NCBI GenBank assembly: GCA_019448385.1
Contig: JAGTXO010000039.1
Span: forward strand, 62,001 to 126,000
From: Diacronema lutheri
Lineage: Eukaryota; Haptophyta; Pavlovophyceae; Pavlovales; Pavlovaceae
Direction: 5' to 3'
DNA: 64,000 bases
This document shows positions 1 to 64,000 of the stretch, piece by piece (the first letter of the stretch is position 1; the number at the start of each line of letters is the position of its first letter). The notes beneath the pieces were generated by a model. That model was not told the DNA's origin. It saw only the letters and a program-made list of their open reading frames with translations, and did no database searches. Both the position numbers and the translations under genes were made by a program.

Positions 1-3000
1 GGCGGAGTGAGATCGGGCCCTTGCTCAAGAAGCTGTCGGTGAGCGTCACGGATGGCCCGAAGGGCATCCTCGACGAGGCCAACTTCTTTGTCTCGTTCTC
101 GCTCTGGGTGCAGGGCAGCTTGAGCGTGGAGAAGGACGAGTTCATTCTCCCACCGATTCGCTTTGCGTCCGACGTGCTCGACTCAGAGGCGCTCTCGCAG
201 TACGAGGAGCGAGCGCTGTGGGACCGGAGGCTCGCGGCGTCAAAGGCGAGAACCCTCGAGGAGGAAGGCGGGGACGACGGCGAAGCTGGCAACCAGCACG
301 GCAACCTTGCGTCCCTCGCGGTCGCACTGAACATGCAGCTTGTCGCAAGCGGCACACCGTTGGACGACGCAGCGCAAGACGGCGCGCCTGCTTCGGCTGG
401 TGAAGATGTCGCGGGCGCGGAGGCACGTCCCAACGAGGCCGAGGAGGCGATTGCTGCGGCTGCGCGCGAGAAGGAGCAGGCGACGCTCGTCAACAGACTG
501 CGCATCGACCACATGCTGCATCAGATCCGGCGCAAGAAGGCGGCGCTGGACGCCGCTGGGCAGCGTTACGCGCCGGTTGACGTGTCCGACGCCATCCTGC
601 TGCTCGAGGACGCCGCCGACGACACGACGATGATCAAAAAGCAGGAGTTCATCACATGGTCCGAGGAGGTCATCGGGATCAAGTGGACCGGTGGGGAGGA
701 GGTCACGTGGTTTGAGCTCGAGATCGCGCTCGCCGACCGCCGCAAAGCGGCTGACGGCACGTCCGGGCTTTTCAGCTTCTTCGACCGCCTGTGGCACGGT
801 ACGAACGACGCCGAAGTGGCGTGGTACATCTTTGACCCCAAATCGCCCACCCTTCTTTACCTGCGCTGCGTATTTGCGGCGGTGGCGATCTACTACTTCT
901 TCTTCGTGCCCATCCGCATCTCGTTTCACCCGCACGTGCGCGACATGGCGTGGGTGGCAGCGTTGGACTACACGTGCGACGCGTTGTGCTACGTGCAGAT
1001 CTGCGCCACATTCTTCATGCCGTACGTCAACAAGAAGGGCGTGATGACTTCATCGCTTGAGAAGATCAGGCGGCATTATCTCGCAAACCGCTTTGGCTGG
1101 GATGTCGCGGCGACGTTCCCGCTTGACCTGCTCACCATCGCGGTGCTCTCGAGCGACGACGCTGCCGTGCTCGTGCCATGGCTGAGAGTGCCTCGCTTGT
1201 TGCACTTGCTCAACTTCACGACGCTCTTGTCAGCGTGGTCGTCCAAGTTCGAGGAGGCCAACACAAAGATTGTGCTTGTCAGGCACTTCGTCACGCTCGT
1301 CATCTTCTTGCACTACAATGCGTGCGCGTGGAACATGGTCGGCTTCGATTCTGCAGTCGACAACTCGCTCAAGCACCGCTGGCCGGACGACTTTTACAAC
1401 GTGCAGTTTCGCGGCTTCACGAGCGTTACTGCGTCCCACCTCCCCGACGATTGGTCCCTGGGGCACCAGTGGCTGGTGTGCGCCTTTTGGTCGACATGCA
1501 TGCTCGTCTCGCAAGGGCACAACATTGTCTACGGCAATTTTGCCGAGATTGGCTTTGCGCTCTTCCTCTGTACCTTGAATCTGACTGTTTACGCGATCAT
1601 CGTCGGGCAAATATCGGTGCGTGCGCCGCGCCGATGCGTTCCCCGCGTGCAATCACAGCGAGTCTGAACGCACGCGGTACGATACGCTGGACGACCACTC
1701 GTGCGCGCGCTTGTCGCGCAGACGATGGTCATGAAGCGCGACGAGGATAATTTGGCCAAGCGGCTTCATCTCGAGGCGGTGCAGGGCTATGTGACGTCTC
1801 TGTCGCTGCCCGACGAGCTCGTGCACGAGATCAAGCACCACTTCACGGCGAAGGTCTCAGGATTGTCGCACGACGTGGACGACGATGGCCTGCTCTCGTC
1901 TCTGCCCCTTCCACTCAAGGTCGATGTCAAACGCACAATCTGCAAGGCGACCGTTGCCAAGACGCTCGCGCTCGACGGCTGCGACGAGGCCTTCATCGAC
2001 GCGTTCTGCGTGCAGCTCAAAGAAGGGTTTTATGAGGCGGTAAGCGCCGGACCATGTGCGAACACACCGCAACGCCACAAAAGCCGCGTGTGCACGCGCA
2101 CGAACACACGCGGACGCCCTCTTCCCTTTCTCATGCCTGTTCCGTTCCCGGCCATTGCACTCGCGATGTTTGCCAGGGCGAGAGCGTGTACCGCACAAAC
2201 GAGGTCAGCCAAAAGATTTACGTGGTCAAGTCGGGCGTTGTCGAGGTGTTTGTCGTGCTGGCGTCGTCCGACGAGGACGGAAAGGACGAGGAGGTCCTTC
2301 AGTTCAAGGCGATTAACGGCGACGCTGTCGGCGAAATTGCCTTCGTCTTCAATATGCGCCACAGCAACAATGCGCGCGCATCGCTCTCCGGATCTGCCGT
2401 CAATTTCGAGCTGACGCGCGAGGATTTCCGTGATCTGCTCAAGTACTTCCCAGAGCAGGTGTGGACTGGTCCAGTCAACGTCCCGCGCGCACAATCGTCA
2501 TCCGCACGCATGCGTTTCGCGATTTCCGCGCACGGTGTGCATTACGACGAGAAACGCCCTTCCCCCCCCCCCCCCCCCCCCCCCATCTTCCCCTGGGGTC
2601 CTCGTGCGTGCGCCAGGACGAGGTGCTGATGCGGAATATTGTGCGCGAGTGGGACGCGGACGGCCCAGGAGGTGACAACAAGAGCGTACGCTCGAAGAGC
2701 TCGCGAACTAGCCGTGGGACGAAGAAGACCGCAAACAGCAAAGGCGGAGACAGCGTTGCGCCCAGCGTCAGCGCGAAGGGCTCTCGGATGTCGGCGAGTG
2801 ACAAGCGCTCGTCGCGCTCGCGCGGCGCAAGCACCGTCGTCGACAAGAATGCCATCGACAACGACGCAAAGATCTACAAGCACATTCAGGATGCCAAAAG
2901 CAAGCGCGAGGACGAGTATACCGTGCGCCTCTGCGAGGCGTGCGCGCGCGGCGACATGGCTGCGGTGACCAGATTGATCGTCGACTACGAGATCAACGTC

Positions 3001-4716
3001 AACCGAGGAGACTATGACCAGAGGTTTGTCGCCCCAGCGAACATGGCAAAAGGGGTGGTAGCCGCGCACGCGCCCTTTCTTGACCCTGACCCGCAACTGT
3101 GGCGTCTTCGCTTCCATTGCGGCGCGGCGCGCCCGGCAGGACGCCACTGCACCTGGCGGCTTGCGAGGGCAAGATGGAGGTGATGGAGCTGCTCATCAAG
3201 GAGGGTGAGTGGCTGCCTGCGGCGCCGCTGCGTACTTACCCTTTCTCCGCTCACCCATTGTGAGCCCCGCCGCACCCCGCGCACAGGAGCGGATGTGCAC
3301 GCGCGCGATCGCTACCACGGCACACCGCTTACCGACGCCATCCGTGAGAAGCACATCAAGTGTGCCGAGCTTTTGCGCGCGCAGGGCGCGAGCCTGGTCA
3401 ACGAACAAATGGCCTCTAAGGTGTGCGCCGCAGGGGCGAACGGCGACCTGCCAGCCCTTATGAAGCTCCTCGAAAACGGAGCCGACATCCTTGCGCACGA
3501 CTATGACGGCCGCACGGCGCTTCATCTCGCGTGCGCCGAGGGCCACATCACGCTCGTGCAAAAGCTGCTCGAATTCAAGGCGGACATCCACGCGCTCGAT
3601 CGCTTTGGTCAAACGCCGCTGCAGGACGCGTACAGACACGAGCAGGTGGAGATTTCTGAGCTTTTGCTGAAGCGCGGCGCGAAGCTTGGCGTGCTCGACG
3701 CCGCGGACAAGTACTGCATCGCCGCTGCAAAGGGGAACGCCGATCGACTGTCTAGCCTCATTTACCACGGGTGCGACGTGAACGCGTACGACCAGTACGG
3801 GCGCACCGCACTGCACCTGGGTTCGAGCAACGGCAACGTGCTCATCTGCCACATGCTCATGGAGCCGGCTCGGAAGGTCAATCTCAACCAGATTGACCAC
3901 TGGGGAAACACTCCGCTCGACGACGCGATCCGCCACGGGCACCGCGTCATCCAGCTGCTGCTCGAGCAGCACGGCGCCAAGCGCGCCGCGGATGTCCCAA
4001 GCGGAAAGCCGTACGCAATCGTTGCGCGCCGCAGCCTCGTGACAACGGAGAGCGAGGAGTACGCCACCCAGACGGAGCTTGAAAGGGACATCAAGCAGGC
4101 TGTCGAGGAGCTGAACGAGTCGCGGCGCATTGCGACCAAGGTGCGCAAGTTGCTGATGGAGGTGATCGTGCGCGAACGCAGGCGCGAAGCACTCGCAAAT
4201 GTGCCTGCCACTTTCTGGGAGGAGCTGCGCACGTTCATCGTTGACAGTGTCGCCGCGCAGCGATGGCTTGGCTCGCTGAAAGAGCTGCGCGCAAAGGTTC
4301 TCAAGCTCCGCGCGGTCACGCGGTCGCACAGCCTCGAGGCACTCATGCACACGCCTGACGTGCAAAACTGCCTGCTCAACATGGACAAGATCGTCTCGCT
4401 CGCGGTAAATCATTTGCGTATCAAGGCGCCCGGCGAGCTGCGCTCCGACGGTGGCGCACCCGGCGACGGGGCGTCGGTCGCCGGCATGGCCGACGCGACG
4501 TCGTCTGAGGATGAGATGGACGATCCGCCGCAACGCGCTGAGTCGGCGCGCGCGGCTGGCGCGGCTGCAGCCGCTCCGAGCGCTGCAAGCGCAGGTGATC
4601 TCCAAGCGCGCGAGCCCGCAGCCGCGTCGGCGGGTGCAGACGTGGCGGAGCGCGGCGAACCTGTGGCTCGACCGAGCTACGCGCCGGAGCGCAGGGCTCA
4701 GGGTCCCGAAGTATAG
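1..4716 (+). CDS. CNG/SKOR-type cation channel with ankyrin repeats (5' partial)
   Basis: Six exons read through: 1-1616, 1722-2039, 2177-2458, 2617-3023, 3140-3204, 3287-4716, all with GT-AG introns of 82 to 158 bp; the frame is open at the left edge, so the start lies outside. About 1371 residues are visible. In order: an acidic N-terminal region, a six-helix channel core (roughly 840-1616), a C-linker (1722-2039), a cyclic-nucleotide-binding fold (2177-2458, 'YVVKSGVVEVF'), a basic Ser-rich linker, six to seven ankyrin repeats (2920-4000), and a helical tail. This order is that of plant SKOR/AKT potassium channels. Two oddities: S4 has few arginines ('VPWLRVPRLLHLL'), and the pore has VSQGHN (about 1506-1523) where TVGYGD is expected. 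Ion selectivity therefore cannot be assumed. It would act in a membrane and may be gated by nucleotide binding. Confidence 0.85.
2562..2584 (+). repeat. Poly-C run in channel intron 3
   Basis: A run of 23 C lies in intron 2459-2616, about 32 bp before the acceptor. It could serve as a pyrimidine tract. Such runs also mark places where length calls are unreliable. Confidence 0.9.
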
Positions 4717-5304
4717 GATATGCTACAGTGAAGTCAGGAAGTAGACAGTTTCAGATGCACACCAATGCCCGTTCACGTCTGTCGAGGTGGGCTTGCGCCC
4801 AAGTGCACGAACTTTACAACATGATTCTGCGATATCATCTATACCTTCTAGAAACGCGCAAAAAAGTCAGCTGTGCTGTCAAGAGCGGCACTCTGTTTCT
4901 GTTTCTGCGTGCTCAAGCTTTGCGAGCTTTCCACGCCATGCCCCGCATGACAGCCGGCCTTCGACGGCGCGCCGCCCGAGCAGCAGCAAGGCCAGTCTAC
5001 GCGTTTTCACAGGAAGCACCATCTCTATTCTATCTTGGCACGCCGCAATTTCCGACCAGCGCATCTTGGTCGTTCTTACTTAACGGCCAACAAGCAAACG
5101 TTTCGAAAACCGGAGGAAACGCCGATCGTTAAACGCGTCTACGCTGATGCATGCAGCTTGCGAGGAGAGCGCGCGCCGTCGCCTGACATGCGCTGATCGG
5201 AAATCGCGGCGTGCCAAGAAAGAATAGGAGCTTCGCGTTGTCGCGCTGTAGTCTGGAGATAAACGGCAGAACGTGTTTTTCCTCTCTATCTGGGCAGGGC
5301 TGCG
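4717..5304. other. Intergenic stretch with an inverted repeat
   Basis: No convincing gene. The stretch is less GC-rich than its surroundings. It holds an imperfect inverted repeat listed separately at 5024-5233. Confidence 0.6.
5024..5233. repeat. Imperfect inverted repeat, MITE-like
   Basis: Arms of about 40 bp at 5024-5064 and 5188-5233 are reverse complements with a few mismatches; the core 'cttggcacgccg' is exact. The spacer is about 123 bp. No open frame lies between the arms. A small non-autonomous element or a cruciform-forming site would both fit. Confidence 0.7.
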
Positions 5305-5742
5305 ATGTTGCGGGCATGCGCCGAGCTTGGCGACTTGTTCGCCCGAGTGGCTCTCGACCCGGGCAATTTCTGCCTGCTCGCCGAGTATGTCGCTGTCGAT
5401 GACATGGTGAAGCGCCTCGAAGCAGCGGCGGCGGCCGACGCGGAGCTGATTGCTGCCGGCGCCGAGCTGACCGCCGTGATCGCGTCGGGCGACCTGGTCC
5501 AACTCCTGGCCGCAACTCGCGCAAAGCTGGCGGCCAAGGGCGCGGCGGACGCGGCCAGGGGCGCGATGGACGCGCATACACTCGCACGCTCGAGCGACCA
5601 GCTACTGTTGCGTGCACTACTGCGCCAGCGAATGCGCAGTCGGCGGTGGCCACCACGGGAGCGACCGGGCCATCGACAACGCGCGGGACGGCATCGAGCG
5701 AGACGACGCGGACGCGGACGTGGACGTGGACTTCTTTTGTAG
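5305..5742 (+). CDS. Possible alanine-rich helical protein, unrecognised
   Basis: A 145-codon frame from an ATG at 5305. The first 110 residues look like an amphipathic, Ala/Leu/Asp-rich helical protein with balanced charge. The last 35 residues become arginine-rich and look like a wrong frame. At about 5640-5740 the next frame carries an acidic stretch (DDADADVDVD), so an unmapped splice may join the two. I recognise no family. It stands alone, with no neighbour that suggests a role. It could equally be chance coding in GC-rich DNA. Confidence 0.3.
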   Translation: MLRACAELGDLFARVALDPGNFCLLAEYVAVDDMVKRLEAAAAADAELIAAGAELTAVIASGDLVQLLAATRAKLAAKGAADAARGAMDAHTLARSSDQLLLRALLRQRMRSRRWPPRERPGHRQRAGRHRARRRGRGRGRGLLL

Positions 5743-6329
5743 TCACGCGAGGAAGAGGGCGTCGTCACCGCGACCGGCCGCAAGCCTTGCCCTGCGCGCG
5801 AACGCGGCGAGCGCCGCACGCGGCGAGCATGTACAGGGCGCGAGGGCGCCCTGTCGACATTTTCTCGCCGAGTTCTTTCGAAGCTGACGACTTAGTAGGT
5901 GCCAATCAACGCGGGCCGTCGAGGCCGACCCGACCCCACCGCGCCCACCGGTATTTCAATCTAAACCCTAAAGTCGAATTTTATCCAGGTTCGCCACAAC
6001 TTTTGCAGTCGCCAACAGCGGCGGCGCTCCAAAATCAAGCACGAGGAGCTTTTGCTTGCTTTGGGCACGCTCGGACCTGATCTCCGCATTTAGCCCTCGG
6101 AAGCCGCCGCTCGCCGACCCACGCTCACGGGCCGCAGCCGCGACGCGTCACTGCCTCGCAAATGTGTATTTCGTGCAGCGGCGCCTCGATGCATTGTTGC
6201 CGCTGCGGTCGCGAATGTTATTCAGAGCCTCAACGAGTGGTCGTCTGGGCTGGCTTGAATCCTCAAGACACTCTCTTATACGGCAGAACGAATGCACGCA
6301 CCAACCAGCCCGGTCGTTGCTCGAGCGCT

Positions 6330-6465
6330 TCATGCGCCACGAGCTCGCCGCGTGTGTCATGCGCGGTTATGCGCAGCTGCTCCTTGCGCGCGCGTGCAAT
6401 CTTTGCGACGAGTCGCTGTCGCAGCGCCTGGCTGACCTGACGGCGCAGGCGGACGTCGACGCGTG
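6330..6465 (+). pseudogene. Coding-like fragment, copy 1 of a small duplication
   Basis: The plus-strand frame reads through 'MRGYAQLLLARA' and 'ESLSQRLADLTAQAD'. A second copy at 7108-7240 reads 'VRGHAQQLLARA' and 'ESLSQRQAILAAQAD'. Similarity at protein level with DNA divergence suggests a once-coding sequence that was copied. The surrounding frame (6056-6631) shows no domain I know. It may be an exon or relic of a larger gene. Confidence 0.4.
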
Positions 6466-6658
6466 CGACGGACTGCATAGCGTGTTTCGCATGCACGCGG
6501 GCGCTAGCATACAACCGGAGACACGCGTCTATGCGGCACGAGGCCCTTCGATGTCCGAACCGGCCGGCCGTATTGCTTCAGGCCTCGCTGTCCTGCGCTG
6601 TGCGCAGGGACAGGGCGGTGCCTCGACGTGAGCACGGTCAGTATGTTTTGATTGTGAA

Positions 6659-6691
6659 GCAGAAATATTCCTGCCCACAAAATATTTCTGC
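6659..6691. terminator. Perfect 11-bp hairpin
   Basis: 'gcagaaatatt' (6659-6669) and 'aatatttctgc' (6681-6691) are exact reverse complements around an 11-base loop. The AT-rich stem stands out in GC-rich DNA. A transcript-end or transposon-tip role is only a guess. Confidence 0.4.
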
Positions 6692-7107
6692 CCCGCATGA
6701 CAAACAACATGCGCTTCTCTTTATCTCCTTTTTCTCCCTTTTTTTCAACTTGATGTAGTTGTGGATTGCACCATGCGAGCTCGTGGTCTTGCCGTGCGTC
6801 AAAGCTCATTCAAGCGCGTTCTGCGATTGCCGCTGCGCCGGTTCGAGCGACCTGTCGGTCAGCCAAGTGCAGAGTCCAGCCGCGCTGCTGCTCATCTCAC
6901 GAGTTGGCACAACGATGGCGCAGATCCTGGCCGCGCGTCGGCAGCTGTGCTCCGCTCACAGTACGGGGCGTCTTTCGTCGCGCGCACGCGACGTATGAGG
7001 CAATCAAGGGTGCAGCCTCCCCTCCCCAACTCAACCGCCCTTGCGACGCTCGAGCGCACAGCGGTGCTCACTACAACGCGGTGCTCGCTCCCTCCCAAAG
7101 GCGTCAT

Positions 7108-7240
7108 TAAGACCAGCGTACTCGCCAATTGCGTCGTGCGCGGTCACGCGCAGCAGCTCCTCGCGCGCGCGGACATGGCGCCCGGCGAGTCGCTGTCGCA
7201 GCGCCAAGCTATCCTGGCGGCGCAGGCCGATGTCCTATGC
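7108..7240 (+). pseudogene. Coding-like fragment, copy 2 of a small duplication
   Basis: This is the partner of 6330-6465, about 780 bp downstream in the same orientation. The frame stops soon after the shared block. Function unknown. Confidence 0.4.
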
Positions 7241-7547
7241 ACATGTTATTCTCCCTAAAGGCGCGAAGTGTTGCAAATTAGTCGCAAAAAACGCGCGAAC
7301 CAGCCAAAGCACAATTTTAGCTGACACATTTACACGTGATACCATGCCGTCCTCACGATCCCAGACTGCACGTTCCAATATATTTATATTTATCGTGACG
7401 GGCGCTTCAGGCTTTGGCAGCCGACTCCCCTCCCCGCCCCCTCTCTCAGGCGTGTGCCACACGCGCCGGCCAGCCCGGCCGCCGTCGCGACGCTCATGCG
7501 CGCACTACACCGTGGTGCTTCCTGTCTCCTTCCCCCCTTCCCCCCCT

Positions 7548-7575
7548 CCCCCCCCCCCCCCCCCCCCCCCCCCCC
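7548..7575 (+). repeat. Poly-C run
   Basis: 28 consecutive C, preceded by further C-rich sequence from about 7531. Not inside a recognised gene. Confidence 0.9.
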
Positions 7576-7892
7576 TCTTAACCTCCCACCGTGCCTCGCG
7601 CGCGATGTGCTGTACGCAACAGCCGTGCAAACGTGTGCACGCTACATTTCAGTACAGCGACAACGGCATCGAAGGGAGATCGGGCAAGTTTTCTTGACGG
7701 GCCAGCGGGACGACAGCAGCCCTGTCGAACGAGGTCGGTCCTAGACTGGCCCTGATTGTTCTGTCGAACGACCCGATAGGCCGTCGAACGCTCTGTTCGA
7801 TAGCCGTCACGAGAAAAGCAATCGTCGTGAACAGGCCACGCCACCGTCGCCCGCGCAGCCGCGCGCGCGCGCCTCGCCGCCCCCAAAACCCA

Positions 7893-8150
7893 CCGACCGG
7901 GGCGAAAAGTATGTTGTTCCTGGTGACGGCGCAGTCGATGGGCAGGGGCGGCGGGGCGCGCTGAACGCGGCCACCAGAACGCGAAAACGCAGCCGAAGGC
8001 GTCGTCGAGGCGGTCGGCATTCCGACCGGGGCGAAAAGTATGTTGTTCGTGGTGCCGGCGCAGTCGATGGGCAGGGGCGGCGGGGCGCGCTGAACGCGGC
8101 CACCAGAACGCGAAAACGCAGGCGAGGGCGTCGTCGAGGCGGTCGGCATT
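7893..8150. repeat. Two tandem copies of a 129-bp unit
   Basis: The segment 7893-8021 is repeated at 8022-8150 with only a few changes; both contain 'ggggcgaaaagtatgttgtt'. The unit is 43 codons long, so all frames stay in phase across both copies. A minus-strand frame passes through, but no known domain is visible, so a coding role is unproven. Confidence 0.85.
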
Positions 8151-8479
8151 CTGAACGCGCCGCCCCGATGGGGACCACGCGGTGGTCCCGGCGCAGGTGT
8201 ACATCACGCAAATCTATGGGTGGCGTCCCTGCAGTCGTGTTGTCCGACCCAGGCGCAGGTGCGTTCTCCTCAACAGTCTGTCCTGAAAAACTCTGGCCAG
8301 CTGAGATTTGAGCCGTTGCGCGAAGGGCCCACGAGAGAAAGCGGCCGGCGACGTCCACTGGGCGCTCGCCCAGCGCCGCGCGCGCATGCAGCACAATGTG
8401 CGCGCAGCCGCGTACAAGCCCGAGCATCCGCTTTCGCTCGCGCGCCAGCAGCATTGACTCAGACGCGAGAGCGAGCGCC

Positions 8480-9055
8480 TCACTTGACGTACGAGAGGAA
8501 CTCAGTCAGGTCCTTGTCCAGCTTGCTCGTGAAGCGCGCAATGGACGTGATCTTCTTGGGGCTACGCGTCGTGCCCTCCTTGAGCGAGACCAGCGAGTCG
8601 AGCTCTGAGAGGTCCTGGATGACATTGCGCACGAGCCGGTCCGACTGCTTTTGGAAGTCCTCGGAGAAGACCGTGCCGACCGAGTTGAGTGCTGTCCGCA
8701 GCTCTGCGCGGTTGAATGACGCGACGATCGGCTTGATGTCCGATTGCGGCTCGGCGGCAAACTTGGCGGCAAGCTCCTTCGCCAGCGCCGCGTACTTGGC
8801 CAGCTTCGTCAGGTCCGCCTGCACGCCGCTCGAGCCGAGGACATCCTTGTCCACGTCGCCCTTACCGGGCATCGCATCGCCAAAGCCGAGGTTGGTCACG
8901 TATCCGGCACGCGAGGGCGAGACCGCGACAAAGGCGGAGGCGGCGACGGCGGTCGCAGTCTGCATGACGAACCCGCGCCGGGCCGTCACCTGCGAGCCCG
9001 CGACGGGCGGCTGCACGAGGCCGACTGCCGCGAGCGCGAGCGCAATCATCGTCAT
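8480..9055 (-). CDS. psbQ: PsbQ-like oxygen-evolving enhancer protein
   Basis: Intronless, 191 aa. The N-terminus is hydrophobic, then 'TARRGFVMQTATAVAAS' gives a twin-arginine pair and a second hydrophobic stretch ending 'SPSRAG', the pattern of a plastid signal plus a Tat-type lumen signal. The mature part (about 140 aa) is mostly helical and matches the PsbQ/OEE3 four-helix type ('GYVTNLGFGDAMPGKGD' at its start). The product would sit on the lumen side of photosystem II and stabilise the oxygen-evolving complex. It is divergent from the SEL1L-like gene with 75 bp between start codons. A TatA gene occurs 45 kb away in the same window. Assignment rests on remembered algal PsbQ' proteins. 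Confidence 0.75.
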   Translation of the reverse strand: MTMIALALAAVGLVQPPVAGSQVTARRGFVMQTATAVAASAFVAVSPSRAGYVTNLGFGDAMPGKGDVDKDVLGSSGVQADLTKLAKYAALAKELAAKFAAEPQSDIKPIVASFNRAELRTALNSVGTVFSEDFQKQSDRLVRNVIQDLSELDSLVSLKEGTTRSPKKITSIARFTSKLDKDLTEFLSYVK

Positions 9056-9130
9056 CTCGCAGGCTTCGAGATTATTCGCCTAATATTCGCCGCGTACGAC
9101 CCGAAAACCCGGAAAACCGGCGGGGAAGCC
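9056..9130. promoter_or_regulatory. Short bidirectional promoter, psbQ-like / SEL1L-like
   Basis: Only 75 bp separate the two start codons. It includes an AT-rich core ('attattcgcctaatattcgc') and 'ccgaaaacccggaaaaccgg' (about 9100-9119). No canonical TATA box is clear. Confidence 0.5.
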
Positions 9131-11794
9131 ATGGCGCCACGCGGTGTCGCGAGGCGCGCCCTCGCGTGCGCGCTGGTGTGCGCGGTGGCCGCCGAGCCGG
9201 CGTCGCCGCTGCTCGACGTGCGACCATTGAGCGCGATCCACCCGGCGGGCGAATCAGGCTGGCAGGCCGACGCGTCGGCCGTCTTCCGAGGCGACCTCGA
9301 GACGGCGCGGCCGGCTGCGGCGGACGTGCGCACGCTCGTCGACCGGCTGAGCGAAGCGGCGACGCGCGGCGAGGCGCGCGCGCTGTCGGCGCTCGGCGTG
9401 GTGCAGCTGTATGGCGTGGTTGACAGCGCGCGCGAGCTCGAGCTCGCACCCTTCCACCCGCTCTTCAACGCGCTACGCCGCTTTGAGCTCGCGCCGACGC
9501 TCCGGCCGAACGCGACCGCCGCGATCGCGCTCCTGCGCGCGGCAGCGCAGCTGGGCGACGCGACGGCGCTGTCGACGCTCGGCGTGCTACTCGGCTCGAC
9601 GGCGCTTACGGACGCGTACGGCGCGGACGTTGGCGCGCTCCTTCCTCCCGACGCCACCGCGTCCACCCAGCACCTCGCGCGCGCGGCCGCCGCGGGCGAC
9701 CCGATCGCCGCGTCGATCATGGGCACGCGCGCGATGGCGGACGGCGAGTGTGACGCGGCAGCGGCAATCTTCGAGATGGGCGCGCGCAGCGCCGTCGAGC
9801 GCGCGAGCGCCGTCGGCTCGCGCGCGCTCGACAATGCGATGCCGAACCTCGCGAGGCCGAGCACCGCGCGGATGCGCGCGGGCGAGATTGCCGAGCTGCG
9901 GGCGTGGGCCGACAAGCTCGGCACGCCGCCGACGCGCGACGCGCTCGACGCGGCGCTTACGTACGCGCAGCTGTGCGTCGAGGGCGCGCACGGGCTCGCG
10001 CGCAACCTCACGCGCGCGCGCCACTACTACGAGCGTGCCGCTGCGGCGGGCGAGGGCGGCGCACACGTCGCGCTCGGCTTGCTCGCGCTCGGAGCCGATG
10101 CGCCGGCGAAGAGTGCGCGCGACGACGAGGCGAACGTGCGTGCTGCAATAGAGCATCTGTCCATCGGCATCGAGCGCGCGTGGAGCGGCGTCGAGAAGGC
10201 GATGGGCTGGGCCGCACTCGGCCAGCTTGCGCTCGAGGGGCGCGGCGTTGCGCGAAGCGACGCAATTGCCCTCCGCTGCTTCCGCGAGGCGGCCGCGACG
10301 GGCTATCTCGAGGGCTTTTTCAACCTGGCGGCGATGCACTACGCGGGGCGCGGCGTGGCGCGCGACGTCGGCGTCGCCGTCGCGCTCCTCGCCGAGGCGG
10401 CAGGCAGCGGCCACCTGCCATCGATGCATCTTCTTGGCGCCATCATAAGGCGCGGCGAGGCCGGCGCGCGCGACTGCGCCCGCGCGTCCGCGCTGCTCCA
10501 ACCCGTCGCGCTGCGCCACGAGATGGTGCACGGCGCTGAGCAGGCGGCCGTGCGCGCTGCGCGCAAATGGGACCATCAGCGCGCCCTCCTCCGCTCCGAG
10601 CCGCTCGCGATGGCAGGCGTGCCCGGCGCGCTACGGCGGACGGCGGAGGTGCGCGCGCCGCGCCGCGTCACGCCGCGCCGCGCCGCGTCACGCCGCGTCA
10701 CGCCGCGCCGCGCCGCGTCACGCCGAGCGAATGCCTCTCTCAAGCATTTCGCCCCTCAGCTCGCCGTCACGTCCCTCACGCTCGCGTCCCGCTCGCCCGC
10801 GCACGGCACCCCGCCGGCGCAGGCGTACGAGGGTCTGGCGGCCGTCGCAGAGCATGAGGGCGATCGCGAGCGCGCCGAGCGGCTGCGCGGTGCGGCGCTT
10901 GCCCGATACGAACGCGCCGCATCGGGGCAGGGCGGCGAGAGCTCGCGCTGGGCCATGTTCGCCGCGACGCGCCTGTGGCGACGCGAGGCGACGCACAAGG
11001 CGGCGACGCACCCGAAGGAGGCCGCCGCGCTGCGCGCAGCTGCCGAGAGCGTCTACGCCGAGCTCGAGGCGGAAGGCTTTGAGGAGGCGCGCTGGCAGCG
11101 ACTCACCATGCGCGTGCGAGGCGAGCTCGGCGCGCCCGACCTCCGAGCGATCGAGGGCGAGTGCGCGCGCGTGCTGCTGCAGCCGAGGCAGCCATGGAGC
11201 GCAGCGACCGTGCGCACGGTGCGCCGCGCACCCGCCCCGGCGCCGCATTCGCCCCTTGGTTGTCCGATGCGCGATGCGGACGCGTCCTCTACGCGCGCGC
11301 GCCACGGTGCCCTTACCCGCGCCACGGTGCCCTTACCCGCGCCACGGTGCCCTTACCCGCGCCACGGTGCCCTTACCCGCGCCACGGTGCCCTTACCCGC
11401 GCCACGGTGCCCTTACCCGCGCCACGGTGCCCTTACCCGCGCCACGGTGCCCTTACCCGCGCTCGCACCGTGCGCGCACCTTCCCGCCGCGCCGGCGCAG
11501 CTGCGGTACGCCGGGCTGTGGGCGCTGGCCGCATTCGCGCGCTGGGGCCGGTGGGCGCTGCTGTGGGCGGCCCTCGCGACGGCAAACTCGTTTGTCGGCG
11601 CCTTCCTCCGACCGTCCACTGCGCGCGACGCGTTGCTGCGGTTGAGACGCGAAGAGCTCGCGGCCAGCGCGGCCGGCGCCACCCGCGGCATGCTCGCGCG
11701 AGAGTCTGCGCCGGCGCTCTTTGGCGTGATCGACACTGCGCTCGAGCAGGCGGGCTGGCGCGTACACCGCCCCACGCCACGCCAAGCAGCCTGA
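9131..11794 (+). CDS. SEL1L/Hrd3-like ER membrane protein
   Basis: Exons 9131-10648, 10823-11218 and 11501-11794 give 735 aa; both introns (174 and 282 bp) are multiples of three and stay open, so retained-intron forms would still translate. The first ATG opens a signal peptide ('ALACALVCAVAAEP'). The body contains Sel1 repeats of about 36 residues, clearest at 'YAQLCVEGAHGLARNLTRA' and 'LAAMHYAGRGVARDVGVAV'. One transmembrane segment lies near the C-terminus (about 11530-11590), followed by a short cytosolic tail. Signal peptide, lumenal Sel1 repeats and a C-terminal anchor are the layout of SEL1L/Hrd3, which presents misfolded proteins to the Hrd1 ubiquitin ligase. No Hrd1 partner is in the window. 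Confidence 0.75.
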   Translation: MAPRGVARRALACALVCAVAAEPASPLLDVRPLSAIHPAGESGWQADASAVFRGDLETARPAAADVRTLVDRLSEAATRGEARALSALGVVQLYGVVDSARELELAPFHPLFNALRRFELAPTLRPNATAAIALLRAAAQLGDATALSTLGVLLGSTALTDAYGADVGALLPPDATASTQHLARAAAAGDPIAASIMGTRAMADGECDAAAAIFEMGARSAVERASAVGSRALDNAMPNLARPSTARMRAGEIAELRAWADKLGTPPTRDALDAALTYAQLCVEGAHGLARNLTRARHYYERAAAAGEGGAHVALGLLALGADAPAKSARDDEANVRAAIEHLSIGIERAWSGVEKAMGWAALGQLALEGRGVARSDAIALRCFREAAATGYLEGFFNLAAMHYAGRGVARDVGVAVALLAEAAGSGHLPSMHLLGAIIRRGEAGARDCARASALLQPVALRHEMVHGAEQAAVRAARKWDHQRALLRSEPLAMAGVPGALRRTAEVRAPRRVTPRRAASRRVTPRRAASRRANASLKHFAPQLAVTSLTLASRSPAHGTPPAQAYEGLAAVAEHEGDRERAERLRGAALARYERAASGQGGESSRWAMFAATRLWRREATHKAATHPKEAAALRAAAESVYAELEAEGFEEARWQRLTMRVRGELGAPDLRAIEGECARVLLQPRQPWSAATVRTVRRAPAPAPHSPLGCPMRDADASSTRARHGALTRATVPLPAPRCPYPRHGALTRATVPLPAPRCPYPRHGALTRATVPLPALAPCAHLPAAPAQLRYAGLWALAAFARWGRWALLWAALATANSFVGAFLRPSTARDALLRLRREELAASAAGATRGMLARESAPALFGVIDTALEQAGWRVHRPTPRQAA
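10655..10730 (+). repeat. GC-rich tandem repeat in SEL1L-like intron 1
   Basis: Variants of 'cgccgcgtcacgccg' recur several times inside intron 10649-10822. Confidence 0.7.
11301..11460 (+). repeat. Minisatellite, 8 x 20 bp, in SEL1L-like intron 2
   Basis: Eight identical copies of 'gccacggtgcccttacccgc' run without a change from 11301 to 11460, inside the 282-bp intron. Perfect identity implies recent expansion or conversion. Confidence 0.95.
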
Positions 11795-11846
11795 GAGTTA
11801 CGATTCTTCACGATGGCCAGACTGAAGCAAAAAAGCGGACAGCCGT

Positions 11847-14227
11847 CTAGCCGATGCGCGGGAGCGCGAGGAGCTGCTCGGCGATGAACTTGATCGGGTC
11901 GGCCGGACGCTTGTCGACCGCGTCGTTCACGGCGGCGTTGAGCAGCTTCTCAACCTGATGCGCCTTGAGGAATGAGATGCTATCGCCGCCCGCCGCGGAT
12001 GAACCTGCCTTGGCCTGATCCTGCGTCGGGTAGGCCGCGCACAGCCCCGCCCAGTCCAGACTGCCAAAACAGACCTTGCTGATCGCGTCGGCCACTTCGC
12101 CCACCGGCAGCCGCAGCTGCTCCGTCGAGTCGCGCTCGCGCAGCGTGACGGTGTCGTGCAGCGCGTGCTTCGCGTCGAGCGTGTCGAAATCGACGGTCAC
12201 GCCGAAGGGGATGCCCAGCTCATCGTTGCGCGCGTACCGCTTGCCCACCGTGGCCGAGGTCTCGTCGACCTGCGCGGCAGCGAACGAGCGCGCGCACGGG
12301 ACGACGGGCGCGCCCGTCGGCGTACACTCAGGCATGCACCCGGCAGAGCGCGGCGCCGGCGGCGCGCGCATGTCGCGGCCCGCACGGCGAGCGCGGGCTG
12401 CGCGCCGCCGGGCCGCTGCGCGGGGCGCGGGGCACGCGCCTTGTACTGAACACCGAGCGCAGCGAAGCGCTGGCGCAAGCGCTCGAGCACCGGCCCGTAC
12501 GCGCCGGCCACGCGCCCATCGAGCGGGCAGATGACGCACTTGTACGGCGCGACCTCGGGCGTTAGCCGCAGCACCGCGCGCACGGCCGAGCCCTTGCCCT
12601 TGTCCTCGTCGTCGCCAGCGCCGCCCTCGCTGCGCGCGCGCGCGGCGCGCGGGCGCGCGGGCGCGCGGCGCCTCGCGCGTGAGGCGCCGCGTGCGCTGAC
12701 GCGGCCGCGCGGCGGCAGCGCGTGCGAGGGCCCGGGCCGGCCGGCCGGGCGTGCCGCTGCTCACCGGACATAATAGGAGTGCTCGTAAATGGCGGTCAGC
12801 AGCCGGTCGATGCCAAAGCTGGGCTCAACCACGTTGGGCACGTACACGCGCTCGTGCACCGTCTTCGCCTCCACCTTGCCGTCGAGGTGCGCCGCAGTGA
12901 GGGACACCTTCTCGCCGCCGTCGATCTCAATCTCGGCCGAGCCGTCCGCCTGCGCCTTGGCCGCGAGCGCGGCGAGCGCGTCGGACGCGAGCGCGGCGAG
13001 CGCGGCGTTGATGGGCTTGGCCTGCGCCTTGAAGTCCTTGCCGATGAGCGCGCTCGCCTTCTTCGCAAGGACGAACCCCTCCTCAGTGATCGGCGTCTCG
13101 AGCTTCTCGCGTGCGTTCAGCTCCTTGCCCGTCGCGCCCGCGTGCGACGTCAGGTCGTACGCCGACCGGTCGGCGATGCCTACGCACTCCACCCAGCCGT
13201 AGCTCATCTCGACCTCCATGTCCCAGCAGTCGCACGCGTAGTGCGCCATCTCCGTCGGCAGGTGCTGACGGAAGCGGATGTGCTCTGCGCGGATCCCCGC
13301 GCGCCGCGCGAGGAGGAAGGTGCGACCGATGAAGTAACCGAGCGTCTCGTTGGCAATCAGCCGCTCGCCGACCGCATCGCCGAGGGCGCGGTGCGAAGGG
13401 GGCTGCGCGGCGAGCTGCTGCGGCGAGCTGAAGAGGCGGAGCTCGAGGTCCGCCACCGCCGCGAATTTGGGGTGCGGCTTGTCGCCCGGCTTGCAGAAGA
13501 ATTCAATCTCGGCCTGCGTGAACTCGCGCTGCCGCAGCAGCCCCTGCCTCGGCGCAATCTCGTTACGGAACGCCTTGCCAATCTGCGCGACGCCAAAGGG
13601 CATCTGGCCGCCGTTCTGCTCGTAGCAGAACGGATAGTTGAGGAAGATGCCTTGCGCCGTCTCGGGCCGCAGGTACCCCTGCATCATGCCGGACGGGCCG
13701 ATCGGCGTCGGGAACATGAGGTTGAACTCGTACGGCTCGGACAGGTCGTTCTTGGTGTCGGGCGACTTCACGGCGTACTTGAGCAGCACGCCGTGCAGCT
13801 CCTCGCGCGAGTACCCGTCCGCCATGTTCTTCACCTTTTCGTACTCCTCCCGCTGCTCGGGCGTCGTGCCCTTGGCGGCCATGAGCGCCTCCATGTGGTC
13901 CTCGAGCAGCTTATCCGCGCGGTAGAAGAGGTTGGGGTTCTTCGTGTCCTTCACCATGAAGTCTGAGAAGCGGTCGACGTGGCCGCTCGCCTTGAGCACC
14001 GGGTGCGGCATGATGTTCGTGTCCTCGATCTCCATCAGTGCCTCCTCGATCACAAAGTGCTTGCGCCAGAGCGCGATCAGGTTGTTCTTCACCGCGCAGC
14101 CGGGCGGGCCATACGTCCAGAACCCGGCGGTGCCGCCGTAGATCTCGAACGCGGGCCTGTAGAAGAACCGGCGCTTGCACAGGTCCTCCAGCTGCTCGCG
14201 CTGCGCGGCGAATGGGTTGGCGCTCAT
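11847..14227 (-). CDS. GARS: Glycyl-tRNA synthetase with Dpy-30/RII-like C-terminal tail
   Basis: Exons 14227-12765, 12629-12440 and 12269-11847 give 691 aa. The first intron is GT-AG; the second appears to start with GC ('aag|gcgcgt') and end in AG. The product charges tRNA-Gly. Visible family blocks: 'GGTAGFWTYGPPGCAVKNNL' near the N-terminus, 'YLRPETAQGIFLNY', 'FRNEIAPRQGLLRQREFTQ', and the anticodon-binding domain with 'VGKRYARNDELGIPFGVT'. After the normal end the chain continues about 50 residues with 'FLKAHQVEKLL' and 'RPADPIKFIAEQLL', which resembles a Dpy-30/RII dimerisation helix pair. The start MSANPF matches cytosolic forms; the frame is open further upstream, so a longer targeted isoform is possible. 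It is divergent from GFM2. Confidence 0.9.
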
Positions 14228-14331
14228 CCCTCGGGCGGCTGCGGGTGGGGATGGCGCTCCGCAGCTTTGGCGCACAAGCCACGTGTGATAAGTAGCGCCG
14301 TACGGAGTGGTACTACGGACAGGCGCGAACG
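14228..14331. promoter_or_regulatory. Bidirectional promoter, GlyRS / GFM2
   Basis: 104 bp lie between the two start codons. No TATA box is evident. Sharing would couple cytosolic and mitochondrial translation genes. Confidence 0.4.
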
Positions 14332-14398
14332 ATGGTGCCGCGCGCCAGCCGGTTGGCACGATGGCGTTTGTGTCTCTGTCCGAAACGCTGGCTGAGGA

Positions 14399-14434
<36 letters not shown>

Positions 14435-14679
14435 TAGTCGATGCGGCCGGTGCGGCCGAGCGCGCACGGCTCGAGCGCGTGCGCAACTTTGGCATCGTCG
14501 CGCACATTGACGCCGGCAAGACGACGACGACTGAGCGCATGCTGCTGTGCGCGGGCGCGATCAAGCGCGCGGGCGACGTGGACCATGGCTCGACAGTCAC
14601 CGATTTCCTCGAGGAGGAGCGCGAGCGCGGCATCACCATCCAGGCCGCCGCCGTCTCGCTCGGCTGGCGTGGCCATTCG

Positions 14680-14714
<35 letters not shown>

Positions 14715-15841
14715 TTCGATCGAGGTCGAGCGCGCGCTGCGCGTGCTCGACGGCGCCATCGTCGTGCTCGACGGCGTCGCCGGCGTGCAGGCGCAGACCG
14801 AGACGGTCTGGCGCCAGGCGCGCGCCCGCTCGCTCCCCGCCATCGCCTTTGTGAACAAGCTCGACCGCGAGGGCGCAAACTTTGACCGCGCCGTCGAGTC
14901 GCTCCGCACGCAGCTCGGCGTGCGGCCGCTGCCACTGCAGCTGCCGGTGCTCAGCGAAGGTGCGCCGCTCGTGCGCATCGTCGACCTCGTGCGTTCGCTC
15001 GTGCTCGACTGGGCGCCAGCCGCGGGCGCGCGCGGCGCGAGTGCGCGCAGCAAGACCGCAGCCGCGGGCGATCCCCTCGTACTGCGCGCGGCGCCGATCG
15101 CCGACGCGGCGGACGTGCCGGCCGAGCTGCGCGCGGAGGTGCGAGCGCGCCGCCTCGCCCTCGCCGAGGCGCTCGCCGAGCTCGACGACCAATTCGCCGA
15201 CGCGTACCTCTCGGCCGACGACCCGGCGGCCATCGCGCCCGAGCCGCTCGTCGCCGCGCTCCGCCGGGCGACGCTCGCGCGCGTTGCGGTGCCCGTGCTG
15301 TGTGGCTCGGCGCTCAGGCACGTGGGCGTCGAGCCGCTGCTCGACGCAACGTGCGAATTCTTGCCCGCGCCGTGCGACATGCCCACGCCCGCGCTGCGCG
15401 CGCCGCGCGCGACGGACGCCGACGAAGACGACGCGCACGACGCGCGCGCGCGCGCACGGCACGACGCGCTTCAACGGCCGCCGGCCGGGATGGCGCTCGC
15501 CTTCAAGGTGGTGCACGACGCGCAACGTCGGCCGATCGTCTTCTGCCGCGTGTATGCCGGCGAGCTGCGCGCCAAGGCGCCGCTCGTCAACACCACCGCC
15601 GGCGTGCTCGAAAAGCCGAGCGGCATATTTACCGTCGAGGGTGACCGTTACGAGCCGTTGCCGCCGCCCGGCGTGCTGCGCACGGGCGAGATCGCGGCGA
15701 TTGCCGGGCTCAAGCAGACGGCGACGGGCGACACGCTGCTCTGCGCGTCAGGCGGCCTCGGCCCCGCCCTCGGCCTGCCCCACGCCGACGCGCACGCGCA
15801 CGAGCTGCACACCGACGAGCAGATGCACGCGCGCTCGGATC

Positions 15842-15885
<44 letters not shown>

Positions 15886-16965
15886 ACGGGCGGCGGCGGC
15901 GCGCGCGCTCGGCGCGCGAGTGGCGCGCGGCGCGCGCCCGCGTCCTGCGCGCTGCCCACGCTCGACGGCGTGCGCGCCCTCGAGCCCGTCTTCTTCTGCG
16001 CGCTCGAGGCGGAGTCCGCGTCGGAGCACGGCGCGCTCGACGCCGCGCTCTCATGCCTCGCGCTCGAGGACCCGTCGTTGCACGTGCGCGCGGCGCGAGA
16101 GACGGGGCAGCTGCTGCTCGCGGGGATGGGCGAGCTCCACCTCGAGATTGCCGTCCACCGCCTGCGCCGTGACTTTGGCGTCGACGTGCGCGTCGGGCGG
16201 ATGCTCGTGGCGTATCGCGAGACGTGCTGCGCGACGCGCGCCGTGGAGCATGCCGCGCGTTCGGAGCGCGCATTCGCTGGCAAGCCGTGGCCGATCGATG
16301 TGGAGCTCACGATCACCGGCGAGTCTGACGATGCGGCGCACGCCTACCGCGCCGCGACCGCCGCGACCGCCGCCGGCGCGGCGGACGGGGGCGTCGGCGG
16401 CGGCGTCGCTGCCGGCGGCGGCGGCGCGCTCGTGCGCGTCGCGCCGGAGCTCGACGATCAGCTGCGGCGGGCCGAGCGCGAGGCGCTTCTCGGCGGGCTG
16501 GAGGACGGCCTCCTCTCCGGCCCGCTCGCCGGCTTCCCGTCGATGGGCGTCTCCGCTGAGCTCGTGCGCGCGCGCTTTGACGCGGGCACGCCGCCTCTCG
16601 CGCTCCGTCTCGCCGCGTCCGAGGCCGCAGCGGCGGCGTACGCGCGCGCGTCGCCGGCGCTCCTCGAGCCCGTCATGACCGCCGAGATCATTGCGCCCGA
16701 GTCGCACGTCGGCGCGGTGCTCGCCGACCTGAGCGCGCACCGGCGCGCGGCCGTGCTCGCCGTCACCGTCGACGAGGGGCGCGGGCCGCAGCTCGCGCTG
16801 CAGCGCGTGCGCGCGCTCGTGCCGCTCGCCCAGCTCGTCGGCTACTCGACCGCGCTGCGCTCGCTCACCCACGGCGAGGGCGACCTGTCCCTCGAGTTTG
16901 CGCACTACGCGCGGCTCGATGGCGCGTCCGAAAAGGCCATCCTCGTCGACGCGCGTGGGTACTGA
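14332..16965 (+). CDS. GFM2: Mitochondrial ribosome-releasing factor 2 (EF-G2)
   Basis: Intronless, 877 aa. The first 25 residues ('MVPRASRLARWRLCLCPKRW') are basic and amphipathic, as in mitochondrial presequences, followed by a poly-Gly run from a CGG repeat. GTPase motifs: AHIDAGKTTTTE (G1), ERGITIQ (G2), DTPGH (G3), NKLD (G4). Several blocks match GFM2 rather than GFM1: 'GDVDHGSTVTDF', 'VPVLCGSAL', 'GLKQTATGDTLL' and 'EPVFFC'. GFM2 works with mitochondrial RRF to split ribosomes after termination rather than translocating. Domain IV carries Ala/Gly-rich inserts (near 15845-15900 and 16340-16430) typical of this genome. It is convergent with Rab11, with 61 bp between stop codons. Confidence 0.9.
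14399..14436 (+). repeat. CGG trinucleotide run in the GFM2 coding start
   Basis: A run of about 12 near-perfect CGG units encodes poly-Gly between the presequence and the GTPase domain. On the minus strand it encodes arginine. Length variation would change only the linker. Confidence 0.85.
15843..15882 (+). repeat. Gly-Ala coding repeat in GFM2
   Basis: Tandem 'gcgggc' hexamers encode alternating Gly and Ala within an insert of domain II/III. It is absent from typical GFM2 proteins. Confidence 0.85.
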
Positions 16966-17026
16966 TTTTGAGCGTTGCCAATTTGGGAGTCCTGCCGCAC
17001 CCGCACTCAAGTGCAGACCACAGCTG

Positions 17027-17896
17027 TCAGCAGCACTTGAGCTTTCTGCCGCCGTCATCATTGCGCTCGGCGGAGAGAACCACGCCCTGCTTGGGCACGA
17101 AGCCGCCCGCTGGACCCGCCTCCAGATTCCGCTTGCTCACCACGCGGTAGATCTCTGCGCGGAGTGCGTGCGACGTTGCGCGCGGGCGCGTGACGTCACG
17201 GTCAAAATCGCTCGCCTCGCCGCGCCGCGGGCGCGTCGCGCTCTGCGCGGCACGGGCGAGCGCGCGCACCGGTGAGCAGCTGCGTGAACGCGGCCTCGAC
17301 GTTGAGCGCCTCGAGCGCCGACGTCTCGATGAAGGAGAGCTCAGAGGTCTCGGCAAACTCCGTCGCCATCTCCGTGCGCACCTGCCGTAGGTCGTGCAGG
17401 TCGGCCTTGTTGCCGACGAGCATCACAACGATGTTCGTCTCCGCGTGGTCGCGCAGCTCCTTGAGCCACCGCTCGACGTTCTCGAACGAGTTCATCTTTG
17501 AGACATCGTACACGAGCAGCGCGCCGACCGCGCCGCGGTAGTAGGCGGACGTGATCGCGCGGTAACGCTCCTGCCCAGCCGTATCCCACACCTGCGCCTT
17601 CACAGACTTGCCCTCGATGGTGAGCGCGCGCGTGGCGAACTCCACGCCAATCGTCGACTTGGACTCGTGCGAGAACTCGTTGCGCGTGAAGCGCGAGAGC
17701 AGATTTGACTTGCCGACGCCCGAATCGCCAATGAGTACAATCTGCGCGGGCGGCGCGGGCGAGCGCGCGGCCGGCGCGCGGAACGCAACGTCAACTACCG
17801 ACCTCGCGCGCCGGTGAATAGGCGCCCGCGGGCGCGCGTGGCGCCGCGGCGCACCTTGAAGAGATGGTCGTATCTGGTCGGCACGTCGGCAGACAT
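17027..17896 (-). CDS. RAB11: Rab11-family small GTPase
   Basis: Exons 17896-17855, 17741-17270 and 17154-17027 give 213 aa with GT-AG introns. The first exon encodes only 14 residues, ending YDHLFK just before the P-loop exon. Motifs: GDSGVGKS (G1), '[12 protein letters not shown]' (switch I, Rab11 signature), '[20 protein letters not shown]' (switch II), NKAD (G4), ETSA (G5), 'LLTEIYRVVS' across the second splice, and a C-terminal Cys-Cys for double prenylation. The protein would act in recycling-endosome and trans-Golgi traffic. The gene is divergent from the proline-rich membrane protein gene and convergent with GFM2. Confidence 0.95.
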
Positions 17897-18126
17897 TGCG
17901 CGCCTGCGCGCGCGCGCGGCGCCGTCGCCGCGGCCTCTTTGGCTGAGCGCGTGGGCTGAGCGTGTGAGACGGCGGTCGCGCACGCCCAGGCGGCCTCGCC
18001 ACGGCCTCACCGAGCAGCCGGCCGTGTGTGACGCGAACCTGTGATCCCGTTACGCGATCACGGTACACGTCCGGCTTTGAAACCAGAAATCCTTGAAAGT
18101 TGAAACCGTTGGTAGCCGCCGAATTC
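17897..18126. promoter_or_regulatory. Bidirectional promoter, Rab11 / proline-rich protein
   Basis: 230 bp between starts. Near 18074-18107 'ctttgaaacc', 'ccttgaaagt' and 'tgaaacc' give three TTGAA cores. The same core appears before several other genes here. Confidence 0.4.
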
Positions 18127-19380
18127 ATGCGGGCGGCGCGCTCCGGGCGGCGACGCGCGTGGTGGCTGGTGGCTCTCTTTCCGGCGGCGCTTTCAGGTGC
18201 AGGCGCGCCGGCAGTTGGCGAGCGCTTGCCCCGCATTCTACCGGGCAGCGTCTCGACGCCCGCGCCCGGCAATGCGTCAGGCCCTCCCGCGACGGGAGTG
18301 AGCGAGCGCGGGGCGCTGCTTTATGACGGCTGGGCATGCGGGCGCTCGCGGCTGACAAGCTTTGCGCCGTCGCAGCTCTCCGTGCTCGCTTGCGCGCACG
18401 CGATGCGTGGGCCGTCAGGTGAAGGCTTCGCGGCGGTGGCGTACGCGCCCGACACGCACCTCTGCGTGGGCTGCACTCCCCATGACCTTGAGCGGCGGCA
18501 CGCGCACAACGGCTCGGCGATCTACGACGCGACCGTGCTCGTGCCCACGCAGACGATTTGGTTCCCTCGGCCGCCGCCCAGCCCTCAGCCGCCGCCGCTG
18601 CCACCGCCTCGGCCTGCGTCGCCGCCGCCGCCGCCCGTGTACGCCCCGCCCGTCGGCGTGCTGACAAACGTCGTCCTCCTCGGCCGTCTGGCGTGGCGAG
18701 CGCCGCCGTCGAGCCCGCCACCGCCGCCCTCTTCGCCGCCGGCACCGCCATTGCCGCCGCCGCCGCGCTTGCCGCCACCGCCGCCGCCGTCGCCGCCGCC
18801 GCCGAGCCCACCGCCGCAGCCGCCACCGTCGCCCGCTCCGCCGCGCTCGCCGTCGCCACCACCGCTCGCGCCCCCTTCGCCGCCGAGGCCACCGTCGCCG
18901 CCGCTGCCGCCGCTCTCGCCGCCCGCGCCTTCCGGCCCGCCGACCGCGCGCGGTCGGCGCGAGCCGTCGGGTCCGGCGCACAGTCCGGCGCACAGAGGCG
19001 GCAGAGCTGCGCTCGGCGCGCCGCGTGCGGGCAGCCCCGTCGCACGGCTGGCGCTGTGCACGCTGCTCGCGCTCGTGCTCGCGGGCGCGTGCGTCGCCCT
19101 AGGCTCCTTCGCGCTTCGCAGGCGGCGCGCGGCCGCGGAGGCGCGCGACGCGCAGCACGCAGCGGCCCAAGCCGCGTCGCGAGCGCGCGGCGCGCTCGGC
19201 CGTCAGCTGACGCTCGACCTGACGCCGAGCAAGGTGAGCCACCGCCCGGCGCCCGCGCCTCCTCCCGGCGGCAGCAAGGGCGAGAGCTCAGCGAGCAGCA
19301 GCCGCAGCAGCAGCAGCCCGACGCCAAGGGGCGGACCGGGCGGCAGCAGAGGCGGCAGCCGGGCGCCCGAGATGGTCTGA
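18127..19380 (+). CDS. Type I membrane protein with hydroxyproline-rich-like ectodomain
   Basis: Intronless, 417 aa from the ATG at 18127. Order: signal peptide ('[17 protein letters not shown]'), a roughly 120-residue extracellular domain with five or six cysteines ('YDGWACGRS', '[10 protein letters not shown]'), a long Pro/Ser block of SPPPP type (about 18570-18940), a transmembrane segment ('[20 protein letters not shown]'), then a basic, Ser/Gly-rich cytosolic tail. The SPPPP block resembles cell-wall extensins and algal pherophorins, where prolines are hydroxylated and glycosylated. The cysteine domain is not one I can name. A surface adhesion or sensing role is a guess. Confidence 0.8.
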
Positions 19381-19456
19381 CGTCAAGCCTCTCGTTGGCG
19401 CAGTTGCTGCCAGACTTTCACGCCACATGCTACGGAACACGCCAGCGCGCCAGCGC

Positions 19457-21327
19457 CTAGGCGTTCAGGTACGCCGTGATGTCAACACTCACGTCGTCGG
19501 GCGCCCTGTTTCCGTCCAGGACACGCGCGCCCGGGTACGCGGCGAGGATGACGGCCTCGTTCTCGTGGAATGCGGCGATGCGCTTGGAGAACTTCTCCTC
19601 GGTGTCGTCCTCGCGCGTAATCAGCCGCGCCTCGATCGCCGCCTTGTCGTCGTCGTCGGGCACGGGGTTCATCTCGATGTGGTAGATTTTACCCGTCTCC
19701 GGGTCCATGCGCCGGCCAAGCACGCGCTTCAGCAGCACGTCGTCGGGCACCTGCAGCATGATCACCTGCAGCGCGAGCGGCGCGCGCGCGGAGCGCGCGC
19801 GTGGTTGAGATCATCAAGGTAGCCGTCAAGCGAGAACTTACGTGCACAGGCGCGCAGGCCGCGGGCCGCTCGGCGCGCGCCTTGTTCGGCACGATGAACA
19901 TGCGCTCCATCGCCTTGACCTGCCCGCCTGTCCTCGGGAAGCCATCGAGCAGCCAGCCGTTTTCCTTCGCCTGCACGGGCGAAGCAGGCGCGCGCGCCAC
20001 GGCGCGTCACACGAACAGCCCGCGCAGCCTGCAGCGCGGCGCACGCGCACGCGCTCACCTCGGGCTTTTCGAGCTCCTGCTTGAGGAGGCCGCAGATGAG
20101 CTCGTCGGGCACGAGCTCGCCCGCCTCCATCTTCTCCTTGGCCTTTTGCCCGATCTCGTTCTCTTCGTCCGCCGCCGCCGCGCGCAGCATGTCGCCAGTG
20201 GAGATGTGGTGGCAGCCGTAGTGCGCTTTGATCAGCTCGCACTGTGTGCCCTTCCCGCCGGCTGGCGGGCCGGCGATGACGATTTTGGGCTTGGGCTTGA
20301 CGATGCAAAGCGTCGCGCGCAGCACTTCGTCCGTCGCCGTGCCCACCGTCGAGAGCGCGCCGCCCTGCCAGTGGTAGGCGAGCCGTGCGCCCTCGTCTTC
20401 GGGGTCGGCGTCGTCCGGCAGCTTGCCGACAAAGACGCCCTCTGCGACGACGCCGTTCGAGAGGGCCCACGCGCCCTTGCCGTCGGCTGCGCCCTTTTTG
20501 AACGTGCCGTAGTACGCCGAGCCGTCCGCCGTCAGCGCCTTGCCCGCGAGCAGCTGCCCGTCGCCGAATGAGGCCTCAAACTTGGTCTCAGCGCCGACCG
20601 CACGGTACACACCTGTGCCCTCCTTCACACCGTTGAAGAAATGGCCGACGTACCGGTCGCCGTTGGCGTAAACAAAGGTGCCCTTGCCGTGGCGCTTGCC
20701 GAACGCCCATGCGCCCTCGTAAATCGAACCGTCCGCGTACGCCATCGTGCCGTGCCCGTGGCGCAGACCGCCCTTCCATGCGCCGACGTACAGCCCTGTT
20801 TTGGGATAGAGCATCGCGCCACTGCCGGCGCGCTCGTTCCCCTCAAAGTAGCCGGCGTAGACCGCGCCGCCCGGCGCGAGATTCACGCCGTACCCCGAGC
20901 GCGCCGTCACCATCGCGTCAAAGGGCACGTCCGCATCGGCTGGGCGCGGCGCGCGCCCGCCCGCGTACACGCCCAGCCGCACAACCTTCGCGACGGTGAA
21001 TTTGTGCGGCGTGCGCTCGCCGAAAATCTCGTCCGCAGTCTCTCCCTGCCACTCCTCGTCGGCGAAGTCGACAGGCTCGTCTTCTTCCTCCTCCTCCTCC
21101 GCCTCTGCCTCCGGCTCGTCCTCGCCCTCCTCGCCCTCGTCGCGCGGCGGCTTTTGCTTGTTCCACGGGAACTTGCCCTTGCGCGTCGACTGCATCTTGG
21201 CCCAAACGGCGTGCGCTTTATCGTCGACGCCCCACGCGTCGGCCTGCACAATGTGTGCCGCGACCGCCTCGTGTTCCAGCGCGTCGACCGCCCCTCGCAA
21301 CGCAGCGACCAGGTCTACCTGCTCCAT
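19457..21327 (-). CDS. Adenylate kinase with N-terminal MORN repeats
   Basis: Exons 21327-20059, 19970-19842 and 19765-19457 give 568 aa; both introns are GT-AG, the second with donor 'gtaagt'. The N-terminal 95 residues end in a Glu-rich block. About seven MORN-like repeats follow ('YVGAWKGGLRHGHGTMAYAD', 'YEGAWAFGKRHGKGTF'). The last 220 residues are an adenylate kinase: P-loop GPPAGGKGTQ, 'HHISTGDMLR', 'GWLLDGFPRT', LID with 'RMDPETGKIYH'. It interconverts ATP, ADP and AMP. The MORN segment would tether the enzyme to membrane or cytoskeleton, as in flagellar adenylate kinases, giving local ATP buffering. It is divergent from fibrillarin. Confidence 0.9.
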
Positions 21328-21658
21328 GCCAACGAATTTTGGTAACCGCTTTGGTAGGGGTTGTTACTTCCCGGTTCCCGCGCGTTTGCACCGACGCGCG
21401 GCGCGACTCGTGGTCCAAGGCAGACAAGAGGCACTCTTCCCGCGGCTCCACGCCGCTCAGAGGGCCCTTACGTGGCTCTTTGCCACGATGTGCGCTGGCG
21501 CAGGGCGGCGTGCCGCGGCGCGGGGCAGTCCGGTGCGAAACGATGCAGTCCGGATGAGAGGTGGAAAAAGAGTAATAAAAGACTCCAAAGCATGAGGAGA
21601 AATTCGGAAGGCAAAGGCGCGTCGCCATCCTTGGTCTCGCCGAGGCACCCGCGCACAG
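21328..21658. promoter_or_regulatory. Intergenic region, adenylate kinase / fibrillarin
   Basis: 331 bp between divergent starts. It holds AT-richer patches ('gtaataaaagactccaaag' near 21572) just upstream of fibrillarin. No gene seen. Confidence 0.35.
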
Positions 21659-22991
21659 ATGGGAGCGGACTTTCGGGGGGGCGGCCGCGGCGGCGGCGGT
21701 CGCGGCGGCGGGCGAGGCCCACCCGGACGCGGCGGTGGTGGGCGCGGTGGTGGGCGTGATGGCGGTCGGGGTTTTGCCGGAGGCCGCGGCGGAGGCCGTG
21801 ACGGCGGCCGCGGACGAGGGCGCGGTGGTGGGCGCGACGGCGGTCGCGGTCGCGGTGGCGGCCGCGGCGGCGGGCGCGGTGGCGGCATGAAGGGCGGCAA
21901 GAAGGTCATCATCGAGCCTCACCGCTTCGCGGGCATCTTCATCGCGCGTGGCAACGACGCCGCGCTCATCACGAAGAACATGGTGCCGGGAGAGGCCGTC
22001 TATGGGGAGAAGCGCATCACCGTCGAGGTGCGGCCGGCGCGGCCCAAAATCGCGCCGCCGCCCCCCGATGCGCGCCGCGCGTACCGTGCGCGTCGCCCAT
22101 GATTGCCGCGCCCCCGCCGTCGGGCCGCGTGCGCCGCCGTCGTGCAGGAGAACGAAGTCAAGGTCGAGTACCGCGTGTGGAACCCGTTCCGCTCAAAGCT
22201 CGCGGCCGCGGTGCTTGGCGGCGTGGACAACATTTGGATCAAGCCGGGCGCAAAGGTGCGCCGCGTCGCTTCGCGCTCGCACCAGCGTGGCACCGCAGGG
22301 CATATGCACGCCCGTTCGGCGCGAGGGTGCGCGCCCCCTAGCGTATCGACCGGCCCGACCGTGACCGGCGGCCGCGGCGCGCGCAGGTCCTCTACCTCGG
22401 CGCAGCGTCCGGCACGTCCGTGTCGCACGTGGCGGACATTGTGGGCGACGAGGGCACCGTCTACGCCGTCGAGTTCTCGCACCGCCCCGGCCGCGACCTG
22501 ATCAACATGGCGAAGAAGCGGACAAACGTGATCCCGATTATCGAGGACGCGCGCCACCCGCTCAAGTACCGGATGCTCATCGGGATGGTGGACGTGATCT
22601 TCGCCGACGTGGCACAGCCCGACCAGGCGCGCATCGTCGGGCTCAACGCGCACCTCTTCCTCAAGAATGAGGGCCACTGCGTGATCTCGATCAAGGCGAA
22701 CTGCATCGATTCGACCGCCGCGCCGGAGGCCGTCTTCGCGAAGGAAGTGAAGAAATTGAAAGACGAGCACTTCAAGCCGCTCGAGCAGATCACGCTCGAG
22801 CCGTACGAGCGCGACCACGCCGTCGTACGCGCACGCCGCGCACGCGCGGCCGGTGCTGGCGGGGGGGGCAAGGGGGGGGGGGATCATGGATGCACACGTG
22901 CGAGTGCTTACGGTCCGGCCCACCCCTGCGCTCCGCCCGCCCTTTCGCGCAGGTCATCGCGCAATATCGCGCGGCGAAGAAGGCCAAGTGA
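21659..22991 (+). CDS. FBL: Fibrillarin, rRNA 2'-O-methyltransferase
   Basis: Exons 21659-22027, 22148-22255, 22387-22824 and 22953-22991 give 317 aa with GT-AG introns of 120 to 131 bp. The N-terminus is a long GAR domain of Gly/Arg repeats (21670-21890). The methyltransferase part has '[20 protein letters not shown]' across exon 2/3, the SAM site '[15 protein letters not shown]', '[12 protein letters not shown]' and 'PYERDHAV'. It is the catalytic subunit of C/D-box snoRNPs in the nucleolus. The last exon encodes only 12 residues ('[12 protein letters not shown]'), a divergent tail compared with the usual GVYRPP ending. The intron before it contains G-runs. Confidence 0.95.
22861..22881 (+). 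repeat. Two G-runs in the last fibrillarin intron
   Basis: Two G-runs separated by 'caa' lie about 70 bp before the final acceptor. Confidence 0.8.
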
Positions 22992-23245
22992 GCCTAAGCG
23001 GGCGTGCGCGAAGGAGGGAAAAATGTAGCAGAAGGCGAGCGGGGGCGCTTACGACGTGCGCGTGCCGCCCGTGCACGCACAGTGAACGTGACGCCCGCCC
23101 GGCGTGTGCGCCAAAAAGCGTGAGCGACTCGCGCGCACTCTGTGCGCGCAGAGAGAAATGACAGTTGGACACGTCCGACAGGAAGAAAGATGTGCCCTTT
23201 CACTCGGGCGGCCGCCGGGCACCTGACGCTCAACTGTCCTGTCAC

Positions 23246-26200
23246 TCAGAAACATCTGCCTCTTCTTCGCCTCAAAAATTCCAGGGCGAGCTCGAGACGC
23301 GGCTTGGAGAGCCAGGCCCTCTGGACGGCCGAAATGCCCTCGTCGCCGATGTTGGTGACGCTGAGGTTGAGCGTGGTCAGGGACGCATTGACCTTGAGGG
23401 CTTCGCCGAGGCCAATCGCGCCCTCGTCACCGATGTTGGTGCTGCTGAGGTTGAGCATGGTCAGCGATGCGTTGACCTTGAGGGCCTCGCCGAGGCCAAT
23501 CGCGCCCTTGTCGCCGATGTTGGTGTTGCTGCTAAGGCTGAGCGTGGTCAACGACGCGTTGATCTTGAGAGCCTCGCTGAGGCCGATTGCGCCCTCGTCG
23601 CCGATGTTGGTGTTGCAGCTGAGGATGAGCGCGGTCAGCGACGCATTGACCTTGAGGGCCTCGCCGAGGCCAATCGCGCCCTTGTCGCCGATGTTGGTGT
23701 TGCTGCTAAGGTTGAGCGTGGTCAACGACGCGTTGATCTTGAGAGCCTCGCTGAGGCCGATTGCGCCCTCGTCGCCGATGTTGGTGTTGCAGCTGAGGAT
23801 GAGCGCGGTCAGCGACGCATTGACCTTGAGGGCCTCGCCGAGGCCAATCGCGCCCTTGTCGCCGATGTTGGTGTTGCTGCTAAGGTTGAGCGTGGTCAAC
23901 GACGCGTTGATCTTGAGAGCCTCGCTGAGGCCGATTGCGCCCTCGTCGCCGATGTTGGTGTTGCAGCTGAGGATGAGCGCGGTCAGCGACGCATTGACCT
24001 TGAGGGCCTCGCCGAGGCCAATCGCGCCCTTGTCGCCGATGTTGGTGCTGCTGAGGTTGAGCGTGGTCAGCGACGCGTTGACCTTGAGGGCCTCGCCGAG
24101 GCCAATCGCGCCCTCGTCGCCGATGTTGGTGCTGCTGCTAAGGTTGAGCGTGGTCAGCGACGCGTTGACCTTGAGGGCCTCGCCGAGGCCAATCGCGCCT
24201 TTGTCGCCGATGTTGGTGCTGCTGAGGTTCAGCGCGGTCAGCGACGCGTTGACCCTGAGGACCTCGCCGAGGCCAATCGCGCCCCTGTCGCCGATGTTGG
24301 TGCTGCTGAGGTTCAGCGCGGTCAGCGATGCGTTGACCCTGAGGGCCTCGCCGAGGCCAATCGCGCCCCTGTCGCCGATGTATTTGCTGCTGAGGTTGAG
24401 CGTGGTCAGCGACGCGTTGACCTTGAGGGCCTCGCCGAGGCCAATCGCGCCCTCGTCGCCGATGTTGGTGCTGCTGCTAAGGTTGAGCGTGGTCAGCGAC
24501 GCGTTGACCTTGAGGGCCTCGCCGAGGCCAATCGCGCCTTTGTCGCCGATGTTGGTGCTGCTGAGGTTCAGCGCGGTCAGCGACGCGTTGACCCTGAGGA
24601 CCTCGCCGAGGCCAATCGCGCCCCTGTCGCCGATGTTGGTGCTGCTGAGGTTCAGCGCGGTCAGCGATGCGTTGACCCTGAGGGCCTCGCCGAGGCCAAT
24701 CGCGCCCTCGTCGCCGATGCGGGTGTAGCTGAGGTCGAGCGTGGTCAGCGACGCGTTGACCTTGAGCATGTTGGCGAGCGTGAAGGCTGCCGCGTCCGTG
24801 AGTCCAGTGTCACTGAGCCCGAGCGTGGCGAGGTGCGGGCTCACGCCGAGCAGCGGCGCAAGGCCGAGCACTGCCGTGTCCGGCAGCCCATGGCTGTCCA
24901 GGTGCAGAGCGCTGTCTTCCCAAGTCAGGCACGACGCCCCCTCTGCTTGCTCGCCCTCGTGCGCATGCGCGTCGGCGCCAAACGGCGCGAGCGCGCAGCG
25001 CAGCTTGCCCACGGCCCATGCTCGGTCGTCCGCGCACGCGTCGCCCGCGGCCAGCTGCACGAGGCGGCCGACCGCCAACCAGTGGCTCGCAACCTGCACG
25101 TCGAGCGCGCCTTCAGCCACCGGCCCGGCGAGCCCCCAGCTGAGCTCGGCCGCCGCGCGCGCCGCGCGCTGCCCAGTCTGCGCGTGCTGCGCGCGCTCGG
25201 CGCTGCACAGCTCGAGCTCGCCGCCGAGCGCGAGCGCGCCATGCGCGGCCTGCAGGCCGTGCAGCTCGGGCAGGTTGGTCATGCACATGCGCACGACCGA
25301 TGAGGCAACGCGCTTCGCGTCGCATCGCATCGCGACGTTCAGGCCGCCGCACCCATTTTCGAGCACGTCCCACCAAAACCAGCTCTCGTTGTGTGGTCCA
25401 AACATGGCGTCGAGCAGCTCCGAGCAGCCGCGCGCGATGCGCTCAAACGCCTCGTCCGCGTGCGCGCTCAGCGCTCGGAGTACGCCGGCCGCATATGCCT
25501 CGAAGCGCGCCAGGCGGAAGGAGCGGCCCTCGTCGTAGAGCAGACGCGCGAGCGACGATCCAAACGCGGTGCGCATGTCCGCCACGCCGTCGTCGACGAT
25601 CGAACGCAGCAGCTGCGCCTGCTCGCGCGCAAGCAGCCGCGCCGCGCTCGCGTCGCAGCCGGCGCGCAGCGCGCCGCCGTCGGGCGCGCACGCGCGCTGC
25701 AGCGCATTGAGCAGCGGCGCAAGCGCGTTGCGCACACACGCGTCGACAATCCCAGCATATCCGCACTCGAGCAGCGCGTCCACCTCGGCGCGCGCCTGCG
25801 CGTCCGTCGGCTCGCTCGGCGCGCCGAGCTGCACGCGCGCGACATCCGCCGCTTGCACGAGGTCGTCGAGCCTGCGCAGTGTGTCCGGAAGCCATTGCTC
25901 CTCGAGGGTCTTGACGTACATGCACTCGAGGCGGTCGACGAGCGCGTCGCATGTCGCGCTGCCCTCGCGCGCGAGCTCGCGCAGCACGTCGTTCGAGTCG
26001 AAGTGCGCGCGCTCGGCGCGAGCGGTGCGCAGCAGCCGCGCCAGCCCGACGCACCCGCCGCCGGCAATCGCGTCGCCACCGCCGCCACCGCCGTCGCCGT
26101 CGGCGTCGTCGAGCGGATCGACGTTGGCGACGGCGACCCAGCCGTGTGGCGCGAGCGGCGCGATGCCGAGCTCGTCGATCTGCGCCTCGCTGTGCTCGCG

Positions 26201-27205
26201 CGCGAGGACGGCGCGCAGGTGCGCGCAGTCACGCGGCTTGTCGACGCGGTCGCAGTACGTGAGCACGCCAACCGTCCGGCGCTGAGCCGCCTCGCACCCG
26301 TCGAGGCAGCTCAGCCCGCCCGCCTCGGCGGTGCGGCAGGTGGGGCCCCAACGATGCACGAGCAAGAACATGTCGGACGGTCTGCTGTTCCGCACGTACT
26401 CGTGTACGATCTTCTCGGTGCGCGCGCGAGCGTCGGCGGTGCGCTGCTGGATGCCGGGAAGGTCCACCAGCTCGATGGACGGCACGCGCGAGTGGTAGAC
26501 GGTGAGCATGATCGTCTTGTCGGCGCGCACGCGATGCTCGCACTCGGCAAGCAGCGCGCTCATCTGCTCCTGCACGCGCTCCCACCCCTGCTCAATCGCG
26601 ATGATCGGCCCTGCGTCGGCCGGCTCGCACCCAGAATCGAACGCCGTCAGCCGCGCGTGCGACTCGCCCGGCGCGCACCTGCGGAGGCGCAGGTGGATGG
26701 GCACGCGCGTGCACAGCCGCGCCGAGCGCGGAAAGAGCGGCATCATCGCGAGCCGCTCGAGCACCGTGCTCTTGCCCGTGCTCTCCGCGCCAATCACGAT
26801 GATGCGCGGCGGCGAGAGGCCCTTGAGGATGTCATCGAGCTTGGCGCGAAGCCCGTCGAGGCAGCGGAAATGCGCGGAGCCCAAATCGGTGATGTCGCGC
26901 GCCGGCGCGGCCAAGCGCGGCGATGCGCGCGCACCACCACCGCGCAGCGCCAGATGCAGCTCGCGCAGCACGTCCGGCGCGTCCTCGACGGCGGCCAGAT
27001 CGCCGTCGATTGGCGGCGCGCTCGCACCCGCGCCGCGCGCGCACGTGTCGTCTCGCAGGCGGTCGATGGCGGCGCTTTCGTACACGGCGGAACTTGTGGC
27101 CACGCGCACCGGGTGCTGCACCAACTCGAAGGATAGCGGGCACGTAAACCGCACGCGCTCGTCGTCGCCGAGCTCCGCGAGCTCGAGGTCGAGGTTAGAA
27201 GCCAT
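23246..27205 (-). CDS. U-box / dynamin-like GTPase / leucine-rich-repeat protein
   Basis: Intronless, 1319 aa. Residues about 18-60 read 'FTCPLSFELVQHPV' then 'VYESAAIDRL', a U-box pattern, so a ubiquitin-ligase role is possible. Residues 130-400 are a dynamin-family GTPase: P-loop GAESTGKST (139-147), 'RLCTRVP' (G2), DLPG (248-251), 'TYCDRVD' (G4, 316-322). A helical middle domain of about 400 residues follows. From about residue 800 come ribonuclease-inhibitor-type LRRs of 28 or 29 residues; 17 units share NASLTxLxLS and IGDxGAIGLGEALKV. Such LRRs occur in NLR and NLRC3-like sensors. The combination resembles an immune GTPase with its own sensor and ligase, but no function is shown. The repeats are nearly identical at DNA level. 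Confidence 0.8.
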   Translation of the reverse strand: MASNLDLELAELGDDERVRFTCPLSFELVQHPVRVATSSAVYESAAIDRLRDDTCARGAGASAPPIDGDLAAVEDAPDVLRELHLALRGGGARASPRLAAPARDITDLGSAHFRCLDGLRAKLDDILKGLSPPRIIVIGAESTGKSTVLERLAMMPLFPRSARLCTRVPIHLRLRRCAPGESHARLTAFDSGCEPADAGPIIAIEQGWERVQEQMSALLAECEHRVRADKTIMLTVYHSRVPSIELVDLPGIQQRTADARARTEKIVHEYVRNSRPSDMFLLVHRWGPTCRTAEAGGLSCLDGCEAAQRRTVGVLTYCDRVDKPRDCAHLRAVLAREHSEAQIDELGIAPLAPHGWVAVANVDPLDDADGDGGGGGGDAIAGGGCVGLARLLRTARAERAHFDSNDVLRELAREGSATCDALVDRLECMYVKTLEEQWLPDTLRRLDDLVQAADVARVQLGAPSEPTDAQARAEVDALLECGYAGIVDACVRNALAPLLNALQRACAPDGGALRAGCDASAARLLAREQAQLLRSIVDDGVADMRTAFGSSLARLLYDEGRSFRLARFEAYAAGVLRALSAHADEAFERIARGCSELLDAMFGPHNESWFWWDVLENGCGGLNVAMRCDAKRVASSVVRMCMTNLPELHGLQAAHGALALGGELELCSAERAQHAQTGQRAARAAAELSWGLAGPVAEGALDVQVASHWLAVGRLVQLAAGDACADDRAWAVGKLRCALAPFGADAHAHEGEQAEGASCLTWEDSALHLDSHGLPDTAVLGLAPLLGVSPHLATLGLSDTGLTDAAAFTLANMLKVNASLTTLDLSYTRIGDEGAIGLGEALRVNASLTALNLSSTNIGDRGAIGLGEVLRVNASLTALNLSSTNIGDKGAIGLGEALKVNASLTTLNLSSSTNIGDEGAIGLGEALKVNASLTTLNLSSKYIGDRGAIGLGEALRVNASLTALNLSSTNIGDRGAIGLGEVLRVNASLTALNLSSTNIGDKGAIGLGEALKVNASLTTLNLSSSTNIGDEGAIGLGEALKVNASLTTLNLSSTNIGDKGAIGLGEALKVNASLTALILSCNTNIGDEGAIGLSEALKINASLTTLNLSSNTNIGDKGAIGLGEALKVNASLTALILSCNTNIGDEGAIGLSEALKINASLTTLNLSSNTNIGDKGAIGLGEALKVNASLTALILSCNTNIGDEGAIGLSEALKINASLTTLSLSSNTNIGDKGAIGLGEALKVNASLTMLNLSSTNIGDEGAIGLGEALKVNASLTTLNLSVTNIGDEGISAVQRAWLSKPRLELALEFLRRRRGRCF
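23290..24780 (-). repeat. LRR-coding tandem array with higher-order repeats
   Basis: About 17 units of 84 or 87 bp lie inside the gene. Two higher-order patterns are visible. A two-unit block of 174 bp occurs three times (register points 23561, 23735 and 23909). A four-unit block of 339 bp is duplicated (24125 and 24464) and is almost identical over about 235 bp. Confidence 0.9.
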
Positions 27206-27587
27206 CTATCTGTCTTGGACTCGTCCGCTGTCGAAATCCATTTGAAACCACCGGACTCGGACTTCGCGCGCGGTCGGGACTTGTCCGGAGCATCCGCCAG
27301 TCGCGCGCGGGGGCAAGGGCGAGGCTGATGTCCGTCACTTCGGTGGCCAATGCGCCGGACACGCGCCGCACATCGGGCTGCGTCGCCGACATGGGCGCAT
27401 CTGTTGCGGGCGCTTGGCGCTTGTGCAATCGCCGTTAGCGCACCGCGCGCTCGCCCTCGGCGAGTACGTGCAATCGCCAGTCGCGTCCGTCCGACCGACG
27501 GCCGCCGAGCATCACCATTCACCGCCTGCGCGCCGCCAAGCGAGCGTCGCGCGGCGTGCTTAACAGCATGCACGATAGGGGGGGAGG

Positions 27588-27625
<38 letters not shown>

Positions 27626-28040
27626 TGCTTGGAAAGGGGGCGCCCGAGCAACCTGCCGATGGCCGAGCTTTTCTACACGCCCGATGACCCCGGGCTTGTG
27701 TTTTGTTTTGTTTTTTGTGTGTGATTCCGAGCTCTGCGGCTAGCTCAGCAGCATGCGCGATGTTAAGTGACTGCAACGGCGCGCTCTCGGCGATCGCCCG
27801 AGCAACGTGCCGGCTTTTCCTGAATCGGTTGACGTGCTGCCTGACGTTGATCGATTCGGCGGACAGACTCGCAGACCTTCGTCGCTCCATTCATTCGCGA
27901 CGCCAGGTCTCCATGGGCTCCATTCATCCGCGACGCCAGGTGGGACCCAGTGCTCATCAAGGGAGCGACGAATGTCCGTCCGCAATGCTCGGCCAGGCTG
28001 CAGGCTTCCCGCTTGCGCGAGCCGTGGTGCGCGCGCGCGC
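27206..28040. other. Intergenic stretch with poly-G run and short repeats
   Basis: No gene supported. Next to the LRR gene start is 'catttgaaacc' (about 27239). A 34-base G run lies at 27591-27624. 'gcgacgccaggt' with flanks is repeated in tandem near 27890-27940. 'cccgagcaac' recurs near 27642 and 27797. Confidence 0.55.
27591..27624 (+). repeat. Poly-G run
   Basis: 34 consecutive G, preceded by a further G-rich run from 27578. It is the longest pure G run in the window. Confidence 0.9.
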
Positions 28041-29384
28041 TCACACCCGCGCACCCGGCTGGTGCCGCTGCTCACACTTGGGCCCGTCGCCGCCATCGCC
28101 GCCACCGTTCTCGGCGCACAGGTCTCTGCGCAGCCGCGCGAGCACCTCGGCCTCCGCGACCGACAGCTCCTCGCCGCGGCTGCCGCGCGCCTCAGCGCGC
28201 TCCACCGCCTTCTGCACGCCCGCTTGCACGACGTCCAGGATGCGCTTGCGCGACGCCTTGGCGTCGGCGGCGGGCGCGCGCACGCCGAGGCCGGATGCCG
28301 CCGCCGCGGCCGCGCGAACCGCGCGCGCGTGCTCCCGCGCCAGCTCAGAACCGACGGGCGCGCGCGCGCCGTCGTCGGCCGGCGGCGTCGGGACGCGCGC
28401 AGCGGGCGGGTGCGCGGGCTGCGCGCCACTCGCCGCGCCGCCGCCGCCGAGCCAGCGCTCGGCGACGCCACCCTGCGCCGTGAAGAGCGGCGCGCGCGTC
28501 GCGCCGCGCGGCCGGTCGAGCATCCTGTCCTCCGCCTCCTCGCGCCGGTACGCGCGGTCGTTCTCGATGCGACGCCACATGTACGCGGCGCCGCCGAGGC
28601 GGCGGCCGGTCATGAGCAGCAGCGGCGGCGTGCTCGGCACGTGCTGCGCGCTGAGCTCCTCGTACCAGCCGTCGGTCGCGACGTCCGTGTAGTGGAAATA
28701 CGAGCCGACCACGTAGAGCTGCGTCTCGGCGGGCATCCCGTCCCACATCGCGCCGACGCGGCCGGGTGTGAGCGGGCCGCCAAGCGCAACGGTCACGGCC
28801 GCGTCCTGCGCGAGCACCCGGTTGATCTCCGCCAGCACCTCGAACGGCCGGCTGAGCGCGGGCGCGCAGAATGAGAGCACGGCCGCGTCGAAGGAGCAGT
28901 CGGCAAAGGGAAGCAGCACGTCGTCGCCGGACACGTCCTGCGCAAAGTCGTTGGCGAGCTCGTTGCCGCGGCCGCCGCGCAGCGCGTTCGCATGCCCGAC
29001 CAGCGAAGCGACGCTCAGGTGCACGCGGCGCACGTCCAACGCGCGCGACGCGCGCGGCGCGAACGACTCGCCGCAGCCGCAGATCTCGATGATGGCCGGG
29101 CGGCGCGGCGTGCCGTCCGCGGCCGCCGCGCGCCGCGGCAGCGTTGCGCGCAGGTGGCGGCGGAGCGCCTCGCCGGTGGACGCGTGCGGCGGCTCGAGCA
29201 GCTCGTCCGGCTGCAGCGGCTCCGCGCGCACAAAGGACGACGGCGCGTACGGGTGGTCGAGCGGGTAGGGCGACATCCTGCGCATCGACTCGTACAGCCG
29301 TATCGGCCGCGCGCCGTCCGTCCGCACGCCGTTGCTCACCTGATAGGCGGCGACGAGGATCACAAAGGCGGCGCACGGCCCCAT
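28041..29384 (-). CDS. SAM-dependent methyltransferase with N-terminal anchor
   Basis: Intronless, 447 aa. The N-terminus 'MGPCAAFVILVAAYQVSNG' is a signal peptide or signal anchor. The core (about residues 95-230) has a class I methyltransferase pattern: motif I 'IIEICGCGESFAP' in diverged form, 'DVSGDDVLLPFADCSFDAAV' and 'FEVLAEINRVLAQDAAVTVAL', like Methyltransf_11 proteins. Motif I is CGCGES rather than GxGxG, so SAM binding may be altered. The C-terminal 180 residues are Ala/Arg-rich, helical and end in a Gly-rich stretch; I recognise nothing there. The substrate is unknown. It lies tail to head between the LRR gene and the multi-BRCT gene. Confidence 0.7.
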   Translation of the reverse strand: MGPCAAFVILVAAYQVSNGVRTDGARPIRLYESMRRMSPYPLDHPYAPSSFVRAEPLQPDELLEPPHASTGEALRRHLRATLPRRAAAADGTPRRPAIIEICGCGESFAPRASRALDVRRVHLSVASLVGHANALRGGRGNELANDFAQDVSGDDVLLPFADCSFDAAVLSFCAPALSRPFEVLAEINRVLAQDAAVTVALGGPLTPGRVGAMWDGMPAETQLYVVGSYFHYTDVATDGWYEELSAQHVPSTPPLLLMTGRRLGGAAYMWRRIENDRAYRREEAEDRMLDRPRGATRAPLFTAQGGVAERWLGGGGAASGAQPAHPPAARVPTPPADDGARAPVGSELAREHARAVRAAAAAASGLGVRAPAADAKASRKRILDVVQAGVQKAVERAEARGSRGEELSVAEAEVLARLRRDLCAENGGGDGGDGPKCEQRHQPGARV

Positions 29385-29672
29385 CGGCGCCGCGGGCCTG
29401 ACGGATCCGATCTGACCGACGACGAAGTGGCTGGGCGTCGTGGGCCGTTTCGCGAGCGCCGGTCAAGGTCAGTCAACTGTTTCTGAATACGTCTTATTCG
29501 TTTACCCCCCACTGTCATGCGGTGAATAATCGGTGAATGAATCAGTGAGCAGGCGCACGGTCACAGTCGCAACTCACGGGGGCGGGTGGTGCGACGAGCA
29601 CACGCTGCTCGCGCGCGCAGGGTCGGCGCTCGCGACAGTGCACGCGCGGTGTTCACGGCGTGGCGAGGCGCG

Positions 29673-32600
29673 CTACTTGGCGCGCGCGACCGCGGCTCGT
29701 CGCGGCCGCTTGCTCGCGGCCGCTCCGGTCGCGCCCTCGCCGCCGGTGCCGACAGACGCCGCGCGCTTGACGCCGTGTGCGACAGCCGCCCGGACAGCCG
29801 CGGCTTTGACCGCGTCGCGCAGCAACGGCGCGTCGGTCCGCTCACGTCGCGCGTTGTCGGCGGCGCCGCTCGGCGCGCCGGCCGACCCGGCGCCGCGCGC
29901 GCGCAGCGCGATCGCGCGCAGCAGCCCGCCGCCGCCGCGCGCATCGTCCGCCGCGCCGGCCACGGTGCCGGCGCCGTCCTCGCGCGCGAAGGACGAGGCC
30001 TCGGCGCGCGCCGCGCCGCTCCGCGGGAGGAGCACCGCGTCAAAGTCGTTACAAAAGTCGTTATGAAGCGTTGCGCCCCTCGCAAGGCCGCTCGAGCCGA
30101 GCGAGCGCGCGCGCGTCGGGCCCGCGCCGCCGCCGCCGCTCGCGGCGCGCGCGGCGCCGAGTTTGCGCGCCGCGGCGAGCGCGCTCGCGCGCATCGCCGG
30201 GTCGTGGAACTCGACGCGCCCACCGCCGTGCCCGTTCTGCTGCGATCTCGCCATCGCCGCGTCGTCCGCGCCGTCGTCGTCGCCACCGCCGCCACCGCCG
30301 CCACCGCCGCCGCCGCCGCCGCCATCGGCCGAGGCCGCCGCGTGACCGCCGCGCGCGCCGCCCCACCGATCCACGATGGAGGCGTCCACGATGGAGGCGA
30401 GCTTGCGCGCGCCGGACCCGTGCATCACGCCGGACGCGTGCATCACGCCGCTCCCGCCGCTCGTCGCGCCGCTCGCCGCGCGCGACGGCGCGCGCGCGCG
30501 CGAGGCCGCCGCTGCCGCTGCCGCCATCACGCGCGCGCGGCTCGCATCGGCGCCGCGCGTGGCGGCGAGGACTGCGGCGAGCTCGTCCTGCGTGCCGCAC
30601 AGTTCGCCGAGGCCGTCGGCGGCCGGCAAGCTGTCGGCGTCGGCGAGCGCCTCCGCCGCGCGCCGCGCACCACGCGCCTGCGGTGAGCTCGCGCCGGCGT
30701 CGCCGCCGTCGCCGGCGTCGCCGTCGTCACGCCGCGCCGCGACCTCGCCGACGTCGCTCGTGCGCGCGACGGCGGCCATGGACGGCGAGAACGCGGGCGG
30801 CGAGCTGGCTGCTGCTGGCGCGGCGACGCACGCATCCCGGCCCGCAGCAGCGTCGCGCTCGGGGTGCAGCGAGCCAGGCGCGGCGTTGGCGCATGCGGGG
30901 TGTGCGACCGGCGCGTGATATGCCGCAGCAGGGACGGCGATGGCCGTTACGCTGGCCGTTACGCTGGCCGTTACGGCCGCGCCGGGTGCGCGGCCGTCCA
31001 CTGCCTGCCTGCTCGCCTCGGCATCCGGCGCGTGCACGCCGTGCACGCCGCGCGCATCCGGCCCGTCGGGCGCGTGCGCGCGCGCGCCGTCTGCGCATGG
31101 CGGCGCGAACGCAAAGCAGCTCACGTCACCGTCCAGCAGGCCGCCGCCCGCAGCGCGCGCCTCCCACGGGCAGGGCGAGCGCGGGCCGCGCTCGAGCGAG
31201 CGCTCGCAGGCAGCGGCCGCCGCCGCGCCGCCGCCGCTCGGCGCGCGCTCGCGCACGAGCGCGCCGGACGCTCCCGCGCCGCCCGGCCACGCGGCCGACG
31301 AGCCGTGCGCCCCAAAGAGCCGCTCGCCGTGCGCGAGGGGGCGGGGCGTCGTCGTGAGGTATGGGCCCTCGGGCAGGCGCGTCCCGGCCTCGGCGCATGC
31401 GACGAGCCAGCGGCTGGAAACGACCGGCTTCTTGAGCTCGGCCGCCTTGCCGCACTTGGCGCCGTGCAGAAACTCGCTGACGAGGTGCGTGCACGTGCGG
31501 CCGAAGGCGTCATGCACGCGCGCGCCTGCGTCCCGCGAGAAGATAAGGGAGGCGAGGAGCGGCCGCGCGCGGCGATTGCCGCGCGCGCGGCCAAGGCGCG
31601 GGGCCCGCGCTACGGTGAGCCGACGCCGCGCCCACGCGCGCGGCAACGCGGGCCGACGCGGCTCGCGGGCCGACGCGGCTCGCGCGAGCGGCGCGTCTGG
31701 CGAGCGCATGCAGGGGCAGGCACAGAACGAACGCCTCGCGCGAAGGCCCCGTGCGCGCGCGCGCCGGGGCCAGCGCGTGCGAGCCGGCACACGGCAACGC
31801 GGCGCACCGAGCAGACTGGCGAGTCGGCAGACCCGTTGGCGCTGCGCCGCGTCAGCGTAATTCGAAGTTGAGAATGTGAGAGTCCGGAAGGCTTCGAGGC
31901 CGCATGCGGCAAGGGGCGTGTAGAGCACGTCCTGGGGGTGCGCCGTAACGTATTCGCGGCGGCGAGGGGCGCGCGCGCGCGCGCGGGGGCGTCAGCGGCA
32001 CACATGGTGCGCGCACGTCGCACGAACGGCGAGCAGCGCCGCCTCCGCCCGGCAGGACGCGTGCACGGCCGGCGCGCGTCGGCGGCGCGCACGCGCGGCC
32101 ACGGCGACGCCGCGGCGGCGCGCGCATCAGCGGCGCCATCCGCACGCACTGATGCCCTGGGGCGCCATCGCGCATGCACACCATCTTTCTCCCAGGGCAT
32201 CAGTGCACTCCCACACGCACGGGCACCGCGCATGCGTCCGTCCCGCCCGTTCGCCTCGCGCGAGAACCACGCGCCGTCCGCACCGCCTGTCCGGACGGGC
32301 CGTCCGCACCGCCTATCCGGGCGGGCCATCCGCACCGCCTGTCCGGGCGGGCGTGCCGTGACGCGCACCTTTGTCGGGTCGATGTCCAGCCCACTCGCAT
32401 CGACGTCGCCGATCCAATCGGGCGTGACGACGTCGGCCTCGATGCCGAGCGCGCGCGCGGACCAGACGAGCTCCGTCGCCGCATCAAACGACGCCTTGCC
32501 ATGGTTGGCGAGTATGCGCAGCCTCGAGATGCCTGGCTGGCCAGAGCACGCGCTCCACGCCGCACGGTCATGCTCGGCGTCGCTCTCGTCAAAGTGCACG

Positions 32601-33999
32601 GTCGCGCCGAGCCGCTCGAGCGCGCCCACCAGCTCGGTGCGCTTGTCGCTCGCCGGTCCTGGCCACGCGCTCCCTCCACCGGTCAGAATGAGCGCCTGTC
32701 CGCGCAGAGGCTGCGCGCATCGCGCGCCGTCGGCAGCGCCGCCGTCGTCGCCGCGTGCGGCGCGGCCGCCCCGTGCGCCCGGCAGCACGGTGGACAGCAC
32801 GGTGGACATCACGTCCTCTGTGCCGAGCGGCGGCGCGTGCGCATCAAGCGCGGCGCCGCGCGCGTCGCGCTCGGACACGACCGGCGCGCGCCGGCGCGCG
32901 TGGCCCCCGCGCTCCGCGCTCCGCGCGTCGGACGCGCCGTGCAGCGTCGCCGTGTCCGGGAGGAGAAGCGTCACTGGGTCCGGGAGGAGGAAGAGCTCGG
33001 AGCGCACAGGCAGCGCGTGCGGCGGTGCGTCGCCCACGGCGCCGAGCAGCGCGCACTCAGCTGAGGCGCGCGCCTGCTCGGCGTCCACCGCGCCCACATC
33101 GCGCTCGCCGCCACCGCCACCGCCGCCGCCGCGCGTGGGGCGGTTTGTGCGCGCGTTCTCCTTGTCGACCACGCGCGCTTCGGCGCCGACCACGCAGCCC
33201 GCCGTCACGGCCGAGCGCGCTGCCAGCTGCCGCACCGGCCCTCGCCATGCGCGCTCGCCATCGGCCGGCGCGAGCGCTCGCGCGCGCGCGCACGCGCGCA
33301 ACCAGCCCATCGTCACTGCGCGCGCCGCCTGAGTGTCCGAAGTGCGCGCTTCATCGCGCAGCGCGTCGAGCATGGCGCGCTCGGCGGGCGTGAGGTGCGC
33401 ACAGCCGACCACCGCATGCGTCACGTCGTGCTGCAAGTTTGGGTAGCGCGTGCCGCCGCCCGCGCGCAAGATCCGCACCGCCTCGTGCCGCTCGGCGTCC
33501 GTCACGCCGACGAGCAGCGCGGCGCACGTGTCGAGGAAGAAGGCGCCGGCGGACGAGCACGCGTGCAGCTCAGCGTCGGAGCACGGCGGCTCGTCCGGCG
33601 CGTCGCGCGATCCCTCGCCGGTGCTGCGCGCCTCGCCCGCCTCGCCGCGCGCGGCGCCGGGCGCGCCGCACGCGCTTGCCGCGCGCGGCTGCGGCACCGC
33701 GCGCGCATGCGCGGTAGCGTTCGGTTCTGCGCTGCGGCGGCCGCTGCCTCCGCTCGTGGCGCGCGCGAGGCTCGTGGCGCGCTGCGGCGGCGGCTGCTGC
33801 ACCGCCAGCTGCTCCACCGCCGTATGTTCGGCTATCGCCGCGCCGCCCGCGCCCGTGCGCTCTCGCGCGGCCGCACCCGCGGCCGCGGCCGCGGCCTCCT
33901 CCGCGCCGCCATCGCATCGGCCGCCCGTCGCGCGCGTGGCAAATATGGGCTGATCGCACGACCCTCTGCCGTGGTCGAACATCGGCGCGGCGGCGCGTG

Positions 34000-34030
<31 letters not shown>

Positions 34031-34981
34031 ACCCGCGCCGCGTAGCAGCGCCACCGTCCCAGACGGCTCGGCGCCAAGCGCTGCGCTGCCGACCGTCGTA
34101 CGCGCCGTGTCGCCCCTCGCCGGCCGTGCGGGACAGCCGGCCGCGCGCTCGCGCGCCGGCTGCCGCGGCTGATCGCCGGCGGGCGGCTGCGGCGGAACAC
34201 CCGCCGGCGCCGCCGGCGCCGATGCGCCGCTCTCGTCGCGCAGCCCCGCCGCTATGCGGCGAGGCGCGTGCTGCGCCTGCGCGCGCGCTGGAAGAGCGAA
34301 CGACGGTGCCGGCCGCTGCGCGCAGGCGGGCGGCTGCGGCCGGTCCAAGCGCGCAGGTGCGACGGCGGCACGCGGCGCATCGCGCCGCTGCGCGCGCCCA
34401 TCCGGCCCGTCGGCCGGCGCGAAAGGCCCCTCGGGCAGCCAGTGGCCCTCGCGCATGCATGCGTGCGCCCACTCTTCGCTCACGACGAGCACGCGCGCAA
34501 ACTCGGCGCTGGTGTGCACGGCGCGCAGTTTGGCCGAATCGGTGCCGTCGGAGATGAGGTGCGTGACCGATGCGTCGAGCGTGCCGCTCACGCGCGCGCC
34601 ATGCCGCTCCAGCAGTGCGTGCAGCTCGGCGCGCCTCGCGGGCAAGCGGAACGCTGCGCCGGTGGTCGTCGCGCATACGCCCGCGAAGACGGGCAGGAGG
34701 AAGGGCCCGACGGGCACGAGCGCGCACGCGCGCGCGCACGCGTGGAGCCACTCGGTCGTCACGATGTGCCGCTGGTTCACGCGCGCCACGTCGTACTTGG
34801 CCGAGCCGACCGCGTTTGCGATCAGGTGCGTCGTCGCCGTCGTAAAGTTGCCGCTAAACTCCGCGCCAAGCTGCATGGCGAGGCGATGCATCTCGTCCCG
34901 GTCGGCCGCGGACAAGCCTGTGGTCGTCACCATCACGCAGGCCGTGCTCGGACATCCCCGCGGCCTCGTCTCCTCAGACAT
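29673..34981 (-). CDS. TopBP1/Dpb11-like multi-BRCT protein
   Basis: Exons 34981-32369, 31931-31808 and 31525-29673 give 1529 aa; introns of 437 and 282 bp are GT-AG. BRCT domains: two in tandem near the N-terminus ('VMVTTTGLSAADRDEMHRLA', 'GNFTTATTHLIANAVGSAKY', then 'VSEEWAHACMREGHWLPEG'), one in the middle ('FFLDTCAALLVGVTDAE'), one at the end of exon 1 ('QALILTGGG' to 'DVVTPDWIGDVD'), and one split over exons 2 and 3 ('CTHLVSEFLHGAKCGKAAEL'). Long disordered linkers separate them. The tail ends with a nuclear-signal-like 'SKRPRR'. The paired N-terminal BRCTs match TopBP1/Dpb11, scaffolds for replication start and ATR checkpoint signalling. It is divergent from the SDR gene (97 bp). Confidence 0.8.
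31932..32368 (-). repeat. Repeats inside TopBP1-like intron 1
   Basis: A 26-bp unit ('ccgcaccgcctgtccgg' plus flank) occurs three times at about 32278-32353. A perfect 16-bp inverted repeat lies at 32146-32161 and 32191-32206 ('gcactgatgccctggg' and its complement) with a 29-base loop. Confidence 0.8.
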
Positions 34982-35078
34982 GCCCGTGCGTCGCCGTTCC
35001 CCCACCGCCGCCCACCCCCGTCGTGCCGCACCGGTGGCCCTCCCTCCCCTCCGGCCCTGTTTGCCACACAGTCGCAGC
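34982..35078. promoter_or_regulatory. Bidirectional promoter, TopBP1-like / SDR
   Basis: 97 bp between start codons; pyrimidine-rich ('cctcccctccggccctgttt' near 35043). No TATA box seen. Confidence 0.4.
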
Positions 35079-36266
35079 ATGGTGACCTCGCACAGAGGAC
35101 GGGCGACACGAGTCGCGCTCGGCTTGGCGCTGGTCGCGCTCGTGGCGGCGGTGGGTTTTCGCGCGGCGCCGGCGCGCGAGGCGTTCGACGCGTGGACGCT
35201 GTCGGGCACGAGCACGCCCGCGCTGCTCGCGCGCGCCCTCGTCGTGCGCACCCGCAACGCGGCGCGCATGCGCGAGTATGCGGCCGCGCTGCAGCGCGGC
35301 AAGCCACTCGCGGGTGTGCGCGTGCTCGTGACGGGCGCGACGTCGGGCCTCGGCCTCGGCATCGCCGGTCAGCTTGCGCTCGCGGGTGCGCACCTCGTCT
35401 GCCCGCACCGCCGCCCGATGGCCGCGGGCGAGCTCGCAGCGGCGATCGCGCGGAGCGCGAACGACGCGCTGCGCGAGTTTGACGGCAAATCGGGCGACGC
35501 CGCGGACGCCGAGCGCACCGCGCCGTTGAGCGCGCAAGAGGTGGACGTGCTCGGCGTGCCGGGCTTTGACCTCTCGAGCTTTGGCGCGATCGAGCGCACC
35601 GCCGCCGAGCTCGCGCGCGCCGGTGTGCATGTCTCGGCGATCGTGAACAACGCGGGGCTCGTGAGCGTCAGCGGCGCGGCGACCGAGCAGGGCTTCGAGC
35701 AAACGTTTGGCGTCAACTTTGTAGGCACGGCGTACTGGACGCAATTGCTGCGGCAGCACGCCGTGATCGGCCGTGGCGCGCGCGTCATCATGGTCGGCTC
35801 GGAGGAGCACCGGCAGCATGCGCTCGAGCCGGACGCCGCGGAGCCGCTCGGCGCGCCCACGCGCGCGTCGTGGGCCAACGCGATGGCGCGCTACGGCCGG
35901 TCAAAGTTGCTGCTGTGCGCGTACGCGCACGAGCTGGGCCGCAGGTGGCGCGCCGACGAGATTGCCGTGTACGACGCCTGCCCGGGCCCTGTCGCGTCGG
36001 ACATTGCGCGCGACGCGCCGGCGCCCGTCGCCCTCGCGCTCGCGGCCGTGTTGCGCTGGACCTTCCCGTCGGCAGCCGAGGCGGCGCTGCCCGTCATCGC
36101 ACTCGCCGTCGACGACGCCTTCGCCTTTGGCGCTCGCGCGCCCGTGCACCACCACATGAGCGAGCCGCGACAAGCGGGTGGCAACGCCTCTGATGAATTG
36201 CTCGGCGCGTGGGTGTGGGCGCGCGCGCAGGAGCTCATCGCGGCGCGGCGGCCCGCCGTGGTGTGA
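35079..36266 (+). CDS. Membrane-anchored short-chain dehydrogenase/reductase
   Basis: Intronless, 395 aa. The N-terminal hydrophobic segment ('VALGLALVALVAAVGF') acts as a signal anchor. The Rossmann fold follows: cofactor loop 'VTGATSGLGLGIAG', 'NNAG' (about 35646), catalytic serine in 'IMVGSEEH', and the Tyr-Lys pair in 'ARYGRSKLL'. 'CPGPVASDIAR' after it matches the retinol-dehydrogenase/WWOX-like SDR group. All catalytic residues are present, so an NAD(P)-dependent oxidoreductase of a lipid or retinoid-like substrate is likely; the substrate is unknown. It is divergent from the multi-BRCT gene. Confidence 0.85.
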   Translation: MVTSHRGRATRVALGLALVALVAAVGFRAAPAREAFDAWTLSGTSTPALLARALVVRTRNAARMREYAAALQRGKPLAGVRVLVTGATSGLGLGIAGQLALAGAHLVCPHRRPMAAGELAAAIARSANDALREFDGKSGDAADAERTAPLSAQEVDVLGVPGFDLSSFGAIERTAAELARAGVHVSAIVNNAGLVSVSGAATEQGFEQTFGVNFVGTAYWTQLLRQHAVIGRGARVIMVGSEEHRQHALEPDAAEPLGAPTRASWANAMARYGRSKLLLCAYAHELGRRWRADEIAVYDACPGPVASDIARDAPAPVALALAAVLRWTFPSAAEAALPVIALAVDDAFAFGARAPVHHHMSEPRQAGGNASDELLGAWVWARAQELIAARRPAVV

Positions 36267-36360
36267 TGGCGTTATGGGCGGCAGCCACTCGCGAGGTCGA
36301 TGATCTTCCATGCGTGCAGAATCAAGAGCGACGGCAGAGGCGCTCTCCTATTGTTCCAAA

Positions 36361-36424
36361 GAAAACTGTGGTGAGTGATGTAAGCATGCAGCGAAAACTG
36401 TGGTGAGTGATGTAAGCATGCAGC
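36361..36424 (+). repeat. Exact tandem 32-bp duplication
   Basis: 'gaaaactgtggtgagtgatg' and the next 12 bases repeat exactly at 36361-36392 and 36393-36424, just past the stop side of the ABC gene. It lies in its 3' untranslated region. Confidence 0.95.
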
Positions 36425-36429
36425 GGTTT

Positions 36430-38367
36430 TCACACCGCATGCTCCACGTCGCCGTCAGCGTCGCGCGCGTGCTCGCCCTCGCGCCCATCGTCGACAAGCT
36501 CGAGCTCGACGGTCGCGACGCGCGCGGCCTGCCGTGCATCGTGCGTTACCCACACGGCGACGACGCCGGTCGCGACGACGCGCAGCACGGCCGCCTCGAC
36601 GCGCGCGGCGGCCTCTGGGTCGCACGCGGCCGTCGGCTCGTCGAGCAGCAGCACGCTAGGCTTGAGCGCAAGCGCGAGCGCGAGCATCGCGCGGTGCCGC
36701 TCGCCACCGGACAGCGTGTTCCACGCGCTGTCGACGTGCGAAGAGGTGAGGCCGACCGATGCGGCAATCGCGAGCGCGCGCGCGCGCAGTGCGTCCGTGG
36801 CAGGTGGGCGCTCGGCGGCGCACGCGCCGGTCGCGCGCGCGCCGAACGCGGCCACCTCGGCCAGCAGCTCTGCGGGCGTGCCGGAGAGCGGAGGGATGTT
36901 CTGCGGCACGAACGCGAGCGCCGAGCGCCAGCGCGGCGTGCTCACCGTCGAGAGCCGCCGTTCGGCGCTCGACCAGCCGCCCGCCGAGTCGCGCGAGCCG
37001 AGCGCGACGTCGCCCGCGCGCAGCCGGTCGAGCGCCGCGAGCGCGCGGAGCAGCCGCGACTTGCCGCAGCCGGAAGGGCCGACGACCGCGAGCACGTCAC
37101 CGGGCGCGAGCTCGAGGCGCGCCGGTAGCGACATGAGGGGTGGCGGCGTGGCGCGGCGCGCGCGCTCGGCCTCGGACTGCGGGCGGCTGACCTCGACAGC
37201 AAACAGGCGGAGCGCGAGCTGCGGCGTGCCCGCCTCCGCGTCGAGGAGCGGCAGCGCATCCGACGCACTTTGCGCCAACGCGTCGGGCGCGTCGGGCACG
37301 TCGGACGCGCCAGCCGGCGGCGCCGCGGACGTGCCGCCTGGCTGGGCGAGGCGGCGGACGCGCGCGCGCATCGTCGCGTGGGCGTGCTCGTCCGCGCACG
37401 GTGCCGCCGTCGGCGCCGCGCGCTGCTGCGCCTCCCCAGCCTCGCTGGGCACGAGCGCGCGGCCGCGGCCGCGGTCGAGCGCGCACCGCCACGCGCGGTC
37501 TGCGGCACGCAGCAGCGCGCGCGCGAGCGAGACGAGGATGTCGGTGCCGCCCTCGCCGGCGCGGCGCGCGAGCACACCGTCGCGTAGCCGGTGCGCGCCC
37601 AGCTCGGCGACCGACCAGAGCGCGAGCGACGTCGACGCAAAGAGCGCCGCGGACGCGGTCAGCGCGATGAGGTAGAGAAGCGCGAGCTGGTAGCTGCACG
37701 CGGCGAGAGGCGACGCGCCGCCCAGGATCTGGCCGGTGAGCATGCCGGGCGTGCTGACGATGCCGACGACTGCGAGCTGGTTCATCGATGGCGTCAGCCC
37801 TGCGATGAAGGCAGCGCGCACCGCCGGCCGCACGGCCTCGCGCAGCGACGCGCCGAGCGCCAGCCGCAGCTCGACGACCGCGCGCCGCTCGGAGAGCTCG
37901 GTGAGGACGCGATCGAGGCCGACGATGGTGGTCGCGACGGCGTTGCCAAGGAGCATGCCGATGATCGGCACGACGAACCGCGGGTTCCACCACGGCCGCG
38001 CCGCTGAGCGCAGCACGAGCTGCAGCGCGAGCGCAAAGACGCCGACGACGCAAATGACGATCGACGCGAGCGCGTCGCGCAGCAGCCGCGGATAGGCGTA
38101 GCTGCACCGGCTCGAGACTTCCAGCGCGGCGACGAGCGCCATGAAGCCGACGTAGAGCAGCACCGGCGCGGGCGAGCTCGCCGTGAAGAGCGGTTCGAGA
38201 ATCACGTTTGCGAGAAGGCCGAGCTGGAGTGCTGCGCGGATCGCCGAGGTTGCGAGGCGCTGGGTCAGCCCAAGCTCGAGGTAGTGCGATGCGAGCAGCG
38301 GTCCAAGCAGCAGCGCGGCCGACGCGCCCACCTCCGCGCGCGTGAGCGCGACGACGGGTTCCGCCAT
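36430..38367 (-). CDS. Fused ABC transporter: FetB/STAR2 permease plus FetA/STAR1 ATPase
   Basis: Intronless, 645 aa. The first half is a UPF0014 (FetB/ALS3/STAR2) permease with about seven membrane segments and the family block 'PIIGMLLGNAVATTIVGLDR' and 'GMLTGQILGGASPLAA'. After a 130-residue polar linker comes an ABC ATPase: Walker A GPSGCGKS, Q-loop 'FVPQNIPP', signature LSGGE, Walker B 'SVLLLDEPTAACD', His switch 'VTHD'. In bacteria (FetA-FetB, iron export) and plants (STAR1-STAR2, aluminium tolerance) these are separate proteins. Here one chain holds both halves with all ATPase motifs. Transport of a metal or UDP-sugar across an internal membrane is inferred. It is divergent from GPDH. 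Confidence 0.85.
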   Translation of the reverse strand: MAEPVVALTRAEVGASAALLLGPLLASHYLELGLTQRLATSAIRAALQLGLLANVILEPLFTASSPAPVLLYVGFMALVAALEVSSRCSYAYPRLLRDALASIVICVVGVFALALQLVLRSAARPWWNPRFVVPIIGMLLGNAVATTIVGLDRVLTELSERRAVVELRLALGASLREAVRPAVRAAFIAGLTPSMNQLAVVGIVSTPGMLTGQILGGASPLAACSYQLALLYLIALTASAALFASTSLALWSVAELGAHRLRDGVLARRAGEGGTDILVSLARALLRAADRAWRCALDRGRGRALVPSEAGEAQQRAAPTAAPCADEHAHATMRARVRRLAQPGGTSAAPPAGASDVPDAPDALAQSASDALPLLDAEAGTPQLALRLFAVEVSRPQSEAERARRATPPPLMSLPARLELAPGDVLAVVGPSGCGKSRLLRALAALDRLRAGDVALGSRDSAGGWSSAERRLSTVSTPRWRSALAFVPQNIPPLSGTPAELLAEVAAFGARATGACAAERPPATDALRARALAIAASVGLTSSHVDSAWNTLSGGERHRAMLALALALKPSVLLLDEPTAACDPEAAARVEAAVLRVVATGVVAVWVTHDARQAARVATVELELVDDGREGEHARDADGDVEHAV

Positions 38368-38492
38368 CCGAGTGCTGCGACGTAGCGGCAGACGGAAGCC
38401 TTGGAGAGTGAAGACTGATGTTTAAGAATCCTCTTGGGCTCGTTTGGTTTGGAACCCGCCGTCCTGCGATGGCGGCTGGGTGTCGGCAAATA

Positions 38493-39754
38493 ATGAAGCC
38501 GCGTCGCGCATTCATCCTCGCGCTGAACGCGGCGTGCACGCTGGCGCGCGTGTCCACGCGCCCTGCCGTGCTGTCGCGCGCGGGCTCGCTCATTGCGATG
38601 ACGCGCGACCCTGGCGCAAGGGAGCGCGGCAAGTTTGTCGTGCTCGGCGGTGGCAGCTTTGGCTGCGCGATGGCGCTGCTGCTCGCGCGAAAGGGGCATC
38701 GGGTGGATCTGCTCGTGCGCAAGCCGCAGGTGTGCGACCAGATAAACGAGCAGCGGCGCAACCCGTTGCACCTCTCCGAGTTTGAGTTCCCCGCGCTCGT
38801 GCGCGCGACGACCGACCCTGCGGAGGCGTTTGCCGACGCGCAGTACATGTGCCACGCGGTGCCCGTGCAGTTCTCTCGCGCGGCGCTGACGGAGGTGAAG
38901 CCGCACATCGCACCGGACATGCCGATCCTCTCGCTCTCCAAGGGCATCGAGCAGGGCTCGCTCTCCCTCATGTGCGACCTGCTCGGCAACATTGTGGGCG
39001 ACGAGCATCCGATGGCCTTTCTCTCCGGGCCAGCGTTCGCGCGCGAGATCGCGGCCGAGCTCGCGACGGCGGTCGTGATCGCGAGCCACACGCCGGGGCT
39101 CGCAGCCGAATTTGGCGCCATCCTCTCGTCCGACGTCTTCCGCTGCTACTACACGCCGGACGTGATCGGCGTCGAGGTCGGCGGCGCGGTGAAGAATGTG
39201 ATCGCGATTGCCGCCGGCATGTGCGAGGGCCTCGGGCTCGGCACCAACGCGATGGCCGCCCTCGTCACGCGCGGGTGCAGCGAGGTGCGCGCGAGGCTGC
39301 TTGGCCGCCGACGCGCTCGCTCGTGCCCGCCGCGCGCCGCGCGTCGCCGCTCTCACGCGCCGCCGGTCGCGCGCCGCCGCGACGCCCGCGCCGCACGCAG
39401 ACGAGGCGGCTAGCGCTCGCGCTCGGCGCGTCTGCCGTCACGATCGGCGGGCTGTCGGGCGTGGGCGACACCTTCGGCACGTGCTTTGGCCCGCTCTCGC
39501 GCAATCGGCAGGTCGGCGTGCGCCTCGGGCAGGGCGAGTCGCTGCGCGAGATCCTCGCGTCGAGCAACGAGGTCGCCGAGGGCGTCGCCACGTCGCTCTC
39601 GGTCGTCGAGCTGATCAAGCAGAACGACCGCTCGTACCGGCTCGACCTTAAGTTTCCTATCCTGTTCGGAGTCGCCGAAATCTTGCAGGGGAAGCGCACG
39701 CCGCGCGAAGGCTTGCTCGCCCTCATGACGATGCCGCTGCGCATTGAGGACTGA
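38493..39754 (+). CDS. NAD-dependent glycerol-3-phosphate dehydrogenase, likely plastid
   Basis: Exons 38493-39284 and 39401-39754 (GT-AG, 116 bp) give 381 aa. The Rossmann motif is 'VLGGGSFGCAMALLL'. Other GpsA-type blocks: 'LSLSKGIEQGSL', 'FLSGPAFAREIA', 'VEVGGAVKNVIAIAAGMCEG' with the catalytic Lys, 'GLGLGTNAMAALVTRG' at the splice, and 'GVGDTFGTCFGPLSRNRQVG'. It reduces DHAP to glycerol-3-phosphate for glycerolipid synthesis. I chose the third in-frame ATG because it opens a hydrophobic signal-like stretch ('RAFILALNAACTLARV') followed by a transit-like region. An earlier ATG at 38418 is possible. Confidence 0.9.
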
Positions 39755-39868
39755 CGCTCAAATGGACGGACAGAGTGACTCGGTGTTGCTCGCACAGGCT
39801 CACAGTCAGTGTCAATGCGGCTGACGCGAACGACAGACCCAAAATGCGCAAGAGTCTCACTCAGAGAC

Positions 39869-42551
39869 TCAGAGCTTGCGCAGCCCAAGCAGCCCCGTCG
39901 CCTCACGCTCATCGCCCACAAACTCGACCGCAAGGCGCGCGTCGCGCGGCAGCATCACGACCGTCTGCACAACGACGCCCGCGACCCGACCGGTTGCGTC
40001 GATGTGCTTCGCCTGCCCGTCCGAGCTCTTCGCGAGCGCGGGCGCACCGTTCACGTGCAAGCGAACCGTCACGGGTCGGCGCTGCACGAAGCGCGCCGCG
40101 GGCGGCGGTGGCGCATGTGAGCGCGCGCGCGCGCGGCGCGCGCGCGCGGGCGGCGCGCGCGCGCGGGCGGCGCACCCGGCTGAAGAAGGCGAGGGTGAGT
40201 TCGTACGGCCCGGGCTGCGCGACGGTTACAGCGGGCGAGAGCTGATCCCACCCAAAGCCGAGCGGGTCGGTGTTGATCCGCTGCACGTCCCACGGGACGA
40301 GCCTGAGCGTCGACCGGCCGGTCGAGCGCAGCTTATGCGATGCCCACGCAAAGCGGCACGTTTGACACTCAGCCCAGACGGGCTCGAGCACGGCGCGCTG
40401 CCGCGCGAGCTCGTCAGCCGGCGCCGCGCGCGCCAGCGCCTCGTCCACGCGCCTGAGCACGGCCGCCGCGCTCTCGCCATCGCCGAGGCCGCCCGACACG
40501 CGCGCCTCGACGCGGCCGAGCGCCTCGTCGAGCTGCGCGCCGTCCACCTTGCGCACGAGCTCGCGCTCGACCACCGCGAGCGCGCGCTGTGCCGCATCGA
40601 GCGCGTCCGCGTCCGCCTTGGCGCCGATCCGGTCGGAGAGCTCGGCCGCGCCGACGGCGAGCGCGTCGGCCACCTGCCCGTGGACGGCGGCCTTCATCTC
40701 GACCTTGAGCTCATCGCCCGCGTGCGCGAGCGTGCGCCGTACGTTCTTGCGGAAGGTCACGAGCGCCTCCTGCGTCGACGCGTGCGTCTCGGCGCGCAGC
40801 TCGGCGAGGCGCGCCTCCTGCGAGGCGCCGAGCGTCGCGCGCAGCTCGGCGGCGGCGCCGTGCACGTCAGCGACGGCGGCCTTGGCGCGTAGCTGGCGCT
40901 GCAGCTCGCCGAGCTCGTCGGCGATCGAGTCGCGGATTGACGCCGCGCGCTCGGCGAGCGCCTTGCGCAGCTCGGCGGAGCGCTCGTCGAGCTCGGTGCG
41001 CTGCAGCGCGAGCATCGGCTCAATCGCCTCGCGCGCGGCGCGGCGCGCCTCGGCGTGCAGCTCTGCGTGGCCCGCCTTGGCGGCGAGCTCGCGCCGCAGC
41101 GCCTCGTGCAGCGCGCGCCCGTCGGCGAGCAGCCGGCGCGCCTCGTCAAGCGCCGCGTCCGCGGCGCCCGCCGACGCGGCGCGCGCGTCGGTCGCGTCAG
41201 CGAGCGCGGCGCGAAGCTGCGTGTCGGCCGCGCCGAGTGCGGAGAGCTGCGCCTGCGTCTCCTCCCACAGCTCGCGCACGTCGGCGGCGACCGCGCGCCG
41301 CTCGAGCTCGGCGAGCAGCTCGGACGTCACGGCCTTCGAGTGCAGCGCCGCCTGCTGCGACGACACGTCGATCAACCGGCGCAGCTCGGCGCGCTCGGCC
41401 GCGCCGACCGCCGCGGCGCGCTCGTCGGCAAGCGCGCGTGCCGCATCCGCGTCGCGCGACGCACGCCGGTCGTCCTCGAGCTGCGCGCCAAGCTCGCGGC
41501 ACGCGCCGTCGAGCGCGTCGGCGCGCGCGGCCGCGTCGGCGCGTGCTGCGTCCAGCTTGCGCTCGACGGCGGCGGCGAGCGTCGCGTAATCGTCGCGCGT
41601 CTGCCGGACCGCGGCGAGCGCACCGTTCACGTCGGCCGCGCGCGCGAGCGTCGCGATCGCAACGGCGAGCTCGTCGCGCGACACGCGCGCGTCGAGCGCC
41701 TCGCGCGCGCTTCGCTGCTCGAGCTCGAGCGCGCGCAGACGCTCGCGGTCGTCAAGTGCGCCGCGCAGCTCGCGGCCCGACGGCAGCTCGGAGAGGCGCG
41801 CATCGGCCGTGGCGGCGCGCTCCTCGAGCAGGCGCAGCCGGCCGTGCGCGTCGGCGAGCTCGGCGCGAGAGCCACACGCGTCGAGCGCCGCGCGCAGCTC
41901 GCGCTGCGCGGCCGCGTGCACCTCGACCTCGGCGCCAAGCGCGCGCACGTCGTCGGCCGATGCGCAGCGCGCCTGCGCTGTTTCAAGCTGCGCGCGCACG
42001 GCCTCGAGCCGCAGCAGCCGGTCGCCGGTGTCGTCCGCGCGCGCCGAGAGCGTGGCGACCTGCGCGGGCGTCACGTGCGCGCCCTCGAGCCGCTCGAGCC
42101 GCGCGCCGAGCTCGTCGATCCGGCCGAGCGCGACGTCAAGCGCCGAGCGGCTCGCCGCGCGCTCCGTCACGCGAGCGATCACCGACGCCTCGAGCGCGAC
42201 GAGCGCGTCGGCACTCGCGCCGTTCGCAGCCTCGAGCCGCGCGCCGAGCCGCTGCTCGAGCTGCGCGGTCACGTCGAGCGCATCGAGGTGGCGCGCGTGC
42301 GCCGCCTCTGCGCCCTGCCGCACGTCGGCGAGCAGCGCGTCCGTCACGCCGCGCAACTCGTCGTGCGACGCGCGGCCCGCGACCTGCGCGGCGAGCGCCG
42401 ACACGCGCTCGGCGTTCACGTTGAGCGCGTGCACGACGACGTCGACGAGGCGGCGCACGACGTCGGGCAGCTGCCCCTCCGCCTCATCGAGCGTGTCGAT
42501 CAGCGTCGCGACGGGATCGGCGGACGAGGGCGGCAGGACGGCGCTCGCCAT
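39869..42551 (-). CDS. Long coiled-coil protein with C-terminal beta-sandwich domain
   Basis: Exons 42551-40176 and 40081-39869 (GT-AG, 94 bp) give 862 aa. After a short head ('DPVATLIDTLDEAEGQLPDV') about 650 residues are Ala/Leu/Glu/Arg-rich heptads, an extended coiled coil. The last 130 residues change character: 'CQTCRFAWASHKL', 'GPYELTLAFFSR' and, across the splice, 'RRPVTVRLHVNGAPALAKS' and 'LPRDARLAVEFVGDE'. This pattern resembles the C1q/TNF-like jelly-roll found at the ends of algal and protist coiled-coil proteins. A structural role at the cytoskeleton or cilium is plausible but not shown. It is convergent with GPDH. Confidence 0.7.
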
Positions 42552-43143
42552 CCGCGCAGGCGGCGAGGGCGGCGGAGCAGAAGCGAGCGCGGCCGGAGCG
42601 AGCTCAGCGCGACACGGTGGCGGGTAGGATGGCCGCCCGTTCGAATCGCCCTGCCTTTGAACTTTGAAGGGTCGGTGGCGCGCCAACCGCAAAACTCGGC
42701 CTACCCTCGCCCGAATATGAAAATGGAGGGCAGTGGCCCCCCGTATGGGTACTGCCCTCTTGCATAACAGTCCCAGTGACGCCCCTTCACAAAAATTTCT
42801 GGCCTGCCGGGCCGTCGCGGGGGCGCATCGTCGTTTCCCGCGTGAAATGACGTTTGAATTGTACGGAGTCCGGCAAGCCGCAGAAGGTCCGGTTTGAAGG
42901 CAGTTTGAGAGAGCGTCATTTTGAAGATCTGCGCTTTCCCCTTCCCTTGCAAGGTACAAACACTGGCTGCTCGCACCCGCGCGGAGCTCGCGAGGCGCGG
43001 CGGGAGCGAGGCGCAGCGCGCGGACGCGTCGCGCCTGCATCGCCGAGATGCCTGCTTCGCGCCCAGCGCCCAGCCCGCTCACCCACTCGTGAATGCCCGC
43101 GCGCGCGTGCGCGCGTGCGCGACGTCGACGGCCGCCAGGCGAG
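42552..43143. other. Intergenic region with palindrome related to transposon tip
   Basis: Divergent from coiled-coil gene to HMG gene. Several TTTGAA-type motifs occur (about 42656, 42664, 42851, 42893, 42918). At 42728-42761 'agggcagt' and 'actgccct' form a palindrome around 'ggccccccgtatgggt'; its 'tatgggtactgccc' also forms the tip of the transposon at 46957. Confidence 0.5.
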
Positions 43144-43860
43144 ATGCCCGGGGACTACGCGCAGCTCTTCACCAAGCTCTCGACGGCGCTGTCCGAGGCA
43201 GCGGAGCTCGCAGCCACGCTCGGCCGTGAGATTCCGCCTCTCGCGCTCGGGCAGACGGTGCAGCCGACTTCCGCGCCCACGGCGCGGACCGGCGCCAAGC
43301 CGGGGCCCAAGGCAGGGCAGAAGCAGAAGAAGGAGCGCGACCCGGACGCGCCGAAGCGGCCGATGACGGCGTTCCTGCTGTACAGCCGCGACCGGCGGTC
43401 GAGCTTCGTGACCGATCACCCCGACGTCCACGGCCGCTCGATCACCACCGGCCTCGCCGACGAGTGGCGCTCGCTCGATCCGTCCAAGAAGAAGCCGTAC
43501 GAAGATCTCTACCAGTCGAGCATGGACGGCTGGCGCGACGCCAAGGCAAATTACGAGGGGCCGACGCACGAAGGAGAGGTGGTGGCGGTTGTCGCGCCGC
43601 CGCGCCCCGCCAAGAAGTCCGCAGCGCCGGCCAAGCCTGCCGCGCCGGCCAAGCCCGCCGCGCCGGCGAGCGCGCCGGCGCAGCACTTTGTCGCGCCGGG
43701 CATCGCGCTCGACCGCGCGGCCGAAGACGAAGAGCGGAGGCGCAAGAAGGAGGAGAAGAAGCGGCGCAAGGAGCACAAGGAGCACAAGGCGCCCTCCGAC
43801 GGCGACGCCTCCTCCGCCAAGAAGAAGAAGAAGCACAAGGAGCACCACGACGACGCGTGA
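43144..43860 (+). CDS. HMG-box protein with lysine-rich tail
   Basis: Intronless, 238 aa. The single HMG box follows a basic linker: 'DPDAPKRPMTAFLLYSRDRR', 'GLADEWRSLDPSKKKPYEDL'. These match the DPxxPKRPxxAFxxF start and WKxLsxxeKxpY centre of HMGB/NHP6/SSRP1-type boxes. A Pro/Ala/Lys segment ('AAPAKPAAPAKP') and a highly charged tail of KKEEKKRRKEHKEHK type follow, ending HHDDA. It would bend DNA without sequence specificity in chromatin. The N-terminal 60 residues are helical and unassigned. Confidence 0.9.
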   Translation: MPGDYAQLFTKLSTALSEAAELAATLGREIPPLALGQTVQPTSAPTARTGAKPGPKAGQKQKKERDPDAPKRPMTAFLLYSRDRRSSFVTDHPDVHGRSITTGLADEWRSLDPSKKKPYEDLYQSSMDGWRDAKANYEGPTHEGEVVAVVAPPRPAKKSAAPAKPAAPAKPAAPASAPAQHFVAPGIALDRAAEDEERRRKKEEKKRRKEHKEHKAPSDGDASSAKKKKKHKEHHDDA

Positions 43861-44403
43861 GCCGACGGCCGCGCAGAGGCGGCCGGCCACGTGCGCCACG
43901 CCGCGGCCCACGGCAGCGCCACGCCCGGTGCGGCACGGGCTGCCGCTGCGGCGACCACCGAGCCGCGCGCGCGTGCCGTGCTGGACGGCGTCGCGCCGCA
44001 CGTGACGCCGCCGCAGCCAAGTCTGACGCAGCCGCACAGGCGCTGCCACGGCCGCGCTCTATCGGCCGGCTCGCTGCCCCGTGCCGAAGCCTCCTTGCTG
44101 GTTGCGCGAGCCAACTCGGCGAGGAGGCGTTCATCGCACGTCAACCATCCCAAGCGACGCCACTGTCACCGTGTCACCGTGTCGGACGGACGCGGGGGGA
44201 GCGCCACGGCCGCCGCCGCCTTCCGCGTGACCGCCTGAAGCTGTAAAAAAAAACTCCTCTGCCGCTCTCCGGTCGCAAGCGACCGTCACAACCCGCCTTC
44301 AAGCTCTCCTCCTCGACCTTTTCCACCAGAGGTCCTTCTTCGGCTGATCAGAAGTTTCACAGGCGTTGTTGAACACGTCCACTGGCAAAACGACAACCGA
44401 GCG
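43861..44403. other. Intergenic stretch, HMG to coiled-coil gene
   Basis: Nothing recognisable. Near the downstream start 'cttcaagctctcct' (44299) recurs before the snurportin gene (61342). Confidence 0.5.
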
Positions 44404-46753
44404 ATGAGCGCGACGGCGCCAACGCCGATCCGCCCGCGGCCGGTCGCTCGCGCCGAGAGCGCGTTCAGCGTGCATGCCACTGGCGTGCGTCCCTCCGTTG
44501 GCGTTGCCGACGCGGACAGCTCCGACCCGCGCGCGCGCGCGCTCGCCATCCAGCTGGCGCGCAAGGCGGACGAGCTGCGGCGCGCGGCGGAGACTGTCGA
44601 TACACTCAGCCGCGACAAGACGGAGCTCACGCGGCGCGTGGAGCATTTACTTCGACAGCTCGACGCCAAGGACGGCAGCCTTGCGAGCGTGCGCCGCGCC
44701 TCAGTGCCCACGCCTGCGGGCGCGCCGACGCAAGGCGTCGAGGTGCTCCAGCGCGCGCTGGATGCAGCGGAGGCGCGGCGCGACGAGCGTGAGGCAGAGT
44801 GCGCGCGGCTCGAACGGACGCTAGCACAAACGCACGCTGAGTACGCCGCCGAGCGCGCCGCGCCACGCGCCGCGCCGCCGCCGGCGGACACCGACGCTGC
44901 AGCGCTGCGCGACGCGCTCGCACGAGCCGCCGCGTTGGAGGTGGTCGTGCAGCGGCAGGCTGCGGAGCTGGCGGCATGCGGAGCGACGATCATCGCGCTG
45001 CGCGACGAGAGTGAGCGCGCGCACGCCCGTCTCGACGCCGCCCAACGCGGCGCGACGGCCGCCGCCGCGGCGAGCGCCGACTTTGAAAAGTTGAGCGCGG
45101 CGCACGAGCGGGCGCGCGCCGAGCTCGCGGCGATGCGCACCGCGCACGACGACGCGCGCGCAGCCACCGCGGCGCTGCGCGCGCGCGCCGACGCTGCCGA
45201 CGGCGAGCTGCGCGCGTCCACGTCGTGCGCCGAAAGCTTGAGCGCCCAGCTCGCCGCCGAGCGCGCCGAGCGCGCCGCCGAGCGCGCCGAGCGCGCCGCC
45301 GAGCGCGCCGCCGAGCGCGCCGCGGATGGCGAGGCACACGCGCGCGCGCTGGCGGACGTGGCGGCGGGAGCCCACGCGCTCGGCGTGCGCTTGGCTGCAG
45401 CCGAGCGCGAGCGCGACGCGGCGGTGGACGCGAAGGGGCGGGCAGAAGCGTTGGCGGGCGAGCATGCCGCCGCGCACGAGCACGAGCGCACGCGACTCGG
45501 CGGCATGGCGGCCGCGGCGGAGCGCGCACACGCTGCTGCTCTCGCGCTCATTAGGCGCGATATGGACGAGGGCGCACGCACGGCGAATGCCCGCATCGAG
45601 AGGTGCGGGGCGGGGCGGCAGCGCCAACGGCCCGGCGAGCGCGCGCGCCGAGCGACCGGCCGCGCCACGCCGCGCACGGGCTCGCCCGGACTGGGCTCAC
45701 CCGGACTGGGCTCACCCGGACTGCGCACGCCGCCTCCACCGCCGTGCCCCGCACCCACGCGCACAGCGTCAGGTCCGAGCTGGCGGCCGCCCTCGTCCGC
45801 GCCCAGTCGGCCGAGGCAGGCGTGGCGGCGGCGCATGCCGAGGCGACGCGCCAGCGCGGCGTGGCGAGCGCCTCGCAGCAGCGGTACGCGCGGGCGCGGC
45901 TGTGCGCGGAGGGCGGGGGGGGGGGGGGGGGGGGGGCAGGCATCGCACCTTACCGCTGCTGCGAGGCGCTCTCCCCCCCCCCCCCCCCCCCCCCCCCCCC
46001 CGCCCGCGCGCCCCGCGCGCCCCGCCAGCGCGGCCGCTGCGTACGTGCGGCCATGCGCTGCGTCAGCTCACGCGCCGTCGCGCTCACCCCGCGCGCGCTC
46101 GCCGCGGCCGCTGTGGGCGGCACAGGCTGGAGGCGGAGTTGGGCCATCTCCGCACCGCCGCGGCCGCGCGTGCGCTTGCCCCGTCTCCGTCTCCGCCTCC
46201 CCCGCCCGGTCAGCTCGCGGCGCTCGCGGCACGCGCTGACGCGGCGGAGCGCGCGGCGGTCGCCGCCGCGGCCGCGCTCGAGGCCGAGCGCGCGGCGGTC
46301 GGTCGCAAGGAGGAGCAATGGAGGTTGGTCGGCTTGAAACGGTTTGCCGAGTCGAGCAAGGCCGAGGAGAAGCTCAAGCTTGCGCTGATGCAGGCGGACC
46401 TGCTCCGCCGACGGGTCGATATGCTCAAGCTCGCGCTGCAGACCGTCGAGGCCTCGCTGCCCGTCGAGCGCGTCGCCAAGATCCGCGCGCAGATCGCCGA
46501 GCGCGAGGCGCAACTCGCCGAGCAGCACGCGGTCAAGGACGCGCACACACTCGCGGTCAAGCGCTCGTCGTTTGGCGAAACGTTCCAGCGACAGATGAGC
46601 TCGCTCGAGGCCAAGATTGGCCAGGTGGTCCTTGAGCAGGCGCAGCCGCACGCGCACGCTGGCGCCCGCAGCGGCGGCGGCGTTGGCTCGCGCGAGCGCG
46701 GCGCGCACGCACCGCCGCCCCGGGCGAACAAGGCGCAAGTAGCGCACGTGTAG
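44404..46753 (+). CDS. Coiled-coil protein, unrecognised family
   Basis: Exons 44404-45602, 45773-45883 and 46126-46753 give 645 aa with GT-AG introns of 170 and 242 bp. From residue 45 on the chain is heptad-rich and Ala/Glu/Arg dominated ('RAERAAERAERAAERAAERA' near 45270), with a final block 'EEKLKLALMQADLLRRRVDM' and 'FGETFQRQMSSLEAKIGQVV'. The tail is basic and Gly/Ala-rich. No enzymatic domain is seen. The second intron holds a G22 run, a C39 run and an inverted copy of its own donor region. A further small intron near 46160-46210 is possible. A scaffold or ciliary role is a guess. Confidence 0.65.
45603..45772 (+). repeat. 15-bp tandem repeat in coiled-coil intron 1
   Basis: 'cggactgggctcacc' is repeated about three times at 45687-45725. 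Confidence 0.8.
45868..46011. repeat. Inverted repeat across a splice donor, with G22 and C39 runs
   Basis: Exon end plus donor 'gcctcgcagcagcggta' (ending 45886) is matched by its reverse complement 'taccgctgctgcgaggc' in the intron (from about 45954). Between them lies a 22-base G run (45915-45936); right after is a 39-base C run (45973-46011). Confidence 0.85.
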
Positions 46754-46774
46754 GGAGAGGGGAAAGGGGGGGAA

Positions 46775-46806
<32 letters not shown>
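46775..46806 (+). repeat. Poly-G run after coiled-coil gene
   Basis: 32 consecutive G about 20 bp past the stop codon and 150 bp before the transposon's left end. Confidence 0.9.
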
Positions 46807-46809
<3 letters not shown>

Positions 46810-46956
46810 CCCACCCTCCCTTCCGAATCGCAAGTTTTTTTGAAGCGGTGACTCGTGGCGCCCTTGTTCCTCTCCCCCCGTCCCCCCTCCACCCAGGAGT
46901 CCAGGACGTTCACCCAGTCAGATTCTTGGTCGTAATCACATCGCCCACTCGCCACC

Positions 46957-47405
46957 CAGTATGGGTACTGCCCGTTGGGTCTGAGTTCGCGGACGAAGGA
47001 AGAGGAGAGACCCGCGCGCGAAAAAGCGAAAATGGCCGCGAGAGGTGCGCGCGCGCGTCGCGTCGGCCCCGCGGGAGGTGGCGCGGTGCGTGTCGCGCTA
47101 TGCGTGTCGCCGCTGCGCGTGGGGGTTCCTGACATACCCGGGAACCCCGCTCTCATAACCGCGACACGTGCAGGCGGCGCGGCCGCAGCGCCGCGAGCGG
47201 CGTCATCATCGGCGTCGGTCGCGGGCACCGGCTCTCGGTCGAGGTCATGAAGATCATCCTGCGGCGGCTATTTTCTCGGCAGGAGCGCGGTGAGGATTGC
47301 GGATGACCTCCACACATCCACCGACACGCTCACGGAGTCGATCGTCCGCGCCACCATCGAGCGGTACGAGGCCACCGGCATCGTCGATTCCCAGCCGAAC
47401 AAGCC
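46957..47405 (+). repeat. Left terminal inverted repeat
   Basis: Matches the reverse complement of 49286-49732 nearly base for base, including 'ccgggaaccccgctctcata'. Confidence 0.9.
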
Positions 47406-47620
47406 GTGCGCGAAGCTCATGAGCGAGCTCGACCAGGAGCTGATGCTCGCGATCATGGCGGAGCAACCGTGACTTTACTTACGCGAGATTGCGGCCGAGC
47501 TGCAGGCCGTCACGCTCAAGGCGTTCACGCGCGAGTACATTCACTACAACCTCTGCGCCGCCGGCCTCTCGCTCAAGAAGATGCAGCGCGTCCAAGCGGC
47601 CCGCGACGAAGAAGAACACC
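47285..47620 (+). pseudogene. Transposase N-terminal remnant (IS630/Tc1-type)
   Basis: The frame from 47290 reads 'RATIERYEATGIVDSQPNK' and 'LDQELMLAIMAEQP', then after one in-frame TGA continues 'YLREIAAELQAVT' and 'YIHYNLCAAGLSLKKMQRV'. The order (first helix-turn-helix, RYexTG, then REIA and a second recognition helix ending GLSxKK) is that of IS630/Tc1-mariner DNA-binding regions. The catalytic aspartate blocks that should follow are absent; sequence after about 47620 is unrelated. The first part lies within the inverted repeat and so is copied, reversed, at the right end. Confidence 0.6.
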
Positions 47621-47839
47621 TCGGGCATGCTGAGGAACAGCTGCGCGCGCTCGACGCTGCTGTTGATGTGCTCAGCAGCCTCGATTCACGCCTGCGCGGT
47701 CGCATCCCAGCCAACTTTGCACAACTCGAGCGCCTGCGCGACCTGCTGCGCGAGCGCCACGCTCTGAGCGGCCGGCATAGTGGGAGCAATGGACTGCGGC
47801 GCCGGCACAGGCGCGGAGCAGGCACCGAACGCGCCGGCC

Positions 47840-49290
47840 TAGCCGCCCGACGCCACGAGGCCGCCGCCACCGACCTTGCCAGGGTGCTTGGGCGGGGGCG
47901 TCACCTCGACGACAAGGTAAAGAATGCAGATGTCCAAGTCCTGCTGCGCGCCGCTCGGCGCGTAAAACCTGCGCGCCACGTCGGCATCGTCGGTGATCAG
48001 CGTCAGGCGGACGAACACTGCGGGCGCGCCGATCTCTCGCTGATGCCGATCCGGTAGAGCCGAAGGGAGTGAGGCGGCTGCGGCAGGTTGCCGTGAGCCG
48101 AGTCGTGCGTCGAGCGTAGGAGCGTGGTGAGCACGTCGCGGCTCTCGACCAGCGCGTAAAAGCCGTCGGCTGCTTGTAGACCAACGAGAGCGCGTAGCGG
48201 CGCGGAAGCGCTTGCTTCGTCATCCTCACCGTCTTCGCCGGTCGAGCGCGATTAGCGGCGCGACGCGTCTCGCGCGCCGGGCCGGCGCGCCGACACATCG
48301 CTCGTCTCCGCCGTGCGCTCCTCAAGCTGCGCGGCTTTGATCTCCGCCGCCTTTGCGGCCGCCTCGTCCTTGTTGGCGCGCGTCTCAGCCGACCGGGCCT
48401 GCGCTTGCGCCTTCTCCCCGAGCGCAGGCGCAAAGTGCACCTTGTTCTCCTCTGCGTGCGCGTGGCCTCCGACTTGGCGAGCTCCGCGGCCTCCGCGCTA
48501 TACTGAAGAGGAGCTTGGCCCTTTTAAAAGCTTGCACGCGAGTGATCGCATCGTTGTCCCCCGAGTTGGCGCCCAGCTTGACGCACAATGGCTCGCCCGG
48601 CTTGAGGGCATCAACGTAGAGGGCATCAACGTACGCGTCAAAGGACACGAGGTACACGCGCAGCGTCTCCAAAGCCTTCCCCTCCTCCTCGGAGTCGTCC
48701 GCCACGACTTGACCGAATCCTGCGCGGGCACCGCCGCAAGCCCACGCGCCGGCTCGTGCTCGTCCGGCTCGTGCTCGTCCGGCTCGGCCGCCGGCAGCGC
48801 GCTCGAGCTACCGGCCTTCGCGCCGGCCCCGCCGCCGGCGAGGGCGCGCACTGGAGCCGCTTTCTCGGGCGGCTTCGTTGCGCCAGCGCTGGGCTTGCGA
48901 GACGAGCGCTGCGGCAGCGCGCCAATTGTTGTAGGCGAGTACGTGGTAACCCTCGGCACGCGGGGTCGCGCGCCAGCCGGCGCCGAGGTCTCGCGCGCGC
49001 GATCGGCCTCGTCTTGGTCGGCCTTGCGCTTCGCTCGCGTCATCTTGTCGGCTATCGCCTTGTCCAACGGACCGGCGCGCGCGACCTTGACGCGACCAAC
49101 GCCAGCGCGCGCGCCGGCGTCCGCGTCCAAGCGGAGGGCCGCGAGCGCGCCTGCGCCGGCCGGCGGGCCGGGCGCGGTGGATGTCGCAGCTGCGGCGGCG
49201 GGGTCCTGGCCATTTTGGGAACCCGGGGCCGGCACGGCGACACCGTCCGCGACGCCGCCGTCCGCTGCCGGCTCACCGAGCGTGTGGCTT
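47840..49290 (-). pseudogene. Decayed cargo sequence inside transposon, minus strand
   Basis: Minus-strand frames here look coding in pieces: a Pro/Ala/Lys-rich segment with a 'DEHEPDEHEP' repeat (about 48750-48800), a stretch 'DALKPGEPLCVKLGANSGD' (about 48560-48610), a charged 'KDEAAAKAAEIKAAQLEER' (about 48310-48370), and 'DLDICILYLVVEVTPPPK' (about 47885-47940). The pieces lie in different frames and are broken in several places. I recognise no family. It may be captured host sequence or the element's own second gene. Confidence 0.4.
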
Positions 49291-49732
49291 GTTCGGCTGG
49301 GAATCGACGATGCCGGTGGCCTCGTACCGCTCGATGGTGGCGCGGACGATCGACTCCGTGAGCGTGTCGGTGGATGTGTGGAGGTCATCCGCAATCCTCA
49401 CCGCGCTCCTGCCGAGAAAATAGCCGCCGCAGGATGATCTTCATGACCTCGACCGAGAGCCGGTGCCCGCGACCGACGCCGATGATGACGCCGCTCGCGG
49501 CGCTGCGGCCGCGCCGCCTGCACGTGTCGCGGTTATGAGAGCGGGGTTCCCGGGTATGTCAGGAACCCCCACGCGCAGCGGCGACACGCATAGCGCGACA
49601 CGCACCGCGCCACCTCCCGCGGGGCCGACGCGACGCGCGCGCGCACCTCTCGCGGCCATTTTCGCTTTTTCGCGCGCGGGTCTCTCCTATTCCTTCGTCC
49701 GCGAACTCAGATCCAACGGGCAGTACCTACTG
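49286..49732 (-). repeat. Right terminal inverted repeat
   Basis: Partner of 46957-47405. It ends 58 bp before the ATG of the sulfotransferase-glycosyltransferase gene, so it forms most of that gene's upstream region. Confidence 0.9.
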
Positions 49733-49790
49733 ACCACGATGCCGGTGGCACCCTCACGTGCGTGAACGTCGGCGGAACGTCGGCGGGCGC

Positions 49791-52700
49791 ATGGGCACCA
49801 ATTTGAAGGCGGGCGCGCGCGCCGAAGGCTCGCACGCCGGGCAGCAGCGTGCATGCTGCTCGCGCCGCCGGCTCGCTTTGCGCGTTATGCTCGCGCTGCT
49901 CGCGTGGCTCGCATGGACGGCGGTCCTGTGCGTCGGCATGGCGTGGTACGTGCAGCGCGGCCGCTTGGCGTGGCCAGCGCAGCGGCTGCGCGATGAGTCG
50001 GCACTTGCAAGTGCGCTCGATGCCGCGCGCAAAGGTGGCGCATTCGCCGCGGACGGTACGCCGCGCTGGGCGCTCGTCTCCGGCGGCCACGCCGCCAAGC
50101 GCGCGTACGTCTTCGTCGGCGGGCTGCAGCGGTCGGGGACGACGCTGGTCGAGGCGTGGCTTGCGTACGCGTCCGACGTCAACGTCTCCTTCCTCTCTGC
50201 GAAGCACTTGTCGCCCGACCGTTACGAGGCGCTCGCGCCGTGGGCGTTGCACAATTTTAGCCGCGCGTACTTTGAATCGGTGATCGCGTCCGGCGGCCTC
50301 GAGGGCAAGTTTGTGCAGGACGTGTACGCGTACCGCAACCTGTTCCACGAGATGGGCGTTCGCGGCGAGGCTGCCATCGACGCGCTCGCCCTCGGCGCCG
50401 CCGACGTGCCGCGCGCGGAAGCGGACCGCACGGCGGCGCGCGCGCGGCTCCTCGCGCAGTGGCAAGTCTACTGGGTGCCTGCGCACGTCGTCAACGTCGC
50501 GGCGGCCGAAAGCGAAGGCAGCGGGGCCGCCGGCGAATGGGTCGACGAACCCGTCGGCGAGCGCGGCGACGAGGCGCGCCTCGCTGCGCCGCGTGCGCCG
50601 CACTACCACATCGAGAAGAGTCCGGAGAACGTGCTGATCGCGCCCTTCTTGTGCGCGCTCCTTGCGCCATTGCCGTCGCGCCTCGTCGTCGCCGCGCGCC
50701 ACCCGCTCGTGTGGGCGCTCGCGACGGGCAAGTGGGTGCGCGACGACTTTGTGCACATGCGTGACGTCGCCGAGCGCATCCGTGCGTGGCTCGCCGTGAT
50801 GGAGCACGCACAGCGACACGCGCTCGCGCCGGGCGCGCTGCCTAGCGCCGTCGCAGTATCCGTCGAGTCCTTTGCTGCAATCCCGGCGATGCAGCGCGAG
50901 CTGCTCGCGTCGACGCTCGGCCTCGACGCGGCAGCCGCGTGCGTGCGCACGCACGCGCCGGGCGCGAAGGCGCTCGCTGGCCGCGCGCTGCTGCCAAACG
51001 CATCGAGGGCGCCGGCCGGGGCGTCGACGGTCAGGAAGCGTACCCCGGCGTCGGCCCCGCTGCCCACCGCGCTCGGGCCCGCGCCGCGCCCGCCGAGCGC
51101 GTGCGCGCCGCTCCCTAGCTTCATCGCGCATTCTTACAGGTATGCCGCGTGCTGGCTGCACGGCGCGACCCGCGAGCCGAGCAGAAGCCGCGACCGGCCG
51201 CTCCAGTGCGTGCTGAGCGTCGACAGCGTCGTCGCGTCGAGCCGCGCGCGCCGTCGCCAGGCGGAGCTCGCCGCGCTCGCCGCCGAGCTCGAGCCGCGCG
51301 TGCGAGCGTTTGGCTTCACGTTCAAGCCGTTTCTCGCGACGCGTGCGGGCATATATTGGCAACCGCTTGCGGCAATCGACGCGCACGGCCCGTGGGCCGA
51401 CGCGCTCGTCGGCGTGCACGCGGACGCGTGGCGATGGCTGCCGCCTGGCTGGTTACGACCGCCGCGCAGGCCGAGCCTCCCGTCAGCCGATAGCGGCAGT
51501 TTTGGCGGGGGCTCGCACATCGCGCTGCGCGAAGCGAGCGGCAGCCATCGTTCCGATGGCACCGCGCGCGTGGGTCGCGTCACGCGCGGCGCCAGCCACG
51601 CCGAGCGTTCGGCCCGCGGCGCGCACGTCCTCGTCTTGTACGCGCTGCCCGTGAGCAAGTTCTCCGCTTCAACGGCGCACTCTGGGATGAACCAGCGGTT
51701 TCTGCAGGTGATTGACGCGCTACGCGCGCTTGGCTGCGCGCTTCACCTCGTCGCGTTCCACTCGAGCGCGAGCGCGAGCGTGCCCGCGGGAAGCGGCGAT
51801 GCGCCGGCCGACGGACGGAGCGGCCGCGGCGACGTTGCCGCGTCAGCCGCGGCCGCGCTCGCGCTGCTCCCGTCGCAGCTGCACCCGCCGGCGGTGGTGT
51901 GGTACGCGGGCACCTTCGAGGAGCAGATCAGCGCAGCACTCATCGCCGCGCGCGGCCGCGTGAGCCGCGCGCTCATCTTCTGCACGCACATCACGCAGAA
52001 TTTGAACCAGCAGGCGGTGCGCGACGACGCGCGCGATGCGGCCGACGCCAGGTTCAACGCGAACGCGGCATACCCACGTGTGCGCCTGCAAACGCACCGC
52101 GCTTCGGACGAGCCGCCGCCGCTCGCGCTGCCGCCCGAGCGCGCGCTCCATTGGGCGCGCGCCGCGCTGCCACGCGCGCGCGTCGCGGTCATCACCGATG
52201 ACGTTCATCACGAGCGCGTTCGCACCGTGCTGCGATCGCGCGCGACCGTCGATTTGCCAAAGCTCACGCGCTGGCTGCGTAGGCGGGAGGGCGCGCTGTA
52301 CGCTGGCGCGGACGTCGTCTATGCCGTCTCGAGCGAAGATGCCGCGCGCATCGGCGCCGGATTCGGCGGCGCGACGGGCGACGCGCCGGTGGGCGCAACT
52401 TACGGGGTGGGCGGCGACCTCGCGAGGGTGCACATCGGCGAGCCGCTTGGCGCCGAGGCCGCACTGGTGCCTTCGCGCACCACGCGCGCACTCGCGCGCG
52501 GTGGGCCCAACGCGCGCACCGCGCTGCGCTCGCTCGTCGACGTGTGCGGCCTCGAGCCGCGTTGCGTCGGCGTGCGGCTCAGCGGCGCGTGCGCCCGCCT
52601 TCGGACGAGCATGCACACGGGCGCGGCGCTCGCGCTGCTGCCCGTGCTGGGTCAGTTGGACGAGTCTTCACGCCTCGTTCTCGCCAAGCGCAACGCGAGC

Positions 52701-53825
52701 GCGCGCGTGCCGCCGATCGGTCGCGCCTCCGAAACCAACGCGTCGTGGACGGAACGCTTCACGCTCGCCCGCGCCGTTCGCGCCGTGCCGTACGCGTCGG
52801 ACGCGGAGGCGCGCGCGGCCGAGCTGGCGCACGCGGCGGGCAGCGCGCCGGCTCCCGACGGAGACGGCGCGGCGCGCGTGCGCATCAGCAGCGCGCACGC
52901 TGCGCTCGACCAGTGCGCGCACGACGAGGCGTGCTCGGGCGTCTCGTTTGACGCTTCGGTCGACTCCCTCGCGCTCGGCGCTGGCAACGGGAGCGGCAGT
53001 CGGAGGAGAGGCGGCATTTGCAAGGTTGCCATACTGCACGCGCCGACGCCACCGCCCGCGTCGGGTCGGCTGCCCTGGAGCCGCGACGTGCGTTCGATCA
53101 CGATCGCGCGTGCGGGCGCAGTGCACGCACGATGGCTGCCATTCGTGCTCGACGAGCGCACTGCGAGCGCGGCGGACGCGGTCGTGGCGCACGGCGCGGC
53201 GTGGGTGGCGGGCGCGCGCTCGGGACTCTTCTACGTCGGCCAGCCTCACCCACTCGCGATCGCGGCCGTCGGCTGGTTGTGCAGCCACGTGCTGCCGCTC
53301 CTCGAGCAGCTCGGCGTGCAAACGGGCGGGCGAGCACACCTTCGCATCGCCGGCGCGCGATGGAAGAGCAAAGGGCTTACGCGGAGCCGCGGGCTTGCGC
53401 ACGCGGTTGCGCGCGGGTACGTCACCCTGCTCGGCGAGATGTCGGATGATGAGCTCGACGCCGAGTTTGCGCGCGCGCGCGTCTTTGCGGCGCCTCTCGT
53501 CAATGCGACCGGCATCGCGACAAAGAACGTCCACGCGCTCGCGCGGGGGCTGCCGACCGTGAGCGGCACGGACGGCGCGCGCGGGCTGGGCTTTGCGAGC
53601 CGCGAGCACGCCGCGCGCGCCATGCTGCTGAGCGACGACCCTGCCGAGTTTGCGCGCCACTGCGCCGCGCTGATCGAGGACGACGCGCGCTGGGCGGCGT
53701 TTGCAGCGGCGGGCGCGGCGCACGTGCGAGCCGCGCTCTCCGCCGACCGGCTGAGCGCGACGCTTGGCGAGTTCGTACGCGGTGAGGCGGGTGTCGACGA
53801 CGTTCTCGAGCTGCACGTGCATTGA
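49791..53825 (+). CDS. Fused sulfotransferase-glycosyltransferase, type II membrane protein
   Basis: Intronless, 1344 aa from the ATG at 49791. A basic head precedes one membrane anchor ('LALLAWLAWTAVLCVGMAWY'), the Golgi type II layout. Residues about 100-340 are a sulfotransferase: the PAPS 5'-phosphate loop 'YVFVGGLQRSGTTLVEAWL' and the 3'-phosphate region 'RLVVAARHPLVWAL'. After a linker the second half (from about residue 620) is a GT-B glycosyltransferase: 'HSGMNQRFLQVIDALRALGC' at its start and 'NATGIATKNVHALARGLPTV' in the donor-binding domain, as in GT4-like enzymes. An insert with cysteines ('DQCAHDEACSGVSFD') sits between GT halves. It likely builds a sulfated surface glycan. The upstream region is a transposon arm. 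Confidence 0.8.
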   Translation: MGTNLKAGARAEGSHAGQQRACCSRRRLALRVMLALLAWLAWTAVLCVGMAWYVQRGRLAWPAQRLRDESALASALDAARKGGAFAADGTPRWALVSGGHAAKRAYVFVGGLQRSGTTLVEAWLAYASDVNVSFLSAKHLSPDRYEALAPWALHNFSRAYFESVIASGGLEGKFVQDVYAYRNLFHEMGVRGEAAIDALALGAADVPRAEADRTAARARLLAQWQVYWVPAHVVNVAAAESEGSGAAGEWVDEPVGERGDEARLAAPRAPHYHIEKSPENVLIAPFLCALLAPLPSRLVVAARHPLVWALATGKWVRDDFVHMRDVAERIRAWLAVMEHAQRHALAPGALPSAVAVSVESFAAIPAMQRELLASTLGLDAAAACVRTHAPGAKALAGRALLPNASRAPAGASTVRKRTPASAPLPTALGPAPRPPSACAPLPSFIAHSYRYAACWLHGATREPSRSRDRPLQCVLSVDSVVASSRARRRQAELAALAAELEPRVRAFGFTFKPFLATRAGIYWQPLAAIDAHGPWADALVGVHADAWRWLPPGWLRPPRRPSLPSADSGSFGGGSHIALREASGSHRSDGTARVGRVTRGASHAERSARGAHVLVLYALPVSKFSASTAHSGMNQRFLQVIDALRALGCALHLVAFHSSASASVPAGSGDAPADGRSGRGDVAASAAAALALLPSQLHPPAVVWYAGTFEEQISAALIAARGRVSRALIFCTHITQNLNQQAVRDDARDAADARFNANAAYPRVRLQTHRASDEPPPLALPPERALHWARAALPRARVAVITDDVHHERVRTVLRSRATVDLPKLTRWLRRREGALYAGADVVYAVSSEDAARIGAGFGGATGDAPVGATYGVGGDLARVHIGEPLGAEAALVPSRTTRALARGGPNARTALRSLVDVCGLEPRCVGVRLSGACARLRTSMHTGAALALLPVLGQLDESSRLVLAKRNASARVPPIGRASETNASWTERFTLARAVRAVPYASDAEARAAELAHAAGSAPAPDGDGAARVRISSAHAALDQCAHDEACSGVSFDASVDSLALGAGNGSGSRRRGGICKVAILHAPTPPPASGRLPWSRDVRSITIARAGAVHARWLPFVLDERTASAADAVVAHGAAWVAGARSGLFYVGQPHPLAIAAVGWLCSHVLPLLEQLGVQTGGRAHLRIAGARWKSKGLTRSRGLAHAVARGYVTLLGEMSDDELDAEFARARVFAAPLVNATGIATKNVHALARGLPTVSGTDGARGLGFASREHAARAMLLSDDPAEFARHCAALIEDDARWAAFAAAGAAHVRAALSADRLSATLGEFVRGEAGVDDVLELHVH

Positions 53826-54229
53826 CACGACCGGCGGTGGGGTCCAACCCTTCCAGATGGGCGATCAGCCCTTCGAGCCCCGCGTGATCCGCAACTTGGT
53901 CAGTCGTCACAGCCTTACCGTCATCTCACAGCCACGTGCGTTGGTCGCTGTCCTTGGACCTGGGGGAGTGGGGTGAAAAGAGTCTCTGATTGGCTCTGTC
54001 GGCCGACAGAGCGGACGATGCTGCACATTGAGCATTGGGCGCGTTGATAGATCTTGAGGGGAGGCACGCAGCAGAAGCCCGCGCAACGACGCTCCCGAGC
54101 CTCACTGCGCGCGCGCACCGACTCCCGAGCGGTGAGCGTGTAGGCCGCGGCCATCCCGTGTGCAGTCACGCGCCACGTGCACGCTCAAAGGCCGCAGCCG
54201 CCGTGTGCGCGCCAGCATGGCAAAGGCGA
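53826..54229. other. Intergenic stretch with 20-bp perfect palindrome
   Basis: No gene seen. 'gctctgtcggccgacagagc' (53993-54012) is a perfect palindrome and could end transcripts of either convergent gene. Confidence 0.6.
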
Positions 54230-54373
54230 TCAGTGTTTGTGCCAACCCTCCTTTGGCTGGAGGCCGGCCTTTGACGTCTTGGTCTTAACGGACGGCGACA
54301 TGCCAAAGAGGGCGAAGAGGACGATGGCACCAATGATCACCGTTCCGATGATGACGACCATCTGTTCGGCCAT
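54230..54373 (-). CDS. 47-aa single-pass membrane protein
   Basis: A short minus-strand frame from ATG (54373) to TGA (54230). It reads MAEQMVV, then a strong membrane segment 'IIGTVIIGAIVLFALFGM', then a polar basic tail ending 'KEGWHKH'. Clear hydrophobic-then-basic pattern and a start 99 bp from the divergent TatA start argue for a real gene. Small one-helix proteins of this kind occur in organelle membrane complexes, but I cannot name the family. Confidence 0.6.
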   Translation of the reverse strand: MAEQMVVIIGTVIIGAIVLFALFGMSPSVKTKTSKAGLQPKEGWHKH

Positions 54374-54472
54374 CCTCCCCGCCGTTCAAGGCGCAACGAC
54401 ACCTTCGCCACCCTGGCCAGTGGCCACCCTTCTCCCCACCGGTTTTCAAAACGGCGCAATTTCAAGGCAACC
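54374..54472. promoter_or_regulatory. Bidirectional promoter, small TM protein / TatA
   Basis: 99 bp between starts. 'ccggttttcaaaacgg' (54440-54455) is an imperfect palindrome; 'tttcaaggc' lies just before the TatA ATG. Confidence 0.45.
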
Positions 54473-54918
54473 ATGCTGCGCCACGTCCTCCTCCTCTGCG
54501 CTGCGCTCGGAGCCAGTGCCTTCACGCCGGCGCTGAGCGCGCAGCGCCGTGCGCAGCTGGGAGCGACGACGTCGTCGGCGTTTGCGATCACTGCGGCCCC
54601 AATTAGCGCGCGGCCTGCGTGCTTGCCACAGCCTGCGCAGATGAGTGAGTGCCGCGCTCTGACGCACGCTGCGCGAGCGGCGCTCGCCTCTCTGCACGCG
54701 CACACGTAGGCCTTTTTGGCCTCGGCTGGCCTGAGCTGCTCGTCATCGGCGGCGCCGCCCTCCTCTTCTTTGGCCCTGATAAACTGACCAACGTGGCCAA
54801 GGAGGCGGGCAAGTCGGCCGCTGCGCTCAAGGACGCGAGCGCGGCGTTCCAGGAGGGGCTCTCGGAGGCGAGCAAATCGGAAAGCCCGGAGAAAATTGCC
54901 GCCAAGAAGGACGAGTGA
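54473..54918 (+). CDS. tatA: TatA-type subunit of the thylakoid Tat translocase
   Basis: Exons 54473-54644 and 54710-54918 (donor 'gtgagt', acceptor 'gtag', 65-bp intron) give 126 aa. The N-terminus is a signal peptide ending 'GASAFTPAL', the ASAF-type motif of secondary red plastids, then a Ser/Thr/Arg/Ala transit region. The splice creates the mature start 'MSLFGLGWPELLVIGGAALL', followed by 'FFGPDKLTNVAKEAGKSA', the TatA membrane helix, FGP hinge and amphipathic helix. A charged tail ends KKDE. It forms the pore of the twin-arginine pathway in thylakoids and could import the PsbQ-like protein of this window. Confidence 0.95.
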
Positions 54919-55364
54919 GGCGGCGCGCGGCCGACGCCCTGGACGGGGCACTCTCAGCCGTCGCATTCGTCTTGCCTGCATGGAGAGCGCCCGCGCCGCG
55001 GACGCGCCCGATTTGGATGGGGCTTCGCCCCAGCGGCTCGCAGCCCGCGAAGCCCGACGACGCGCCGCGGCGGGCTGCCAAGCGCCGAGCGCTCAACAAG
55101 CTGTTACACCCAATCAGGGCCATCACACGCTGTCCCTTTGCACGTGGCACGGCACGCCGCTGCCGTAGCGCATGCCGACCTGTGCTGGGTCGCACCGATG
55201 GTTGGCGCTGCCGAGAGAGATCGAGAGCTGTGCTCAGGAAAGGGGTCTCGGGGTCGACTCTCTCCTCGTTGCAAACTGACTCGTGAGTCTTGACTCTGAT
55301 CCATCGCTTTCCGCATCGCGTCCCAGTGCAAGCCGCGAAGGCATCGTCGCCGCCCGTAGCCGCC
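54919..55364. other. Intergenic stretch, TatA to SSF1
   Basis: Nothing recognisable. Short frames here look like chance. Confidence 0.5.
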
Positions 55365-56900
55365 ATGGCGATCCGGCGGAGGAAGAAGCGTCGCACGCAC
55401 AAGCCGGTGACGCTCGACGACGCGCAGGTGCCGCGCTCGTTCGTCTTCTCGAAGGGACAAGGTGGGCCCGTCGTTGTCGAGCTCGTCGCTGACCTCAAGC
55501 GGATGATGGAGCCGCATACGGCGTCGCGGCTCAAGGCGCGCAAGACGAACCGTGTACGCGACTTTTTGCACGTCGCCGGGCAGTACAACGTGAACTTCTT
55601 CATGATCGTCTCCACCACCGAGCGCGGCACGTACCTCCGCCTCGCGCGCGTCCCGCGCGGCCCGACGCTCCAGTTCCGCGTGCACCGTTTCTCGCTCGCC
55701 GCCGATGTTGCCGCGGCTCTCCGCCGGCCGCACTCGCCGACCGGCGGCGAGTTCGCGACGCCGCCGCTGCTCGTGCTGCACGGCTTTTCAAAGACGGACA
55801 AGCAGGACCAGCTGGCGACCGTCATGTTCCAGAACCTCTTCCCCCCCATCGACGTCGGCAAGATGAGCATAAAGACCTGCCGGCGCGTCGTGCTCGTGCA
55901 TCACGACCGCGAGACGGGCCGGACGCACGTGCGCCAGTACGCGATCACGGCGACGCCGACGGGGATGACGCGCGGGCTGAAGAAGCTCCTGCGTGCGGGC
56001 TCCACCTCCAAGCTCCTCGCCGCGCGCCTCGGCCAGCTCGAGGACATCTCGCAGCTCCTCGAGCGCGATGGCTACTCGTCCGAGTCGGGCGCGGAGACCG
56101 ACCAGGAGACCGAGGCCGTGACGCTGCCGCAGGACTACACGAGGCGCGGCGCGCGCAAGGCGCAGCAGTGCGCGATCAAGCTCACCGAGCTTGGCCCTCG
56201 CCTCGAGCTCGAGCTTCTCAAGATTGAAGAGGGGGTGTGTGACGGCAACGTCATGTACCACAAGTACGTTACGAAAACGGCAGCGGAGTCCGCCGAGCTC
56301 GCGCGGCGCGCGGACGAGCGGCGCGAGGGCAAGGAGGAGCGGAAGCGGCAGCAGGAGGAGAACGTCCGGCGCAAGGCCGAGGCCAAGGCGGCCGAGCTCG
56401 CGGAGCGCGCCGCCAAGCGCACACGCGGCGCGCCCGTGCCCGCCGCGCCTGCGCGTGCAGAGGGCAGCGCGGCGGACGGCGCGGCGGGCGACGAGGACAG
56501 CGGCTCGGACGGCGACGACGAGGACGACGAGCCATCCGACGCGGACTGGTTTCGCGACGAGGTCGGCGAGGAGCCTGAGCCCGGTCTCTTCCGCGCGGCG
56601 CGCGCGCGGGGCGACGCCGACGCTGACGCTGACGGCAAGCGCGACAAGTTCAACCCGCGCTACGTGAAGCGGGGCGCGAAGCACGGGCGGGCGGGAGACG
56701 GAGCCGCATCTTCGCGCGAGGGTGCGCCGACGACGGCGCCGCCCACGCGTCGCGGCGGCGCGGATGCTGCTCGCCCGCGTGCACAGCTTGCGCGGCGCGG
56801 TGCGGAGGCCGCCGGCGGCCGATTCGGGCGCAGCGGCGGCGGTGGCGACGGCGGCGGCGACGGCGGCGGCGTCGGCGGCAAGAAGCGTGTCTTGGCGTAG
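55365..56900 (+). CDS. PPAN: Peter Pan / SSF1 ribosome-biogenesis factor (Brix domain)
   Basis: Intronless, 511 aa. The Brix domain spans about residues 20-290: 'VPRSFVFSKGQGGPVVVEL', 'LKRMMEPHTASRLKARKTN', 'RGPTLQFRVHRFSL', 'PPLLVLHGFSK', 'MFQNLFPPIDVGKM', 'GLKKLLRAG', 'AIKLTELGPRLELELLKIEE'. These are the PPAN/SSF1 blocks in order. The protein is needed for 27S pre-rRNA processing and 60S assembly in the nucleolus. The C-terminus has a long charged helix, an acidic block (DEDSGSDGDDEDDEPSD) and an Arg/Gly-rich end. The ATG chosen (55365) gives the usual short basic head. Confidence 0.95.
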   Translation: MAIRRRKKRRTHKPVTLDDAQVPRSFVFSKGQGGPVVVELVADLKRMMEPHTASRLKARKTNRVRDFLHVAGQYNVNFFMIVSTTERGTYLRLARVPRGPTLQFRVHRFSLAADVAAALRRPHSPTGGEFATPPLLVLHGFSKTDKQDQLATVMFQNLFPPIDVGKMSIKTCRRVVLVHHDRETGRTHVRQYAITATPTGMTRGLKKLLRAGSTSKLLAARLGQLEDISQLLERDGYSSESGAETDQETEAVTLPQDYTRRGARKAQQCAIKLTELGPRLELELLKIEEGVCDGNVMYHKYVTKTAAESAELARRADERREGKEERKRQQEENVRRKAEAKAAELAERAAKRTRGAPVPAAPARAEGSAADGAAGDEDSGSDGDDEDDEPSDADWFRDEVGEEPEPGLFRAARARGDADADADGKRDKFNPRYVKRGAKHGRAGDGAASSREGAPTTAPPTRRGGADAARPRAQLARRGAEAAGGRFGRSGGGGDGGGDGGGVGGKKRVLA

Positions 56901-57025
56901 ACCCGGCGCTAGCGAGCACCAGGCCCCAAAACTGGCAACCGACTCGGCAAGAAAAGATGACGTCGGCCGGCCGAGTTCATCTCAGGTGCCAGGCGTGCAG
57001 TTCAAGCGCTCTCGGCCACGCCGCG

Positions 57026-57525
57026 TCATTCCCCGTCTTGCTCGAGGAAGGGGTTTGCAATCTCCTCAAAGCCCTCAGCTGGACAGATGAGCATCACGGT
57101 CGTCCCACGGCAAACCGTCAGACCAAGCGCGCGCGTGTCGTCGAGCAGCTTGTACGGATCCTCCGGGTCCTTGAGGTACTCCTTCGTGTCGTCCAGCACG
57201 AGATTGAGGAGCTTGTCAAAGCCCTTGAGCACGCCCGTCACTTCCCTGCCGCCCGTAAATTTGACGCGCACCTCCTGCGCCGGCGCGCGAAGCGACAGAT
57301 GCGTGCGCGAATGCACGTTGGCAGTGAGCACTGGCGCGGCGCTTCCGGCACGACGAGGGCGGCGGCGCTCGGCGGGTAGGCGGCCGGCAACCGACGAGGG
57401 TGGCCGTGCCCCACCTTCCCACCAGCCACGCCTATCAACCTGACGTACGCACGGCCACGCGCGCAACGACCAACCTTGTCGAGGAAGCGCGTTAGGTCCA
57501 GCACGGGCGGCGCGCGACTAGCCAT
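57026..57525 (-). CDS. LSM7: LSm7, U6 snRNA / mRNA-decay ring subunit
   Basis: Exons 57525-57475 and 57274-57026 (GT-AG, 200 bp) give 99 aa, the usual LSm7 length. The first exon ends LDLTRFLDK and the second begins 'EVRVKFTGGREVTGVLKGFD', the Sm1 motif; 'LGLTVCRGTTVMLICPAEG' is Sm2. The 'EYLKDPEDPYKL' insert between them is LSm7-specific. It takes part in the LSm2-8 ring on U6 and the LSm1-7 ring in mRNA decapping. It is convergent with the SSF1 gene. Confidence 0.95.
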
Positions 57526-57800
57526 CGCGCCACCACGATGCCGGCCGGCGGTGTTTGGCGACAGTCAACCGACAGTGATGAGTCAGTGACCGACAGGGCG
57601 GCAACGAGGGAGAAAGAGACGGACCGACAAGGCGACAACAGGGAGAAAGAGACGGACCGACTCATCACTGTCGGCTCCGGGTTGCGAACGCCCCACGGCG
57701 ACGCACCCTGCCCGTGCAGAGGAAACGCAGTCGCGGGTCACACGGAGCCCCCGACGGGCGACGGCCCGACCCCGTGTGAAAAACCAATGAGGGCTGCTCC
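57526..57800. other. Intergenic, with a short tandem repeat
   Basis: 'gagaaagagacggaccgac' occurs twice at about 57609-57663, 35 bp apart. Otherwise nothing seen. Confidence 0.6.
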
Positions 57801-58630
57801 TCAGTCGGCCTTCATCTCGATGCCGTTCACGAGCGACGTGACAGTCACGATCGACTGCACGCGTTGCGCGCTCAGCCCGAGCGTCTTGCTCACGACCGCG
57901 CGGCCGCCTTCATATTCTTTCTCGATCAAAAAGCCCGCCGCGACGACCTTCGCGCCGGCTTGACTCGCGAGCTCGGCGAGGCACGCAACGGTCCCGCCCT
58001 TGGAGAGCATGTCGTCAATGATCAGTACGCGGTCGGCCGGGCCGAGGAACTCTGAAGAGACGTGCATCCTCGTCAGGTTGCGACCGGTCGACGACGTGCC
58101 GATGCTCGCGCTGAAGATCGCCACGCCGTCGCGCGCGAGAGGAGCAGGGTCGGTCGCAAAGACGAGCGGCACGCGCATCTGCATCGCGCAGCTTTGCGCG
58201 CACATCAGCCCGCTGCCGAAGCCGGTGAACACTTTGGTCACGTTGAGCCCGCGGAACCGTCGCGCCAACTCTGCAACCGGCCGCGCGTGCCGCCGTGCGG
58301 GCGTCCGCGTGAGCCTCTCCTCGCGTATGGCATAGCGCGAGCAAATGCGGCACATGGGCGCAAGCGTGCGAGCCAGCGCATCACCCACTCCGTCCACCTC
58401 GCAAGCCCAACCCCCTGCGCCCCCGCCCGCCGCCCGTGGGCCGTCGCCGAAGCTCGCGACGCACCATGTCCGCACACGTGCATCAGGTGGCAATCGACCT
58501 GGTGGTTGAGGAAGGAGTTGACCTTCAGGATGTTGTTGGGCATAACCGTCGCCTGATCACGGATGTGGTCGGCCAGCAGGTCGCTCGGCGTCTTGCCGGA
58601 GATGAGCAGGCGCGCGTGCTGGTATTTCAT
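57801..58630 (-). CDS. Xanthine phosphoribosyltransferase-like enzyme
   Basis: Exons 58630-58465 and 58270-57801 give 211 aa. The splice (donor 'cat g|gtgcg', acceptor 'gcag|ag') joins 'QVDCHLMHVCGHELARRFRG', matching the start of bacterial Xpt ('LxVxxFLNHQIDPxLM'). The PRPP-binding motif is 'RVLIIDDMLSKGGT', followed by 'EKEYEGGRAVV', again Xpt-like. It would convert xanthine (perhaps guanine) and PRPP to the nucleotide. The usual 'vESSGI' loop reads 'VFTGFGSGL'. The frame is open upstream of 58630 and includes another ATG near 58822, so a targeting extension is possible. This enzyme type is typical of bacteria, suggesting old transfer. Confidence 0.75.
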
Positions 58631-58639
58631 CTGCACCTC

Positions 58640-60010
58640 GCGGCGCGGCGCGGGGCGGCGCAAGATGAGCGCTCGGTCGGTTGCTTGGGCTCGCGTCCGC
58701 GCCTCGACGCCATGGAAGGCGCACACCTCGGTCGGGCGCGTCTTGGAGGGCGACGGCGATCCGGTGGCCATCTCATTCTCCGGCACGACGAGGCCGATCG
58801 CGAGCTCCTGCGGCTTTGCCATCGTCTGCTCGCGCGCGACACATTGGCGGGCCGGAATGCGCGCGCGATACGCGCGAGGCAGGGTCGTAGTCGGAGTGCC
58901 GCGGGTCGAGCAGGCGCGCGCCGAAGCGCGATGCGCGTTCTGCGCGCAGGTGCACGCGCGCACGAGCTGGGCCGTCGGCACGCACGTCGGGCGCGGCCGG
59001 AGCAAGTTGACGCAACTTTGGCTCCCCGTGTCAGCGCGGAATGGGGCTGCCTCTGACTGAGATGTGCGTGCCCTCTGGCTGGCTGACTGGCCCACCGCGC
59101 CCGACGCGTGCGCGACGCCCGCGGGCGGCTTGCGCCCAAATGAGAGCGCGCGCTCGACGCGCATGACGAGCTCGGTCGCCTACGGCTCGCCCGCGGCGGT
59201 CGGCGTGCGAGGCGGCACGCCGACCGGCACGCGGGCGCCGACCGCCACGTCCGGCTGGCCGAGTGACACGTCGAAGTGGGGCACGTTTTCCGCGATGCGC
59301 GCGGCGAGGTCGTGCGCGATCGCTGGCTCGGGGCGCGGCGGCGCACGCGCCGTTGGTCGGCCGCCGTGGCCGCCAATACGCGCGGTCGGCGCGGCGGGCG
59401 CGGTCGGCGCGGCGGAGACGGCGGCCCGCTCCGGTGGCGCCGTCGCGCACCGTCAGCCGCGGCGTTGTCGCCTAAGCGCTCGCGACGAGGTTGGCGCCCG
59501 CATCGGTGCGCGCGGCCGCGGTGTCCAGCGCCTGCGCCGCGGACAAATCGGCGGCGCGGCGAAGCTCGGCGGCGCGCGGACGCTCGCAATGGCCGCGCAG
59601 GTGGGCCTACACGAGGCGCTCGGCCGCGGTCGAGTGCTGCCGCGCCTTCTCCGCGCGCATGCGCGCACGGTGCCCAGCGCCGAGGCGGCGTGGCGCGCGC
59701 TAGCACGACGACCGCGTGCGCGCGCTCGCCGTGCTTGCGAGCGAGCAGCGAATTTGTCATCAGGTCGACCTGACGGCACGCCATGCCCGCGTGCCCGCCC
59801 GCGCGCCCGCCCGCGCGCCCGCCCGCGCGCCCGCCCCTGTGCGGCTCATGGGCGGCCGGCGCCGGCGGGCGCACCTGGAGGGACGACGAGTTCGCGGCCG
59901 CGACAGCCGGGATCGTCTGGCTGCGCGGCGCGCGCCTGCCGCCGACGGGCGAGCGATCGCCGGTCATGAAGAGCATGAACGTTCGTTCCTCCTCGTCGTG
60001 TCGGTGGTCG
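58640..60010. other. Region between phosphoribosyltransferase and snurportin, partial coding signal
   Basis: No gene could be completed. On the minus strand short stretches look coding: 'MACRQVDLMTNSLLARKHGE' (about 59725-59785), a helical 'AAELRRAADLSAAQALD' ending at a stop at 59472-59474, and 'ARIAENVPHFDVSLGQPDV' (about 59245-59305). They may be exons of one unrecognised gene, but splice sites do not fit cleanly. A 12-bp GC repeat ('cccgcgcgcccg') runs at 59788-59835. Confidence 0.3.
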
Positions 60011-61180
60011 TCAGGCGAGCGATCGCCGGTCGTGGGCTCGCCTGCAGCCGCCGTTGGCGGGCGCAGCGTCGGGCCGTCGGCCGCTTGGATGCGGCGCGGG
60101 CGCGCCGCGCGAGAGCGACGCGAGCGCAGCGTCCGCCGCCATCGTGTCATCGAGGGAGGCCTCCGACGCGGCGACGGCCGCAAGCAGCTCGTCGTATGTG
60201 ATCGCCGCTTCGCGCGCCTCGTGCCGCCACGCGTCCGCCTGTCCGCCCGCGGGCGCGCGCGCGCGCGCCGCGTCCGAGTCGTAATTGAAAAAGCGCGCCG
60301 AGCATTTCGCGTCGGTCCAGAGCAGCACGAGCGGCGTCGCGCCGGGCTCGTACACGGTCTCGCGGTGCACGAAGAGCAGCCCGTCGCGCGCGTACGGCCA
60401 CTCCGCCGCGTAGAGCTGCGCGAGTGACTCGCGGCTGACGGCATAATACGGGAGCGGCAAAAAGGCGCACGGATTGGTGCGCGACGCGACGGTCGCGTCG
60501 ACCTCGCCGAGCTTGGCGTGGGCCCAGAAGAGGCGGAAGGCGGCGTGGCAATCGTACAGCAGGTACCCACGCCAGACCATCACGTCGACGACGTGGTAGA
60601 CCTTGGCCGACGGGTCGAAGATGCAGTCGAGAACGCAGAAGGCGCGCGCGCCGCCGGCGCCGCGCTGCTCGCGCGCCGAGGCGCGCCGGCCGCCGGGCAG
60701 GGCGGATGGGAAATGCGCAAGGACTGCACCGTTTCGCCGCCGCGCCGTCGTCTGCCCGCGCGCGCTCACGACGAGGCAGCGCTGGCCGGCCGGCCGCGGC
60801 AAGACCATCCACGAGCGCGCGAGGTCCTCGGGCACCTCGGCCATCCACTCGGGGAGCATCAGCGCGTTGGCGTGCGTGGCCTTGGCGCTCCGCAAATCTA
60901 CGCCCGTTGTCTCGCCTTGCACGCCGCCCTCATGCATCGCCACCACTCGCGGACGCGGCTCGCCCACGCGCCCGCAGCCGCCCTCGTCGCCGCTCCGATC
61001 CGCCTCGTCGTCCTCCTCCATCGGCACGCCGACGAGGCCACGGGCGAGTGCAACGATGTCGCGCCGGCCACCACGCTGCGCGCGCAACCTCGCCTCGCGC
61101 CGCCGGCCAGCGTCGTCCTCACGCGCGTTGTGCGCCTTCAGCCCGCCGACCCGGCCGACGAGCTCGTTAACATCCGCCAT
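60011..61180 (-). CDS. SNUPN: Snurportin-1, m3G-cap snRNP import adaptor
   Basis: Intronless, 389 aa. Residues about 12-55 ('GRRREARLRAQRGGRRDIVA') form a basic importin-beta-binding helix. The cap-binding domain has 'WMVLPRPAGQRCLVVSARGQ', 'FCVLDCIFDPSAKVYHVVDV', 'VWRGYLLYDCHAAFRLFW', 'DGLLFVHRETVYEPGATPLV', matching snurportin block by block, including the tryptophans and 'PxGxR' near the cap pocket. It carries mature spliceosomal snRNPs into the nucleus with importin beta. The tail after the domain is Ala-rich and unassigned. The ATG at 61180 is chosen because it places the basic helix at the usual position. Confidence 0.9.
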   Translation of the reverse strand: MADVNELVGRVGGLKAHNAREDDAGRRREARLRAQRGGRRDIVALARGLVGVPMEEDDEADRSGDEGGCGRVGEPRPRVVAMHEGGVQGETTGVDLRSAKATHANALMLPEWMAEVPEDLARSWMVLPRPAGQRCLVVSARGQTTARRRNGAVLAHFPSALPGGRRASAREQRGAGGARAFCVLDCIFDPSAKVYHVVDVMVWRGYLLYDCHAAFRLFWAHAKLGEVDATVASRTNPCAFLPLPYYAVSRESLAQLYAAEWPYARDGLLFVHRETVYEPGATPLVLLWTDAKCSARFFNYDSDAARARAPAGGQADAWRHEAREAAITYDELLAAVAASEASLDDTMAADAALASLSRGAPAPHPSGRRPDAAPANGGCRRAHDRRSLA

Positions 61181-61450
61181 CGTTCCGTTTCCCAGTCCGA
61201 GCGGAGAGTGACGAGGAAGGACATTCAGACAGACGTCTTTCGGGGAGCTCCTTGCCCAACCCACGCGAACGTCTGATGCGCCGCCAAGCGCGCAAGCCGC
61301 GCTAGCGATGCTGCGCACGCAAATTGCATGCCCCGTCGCCATTCAAGCTCTCCCTGGTCGGTCATTCGCCGTTCGGCAAAGCCAAGCCCGAGCGGCGCGC
61401 GCAGCGCGCAGCGTGGCGCCAGACGAAGCCGATTGCGCCAGGGTTGCGCC

Positions 61451-62125
61451 TCAGTCTTCGTGCTCGTCCGGGACTCCCAGCATCGCGCGCACGCGCCGGC
61501 GCAGCACGAGCACGATCCATGCGATCGGCACGACGACCGCATGCCCGGAGAACGCCGGGCACAGGAAGCTTTGAAGGCTGAGCACGGCCGCGTCGTCGCC
61601 CTCGACGAAGAGGAGCGCGAGCGCGCCACTCGGCGGATAATCGCGCGCGCCGCACAAACGCGCGACCAGCAACAAGAGCGAACACGTCAGCCCGCGCATG
61701 AGCCACGTGGGCAGGCGAGAGAGCGCGACCAGCTGCGCCGTGCCAATTGCGATTGCAGTCGTCGCCGCTATCGCGCCGAGCTCGGGCAGCCGCCGCGCGC
61801 TGCAGAGCAGCAACGTGATCGCCCCGTACGGTGGCCCATAAAACCTGAAGGGGGTGACCGCGTCGAGCACGCTGATCGCAGCGAGCGAGCACGCGACGCC
61901 GCACGCGCTCAGTGCAGAGTCCGCAATGTCTGCGCGAGTGGGTGGCCACGGTCTCGAGGGAGATGCGGGCCGGGACGGCACGCTGGCCATGTGGGCCAGC
62001 TGCGCGCGCGCCGGCCGCGCGCGCAATTGGGCGGCCAGCACGTGCGGCGCGACGTGGTGCAAGCGGACGGCCAGTGCGTGCGGCGCGACCTGGCAGCTCA
62101 CAGCCGCGAGGAGCATCGGCGACAT
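61451..62125 (-). CDS. HPP-family integral membrane protein
   Basis: Intronless, 224 aa. The first 65 residues are Ala/Pro/Arg-rich and transit-like. Four membrane segments follow: 'ACGVACSLAAISVLDA', 'GAITLLLCSARRLPELGAIA' region, 'LMRGLTCSLLLLVARLCGA' and 'HAVVVPIAWIVLVL'. 'FYGPPYGAITLLL' and 'RDYPPSGALALLF' correspond to the two conserved blocks of the HPP family, with YPP replacing the eponymous HPP. Plant members are chloroplast nitrite transporters, so an organelle anion role is possible but unproven. It is upstream of and co-directional with snurportin. Confidence 0.7.
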   Translation of the reverse strand: MSPMLLAAVSCQVAPHALAVRLHHVAPHVLAAQLRARPARAQLAHMASVPSRPASPSRPWPPTRADIADSALSACGVACSLAAISVLDAVTPFRFYGPPYGAITLLLCSARRLPELGAIAATTAIAIGTAQLVALSRLPTWLMRGLTCSLLLLVARLCGARDYPPSGALALLFVEGDDAAVLSLQSFLCPAFSGHAVVVPIAWIVLVLRRRVRAMLGVPDEHED

Positions 62126-62355
62126 TGCTTCTTGGGCTCGCGAACATTACTATCGCGAACATTTTATAAAGCGACTACAAATTAGCTTTTGAAAGAGTTC
62201 TCATTCTCGGCCTGGTTCGCGCCCTGTCATCAATCCCGGTTCGCGGAGCGCGACAGGGCGCGCTCAGCGCCTGCGCCCGCGCCCTCCCGTGCCCCGTCGC
62301 TACCACAGGCAACGCGCAGCGCGATCTCAGGCCTGTGGTTCGTCAAGATTCACTG
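62126..62355. other. Short intergenic stretch upstream of the HPP-family gene
   Basis: Contains the AT-rich 'cattactatcgcgaacattt' (about 62145), just upstream of the HPP-family start on its minus strand; likely its promoter. Confidence 0.4.
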
Positions 62356-64000
62356 TCAGCTGGGCATCATTTGACGCAGTGCGATCAGCGAGCGCTGCAG
62401 CTCGGAGTCCTGCCGCTTCTCCTCGCCCTGCAGCGCCTTGTGCAACGATTCGATCCGCGAGCTCGCGTCGCCGAGCAGCTTGCGCCTCCCCTCGCCTTCC
62501 GACACGGCCGACTCTTTCTCTAAGAGGCGCTTCATCTCAGCGCGCTGCTTGGCGACCGCGTCGTCCGAGCGCTCGAGCGAGCCCATGTGCACTTGCTGAA
62601 TGCCGCTCGTCGTGCCTAGGCGCGATTTGGCCTGCGGTGCGCGCGCGCATGACACGCGCGCGCGCGCGCGCGCGTGAGCGAATGCGCGTCCGTATGGGAG
62701 CACAAACGCTCAGGCACGGTTGCCACGGGTACGGACAACGCGCGCCGCGCGCGTGTGGGCGCATGCGAGCGCACCGCGTCGTCGCTAAACTGGCTCGCCG
62801 CATCGATTGGCCCGCCTGCACTCAAGCCCGCGGCGGATCCGGCCGGCTTGGACGACTTTGAAAAGAAATACGACTTTGTGCGCGTGGCTGGCTTGTGCTC
62901 CTCGATGCGCAGCGCAAACATCTTGGTGAGCGCAATCGGCGTGGCGAGGTCGAGGTTGCGCAGCTCGACCTCGAGCGTGATGGTCGGGAAGAGCACCTCG
63001 CGCTCCGCCGTCACCTGTGCGCGCGTGTACCGGGAACCACGCACTGCTGGGTGAGCGATCGGGCCGCGCGCGGCGCACGCACGCCGCTGGACATTGCTCA
63101 TGCCCCCAACTCACCTGATCGCAAACTGACGGCCCGCGGAACCAGTTGGCTACGATGTTGCTCGTGCGCCCGTCCGGCGTCGTCGTGAGCGAGAGCACTT
63201 GCAGCGGTACCTGGAGGCCGTGCGCGCGAGCCGCGCGCGGCGAGGGTGGCGCGGTCAGCCGCACAGCCAGCCTGTCGTGCGCCGCGCGCCGCTCGCGCGC
63301 GCGCGCGCGCGCGCGCGCTCGCCTGCTCGGGGTCGACCTCGTCGCCGTGCATGTTCTGCACGCGCCCAATCCACGCGCTGACGACATGCTTGATCGGGTA
63401 CGACTGCTTGCTGCCCTGCATGCACTGCAGAAGAATGCGGCGCGGGCGCGAGTGCGTCGCCGTGAAGATGCCAGACTGCAAGCCGAGCGCGTTCGAGCCG
63501 CCGTCGAAGCGCGCGCGCTCAAAGGCGTCGCCGCTTTCGGCAGAGCCTTCCAGCAGATCGACCGCGATGTTGAAGTCGAAGACCTCGGGTGGCAGCTCGC
63601 CGCCGTCATACGGGTTGGCGCCGGCGGCGGACGCAGCGCTCTTGGGCGCCTCCGTCACGAGGCCCTCTTCGACGTCGTCCGGCTCGGCGACGACCTCGAA
63701 GGTGAGCGCGTCCTTCTGCAAGAAGTTGATGAGCGCCGTGCCCACCTCGCCGAACGCGAGGTTGTCTCGGTGGTCGAAGCGCGGCGTCGCGCTTTTGCCC
63801 GTCGCAGTTGGCGTGGTGCGCTCCTCCACGCCATCAGCCGAGTAGCGCACAAAGACGTTGGTGCACAGGTTGGCCGGCAGGTTGCGCGCCTGCTGCACGC
63901 GCACGATCGCGGCGCAGGTCGAGCCGAGCGCGCCCTTCGGATCGAGCACCGGCCGCACGCCCGTGACGAAATCGAGCTCGGTCGGCTGGAGCGCGAGCTG
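62356..64000 (-). CDS. C2-domain protein, kinesin-tail-like (5' end outside window)
   Basis: Exons >64000-63323, 63210-63115, 63014-62775 and 62631-62356 give the last 429 residues. The first intron seems to start with GC ('cag|gcgagc'). A C2-like domain reads 'IVRVQQARNLPANLCTNVFV', 'TPRFDHRDNLAFGEVGTAL' and 'DALTFEVVAEPDD'. The wording 'LCTNVFVRY' and 'ALTFEV' recalls the region after the stalk in kinesin-3-like motors, but no motor domain is in view. Later exons carry a second beta-rich domain ('SLTTTPDGRTSNIVANWF', 'VLFPTITLEVELRNLDLATP') and end in a coiled coil ('AEMKRLLEKESAVSEGEGRR'). The identity of the whole protein is open. Confidence 0.6.

What the first reader, a model, noticed from the sequence alone, without database searches (positions are those of the whole stretch)
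23246..27205. U-box + dynamin-like GTPase + NLR-type LRR in one protein
The single 1319-aa frame joins a U-box-like start, a dynamin-family GTPase with all four G motifs, and about 17 ribonuclease-inhibitor-type LRRs. U-box ligases, GBP/Mx-like GTPases and LRR sensors all act in cell-autonomous immunity elsewhere. I know of no described protein with this exact order. A sensor (LRR), a self-assembling GTPase and a ubiquitin ligase in one chain would be a complete defence module. The role is inference.
Basis: partly seen in the sequence, partly recalled or inferred. Interest (0 to 1): 0.85.

Follow-up and report, generated by a model that had tools for sequence, protein, structure and literature searches.

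The report
Algal U-box, dynamin and LRR protein
A haptophyte alga has what looks like a single gene joining a divergent ubiquitin-ligase-like start, a dynamin-type GTPase and a long, recently duplicated leucine-rich-repeat array, and related repeat arrays in the same genome follow other signalling domains, so it may belong to a small set of immune-receptor-like proteins, but its function is untested.

Summary
The observation largely holds. Window 23246-27205 (-) is one 1319-codon frame, the best of six in 22 of 22 sixty-codon bins. It has a dynamin GTPase (Pfam E 1.3e-17) and about 18 RI-type LRRs (LRR_6 E 1.6e-79). The U-box is below Pfam's cut-off (18.3 against 21.4 bits), but its first half is beyond chance: 26.7 bits with a model of six U-boxes of this genome, best of 20,000 shuffles 10.9. 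Its second half is degenerate; no fold was obtained. Corrections: G4 is TYCD, not TKxD; the P-loop Gln is Glu; no dynamin stalk or GED is recognisable. LRR blocks are homogenised (174 of 174 nt identical), unlike a diversified sensor. New: the three nearest LRR arrays in this genome lie behind other modules: MLKL-like helices plus kinase, EDR1/CTR1 plus kinase, and a marginal F-box. Best reading: an LRR-targeted, GTPase-controlled, E3-like switch in an NLR-like modular set. The immune role is inference. The genome fits Diacronema lutheri in size and contig number.

The parts
23246..27205 (-). single open frame, 1319 aa; the whole gene as far as it can be seen
   Evidence: in-frame TAG just before the ATG; best of six frames in 22 of 22 bins
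26942..27151 (-). divergent U-box-like domain, about aa 19-88; first half (aa 19-50) significant, second half alignable but degenerate
26321..26803 (-). Dynamin_N GTPase match, aa 135-295
   Evidence: E 1.3e-17; best PDB match Mx1, E 4.6e-13
26768..26791 (-). G1 P-loop GAESTGKS (Glu where the C9 and C37 dynamins of this genome have Gln)
26699..26713 (-). G2 threonine in CTRVP
26453..26464 (-). G3 DLPG
26249..26263 (-). G4 position LTYCD; the lysine of TKxD is missing
24971..26056 (-). middle region, about aa 384-745; where a dynamin stalk would lie, but no significant match; helical only in a low-confidence model
23297..24832 (-). 18 ribonuclease-inhibitor-type LRRs of 28-29 aa, about aa 792-1303
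23336..24766 (-). 87-bp tandem repeat (16.8 copies, 88% matches) with a 339-bp higher-order unit, encoding the LRRs

Best explanation
One nuclear gene encodes a three-part protein. The C-terminal LRR solenoid binds a target; nucleotide binding by the dynamin-type GTPase controls assembly of copies on that target; the N-terminal U-box-like domain then recruits a ubiquitin-charged E2, so that the target or the complex itself is ubiquitylated. It most likely belongs to a small set of proteins of this alga in which one LRR subfamily serves different N-terminal output modules, arranged like NLR receptors but with a dynamin GTPase where NLRs have a NACHT or NB-ARC domain. Shown: one coding frame, the GTPase, the LRRs, the U-box-like first half, the shared LRR subfamily. 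Inferred: E2 recruitment, assembly, target binding, location in the cell, and any role in defence.
For: Single coding frame. Dynamin_N E 1.3e-17 and LRR_6 E 1.6e-79. U-box-like segment: 26.7 bits with a model of six U-boxes of this genome, best of 20,000 shuffles 10.9. Aligned with four U-box pieces from IMG/VR contigs the second half shares a loop proline with two of them and the proline of the P-N/P-D site with all four. The three nearest LRR arrays in the genome (66, 57 and 54% identity; the other 33 rows at most 44%; DNA 82, 74 and 74% over 669, 1027 and 708 nt) lie behind a kinase with MLKL_N-like helices, an EDR1/CTR1 domain plus kinase, and a marginal F-box.
Against: U-box below Pfam's cut-off and no confident AlphaFold2 model (mean pLDDT 37.7 and 43.1; the second had a U-box alignment and still showed no strands). 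G4 lysine and P-loop Gln are missing, so hydrolysis or GTP preference may be lost. No Dynamin_M or GED match, while other dynamins of this genome have them, so dynamin-type assembly has no support from sequence. LRR blocks are nearly identical, which speaks against selection for many ligands. In two of the three sister loci the link between the module and the LRRs needs unseen introns. No homologue with the same order was found in the viral and prokaryote collections at hand; no other haptophyte genome could be searched.
Confidence: 0.4

Rival explanations
1. The N-terminal segment is a remnant or a non-catalytic, U-box-like docking domain, and the protein is a GTPase-LRR scaffold or membrane-trafficking factor without ubiquitin ligase activity.
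For: Only model positions 5-34 of 73 match; the second half is degenerate; no confident fold.
Against: The first half scores far above shuffles; a second model of zinc-finger MIZ type (zf-Nse, E 0.0052) also matches the segment; the second half can be aligned over its length.
Confidence: 0.3
2. The LRR array is mostly a neutral or selfish minisatellite expansion on a dynamin-like protein; it has no specific ligand and its copy number drifts.
For: 87-bp tandem repeat at 88% matches; 174 of 174 nt identical between blocks aa 1074-1131 and 1132-1189, and 329 of 336 between aa 848-959 and 961-1072.
Against: Frame and LRR consensus are kept throughout with a strong coding signal; the LRR frames of the three nearest loci are open too. 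Mean dN 0.283 and dS 0.289 over 45 pairs of 28-aa units decide nothing, because fresh and old copies are mixed.
Confidence: 0.2
3. The three parts belong to separate genes or transcripts that happen to lie in one frame.
For: No transcript was available; long spurious frames are common in this GC-rich sequence.
Against: The frame is the best of six in 22 of 22 bins, those between the domains included; 45% of coding sequences in the D. lutheri annotation are single-exon (PMC8379373, passage seen).
Confidence: 0.05

Closest known systems
Mx and other dynamin superfamily proteins
   Same: Dynamin_N GTPase; best solved matches Mx1 (E 4.6e-13), Mgm1 (2.7e-11) and Drp1 (3.6e-11). Mx-like dynamins are reported for haptophytes and MADS dynamins for D. 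lutheri (PMC11789081, passages seen); whether this protein is one of those is not known.
   Different: No recognisable stalk or GED, altered P-loop Gln and G4 Lys, extra U-box-like and LRR parts. The E-values are too close to assign a clade.
NLR receptors (NACHT or NB-ARC plus LRR)
   Same: N-terminal module, nucleotide-binding domain, C-terminal ribonuclease-inhibitor-type LRRs; NLRP3, NLRP5 and NLRP14 chains are among the PDB matches to the LRRs, behind ribonuclease-inhibitor-like and ciliary LRR proteins.
   Different: The nucleotide-binding domain is a dynamin GTPase; no NACHT or NB-ARC match is listed.
LRR-ROC-COR (ROCO) proteins of brown algae
   Same: GTPase plus shuffled LRRs in an alga, proposed as candidate immune receptors (PMC11378527, abstract and outline seen).
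   Different: The arrangement there is LRR-ROC-COR, with a ROC rather than a dynamin GTPase, and one LRR per exon; here the LRRs lie in one continuous frame. No U-box is mentioned in that abstract.
U-box proteins such as plant PUB12
   Same: The stretch RFTCPLSFELVQHPV...YESAAI aligns to PUB12 and other U-box chains (E 0.03-0.18).
   Different: Below Pfam's cut-off, degenerate second half, and joined to a GTPase and LRRs.

Membership tests
U-box E3 ligases | U-box profile match over the curated cut-off | tested here: not met
   18.3 bits against cut-off 21.4, aa 20-50 only
U-box E3 ligases | U-box-like sequence beyond chance | tested here: met
   26.7 bits with a model of six own-genome U-boxes; best of 20,000 shuffles 10.9; first half only
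U-box E3 ligases | U-box fold | tested here: inconclusive
   AlphaFold2 mean pLDDT 37.7 (aa 1-790, no alignment) and 43.1 (aa 1-100, five rows)
U-box E3 ligases | E2 binding and ubiquitylation | not testable with these tools
   needs protein assays
Dynamin superfamily | Dynamin_N GTPase domain | tested here: met
   E 1.3e-17, 64.8 bits, cut-off 27
Dynamin superfamily | G1-G4 motifs all canonical | tested here: not met
   G4 LTYCD; P-loop GAES
Dynamin superfamily | stalk (Dynamin_M) and GED | tested here: not met
   neither listed up to E 10; C37 and C9 match Dynamin_M and C9 matches GED over cut-off; phmmer against C37 did no better than shuffles. A diverged stalk is not excluded.
Mx proteins | place in the Mx clade of a dynamin tree | not tested
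   no set of named eukaryotic dynamins was at hand; Mx1 is only slightly ahead of Mgm1 and Drp1
NLR receptors | NACHT or NB-ARC domain | tested here: not met
   neither family is listed up to E 10
RI-type LRR proteins | LRR_6-type repeats of 28-29 aa | tested here: met
   LRR_6 E 1.6e-79, 17 stretches; 18 units

The most novel reading that the evidence does not exclude
Haptophytes have an NLR-like receptor set built from one LRR subfamily joined to interchangeable output modules: U-box plus dynamin GTPase, MLKL-like four-helix plus kinase, EDR1/CTR1 plus kinase, and F-box. In the member studied here a dynamin GTPase takes the place of the NACHT or NB-ARC switch, giving a GTP-controlled, LRR-guided ubiquitin ligase.
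Probability: 0.2. Interest if true: 0.85.

Novelty: new variant of a known kind. Interest (0 to 1): 0.6.

Why it matters
If it works as proposed, a dynamin GTPase can serve as the switch of an LRR receptor, and an algal lineage far from plants and animals assembled NLR-like proteins of its own, with ubiquitin-ligase and MLKL-like outputs. The four loci give a short, testable list of candidate immune receptors in a haptophyte that is used in aquaculture.

Tried and rejected
Led nowhere: scans of IMG/VR and of prokaryote genomes for relatives of aa 1-760, and of IMG/VR for the GTPase, for own dynamins and for two own U-boxes, confirmed no relative. These scans depend on a few short peptide patterns and can miss distant relatives. 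A scan with 200 aa of the LRRs gave two LRR loci, L065 and L066, in which aa 1-770 has no match at E up to 1. A U-box DNA pattern gave 13 loci, of which 4 hold a U-box-like ORF; two of the four (L052, L057) are identical over the piece used. AlphaFold2 failed twice, so no fold search was run. phmmer of the middle region against the C37 dynamin did no better than shuffles. The scan for bacterial promoters and terminators says nothing here.

Own U-box model: of 11 rows, eight became loci; six were used and two (L005, L007) were dropped because they are partial; three rows were not fetched. One search had one of eight training pieces (260 of 6188 codons) out of frame; one search repeats it in frame and adds a training set without LRR frames; 22 of 22 bins in both.

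Rejected: assignment to the Mx clade (no tree with named references); 'all four G motifs'; separate genes. A second scan of prokaryote genomes, with a U-box, was left unused because it could bring in injected effectors of listed germs.

Literature: ten searches. No listed title or abstract start describes a U-box, dynamin and LRR protein, but most listings were capped (for example 20 of 39 and 10 of 295, with all three terms, listed 3 of 3). I saw passages of PMC11789081 and PMC8379373 and the abstract and outline of PMC11378527, no paper in full. Subscription papers are not held.
Full report
Source and frame. The window lies in a genome of 43,492,796 bases in 103 contigs. This fits Diacronema lutheri (43.503 Mb, 103 contigs, 45% of coding sequences single-exon; PMC8379373, passages seen), a pavlovophyte haptophyte; the identity is inferred from these numbers, not from a name. 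The frame 27205-23246 (-) is 1319 aa. An in-frame TAG stands directly before the ATG, and third-position G+C is 0.78-0.95 in every bin. Because overlapping frames are long too (712 aa on the other strand), I scored all six frames with codon usage from other frames of this genome. The frame is best in 22 of 22 bins with a training set of eight pieces, mostly LRR frames, and in 22 of 22 with five pieces without LRR frames; five flanking bins are negative in all three sense frames (one search was the same test with one training piece out of frame). Margins over an antisense frame are small in a few bins (0.40 against 0.36 at aa 661-720; 0.09 against 0.04 at aa 241-300 with the second set). One gene is very likely, but no transcript was available.

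GTPase. Dynamin_N matches aa 135-295 at E 1.3e-17. Among solved structures the best matches are Mx1 (E 4.6e-13), Mgm1 (2.7e-11) and Drp1 (3.6e-11), so the clade is open. In this genome aa 1-760 matches only the C9 and C37 dynamins besides itself (E 2.0e-9 and 5.7e-6). Both of those have QSSGKSS and TKxD; the window protein has GAESTGKS and LTYCD. From memory, that P-loop glutamine helps dynamin hydrolysis and the G4 lysine packs on guanine, so activity may be lowered or lost (not tested). Dynamin_M and GED are not listed for the window protein up to E 10, while C37 and C9 match Dynamin_M and C9 matches GED over cut-off. A second Mx1 stretch at aa 394-468 has i-E 58 and is not evidence by itself, and phmmer of the region against the C37 dynamin did no better than shuffles.

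U-box. Pfam gives 18.3 bits on aa 1-100 (cut-off 21.4), aa 20-50, and 13.6 bits on the whole protein. The U-box search of the genome gave 11 rows, none at this locus. PDB matches are U-box chains at E 0.03-0.18 and NSE2 at 0.29 and 0.42. A model built from six U-boxes of this genome scores 26.7 bits; the best of 20,000 shuffles scores 10.9. So the first half is truly U-box-like. Aligned with four U-box pieces from IMG/VR, two of which are identical, the second half shares a loop proline with L055 and L049, has P-D where they have P-N, and ends in a similar stretch; it is not significant by profile. AlphaFold2 gave mean pLDDT 37.7 (aa 1-790, single sequence) and 43.1 (aa 1-100, five rows). Even with a U-box alignment the second model shows helices only, which at that confidence decides nothing but does not help the U-box reading.

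LRRs. Eighteen units of 28-29 aa were parsed; LRR_6 reports 17 stretches. The DNA is an 87-bp tandem repeat with a 339-bp higher-order unit. Blocks aa 1074-1131 and 1132-1189 are identical over 174 of 174 nt, and aa 848-959 and 961-1072 over 329 of 336: recent duplication or gene conversion. Among ten 28-aa units, the eight 29-aa units left out, mean dN is 0.283 and dS 0.289 over 45 pairs, too mixed in age to test selection. The array looks like a fast-changing copy-number locus rather than a set of diversified recognition units.

A shared LRR subfamily. A search of the genome with the whole protein gave 37 rows including itself (a lower bound). Three stand apart: C86 (66%), C69 (57%) and C70 (54%); the other 33 are at most 44%. 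At DNA level these three align at 82, 74 and 74% over 669, 1027 and 708 nt; four other loci align over 68-188 nt only. Their partners: at C86 a kinase (E 2.7e-37) after an MLKL_N-like region (E 1.7e-5 on 247 aa, 24.8 bits, cut-off 27); at C69 an EDR1/CTR1 domain (E 4.4e-29) and kinase (E 7.1e-42) in a frame that ends where the LRR part of another frame begins; at C70 an F-box at E 0.0024 (18.2 bits, cut-off 20.5) in one frame with the LRRs. The C69 kinase and LRRs are in different frames, and by eye the C86 frame shifts inside the kinase, so those two fusions rest on unseen introns. Of 14 further LRR frames scanned one has another domain over its cut-off (DnaJ, L015); many are cut by the ends of their loci, and the remaining rows were not scanned.

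Reading. I take it as an LRR-guided, nucleotide-controlled, E3-like switch, arranged like an NLR but with a dynamin GTPase. Shown: frame, GTPase family, LRR class, U-box-like first half, shared LRR subfamily. Inferred: enzyme activity, assembly, target, immune role. The closest ideas in print that I saw are Mx-like and MADS dynamins in haptophytes (PMC11789081, passages) and LRR-ROCO candidate immune receptors of brown algae (PMC11378527, abstract and outline). No paper with this architecture appeared in the listings, most of them capped.

Noticed in passing
L045 1741-4140 (-), L064 1-2010 (-), L063 814-3240 (+): Three kinase frames with MLKL_N-like matches below the cut-off in this haptophyte genome: one with LRRs in the same frame, one with a weak Arm match. 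They may be MLKL-like cell-death kinases.
   Followed up: partly
L044 3089-4999 (-): EDR1/CTR1 peptidase-like domain plus kinase directly upstream of an LRR frame of the window's LRR subfamily.
   Followed up: partly
L015 1-2946 (+): DnaJ domain (E 3.1e-13) followed by LRR_6 repeats in one frame.
   Followed up: no
19762-21327 (-): Frame that by eye looks like MORN repeats followed by an adenylate-kinase P-loop; not scanned.
   Followed up: no
22420-23028 (+): Fibrillarin-like frame by eye, convergent with the gene studied; not scanned.
   Followed up: no
27591-27624: Run of 34 G on the plus strand (C on the gene's strand) upstream of the gene, a spot where assembly or replication could slip.
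   Followed up: no
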